Below, one piece after another: positions 1 to 13,465 of a stretch of 13,465 nt of DNA (positions are counted from its first letter, which is position 1; each line of letters begins with the position of its first letter). Origin of the DNA: Nocardioides sp. (GTDB lineage Bacteria; Actinomycetota; Actinomycetes; Propionibacteriales; Nocardioidaceae); contig JARICB010000244.1 in assembly GCA_029264225.1 (NCBI GenBank), forward strand, positions 1 through 13,465, given 5' to 3'. The notes beneath the pieces are model-generated. The model was not told where the DNA came from. It saw nothing but the letters and a program-made list of their open reading frames with translations, and ran no database searches. The position numbers and the translations under genes are program-made.

Positions 1-463
1 CACGACGGTCTCGGATCGCGCTGTGCAGACGGCCCCTGACCTTGGCCTGGCTGGCCGGAAGCGCCGGCGGCAGGCCGAGGCCGCCCACCGCGCTGGCCGT
101 GCGCACGGCTCGGGTGATCGCGCCGAACGAGCGCCGTGCGCCGCTCACACCGCGCTCGGCGCCCACCTCGAAGATGTGGGTCAGTGCGGTGTCGAGGTCC
201 CAACCGTCCCGTTCGGGCAGGTCGAGCTGACCGGTCACGTAGGCCTGCGCAGCACCGAGCTCGCCCGGATGCCACAGAAGACGACGTAGCGCCTCGGGGG
301 ATCTGAGCACGACCACCGGTGCATCCTCGGGGCCGGCGACCGAGCCGTCCCATACCTGCAGCCGGACCGGGAGATCACCGCCGATGAAGGGTCGGGCCGC
401 CTCAGCCAGCCGGTGCGCTAGCCCGGCTGGGGTGATGGGGGACTCCTTGGCGGTGGCAGCCAT
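1..463 (-). CDS. Cyclopropane-fatty-acyl-phospholipid synthase-family methyltransferase, second copy, N-terminal part only
   Basis: Partial gene: 154 codons are visible from an ATG at 463-461, and the rest lies beyond the left edge. The visible part reads like the N-terminal lipid-binding region of CFA synthases: 'PVRLQVWDGS' near residue 32 (compare 'i.v..pdG' in the family), then 'VVVLRSPEALRRLLWHP' and 'GELGAAQAYVTGQLDL', the usual motif describing an active 'shape' before the SAM domain. The SAM-binding domain is outside the window, so catalytic competence cannot be judged. It starts 3 bases after the stop of the upstream methyltransferase, with AAGGAG (475-480, read on the minus strand) overlapping the end of that gene as its ribosome site, so the two are co-translated. 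By family it would transfer a one-carbon unit from S-adenosylmethionine to unsaturated acyl chains of membrane phospholipids. The M. tuberculosis operon has a DUF1295 protein here instead, as I recall it. The family call is fairly safe; the exact product is unknown. Confidence 0.78.
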   Translation of the reverse strand, partial: MAATAKESPITPAGLAHRLAEAARPFIGGDLPVRLQVWDGSVAGPEDAPVVVLRSPEALRRLLWHPGELGAAQAYVTGQLDLPERDGWDLDTALTHIFEVGAERGVSGARRSFGAITRAVRTASAVGGLGLPPALPASQAKVRGRLHSAIRDRR

Positions 464-466
464 CGA

Positions 467-1822
467 CTACTGCTCCTTGGCGAAGGTCAGCTGTTGCACG
501 TTGATGTAGCCGCTGGCGAAACCGGCCCGGGAGTAGGCCAGGTAGAAGTGCCACATGCGCATGAAGAGGTCGTCGAAGCCGAGCGCGACCACCCGTTCGT
601 GGCTGGCCAGGAACGCCTCGTCCCATCGCCGCAACGTCTCCGCGTAGTGGCTGCCGAACTCCAGTCGCCCGACCCTGCGCAGCCGGGTATGTGTCGAGGT
701 GACGTCGTCGATGACCTCCACGCTGGGTAGGAAGCCGCCCGGGAAGACGTATTTGTTGATCCACGTCTGAGTGCCTCGGGTGGCGAGCATCCGGTCGTGG
801 GGCATCGTGATCGCCTGGATCGCTACCCGCCCCCCGGGTGCCAGCACATGGTCGATCGTTTCGAAGTAGGTCGCCCAGAACTCATGGCCGACTGCCTCGA
901 TCATCTCGACGCTGAGCACGGCGTCGTACGCCGCCGCGTAGACCGGCTCGCCCAGCGCCCGGTAGTCCTTCAGCTCGATCTGGACCTGGTCGCTCAAGCC
1001 GGCATCGGCCACCCGCTGTTCGGCCAGCTCGAGCTGCTCCACGGAGAGCGTGACCGAGTGCACTCGGGCGCCGCGGCGGGCTGCCCGCATGGCGAGCTCG
1101 CCCCAGCCGGTGCCGATCTCCAGCACCCGGCTGCCGTCGGTGACCCCGGCCTGGTCGAGGAGGCGCTCGATCTTGCGGCCCTGGGCGGCAGCGAAGTCGG
1201 GGCCGTGGCCGCGCTCACTGTCGTTGTCGGTGGGGTCTGGTGGAGTGGCAATCAGGTGCGGACCGAGGCCACCCGCGTCCTGGGACGCGGCAGCGAGGGA
1301 GGTGTCGAAGAGGGCCGCGGAATAGCTGAGGGTCTCGTCGAGGAACAGTGCGAAGAGGTCGTTGGACAGGTCGTAGTGGTGGGCAATGTTGGCCTGGCTG
1401 TTGGCCGCGGTGCTCCGCTGGTGGCGGGGAGTGCGGTGGGTGACGAAGGCCCGCGCGCGCTGCAACGACTCGGGGACCAAGGTAGCGATCCGGGCCGCGG
1501 GCACGGTCAGGAAGCCGGCCAGGTCGTCGGCATCCCAGGCGCCGGTGAGGTAGGCCTCACCGAAGCCGATCAGACCGTCGCGACCGATGCGGGCGTAGAA
1601 CTCATCGGGGCGGTGGATGCTCATGCGTGGTCCACCACGGCCCAGGATGCGGCCGACTCCGCGGTGGTCGGGGGACTCCTCGACGGTGACGTCGAGGCGA
1701 CGGATCGCAGCGGCGAACAGTCGACGCGCGACGGCGGCCGACACGACGGTTCGGGCCCCGGAGGGCACCTCTTCGAGGGAGGGCAGCCGGCTCACGCCGG
1801 GGCGAGATTCGAGACTGGTCAT
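467..1822 (-). CDS. Cyclopropane-fatty-acyl-phospholipid synthase-family SAM methyltransferase (UfaA1-like position)
   Basis: 451 residues. ATG at 1822 overlaps the stop of the upstream gene (ATGA, 1819-1822). The open frame continues upstream, but that part only shadows DUF1365. N-terminal region 20-145; 'ANIAHHYDLSNDLF' 144-157 is the family signature; SAM motif I 'VLEIGTGWGEL' 233-243; 'SVEMIEAVG' 304-312 carries the conserved Glu309; C-terminal 'MWHFYLAYSRAGF' 423-435. The family moves a one-carbon unit from SAM onto double bonds of membrane acyl chains. Two oddities: the usual 'YSCAxF' Cys (bicarbonate-site Cys139 of E. coli Cfa) is Ala169, and the His of 'LHTIG' is Gln336 in 'IQAITM'. 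There is also an extra stretch of about 30 residues (175-209, Pro/Asp rich) between 'YSAALF' and 'AQGRKIERLL'. In M. tuberculosis the gene at this operon position is ufaA1, reported to make tuberculostearic (10-methyl) acid, so simple methylation is as likely as cyclopropanation. Cytoplasmic, acting at the membrane face. Confidence 0.88.
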   Translation of the reverse strand: MTSLESRPGVSRLPSLEEVPSGARTVVSAAVARRLFAAAIRRLDVTVEESPDHRGVGRILGRGGPRMSIHRPDEFYARIGRDGLIGFGEAYLTGAWDADDLAGFLTVPAARIATLVPESLQRARAFVTHRTPRHQRSTAANSQANIAHHYDLSNDLFALFLDETLSYSAALFDTSLAAASQDAGGLGPHLIATPPDPTDNDSERGHGPDFAAAQGRKIERLLDQAGVTDGSRVLEIGTGWGELAMRAARRGARVHSVTLSVEQLELAEQRVADAGLSDQVQIELKDYRALGEPVYAAAYDAVLSVEMIEAVGHEFWATYFETIDHVLAPGGRVAIQAITMPHDRMLATRGTQTWINKYVFPGGFLPSVEVIDDVTSTHTRLRRVGRLEFGSHYAETLRRWDEAFLASHERVVALGFDDLFMRMWHFYLAYSRAGFASGYINVQQLTFAKEQ

Positions 1823-3822
1823 CGGACACCGTCCTGGTGGTGGGGAGGTCGAGGAAGGATGGGGAGTCGGCGCGCCCAGAGCCAGATGCCGTGGGCGCGA
1901 ATGAGGGCGCTTCCGCGCAGGGCGGAGCCGAGGCTGCGCCAGCCGGAGGAGTGCGTCCGGTGCCCGGAGACGCTGGCACTGAAGGGCGAGCCGTCCTCGG
2001 TGTGCAGGGTGACAGCCACCTGCAGTCGATCGGTCGGTATCGCTACGACGATCTCGTAGTGCCCGTCGACGCCGTGGAAGGGGGAGACATACATCGACTT
2101 CTCGGCCCGGGCCCGGCCTTGGGCGTCGGGGTGGACGAGATAGGCGTGCCGGTCGCCGTAGGTGTTGTGCACCTCGACCACTACTGCGGCCTGGTTGCCA
2201 TCGGCCGCGAAGCACCAGAAGACCGAGATCGGATTGAAGCAGTAGCCCAGGGAGCGAGGATTCGCGGCCATCAGGATCCGACCGCCGGTGAGGTCGATGT
2301 CGTTCTCGGCCAGGAAGGCGTCGAGGTTCGCCCGGATGGAGGCAGCGGGGGAGCCGAGGTGGTCGCGCGACTCGAAGCGGGCCAGCACCCCGCGCTGGGG
2401 CAGATCGTCGAGGTCCACCAGCCACAGGTGTGAACGGTTCTCGAAGGAGCGCTTGAACGGCGTACGCCGGGTGTGGCGAATGGTGGTCTCGAAGAGGCCC
2501 GGCTCGACCAGGCGGGCCGCGGACTCCGGTGCGGCGGGCCAGGTCAGACCGAGGTGGGTGGCAGCACCCAGCCCCGAACGCGCGCCGTCCTCGTGGAAGC
2601 CCCACCCGTGATAAGCGCCGGCAAAGGCCACTCGGTCGCTGTTGATCGAAGGCAGCCGACGTTGCGCAGCCACCGACGCGGGGGTGTAGAGCGGGTGCTC
2701 GTAGTCCATCCGGTCGATCACTGAGGCCGGATCGATCAGGTGCTCGCCACCGAGGGTGACCAGGTAGTGGGTCTGGGTCGGCAGCCGCTGCAACCGAGTC
2801 AGGTCGTAGGTCACGGTGACGTCTCCGGTCGCAGTGGCGGGCCGCCGGAAGTTCCAGCTGGATCGGGCACCGGTAGCGCGGGGCAGGAGCGAGGTGTCGG
2901 TGTGCAGGAGGGCGGTGTTCGCGGTGTAGGGGAGGGCGCCGAGCACCTCACGCTGCGCACGGCTCGGTGACTCCAGCATGCTCAGCGCCTGTGCCGGGTG
3001 GGTCGCGATCACGACCGCGTCGAAGGCGTGGACTGCCCCGTTGCCGTCGGTGACCTCGACGGAGTCGGGGAGCTCGCGGATCGAGGTGACCTTGGTGTTC
3101 GTCCGGACCGACTGCAGCGCGGCAGCCACAGCAGCGACGTAGGTGCCCGAGCCGCCCGTGACCGTGCGCCATTGGGGTGAGCCAAAGATAGCGAGCATCC
3201 CGTGGTGCTCCAGGAAGGTGAACAGGTAGCGCGCCGGGTATTCCAGCGACGTCTCGGGGTCGCACGACCAGACGGCGGCGACGAGCGGCTCCACGAAGTG
3301 TCGGATGAAATGGGCGTCGAAGTCGCCGGCCCGAAGAAATTCGCGCAGCGTCTGGTCGACGGGTGCTGCCTCGGTGGGGGGTGACTCGGGTGCTGCCAGC
3401 AGGGCCCGGGCCTGGCGGTGGAAGCGAGGGATCGCGGCCAACATGCGCCAGTGGTCGGCAGACCTGATCGAGGCCCTGGTCGCGAACAACCCCTTGGCAC
3501 CCAGCGCTCCGGCGTACTCGACTCCGGTGCTCTGATCGGAGACCGACAAGGACATTTCGGAGGGCTGGGTGGCGATGTCGAGCTCCGCGAAGAGTCGCAA
3601 CAGAGTCGGGTAGGTGCGCCGGTTGTGCACGATGAAGCCGGTGTCGATGCGCAACTCACCACCGGGCGCGGGCACGACATGGGTATCGGCATGCCCGCCG
3701 AGGCGGTCGTCGGCTTCGAACAGGGTGACGTGGGCCGTGCGGGACGCGACGTAGGCGGCGGTAAGGCCTGCTACCCCCGACCCGACGACTCCCACGCGAC
3801 GCGCGGGGGTCGCCATGGTCAC
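1819..3822 (-). CDS. Fused FAD-dependent amine-oxidase-like oxidoreductase (COG2907) and DUF1365 protein
   Basis: 667 residues, one uninterrupted frame. Residues 9-435 form an FAD oxidoreductase: dinucleotide fold G14-x-G16-x-x-G19 followed by 'LFEADDRLGGHADT' 34-47, and a C-terminal FAD segment 'AFAGAYHGWGFHEDG' 399-413. Residues 440-667 are a full DUF1365 domain, starting at 'LFETTIRHTRRTPFKRSF', where stand-alone DUF1365 proteins begin. It has the family's 'NPRSLGYCFNPISVFWCF' 521-538, 'EVHNTYGDRHAYLV' 550-563 and 'KSMYVSPFHGVDG' 575-587. In M. tuberculosis and many proteobacteria these are two adjacent genes next to a CFA-type methyltransferase. The reaction is not established to my knowledge; oxidation or desaturation of unsaturated acyl chains as a partner of the methyltransferase is an inference. 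The GTG at 3822 overlaps the rskA stop (GTGA); ATG at 3816 is an alternative 2 codons inside, and an AAGG lies upstream of both. The next gene starts within its stop codon. Confidence 0.9.
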   Translation of the reverse strand: MTMATPARRVGVVGSGVAGLTAAYVASRTAHVTLFEADDRLGGHADTHVVPAPGGELRIDTGFIVHNRRTYPTLLRLFAELDIATQPSEMSLSVSDQSTGVEYAGALGAKGLFATRASIRSADHWRMLAAIPRFHRQARALLAAPESPPTEAAPVDQTLREFLRAGDFDAHFIRHFVEPLVAAVWSCDPETSLEYPARYLFTFLEHHGMLAIFGSPQWRTVTGGSGTYVAAVAAALQSVRTNTKVTSIRELPDSVEVTDGNGAVHAFDAVVIATHPAQALSMLESPSRAQREVLGALPYTANTALLHTDTSLLPRATGARSSWNFRRPATATGDVTVTYDLTRLQRLPTQTHYLVTLGGEHLIDPASVIDRMDYEHPLYTPASVAAQRRLPSINSDRVAFAGAYHGWGFHEDGARSGLGAATHLGLTWPAAPESAARLVEPGLFETTIRHTRRTPFKRSFENRSHLWLVDLDDLPQRGVLARFESRDHLGSPAASIRANLDAFLAENDIDLTGGRILMAANPRSLGYCFNPISVFWCFAADGNQAAVVVEVHNTYGDRHAYLVHPDAQGRARAEKSMYVSPFHGVDGHYEIVVAIPTDRLQVAVTLHTEDGSPFSASVSGHRTHSSGWRSLGSALRGSALIRAHGIWLWARRLPILPRPPHHQDGVR

Positions 3823-4523
3823 GTCGCCTTGGAGAAGTCGAAGAGGGCGATCGGCTCGGTGGTGGGCTCCGGTGAGCCACCCTCGGGTTCGACGGTGATC
3901 CCTGCCGCGGTCGCGGCAGCGGCGTCGCCGTCCAGGACCAACTGATTGTCCTCACCCGGCGGCATCAGCCCTGCGGGAATCATTGCGCCCTCGTCGTTCT
4001 GGAGCCAGATCGCGAACACCTTGCCCGAGGGTGCCGGAGCCATGTCCTTTGTGGTGATGACGGCCAGCCCCATCGACTCCGAGCGGGTCACAGTCGCACT
4101 ACCGGCTGCGCCGAGATCGACGGCCACCGATTCGGCGTCCTGCGAGCTCAGCACCTGCTCGGCCGCGGTCAGCGAACCCTGTCCGGTGGGCGTCCAGGGC
4201 TGCCAGATTGCGGCACTGATGCCGAGAACGGCCAACAGTGAGGCGGCCACCAGCAGTGGCAGCCAGCGTCGTCGGGGGGTGGTGGTGGGTCGGACGGGTG
4301 GGATCGGTCGGACTTGGGAGATGCCGGCCAGTACGGCGGCGCGCAGCGCAGGAGGTGGAGTCACCGCGGTGGTCTCGGAAAGGAGGGCGGCCGTTTCCTG
4401 CAGGCTCGCGGTCTCGGTCCGACAGTCGCCGCACTCGCTCAGGTGTCGTTCGAACTGGGCACGCTCGAACTCGTCGACGGCATCCAGGGCGTAGGCGCCC
4501 GAGAGCTTGTGAATGTCGTTCAT
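3819..4523 (-). CDS. rskA: Anti-sigma-K factor RskA, membrane-anchored with zinc-binding anti-sigma domain
   Basis: 234 residues. Cytoplasmic anti-sigma domain 1-50 has H27-x3-C31-x2-C34 and an upstream H5, the four-ligand pattern of zinc-binding anti-sigma (ZAS) domains. One transmembrane helix lies at about 87-107, after 'PRRR', giving a cytoplasm-in orientation. Residues 115-234 are the extracytoplasmic RskA domain; 'AEQVLSSQDAESVAVDLG' (121-138), 'GKVFAIWLQ' (167-175) and 'ITVEPEGGSPEPT' (209-221) follow the M. tuberculosis RskA sequence closely as I remember it. It holds SigK inactive at the membrane. In M. tuberculosis release involves regulated intramembrane proteolysis (site-2 protease Rip1), and no protease gene is present here. 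The ATG overlaps the sigK stop (ATGA, 4520-4523), so sigma and anti-sigma are translationally coupled. The sigma/anti-sigma pairing is very secure; the signal sensed is unknown. Confidence 0.93.
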   Translation of the reverse strand: MNDIHKLSGAYALDAVDEFERAQFERHLSECGDCRTETASLQETAALLSETTAVTPPPALRAAVLAGISQVRPIPPVRPTTTPRRRWLPLLVAASLLAVLGISAAIWQPWTPTGQGSLTAAEQVLSSQDAESVAVDLGAAGSATVTRSESMGLAVITTKDMAPAPSGKVFAIWLQNDEGAMIPAGLMPPGEDNQLVLDGDAAAATAAGITVEPEGGSPEPTTEPIALFDFSKAT

Positions 4524-5134
4524 GACGCAACTCCCAACGCATCGCGCAACCGGATCAAGCCGTCCCGGATGCGGGTCTTGGCAGTGCCGATGGGCACCTC
4601 GAGCATCGTTGCCACCTCTGTATGTGTGTAGCCGCCCAGGAATGCCAGTTCAACGGCTTCGCGCTGGACGTTGGTCAAGGCTGCGACCGCACCCCGAACT
4701 CGCTGGGCATCCAGCGAAGTGTGGGCCGCCTCGACCGTGGTGTCGCGTTCGGTCGGCTGGCTCTCGCGGTGGTAGACCTCGTCGCGTGCGCTGGCGGCCT
4801 CCGCGGATCGAACCCGGTCGACGGCCTTGCGGTGCACGATGGTCAGCAACCAGCCCATGAGACTGCCACGGGCGGGGTCGAAGCGGGTGCTGGTGCGCCA
4901 CGCGTCGAGGTAGGCCTCTTGGACGACCTCTTCGGCATGGGCGGGGTTGCGGACCACTCGCAGCGCGAGGCCGTAGGCACGGGCCGATGTGGCGTCGTAC
5001 AACTCCGCGAAGGCGCCCTCGTCACCACGACCGGAGCGTTGCATGAGCTCGGCCAGGTGGCTGTTGGGGCCGGCGCCCGCCGGGGTGCCCTCCGCAGAGG
5101 GCTCCCCGGCGGGAACGGACTTGAGATGATCCAC
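4520..5134 (-). CDS. sigK: ECF RNA polymerase sigma factor SigK
   Basis: 204 residues. Sigma-2 region at about 40-110 ('FAELYDATSARAYGLALRV' 42-60; 'AEEVVQEAYLDAWR' 67-80; 'GWLLTIVHRKAVDRVR' 94-109) and sigma-4 at about 143-197 with the helix-turn-helix 'YTHTEVATMLEVPIGTAKTR' 169-188. The linker and both domains follow M. tuberculosis SigK, and the partner gene is an evident RskA. It has an extra Gly/Pro-rich N-terminus of about 25 residues. It contains no cysteine, so the disulfide reported to make M. tuberculosis SigK redox-sensitive cannot form here. Start is GTG at 5134, with AAAGGA 9 bases upstream. It begins 35 bases after the fasciclin stop, with no promoter visible between them, so it is probably transcribed with the fasciclin gene from the SigK-type promoter at 5911-5940, making expression autoregulated. 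Confidence 0.93.
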   Translation of the reverse strand: MDHLKSVPAGEPSAEGTPAGAGPNSHLAELMQRSGRGDEGAFAELYDATSARAYGLALRVVRNPAHAEEVVQEAYLDAWRTSTRFDPARGSLMGWLLTIVHRKAVDRVRSAEAASARDEVYHRESQPTERDTTVEAAHTSLDAQRVRGAVAALTNVQREAVELAFLGGYTHTEVATMLEVPIGTAKTRIRDGLIRLRDALGVAS

Positions 5135-5169
5135 GACACTGAGTCCTTTGCTGGTCTAGTAGCCAACAA

Positions 5170-5853
5170 TCACATGGTGGGCATCATGACGGTGTCAATA
5201 ACGTAGACCGTTGCGTTGGCCGTGGGGATGTTGCCGCAGATGATCTTGGCCTGCTCCTCGGTGTCGGCGGTGAAGGTCTCGTCCGAACCCTCGACCGTGA
5301 GCTCGTCCTTGTTGAGCGTCTCGAACGTGCCGGCCAGGTTGTCCGGGCTCAGCTGCTCGCCCACGACGTGGTGGGTCAGGATGGCGGTCAGCATCTCCTT
5401 GTCGGCGAGGACTGCCTTCAGCGTCTTCGGCGGGAGCTTGGCGAACGCGTCGTTGGTGGGCGCGAACACGGTGATGCCCTCGGAGGAGTTGAGGGTGTCG
5501 ACCAGGCCAGCCTTCGTGACGGCCGTGACGAGAGTCGTGAGCAGCGGGTTGGCGGACGCGGCGGTGGCGACCGGATCGGTGGCCATGCCGTTGAAGGAGC
5601 CGGCACCGTCGGCCGGGACGGCAGCGCAGCCCTCACCGAAGGTCTCGGCACCGGCGTCGGAGGCCATGTCGGACGAGTCGTCGGTCATACCGTCGTCGTC
5701 GGTCATCGCGTCGTCGGAGGGGGTGTCGCTGGCCGACGGGGTGGAGCTGCTGTCGCTGGCGCTGGTGTCGTCATCGCTGCCACAGGCAGCCAAACCGAAG
5801 GACATGGTCAGGGCGAGAGCAGCGAGACCGGAGTTGCGAGCAATGCGGTTCAT
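5170..5853 (-). CDS. Fasciclin (FAS1) domain surface lipoprotein, MPT83/MPT70-like
   Basis: 227 residues. Signal peptide with n-region 'MNRIAR', hydrophobic 9-20 and lipobox L21-A-A-C24, so it should be lipidated and held on the outer face of the membrane. Residues 25-70 are a Ser/Asp/Thr-rich linker with Met at 46-spaced acidic positions (M50, M56, M63). The FAS1 domain is about 95-226: 'GITVFAPTNDAFAKLP' 126-141 (H1), 'LTHHVV' 159-164, 'TANATVYVIDTVMMP' 211-225 (H2). 'GCAAVP' with Cys76 and 'IICGNIPTANATVYVIDTV' with Cys206 match positions of the disulfide in MPT70/MPT83. Those proteins are SigK-controlled secreted antigens in the M. tuberculosis complex; FAS1 domains serve in adhesion or ligand binding. 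Ribosome site AAAGG lies 8 bases before the ATG. A SigK-like promoter lies about 60 bases upstream, and sigK follows after 35 bases. The ligand is unknown. Confidence 0.93.
   Translation of the reverse strand: MNRIARNSGLAALALTMSFGLAACGSDDDTSASDSSSTPSASDTPSDDAMTDDDGMTDDSSDMASDAGAETFGEGCAAVPADGAGSFNGMATDPVATAASANPLLTTLVTAVTKAGLVDTLNSSEGITVFAPTNDAFAKLPPKTLKAVLADKEMLTAILTHHVVGEQLSPDNLAGTFETLNKDELTVEGSDETFTADTEEQAKIICGNIPTANATVYVIDTVMMPTM
5677..5706 (-). repeat. Tandem 18-base repeat in the lipoprotein linker
   Basis: The 12-mer GTCGTCGGTCAT (plus strand) occurs at 5677-5688 and again exactly at 5695-5706, 18 bases apart. It encodes the repeated Met-Thr-Asp-Asp unit of the acidic lipoprotein linker. 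A GTC trinucleotide run lies between the copies. Unit length is a multiple of three, so slippage would alter linker length without breaking the frame. Confidence 0.6.
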
Positions 5854-5910
5854 GAGAGGTGCCTTTCGTCAGGGGCTCCGCAGCGTTTGCCACTGGGAGG
5901 CTTTCCATGG

Positions 5911-5940
5911 GGTGTTCGCTGCACCAGGCCAGTCGGATTG
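5911..5940 (-). promoter_or_regulatory. Candidate SigK promoter of the fasciclin-sigK operon
   Basis: On the minus strand, -35-like CAATCC (5940-5935), a 16-base spacer, then CGAA (5918-5915) followed by CACC. The reported M. tuberculosis SigK consensus, as I recall it, is CCATCC and CCGAAT, so the -35 matches 5 of 6 and the -10 core CGAA is intact. The same arrangement with the same spacing occurs at 7476-7501. The expected transcript start near 5907 leaves a leader of roughly 50 bases containing the AAAGG ribosome site. Confidence 0.68.
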
Positions 5941-5958
5941 GTGAAGTTGAAAAGAGAA

Positions 5959-7467
5959 TCAGCCAACGTTGACGGCGATCTCCTGGATGCCGCTCGAGCC
6001 TTCGGGGAAGGGCGTCATCCGGGCGGCCGTCTGCACGTCGCCGTCCTTGTTCGTGGCGCGGCTGGCCACGAAATGCTGGCCCGGCTCGGCGTCCCACTCG
6101 AGATACCACTGACGCCAGTAGTCGTTGCCCGCGTCGGCGCCCAGGGTGGCGGGCTGCCAAGGACCGCCGTCGATGCGCACCTCCACCCCTTCGATGCCCA
6201 CTCCCTGGGCCCAGGCGACGCCACCGATGAACGTGCGGCCGGGGTCGTTGTCGGAGAGTGGCTTGGGGGTATCGATCCGGCTGGAGATCTTGATCGGCGC
6301 CTCGGTGGCCCAGTCGCGGTCGGTCCAGTAGGACGATTCCTGGTCATAGGTCGTCAGCGTCATCTTGGTGATCCACTTGCAGGCACTGACGAAGCCGTAG
6401 AGGCCGGGCACCACCATCCGCACCGGAAAGCCGTTCTCGCGCGGCAGGGGTTCGCCGTTCATCCCGAAGACGATCATCGAGTCGCGCCCGTCCGTGGCCA
6501 CGCTCAGCGGCGTGGAGATGGTCATCCCGTCGACGTCGGTCGAGATGATCTGGTCAGCGCCGGTCCGGGAGATGCCGGCCAGGGCGAGCACGTCGCTGAG
6601 GCGTACGCCGAGCCAGCGGGCGGCACCGACGTAGGGCCCGCCAACATCGTTGGAGACACAGGTCAAGGTGATGTCGCGCTCGATCACCTCGAGCTCATAG
6701 AGGTCGGCCAGCGTCAGGGTGACCTCCTTGTCGACGTCACCGTCGATGGTCAAGGTCCACGAGTCGGCGTCCACGATCGGCAACGAGAGTCGGGTGTCGA
6801 CCCGGTAGAAGTCGGCTGTCGGCGTGCGGAACGGCGAGATGCCGTCGATCTTCTGCTCGAGTCCGACGGGCAGCGGCGTCGTCTTCGTCGCGACGCTCGG
6901 CAGGTCGATGTCGGTGCCCTTGAGTCGGTAGGAAGCCACCCAGCGCCCAGCGCTACCGAAGGCGGCGGCGGCCACGGCCAGTCCGCCGGCCGCCAGCAGC
7001 ACGCCGCGACGGCTGGGACCCGAGGAGGCGGATTCCTCACCGGACCTCTCCAGTCGGAGCAGGCCGGCGAGAGCCACGACACCGACCGCGGCCGCGACCA
7101 GGCTCGGGAGCAGGTCAAGAGGACCGGCCGCAGGCCGGAGCAGGGCCAGGACGCCGGCCAGGACGGCGAGGGCAGCGATCATCAGCAGGCCGGGGAGGAG
7201 CCAGCGCGCCGCGATCACCCCCGCAATCCCGGCAAGTACCAGCACCCCGAGCATGACCGACCCGATCAGGATCGCCTTGTCGGCCGACCCGAACGTGCGG
7301 ATCGCCCATTCCTTGAGGGGGGTGGGCGTCAGGTCGATCACCGTCGAGCCCACGGCAAGTACGGGGGAAGCGGCCGGAACCGTCAGGGCCGCCACCAGGT
7401 GGGCGACCGCGACGCCCGTGAGCGCTGCGAGGACGCCGTACAGGGCATGGAGGAGTCGAGTCGTCAT
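5959..7467 (-). CDS. Membrane-anchored molybdopterin-dependent oxidoreductase, sulfite-oxidase fold
   Basis: 502 residues. The N-terminal 175 residues are membrane: four hydrophobic segments (about 8-30, 64-87, 89-111, 120-138) then a fifth at 155-173 preceded by 'SRRGVLL' (152-158), which looks like a twin-arginine signal placed internally. The catalytic sulfite-oxidase/MsrP-type domain spans about 225-395 with 'ITLTCVSNDVGG' 266-277, Cys270 being the expected molybdenum ligand, and 'ENGFPVRMVVPGLYG' 344-358. Residues about 400-500 are the Ig-like dimerisation domain ('GVAWAQGVGIEGVEVRIDGG', 'WRQWYLEWDAEPG'). It should face the cell exterior. Substrate unknown: the family oxidises sulfite or reduces methionine sulfoxide and other S/N-oxides. 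No haem domain is seen, so electrons must come from a partner or from the membrane part. A SigK-like promoter abuts the ATG, no ribosome site is present, and the mRNA is probably leaderless. The fasciclin gene follows 105 bases downstream. Confidence 0.9.
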   Translation of the reverse strand: MTTRLLHALYGVLAALTGVAVAHLVAALTVPAASPVLAVGSTVIDLTPTPLKEWAIRTFGSADKAILIGSVMLGVLVLAGIAGVIAARWLLPGLLMIAALAVLAGVLALLRPAAGPLDLLPSLVAAAVGVVALAGLLRLERSGEESASSGPSRRGVLLAAGGLAVAAAAFGSAGRWVASYRLKGTDIDLPSVATKTTPLPVGLEQKIDGISPFRTPTADFYRVDTRLSLPIVDADSWTLTIDGDVDKEVTLTLADLYELEVIERDITLTCVSNDVGGPYVGAARWLGVRLSDVLALAGISRTGADQIISTDVDGMTISTPLSVATDGRDSMIVFGMNGEPLPRENGFPVRMVVPGLYGFVSACKWITKMTLTTYDQESSYWTDRDWATEAPIKISSRIDTPKPLSDNDPGRTFIGGVAWAQGVGIEGVEVRIDGGPWQPATLGADAGNDYWRQWYLEWDAEPGQHFVASRATNKDGDVQTAARMTPFPEGSSGIQEIAVNVG

Positions 7468-7475
7468 GTGGTGTC

Positions 7476-7501
7476 TTCGTCACGGAGTGGCCAGCGGATT
7501 G
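7476..7501 (-). promoter_or_regulatory. Candidate SigK promoter of the molybdoenzyme gene (leaderless)
   Basis: On the minus strand, CAATCC (7501-7496), a 16-base spacer, CGAA (7479-7476), then GACACC. This is the same -35, spacing and -10 core as at 5911-5940. Only 8 bases (GACACCAC) separate CGAA from the ATG at 7467. A start point 6-7 bases after the -10 would fall on or next to the ATG, so the mRNA would begin at the start codon. No Shine-Dalgarno sequence fits in the gap. Confidence 0.68.
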
Positions 7502-7515
7502 CGAGCCGCTCGCAA
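7499..7515. promoter_or_regulatory. 17-bp inverted repeat, candidate operator
   Basis: TTGCGAG-CCG-CTCGCAA is a perfect 7-bp inverted repeat with a 3-bp centre. It lies in the 91-bp divergent gap between the molybdoenzyme and the enoyl-CoA hydratase-like gene and overlaps the last three bases of the CAATCC element. Size and symmetry suit a dimeric repressor, but no regulator gene is nearby, so its role is inferred. Confidence 0.4.
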
Positions 7516-7558
7516 ACCCCGTCTTTCAGCAGGCCCCGTGCTGCGGCAGGATGGCGCC

Positions 7559-8305
7559 ATGACCGAACTGGTGCACTACGACGTAGCCGATGCCGTCGCG
7601 ACCATCACCCTCGACAGCCCCGGCAATCGCAACGCCCTCAGCAAGCAGCTGATTACCGAGCTGTTCGAAGGACTGGAGCGCGCTGCCGCCGATGACGCAG
7701 TGCGGGTCGTGCTGATCCAGAGCTCCGGGAAGGTCTTCTGCTCCGGGGCCGACATGACCGAGGCAGGAGGCGACGACATGGCGCTCGGTGTGCGCCGGAT
7801 CGTCGACCTGCAGCGGCTCATCGTGACCCTCGACAAGCCGGTCGTCACCGCCAACCTCGGCGCCGTCAGGGCCGGTGGCATCGGCATCATCGCCGCCGCC
7901 GACGTCGCGATCAGCGCCGAGGAGGCCACCTTCGCGCTGACCGAGGTCAAGCTGGGCCTGGCTGCGGCGATCATCAGCCTGACCGTCCACCACCGGATGA
8001 ACCCGCGTGCCGCTGCCCTCACCACGCTGGGCGGCGAAGTGTTCAGCGGTGCCGACGCGGCGGCGTACGGGCTGATCACCAAGGCCGTGCCCGCCGATCG
8101 CCTCGATCAGGAGGTGGCCGCCGTGTGCGCCTCGCTGGCCTCCGGTGCGCCCCAGGGGCTGCGGGAATCCAAGCGGATCCTCAACCGCGACCTGATCGAG
8201 CGCATCGACGCCCTCGGCGAGGAGATGGCCGCGCTCAGTGCCACGCTGTTCGCCTCCGATGAGGCCCGGGAAGCGATGACGGCGTTCTTGAGTCGTAAGA
8301 AGTAG
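7559..8305 (+). CDS. Enoyl-CoA hydratase/isomerase-family protein
   Basis: 248 residues, typical length for a single-domain crotonase. ATG at 7559 has AGGA 7 bases upstream; the open frame extends further upstream, but that portion is antisense to the molybdoenzyme. Crotonase features: 'ATITLDSPGNRNALSKQL', the oxyanion-hole segment 'SSGKVFCSGADMTEAGG' (about 57-73), second oxyanion segment 'NLGAVRAGGIGIIAAADVAI', then 'FALTEVKLGLAAAIIS', and the C-terminal 'SDEAREAMTAFLSRKK'. Aligned by eye to rat mitochondrial hydratase, the Glu164 equivalent is kept (Glu of 'LTEVKLGL') while the Glu144 position is Gly (in 'GGIGIIAAAD'). It may therefore be a variant hydratase, an isomerase or another crotonase. 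It acts on acyl-CoA thioesters in the cytoplasm, probably in fatty- or branched-acid breakdown. It is divergent from the SigK cluster, and no pathway partner is adjacent. Confidence 0.88.
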   Translation: MTELVHYDVADAVATITLDSPGNRNALSKQLITELFEGLERAAADDAVRVVLIQSSGKVFCSGADMTEAGGDDMALGVRRIVDLQRLIVTLDKPVVTANLGAVRAGGIGIIAAADVAISAEEATFALTEVKLGLAAAIISLTVHHRMNPRAAALTTLGGEVFSGADAAAYGLITKAVPADRLDQEVAAVCASLASGAPQGLRESKRILNRDLIERIDALGEEMAALSATLFASDEAREAMTAFLSRKK

Positions 8306-8345
8306 CGCTCCCGGGTTGCTCTTTCGCGGGTAGCCCCACCCCGTG

Positions 8346-8439
8346 GTTGCTTCACCATGTTAAGTAGGGAAGCCGTCACTTCGCACACCGTCGACGGTGT
8401 GACAAGTGAGGAGTTCCCTACTCAGCATGGTGAAGCAAC
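8346..8439. repeat. 94-bp near-perfect palindrome
   Basis: Two 47-base arms meet with no loop at 8392/8393. I count 40 of 47 paired positions. The outer 14 bases (GTTGCTTCACCATG and its complement), an internal AGTAGGGAA block, TCACTT and the central 18-bp CACACCGTC-GACGGTGTG are perfect; the 7 mismatches fall in three small clusters at equal distances, so arm lengths match exactly. It lies 40 bases after the hydratase stop and 69 bases before the HelD start. No T-run follows, so it is not a textbook intrinsic terminator, though RNA from it would form a very stable stem. It could be a mobile palindromic element, a decayed inverted duplication or a strong structural terminator. The rest of 8306-8508 shows no gene. 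Confidence 0.85.
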
Positions 8440-8472
8440 AGCGCCCGGGGCACCTCGGCAGCGAGCAGTCGG

Positions 8473-8478
8473 TAGGCT
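8473..8478 (+). promoter_or_regulatory. Possible -10 element for the HelD gene
   Basis: TAGGCT in the context GGTAGGCTTGATC, a form common in actinobacterial housekeeping -10 boxes, sits about 30 bases before the HelD start. No convincing -35 hexamer is seen 17-18 bases upstream, so support is weak. Confidence 0.3.
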
Positions 8479-8508
8479 TGATCTTCTGCCGTCTCGGAGC
8501 GGAGCAAC

Positions 8509-10710
8509 GTGCACAGGGAGCCGGAATTGTCTGAACAGCTCGAGCAGCGGGAGATCGCCACCGAGCAGGAGTACGTCGACCGCGTCTACGTGCAACTCGA
8601 AGCCAGCGCCCGCAACGCCCAGCATCTCGCCCGCGAGGGTCACGCCCGGGGCAAGCTCGGCCACGAAGGCGGGCTCGTCGAGCGGGACGCGATGGTCTTC
8701 CAGGCGGCCAAGCGGATCGCCCAGCTCGACGCGGCCCACGAGGGGCTCGTCTTCGGGCGTCTCGACCTCACCCCTGATATCGACGTCGTGCCCCGCTACA
8801 TCGGCCGGATCGGACTGCGCGACGCCGATCGCGACACGCTGCTCATCGACTGGCGGGCACCCGCCGCCGCAGTGTTCTACCAAGCCACCGCCGCCGAGCC
8901 GCAAGGCGTGATCCGGCGCCGCGTGCTGCGCGCCGAACACCGCAGCGTGGTGGGCGTCGAGGACGAACTGCTCGACGCCGAGGCACACGACGAGGCCACC
9001 TTGCCGATCATCGGCGAGGGGGCCCTGATGGCCCAGCTGTCCCGGGCCCGCGACCGGAGCATGCACTCGATCGTGGCCACCATCCAGGCCGAGCAGGACA
9101 AGGCGATCCGAGCGCCGGGCAAGGGTGTCGTGACCATCTCGGGCGGACCCGGCACCGGCAAGACCGTGGTGGCACTGCACCGGGCCGCCTTCCTGCTCTA
9201 CTCCGACCGTCGGCGCTACGAATCCGGCGGCGTGCTGGTGGTTGGTCCGAGTGGCGTCTTCATGCGCTACATCGAGCGGGTCCTGCCCAGCCTCGGCGAG
9301 ACCGCCGTAGCCCTGCGCTCGCTGGGTGAGGTCGTCGATGGTGTCCGTGCTACCCGCCACGATGAACCGGCCGTTGCCGACATCAAGGGTGCGGCCGCGA
9401 TGGCCGAGCTGGTACGACGCACGGCGCGACAGCAGGCACCCCAAGCCCCCGACTCGTTCTCCTACTTCTGGCGCGACGACCGGCTCACCCTGGACCGGGG
9501 CACCCTCGGCAAGGTACGCCGCCAGCTGATGTCCCAGGGCCGGCGCAACCGTCAGTTGCCACGCGTGGCCAATGCGTTGCTGGATGCCATGTGGCGTCAG
9601 GTGCGCGGTGAGCGCGGACGCGAACGCGGTCGCGAGTACTTCAACGCCGAGGTGCTCGGTGACCAACGCTTTGTCGACTTCGCCACCGCTTGGTGGCCGC
9701 CGTTGGATGCGCCGACCGTGCTGGCCTGGCTGCGGGAGCCGGAGTTCTTGGCCCGGGTGGCCGAAGGCATCCTCTCGACCGAGCAGCAGCGGCTCCTCAC
9801 CGCGTCGTGGACCCGCTCCGACCTCTCGGTCGCGGACGTGCCGCTGCTCGACGAACTGCGCTACGCGCTGGGCGACGTACCCCTGCGCAGCGATGCCGAC
9901 CACGACCGCGACGACACGCTGACCGTGCTCGAGGGTGGCGTCGACCTTCAGGAGCTCACCACGGCGGCGGAGCGCGAATACGCTCCGACCGGGCGGGCCT
10001 GGGCGCCGCCCACCCACCGGATCGAGGACGACCACTTCGCCCACGTACTGATCGACGAGGCTCAGGACCTGACGCCCATGCAGTGGCGGATGGTGGGTCG
10101 GCGCGGCCGTACGGCGAGCTGGACCATCGTCGGCGACCCGGCGCAGTCATCGTGGCCGGTCCCCGACGAGGCGGCAGCGGCCCGCGCCGAAGCGCTGGAT
10201 GGCAAGTCGATCCACGAGTTCCACCTCTCGACCAACTACCGCAACTCGGCCGAGATCTACGAATACGCCGCCGCCTACGCAAAGCGGGTGGGTCTGGACG
10301 CCGACCTGCCCGACGCCGTACGCCGCACCGGCAAGTCGCCGGTCGCGATCGAGGCGCCCGACCTCGAAGCCGGAGTCCGCGAAGCCGTGCTCGACGTGGC
10401 CGCCCAGGTCGGCGGCACTGTCGCGATCGTGGTGCCGGCCGCCCGTCGCTCGGAGGTCAACGCCTGGCTGGCGTCGTGGCCCGAGCTCGCCGACGATGCG
10501 CGTGGGGCACGAGCCGATGGTGACGCCTCGTTGGCCTCGAGTGGCGAGGACCGGGTCGTCGTGCTGACCGGCCTCGACACCAAGGGTCTCGAGTTCGATG
10601 CCATCGTGGTCGTCAGTCCCCAGGAGATCGAGGACGAGTCGGCCACCGGCCGCGCCACGCTCTACGTCGTACTCACCCGGGCCACCCAACTGTTGACCAC
10701 CGTCTCCTGA
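8509..10710 (+). CDS. helD: HelD-type UvrD/Rep-family ATPase, RNA polymerase recycling factor
   Basis: 733 residues, the length of class II (actinobacterial) HelD. N-terminal helical region 'EQEYVDRVYVQLEAS' (about 19-33), then 'YIGRIGLRDADRDTLLIDWRAPAAAVFY', a signature of HelD proteins. Walker A 'GPGTGKT' 213-219 with 'VVALHRAAFLLY'; Walker B 'VLIDEAQDLTPMQW' with DEAQ 516-519; 'GDPAQSSW'; 'STNYRNSAEIYEYA'; 'GLDTKGLEFDAIVV' 688-701; and motif VI 'LYVVLTRATQLLT' near the C-terminus. HelD binds stalled RNA polymerase and uses ATP to release it from nucleic acid; a Streptomyces relative (HelR) protects polymerase from rifamycins. I see no obvious short rifamycin-associated element upstream. 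Start choice: GTG at 8509 (GGAG 4 bases before) or TTG at 8527 (AGGGAG 6 bases before); the latter has the better ribosome site. A DNA-helicase role is a less likely alternative. Confidence 0.88.
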   Translation: MHREPELSEQLEQREIATEQEYVDRVYVQLEASARNAQHLAREGHARGKLGHEGGLVERDAMVFQAAKRIAQLDAAHEGLVFGRLDLTPDIDVVPRYIGRIGLRDADRDTLLIDWRAPAAAVFYQATAAEPQGVIRRRVLRAEHRSVVGVEDELLDAEAHDEATLPIIGEGALMAQLSRARDRSMHSIVATIQAEQDKAIRAPGKGVVTISGGPGTGKTVVALHRAAFLLYSDRRRYESGGVLVVGPSGVFMRYIERVLPSLGETAVALRSLGEVVDGVRATRHDEPAVADIKGAAAMAELVRRTARQQAPQAPDSFSYFWRDDRLTLDRGTLGKVRRQLMSQGRRNRQLPRVANALLDAMWRQVRGERGRERGREYFNAEVLGDQRFVDFATAWWPPLDAPTVLAWLREPEFLARVAEGILSTEQQRLLTASWTRSDLSVADVPLLDELRYALGDVPLRSDADHDRDDTLTVLEGGVDLQELTTAAEREYAPTGRAWAPPTHRIEDDHFAHVLIDEAQDLTPMQWRMVGRRGRTASWTIVGDPAQSSWPVPDEAAAARAEALDGKSIHEFHLSTNYRNSAEIYEYAAAYAKRVGLDADLPDAVRRTGKSPVAIEAPDLEAGVREAVLDVAAQVGGTVAIVVPAARRSEVNAWLASWPELADDARGARADGDASLASSGEDRVVVLTGLDTKGLEFDAIVVVSPQEIEDESATGRATLYVVLTRATQLLTTVS

Positions 10711-10732
10711 TTCACCGACTTCCAGTACTACC

Positions 10733-10751
10733 CTGACGCCAGCGCCGTCAG
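10733..10751 (+). terminator. Small hairpin after helD, possible weak terminator
   Basis: CTGACG and CGTCAG form a perfect 6-bp stem around a 7-base loop, 22 bases after the helD stop. No T-tract follows, so termination is only a possibility; it could also influence translation of the acyltransferase gene just downstream. Confidence 0.3.
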
Positions 10752-10784
10752 CGGACTGGCTGCACGGATCGGTAAGGAATGGGT

Positions 10785-11939
10785 ATGACGCAGGTGGTGA
10801 CCGAAGCCGACCATCGGTCCAACAACTTCGACTTTCTCCGTCTGGTCGGCGCGTTGGCCGTCATCGTGGGTCACGCCTACCCGCTGCTCGCGCGCAGTGA
10901 GCAAGCCCCGATCATCTGGGGCTATCCGCTGCAGACCATTGGCGTGATCATCTTTTTCAGCATCAGCGGCTACCTGATCACCGCCAGCTGGAGCCGCAAC
11001 CACAACCCGGTCGCCTACGTCGTGGCTCGCGGACTGCGGATCCTGCCCGCGCTGATCGTGGTCGTCCTGGTGACTGCCCTGGTGCTCGGACCGATGGTCA
11101 CCACCCTGTCCCGCGAGGACTACTTCGCCTCCCCGGTGACCCTCGACTACATCACCAACAACCTGCGGCTCTTCGTCCAGTTCGGGCTGCCCGGGGTATG
11201 GGAGGACCTGCCCCTCCCGGGGGCCGTCAACGGTTCGCTGTGGACGCTGTTCGTCGAGGTGGTCTGCTACGTCGTGGTGCCCCTGTTGTTCCTCGTCCCG
11301 CGCCGGCTACGGCCGCTGGGTGCCCTGCTCGTCGTCTTCTGGGTCATCGCACTGGCCGAGACGCCGCAGGAGGAGTCGCCGATCTACTGGGCGGTGCGAG
11401 TGCGCGACGCGGCTGGCCTCGCGGTCTACTTCGCGGGTGGCGCCTTCCTCCGGATGGCCTCCCAGGGCATCGGGTTCGGACGCAGACTGACCTTCCGCGG
11501 TGACGTCGCGATCGCCCTGATCGCGGTCTACACGCTGGTGGCCGCCGCCTACCCGCAGTATGCGCTCAAGATCGGTTGGCTGGTCATCCCCTACGCCGTC
11601 CTGACCATCGGCCTGGCGCGGACGCCGTACATCTGCCGCACTGCTCGGTTCGGGGACTTCTCCTACGGTCTCTACCTGTGGGCGTTCCCCGTGCAGCAGA
11701 CCATCATCCATCTCTGGGGACCGCAGCGGCTGTTCGTGGATCTGCTGCTCGTGACCTCGATCACCCTCCTCTTGGCAGTCATCTCCTGGTATCTCGTCGA
11801 GAGCCCCGCGCTGCGCCTCAAGGAATGGGTGCTGCCGGCGCTGACACGCCGACCGAAGCCTCAACCGGCTCCTGAGCCGAAGGTTGCTGCCGGAGCCACC
11901 CCGGCAGAAATCCATGGGGGTACGCCGCCCGGTAGCTGA
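10785..11939 (+). CDS. Acyltransferase-3 family integral membrane protein (OafA/YrhL type)
   Basis: 384 residues from ATG 10785, chosen over ATG 10779 because AAGGA (10774-10778) is directly against the earlier ATG but 6 bases from this one. About ten hydrophobic helices. Family marks: 'NNFDFLRLVGALAVIVGHAYPLL' near the N-terminus with the catalytic-type His in helix 1, 'FFSISGYLI', 'RGLRILPAL' (the conserved Arg-Pro), 'NGSLWTLFVEVVCY' about 149-162, and 'FGDFSYGLYLWAFPVQQTII' near the C-terminus, then 'SWYLVESPALRLKE'. A Pro/Ala-rich cytoplasmic-looking tail of about 30 residues ends the protein; no SGNH hydrolase domain follows. Such proteins acetylate or acylate sugars, lipids or surface polymers across the membrane; the acceptor here is unknown and no glycan gene is adjacent. 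It lies 74 bases after helD and 44 before the next gene. Confidence 0.9.
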   Translation: MTQVVTEADHRSNNFDFLRLVGALAVIVGHAYPLLARSEQAPIIWGYPLQTIGVIIFFSISGYLITASWSRNHNPVAYVVARGLRILPALIVVVLVTALVLGPMVTTLSREDYFASPVTLDYITNNLRLFVQFGLPGVWEDLPLPGAVNGSLWTLFVEVVCYVVVPLLFLVPRRLRPLGALLVVFWVIALAETPQEESPIYWAVRVRDAAGLAVYFAGGAFLRMASQGIGFGRRLTFRGDVAIALIAVYTLVAAAYPQYALKIGWLVIPYAVLTIGLARTPYICRTARFGDFSYGLYLWAFPVQQTIIHLWGPQRLFVDLLLVTSITLLLAVISWYLVESPALRLKEWVLPALTRRPKPQPAPEPKVAAGATPAEIHGGTPPGS

Positions 11940-11970
11940 ACTCGGGGCTCGCGGTGTCGGTGTCGACCCG

Positions 11971-11976
11971 TAGGGT
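11971..11976 (+). promoter_or_regulatory. -10 element giving a probable leaderless start for the PhzE-like gene
   Basis: TAGGGT lies 7 bases before the ATG at 11984, in the context ccgTAGGGTtccggccATG. A transcript starting 7 bases after the hexamer begins at the A of the start codon. The gap has no Shine-Dalgarno sequence. No clear -35 element is seen. Confidence 0.5.
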
Positions 11977-11983
11977 TCCGGCC

Positions 11984-13465
11984 ATGACTGCTGCTACCGA
12001 CGTCCGCGCCCTCCTGGAGCAGGTGCAGGCGCAGGAAGCGTGGGCGGTGATCCGGCGCAAGGCCGCACCGACGGCCGGCATCGTGGGCGGCACCCGCAGC
12101 GAGGTCGACTCCATCCTCGACATTCCGCTGGAGACCGGCACCCCGGAGCCCGGACGTAGCGTCGACCGGCTGGTGGCGGTGCCGTTCGCAGCGATCCGCG
12201 AGCGCGGCTTCGAGGCGATCGACGACGAGACGCCACTGGTGGTGGTCGACATCGACCAGGAGCATGAGGTCACTGTCGACGACCTGCTGTCGGCGCTGCC
12301 CGACGTGCCGATCGAGTTCTCCGACCGCGGCGGCTTCGGCATCGAGGACGCCGACTACGCCACCATCGTGGAGCGGATCATCAACGAGGAGATCGGTCAG
12401 GGCGAGGGCGCCAACCTGGTCATCGGGCGCCACTACCGCGCGGTGCTCGCCGACTGGGACGCCGCTCGCGCGCTGACCGTGTTCCGGCGACTGCTCGAGC
12501 GCGAACGTGGCGCCTACTGGACGTTCATCTTCTACACCGGCGACCGGTTCCTGATCGGCGCCAGCCCGGAGCGGCACGTCTCGGTCAAGGACGGCGACGT
12601 CCGGATGAACCCGATCTCCGGGACGTTCCGCACGGGCGGCGCGGTGGACGACGACGACCTCAAGCAGCGACTGCTCGACTTCCTCGGCGATGAGAAGGAG
12701 ATCTACGAGCTCTTCATGGTGGTCGACGAAGAGCTGAAGATGATGTGCGACCTGTGCCACGAGGGCGGCCAGGTGCTCGGACCCTTCCTCAAGCCGATGA
12801 CCCACCTGGTGCACACCGAATACCTGTTGGCCGGGCGCAGCGACCGGGATCCACGAGAGATCCTGCGCGACACGATGTTTGCCGCCACCGTTACCGGGGC
12901 GCCGGTGGAGAACGCCTGCCGGCTGATCGCTACCTACGAGGCCGAGGGACGCGGCTACTACGGCGCGGCGCTGGCCCTGTTCGGTCGCGATGAGCGGGGC
13001 AACCCGACGATGGACAGCCCTATCCTGATCCGCACCGCCGACGTCTCCGCGAGCGGCGAGCTGAAGGTGAGCGCCGGGGCGACGCTGGTGCGCGACTCCG
13101 ATGCGGCCTACGAGGTGGCCGAGACGCACGCCAAGGCATCCGGAATCCTCAGCGCCTTCGGCCTGGTGCCCCAAGCCACGGTGGCGAGCGACTCGATCGC
13201 GGCACTGACCCGAGATGAAGACGTGCTGCTCGCGCTGGGCACCCGCAACCAGCGGCTCAGCAGGTTCTGGCTGACCGACCAGGAAGGCGCTGCGCCCGAC
13301 CCGTCGCTGGCCGGGAAGAGCGTGGTGATCCTGCACGGCGAGGACGACTTCGTGAACATGCTCCGCCACGTGCTCAGCGTCTTCGGCATGACCTCGAGGG
13401 TGGTACGCCACCCCGACTACGCCACCGGTGCCTTCGACGGCGCAGACCTGGTCATCGTCGGCCCC
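11984..13465 (+). CDS. PhzE/anthranilate-synthase-family chorismate amination enzyme, C-terminus cut by window
   Basis: 494 codons visible, open at the right edge. Residues about 115-420 are a chorismate-binding synthase domain: 'GGFGIEDADYATIVERIINEEIGQGEGAN' (116-144 region), 'GAYWTFIFYTGDRFLIGASPERHV' (176-199), 'MNPISGTFR' 208-216, 'FLGDEKEIYELFMVVDEELKMM' (233-254), 'HLVHTEYLLAGRS' 274-286, 'DTMFAATVTGAPVENA' 296-311, 'EGRGYYGAALALFGRD' (321-336). These follow PhzE more closely than TrpE. From about residue 443, 'GKSVVILHGEDDFVNML' begins a fused class I glutamine amidotransferase domain. The family converts chorismate with glutamine ammonia to 2-amino-2-deoxyisochorismate (PhzE) or anthranilate. 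No other phenazine genes are visible within this window, so the end product is open. The mRNA is probably leaderless. The enzyme is cytoplasmic. Confidence 0.88.
   Translation, partial: MTAATDVRALLEQVQAQEAWAVIRRKAAPTAGIVGGTRSEVDSILDIPLETGTPEPGRSVDRLVAVPFAAIRERGFEAIDDETPLVVVDIDQEHEVTVDDLLSALPDVPIEFSDRGGFGIEDADYATIVERIINEEIGQGEGANLVIGRHYRAVLADWDAARALTVFRRLLERERGAYWTFIFYTGDRFLIGASPERHVSVKDGDVRMNPISGTFRTGGAVDDDDLKQRLLDFLGDEKEIYELFMVVDEELKMMCDLCHEGGQVLGPFLKPMTHLVHTEYLLAGRSDRDPREILRDTMFAATVTGAPVENACRLIATYEAEGRGYYGAALALFGRDERGNPTMDSPILIRTADVSASGELKVSAGATLVRDSDAAYEVAETHAKASGILSAFGLVPQATVASDSIAALTRDEDVLLALGTRNQRLSRFWLTDQEGAAPDPSLAGKSVVILHGEDDFVNMLRHVLSVFGMTSRVVRHPDYATGAFDGADLVIVGP

What the first reader, a model, noticed from the sequence alone, without database searches (positions are those of the whole stretch)
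1..7467. A whole SigK-type regulon gathered at one locus, with a molybdoenzyme added
The sigK-rskA pair is flanked on one side by an MPT83/MPT70-like lipoprotein and on the other by the FAD oxidoreductase, DUF1365 and CFA-type methyltransferase set. As established for M. tuberculosis, these parts sit at two separate SigK-controlled loci. Here they are one co-directional block of seven genes with 4-bp overlaps, plus a membrane sulfite-oxidase-fold enzyme at the head. This suggests an ancestral module in which one envelope signal controls a surface FAS1 lipoprotein, extracytoplasmic redox chemistry and modification of unsaturated membrane lipids. The joint function is not described to my knowledge.
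Basis: partly seen in the sequence, partly recalled or inferred. Interest (0 to 1): 0.75.

Follow-up and report, generated by a model that had tools for sequence, protein, structure and literature searches.

The report
SigK operon predicted to make furan lipids
In a soil bacterium of the genus Nocardioides, one stress-switched operon joins a surface protein, a molybdenum enzyme and enzymes that look able to turn membrane fats into oxidant-absorbing furan fats, which suggests what the long-puzzling SigK stress system may be for.

Summary
On the minus strand of a Nocardioides MAG contig lie seven co-directional ORFs: membrane molybdo-oxidoreductase, MPT70-like FAS1 lipoprotein, SigK, RskA, a FAD oxidoreductase fused to DUF1365, and two CFA-type methyltransferases, the last cut by the contig end. 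The arrangement is conserved: molybdoenzyme, FAS1, SigK and RskA are together in 30 of 32 genus-mate loci, the lipid genes too in 19. A SigK-type promoter, CMATCC-N16/17-CGAA, precedes many of these units: 138 of 164 matches lie just upstream of the module's genes, against 0-2 for altered motifs. The lipid genes carry their own copy only when detached from rskA (41 of 80; 0 of 72 directly behind it).

FAD protein, DUF1365 and CFA methyltransferase correspond to UfaD, UfaO and UfaM, shown in Rhodobacter to make furan fatty acids that scavenge singlet oxygen; there, they and a fasciclin belong to an ECF/anti-sigma regulon. Best reading: SigK-controlled photo-oxidative or lipid-oxidation defence of the membrane. 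SigK control is well supported by sequence; chemistry and signal are inferred. The FAS1-sigK-rskA cassette is already known. New variant of a known kind.

The parts
7476..7501 (-). SigK-type promoter CAATCC-N16-CGAA in front of the molybdoenzyme, ending 8 nt before its ATG (leaderless layout)
   Evidence: same motif before the molybdoenzyme in 37 of 58 loci
5959..7467 (-). membrane-anchored molybdopterin oxidoreductase of the sulfite-oxidase fold (PF00174), 502 aa; three N-terminal hydrophobic segments, then a twin-arginine-like SRRG segment and a fourth hydrophobic stretch; Cys270 aligns to the cysteine of solved sulfite oxidases
   Evidence: Tat-like motif and Mo-ligand role of the cysteine recalled
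5915..5940 (-). SigK-type promoter CAATCC-N16-CGAA in front of the FAS1 gene
   Evidence: before FAS1 in 46 of 60 loci
5170..5853 (-). FAS1 (fasciclin) lipoprotein, 227 aa, lipobox-like LAAC at about residue 24; best PDB match MPT70
   Evidence: lipobox pattern recalled
4520..5134 (-). SigK-family ECF sigma factor, 204 aa, no cysteine
   Evidence: (NF007228 241.5 bits, cut-off 226)
3819..4523 (-). RskA-type anti-sigma factor, 234 aa: N-terminal zf-HC2 with HxxxCxxC, one TM segment (88-106), RskA_C beyond it
1819..3822 (-). fused UfaD-like FAD amine-oxidase-fold oxidoreductase (residues 1-425) and UfaO-like DUF1365 domain (443-660)
467..1822 (-). CFA-type SAM methyltransferase MT1 (UfaM candidate), 451 aa
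1..463 (-). second CFA-type methyltransferase MT2, N-terminal 154 aa only, cut by the contig end; no Pfam match by itself, but the full relative in L115 (427 aa) has a CMAS domain

Best explanation
The block is one SigK-RskA stress operon of Nocardioides that defends the outer face and lipids of the membrane against photo-oxidative (singlet-oxygen type) or lipid-oxidation damage. An envelope signal leads to release of SigK from the zinc-type, membrane-spanning anti-sigma RskA; SigK then transcribes molybdoenzyme, FAS1, itself, RskA and the lipid genes from CMATCC-N16/17-CGAA promoters (shown at sequence level only). MT1 methylates unsaturated phospholipid acyl chains, the UfaD domain adds a second double bond, the UfaO domain inserts O2-derived oxygen to close a methyl-furan ring, and MT2 may add a second methyl (inferred from the characterised Rhodobacter and Rhodopseudomonas enzymes). 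The furan fatty acids scavenge the oxidant. The exported molybdoenzyme and the FAS1 lipoprotein act outside, the first probably on oxidised groups of envelope molecules, the second by binding a lipid or pigment (both guesses). Possible feed-forward: as UfaD/UfaO are needed for full activation of RpoE in R. sphaeroides, the lipid product may itself help to trigger RskA release.
For: SigK control: 138 of 164 motif matches in 1.82 Mb lie within 200 bp upstream of these genes; eight altered motifs gave 2-18 matches with 0-2 upstream. Detached UfaD has its own motif in 41 of 80 loci, UfaD directly behind RskA in 0 of 72; SigK has it in 25 of 34 when it heads its unit, 1 of 82 behind FAS1, 0 of 17 behind Ufa genes (Fisher p 6e-15 and 2e-18; rows are related, so p is only indicative). 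14 of 31 UfaD loci with no sigK in the stretch still have the motif. Pathway: UfaD, UfaO and a CMAS enzyme are together in 60 of 72 DUF1365 loci; collinear FAD-DUF1365 pairs in Paracoccus (then MFS and SDR genes, much as told for RSP_1091-1087), Aminobacter (divergent from a ChrR/sigma pair) and Salinivibrio (with MerR, phrB, CFA) match the fused protein at 35-37% over about 90%; 22 DUF1365 columns are invariant over the window and 12 relatives, two of them proteobacterial. Function of relatives: PMC7380195. Parallel regulon: the R. sphaeroides RpoE regulon under singlet oxygen holds RSP_1087-1091, cfaS, phrA and fasciclin RSP_1409, and full RpoE activation needs RSP_1090/91; R. capsulatus RpoE/ChrR is more like SigK/RskA than like R. 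sphaeroides RpoE/ChrR (PMC7074977, passages). Light induces the mpt83/mpt70 homologues of M. kansasii (PMC9861118, passages). UV lowers RskA in a soil actinobacterium (PMC8965627, passages). An alpha/beta hydrolase elsewhere in this genome has the same promoter (motif kept in 12 of 29 hits) and is related (33-41%) to hydrolases beside UfaD or DUF1295 in Rhodococcus and Streptomyces plasmids.
Against: No expression, lipid or light data exist here for this organism. Photolyase, a core member in Rhodobacter, has the motif in 0 of 30 loci of genus and order, and only 3 of 13 photolyases lying near these loci have it, all in family f64; glutathione peroxidase has it in only 2 of 30. 33 of 72 DUF1365 loci have no SigK-RskA within 8 kb, and UfaD lacks the motif in 0 of 4 f60 and 0 of 3 f61 loci and in the single loci of f55, f65, f77, f79 and f83, so the lipid pathway is often under other control. 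Detached UfaD lacks the motif in 39 of 80. UfaD/UfaO resemble the proteobacterial proteins by only 24-40% per domain, and the R. sphaeroides proteins themselves could not be compared. The M. kansasii dipZ gene was not light-regulated. The molybdoenzyme has no counterpart in the Rhodobacter list. One actinobacterium (Agrococcus) reported to make a methyl-free furan fatty acid had no enzyme like UfaO found (PMC9323897, passages), so furan lipids need not come from this pathway.
Confidence: 0.6

Rival explanations
1. The lipid set makes a methyl-branched, methylene or cyclopropane fatty acid (for example 10-methyl or 10-methylene stearic acid) rather than a furan; DUF1365 has another role and the operon is a general envelope or membrane-fluidity response.
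For: The methyltransferases are CFA-type; 10-methyl fatty acids are common in Nocardioides and UfaA1 of mycobacteria has been tied to such products (both recalled). Identity to proteobacterial DUF1365 proteins is only about 24-36%.
Against: The 10-methyl pathway uses a different reductase family (recalled), whereas here the usual partners are the amine-oxidase-fold FAD protein and DUF1365, together with a CMAS enzyme in 60 of 72 loci and fused in Nocardioides; the same triad makes furan fatty acids in two alphaproteobacteria (PMC7380195).
Confidence: 0.25
2. The operon answers thiol or disulfide stress, metals or envelope stress rather than light or singlet oxygen; the furan lipid is one of several general antioxidants.
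For: RskA keeps a zinc-type HxxxCxxC site and the operon has an exported molybdoenzyme. The SigK signal is unknown, contact with macrophages being the only inducer named in PMC7509140. [quoted passage not shown] Photolyase is not in the predicted regulon of the genus.
Against: Shared gene content with a singlet-oxygen regulon, light induction of mpt83/mpt70 homologues in M. kansasii, photolyase near 13 of 91 examined loci and a MerR family, whose one tested member has a B12-binding domain, near 6 of 91.
Confidence: 0.3
3. The genes merely sit together by descent within Nocardioides and do not act in one response.
For: Most of the conserved seven-gene order is from one genus; gene order in close relatives is not independent.
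Against: The SigK-type promoter is often found before the lipid genes when they are apart from rskA and never when they are directly behind it, and FAS1, molybdoenzyme and Ufa genes recur near sigK in other families with other orders.
Confidence: 0.06

Closest known systems
mpt83-sigK-rskA cassette and SigK regulon of mycobacteria (Veyrier 2008 as told in PMC7509140)
   Different: All in one operon; molybdoenzyme at the head; UfaD-UfaO fused; second methyltransferase; SigK without the two cysteines; RskA with an HxxxCxxC site that the crystallised Mtb RskA domain lacks
Furan fatty acid pathway UfaM/UfaD/UfaO/FufM of Rhodobacter sphaeroides and Rhodopseudomonas palustris (PMC7380195)
   Same: Same three enzyme classes, clustered; two CFA-type methyltransferases of about 28% mutual identity in relatives, as 26% is reported for FufM and UfaM
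   Different: UfaD and UfaO in one polypeptide; predicted control by SigK-RskA; product not shown
RpoE-ChrR singlet-oxygen regulon of Rhodobacter (PMC7074977)
   Same: ECF sigma with its anti-sigma, UfaDO pair beside the sigma locus, CFA methyltransferase, FAS1 protein in the regulon; ChrR is a zinc-type anti-sigma factor (recalled)
   Different: SigK family; anti-sigma spans the membrane; no SigK-type motif before photolyase in this genus; molybdoenzyme added
Sulfite dehydrogenases SorA/SoxC/SorT and MsrP
   Same: PF00174 fold, conserved cysteine
   Different: Far below every curated cut-off (113 of 600, 107 of 420, 104 of 570, 50 of 207 bits); carries an N-terminal membrane part

Membership tests
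SigK (ECF) | NCBIfam SigK model above its cut-off | tested here: met
   NF007228 241.5 bits, cut-off 226
SigK (ECF) | cysteines at Mtb positions 133 and 183 | tested here: not met
   Ala at both, no Cys at all; absent in 41 of 41 f1 loci. PMC7509140 reports them in 94% of ECF18 and 56% of ECF19, so they do not define the whole group
SigK (ECF) | ECF18 or ECF19 assignment | not tested
   no ECF classifier at hand; the tree only sets cysteine-free apart from cysteine-bearing SigK (support 92/85)
RskA | RskA_C domain above gathering score, one TM, N-terminal anti-sigma domain | tested here: met
   PF10099 79.6 bits (cut-off 29.4), RskA_N 29.6 (27), TM 88-106
mpt83-sigK-rskA cassette | FAS1 lipoprotein gene directly before sigK-rskA with a SigK-type site | tested here: met
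SigK regulon | expression depends on SigK | not testable with these tools
   promoter motif only
Furan fatty acid pathway | UfaD-, UfaO- and UfaM-type proteins encoded together | tested here: met
Furan fatty acid pathway | direct similarity to the characterised RSP_1090/1091/ufaM proteins | tested here: inconclusive
   those sequences were not found here; Paracoccus and Aminobacter operons served as stand-ins
Furan fatty acid pathway | furan fatty acid product | not testable with these tools
   needs GC-MS
RpoE-ChrR singlet-oxygen system | ChrR-type sigma/anti-sigma pair | tested here: not met
   sigma belongs to the SigK model, anti-sigma to RskA_C
RpoE-ChrR singlet-oxygen system | response to singlet oxygen | not testable with these tools
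   needs an experiment
Sulfite dehydrogenase SorA/SoxC/SorT or MsrP | curated score cut-off | tested here: not met

The most novel reading that the evidence does not exclude
SigK-RskA across Actinomycetes is a singlet-oxygen or photo-oxidative lipid-defence switch whose core product is a furan fatty acid, standing beside the ChrR-RpoE system with the same effector set (UfaD-UfaO, CFA methyltransferase, FAS1) but another sigma family; the lipid product feeds back to free the sigma factor. In this view the thiol chemistry has shifted between lineages: zinc-type site on RskA only in Nocardioides, zinc-type site plus SigK cysteines in families f6 and f64, SigK cysteines only in f7.
Probability: 0.35. 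Interest if true: 0.82.

Novelty: new variant of a known kind. Interest (0 to 1): 0.6.

Why it matters
PMC7509140 states that the signal that starts the SigK cascade is unknown. If SigK operons make furan fatty acids, the regulon gains a chemical output that can be measured by GC-MS and a signal (light, singlet oxygen, lipid oxidation) that can be applied in a harmless soil genus. It would also carry the furan fatty acid pathway, worked out in two alphaproteobacteria (PMC7380195; listings also name Halomonas and Arabidopsis), into Actinomycetota. I found no paper linking the two in these library searches: furan fatty acid + Mycobacterium, 8 papers; listing, one of them, PMC7074977, read in passages; Rv0447c, Rv0448c, Rv0449c, none; furan fatty acid, UfaO, UfaD, actinobacteria, 13 papers; listing, two read in part; singlet oxygen + SigK + Actinobacteria, none; for the molybdoenzyme, (ECF sigma factor, fasciclin, molybdopterin, anti-sigma, none). 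The library holds open-licence papers only.

Tried and rejected

Rows left out: of 36 genus-mates, 32 loci were fetched; G004 (match on a 6-kb contig) and G015, G016, G024 (best match 40-46% identical) were not. One search used 91 of the fetched loci.
Full report
WHAT IS THERE. The window is contig C122 of an incomplete MAG (2.9 Mb, 84% complete). The closest named relatives of its fused lipid protein are Nocardioides, N. allogilvus first (80%). The minus strand carries seven co-directional ORFs: a 502-aa membrane molybdo-oxidoreductase (7467-5959); a FAS1 lipoprotein (5853-5170) whose best PDB match is MPT70 (E 4e-34); SigK (5134-4520; SigK model 241.5 bits, cut-off 226); RskA (4523-3819); one 667-aa ORF that fuses an amine-oxidase-fold FAD protein to DUF1365 (3822-1819); a CFA-type methyltransferase (1822-467); and the start of a second one, cut by the contig end (463-1). 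Overlaps of 4 bp occur at three junctions only; molybdoenzyme and FAS1 are 105 bp apart.

CONSERVATION. Of 36 genus-mates searched with the molybdoenzyme, 32 loci were fetched; left out were G004 (6-kb contig) and G015, G016 and G024, whose best match is only 40-46% identical. 30 of the 32 have FAS1, SigK and RskA within 9 kb of the molybdoenzyme, and 19 of 32 also have UfaD, UfaO and MT1. In 246 genomes of the class, 72 (own included) have DUF1365, with 73 matches; the 72 matches other than the window's own were all fetched. UfaD lies near in 63, UfaD plus a CMAS enzyme in 60, SigK plus RskA within 8 kb in 39, FAS1 in 19, the molybdoenzyme in 14, and SigK plus FAS1 plus molybdoenzyme in 14: f1 8 of 8, f1c 1 of 1, f6 3 of 12, f64 2 of 7. 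In the eleven other family labels without a count no DUF1365 locus reaches the SigK-plus-RskA thresholds; one f61 locus has a weaker pair (L088). Some stretches end at contig ends, so absences are upper bounds.

PROMOTERS. The motif C[AC]ATCC-N16/17-CGAA was read from the window's two sites, 7501-7476 and 5940-5915. In 1.82 Mb of fetched loci it has 164 matches, 138 of them within 200 bp upstream of, and on the strand of, the module's genes: molybdoenzyme 37 of 58 loci, FAS1 46 of 60, UfaD 32 of 82, SigK 15 of 79, UfaO 6 of 90, MT1 1, RskA 1. Eight permuted or re-spaced motifs have 2-18 matches with 0-2 upstream. The pattern follows transcription units: UfaD directly behind RskA never has its own motif (0 of 72), detached UfaD has it in 41 of 80; SigK behind FAS1 1 of 82, behind a Ufa gene 0 of 17, at the head of its unit 25 of 34 (Fisher tests, rows not independent). 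Three Nocardioides loci with UfaD away from rskA (L058, L324, L331) all have it. UfaD loci without any sigK in the stretch keep it in 14 of 31. Misses: FAS1 of f6 0 of 7 and of f3 0 of 3, UfaD of f60 0 of 4 and of f61 0 of 3. That the motif is the SigK site rests on this self-consistency and on the published statement that SigK sites are conserved in Actinobacteria (PMC7509140, passages); the paper's text gave no sequence to compare.

WHAT THE LIPID GENES ARE. PMC7380195 (outline, sections 8-10 and passages) shows that UfaM (CFA-type methyltransferase), UfaD (FAD protein) and UfaO (DUF1365) convert phospholipid 18:1 chains to a methyl-furan fatty acid using O2, that FufM, a methylase with 26% identity to UfaM, adds a second methyl, and that the furan acid disappears under singlet oxygen, which kills cells unable to make it. 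The window has the same three classes, with UfaD and UfaO fused (27 of 27 f1 loci), and a second methyltransferase about 28% like the first in relatives. 22 DUF1365 columns are invariant over the window and 12 relatives, two of them proteobacterial. In public plasmid records the fused protein aligns end to end with adjacent FAD and DUF1365 genes: in Paracoccus followed by MFS and SDR genes, much as the RSP_1091-1087 order told in PMC7074977; in Aminobacter divergent from a ChrR/sigma pair; in Salinivibrio behind MerR and phrB; in Tsukamurella before an annotated sigK and anti-sigma gene. Not every plasmid copy has a sigma gene near: none in the Rhodococcus and Streptomyces NBC_00158 stretches shown.

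THE PARALLEL. PMC7074977 (passages) lists for the R. sphaeroides RpoE regulon under singlet oxygen, among others, rpoE, chrR, cfaS, phrA, RSP_1087-1091, the fasciclin RSP_1409 and folE2; says that full activation of RpoE needs RSP_1090/91 and CfaS; that RSP_1090/91 lie immediately upstream of rpoE-chrR in many Rhodobacteraceae; and that R. capsulatus RpoE and ChrR are more like M. tuberculosis SigK and RskA (34% and 25%) than like those of R. sphaeroides (24% and 13%). Light raises the mpt83 and mpt70 homologues in M. kansasii, though not dipZ (PMC9861118, passages). UV lowers RskA abundance in Nesterenkonia-type strain Act20 (PMC8965627, passages; genus name recalled). In Vibrio cholerae a CFA synthase rises under blue light in a study of ChrR and MerR (PMC5241685, passages). 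So four classes - ECF sigma with its anti-sigma, UfaD-UfaO, CFA methyltransferase, FAS1 - are shared between regulons of different sigma families.

REGULON BEYOND THE WINDOW. The own genome has 11 motif matches (1 in the reversed control). One stands 8 nt before an alpha/beta hydrolase (C247:3999-4643). The motif lies within about 35 nt of the start in 12 of 29 hits in relatives, 8-9 nt before it in 9 of these; the 12 are among the 15 hits of 48% identity or more, and two are copies in one genome. The hydrolase is related to those next to UfaD in Rhodococcus erythropolis (33%) and next to DUF1295 in a Streptomyces plasmid (41%), so it is tied to the lipid set by place in some genomes and by promoter in others. 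Results against a light regulon: photolyase 0 of 30 and glutathione peroxidase 2 of 30. Photolyase lies near 13 of 91 examined loci, with the motif in 3 of the 13, all f64; a MerR family (one tested member has a B12-binding domain) near 6 of 91, motif 0 of 6.

SIGMA AND ANTI-SIGMA. The window SigK has no cysteine; the positions of Mtb Cys133 and Cys183 are Ala. Over 135 distinct pairs: no SigK cysteine with HxxxCxxC on RskA 90, neither 1, both 27, SigK cysteines only 17 (all 14 f7 pairs and 3 named ones). The tree separates the cysteine-bearing from the cysteine-free SigKs (92/85), root unsure. PMC7509140 ties loss of the cysteines to abnormal RskA; in Nocardioides the RskA is full length. Family labels f1, f6 and so on are unnamed in the tool; f1 is Nocardioides and f7 holds Rhodococcoides kyotonense by matching contig lengths.

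MECHANISM AND CONFIDENCE. Shown by sequence: gene content, order, conservation, promoter pattern. Inferred, with my odds: SigK control about 0.9, furan fatty acid chemistry about 0.65, photo-oxidative or lipid-oxidation signal about 0.45, feed-forward by the lipid about 0.25. The substrate of the molybdoenzyme and the ligand of FAS1 are open.

Noticed in passing
window 4520-5134 and 3819-4523; 135 SigK-RskA pairs: Redox-active residues differ by lineage: HxxxCxxC on RskA only (Nocardioides and kin), on RskA plus two SigK cysteines (f6, f64), or SigK cysteines only (f7).
   Followed up: partly
G000:C247:3999-4643 (L198, L262): Alpha/beta hydrolase with a SigK-type promoter 8 nt before its start codon, kept in 12 of 29 hits, related to hydrolases beside UfaD or DUF1295 elsewhere.
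   Followed up: partly
window 1-463: Second CFA-type methyltransferase, a candidate for the second furan methylation (FufM role); cut by the contig end.
   Followed up: partly
window 8509-10707: HelR/HelD-like RNA polymerase recycling helicase relative (371 bits to NF041258, below its cut-off 1100).
   Followed up: no
L059 600-1961: A DNA photolyase gene lies 55 bp before the molybdoenzyme-FAS1-SigK-RskA genes in genome G006, without a SigK-type promoter.
   Followed up: partly
L103-L105, L107, L111, L119-L121: Eight f7 loci keep only UfaO (DUF1365) before sigK-rskA, without UfaD or MT1 in the stretch; in 6 f7 loci the motif stands before UfaO. What a lone UfaO does is unclear.
   Followed up: no
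[not shown]
   Followed up: partly
L377 (Klebsiella pneumoniae plasmid), L296 (Salinivibrio): The UfaD-UfaO-CFA set also occurs on gammaproteobacterial plasmids with MerR, SDR, DUF2878 and DUF3833 genes.
   Followed up: no
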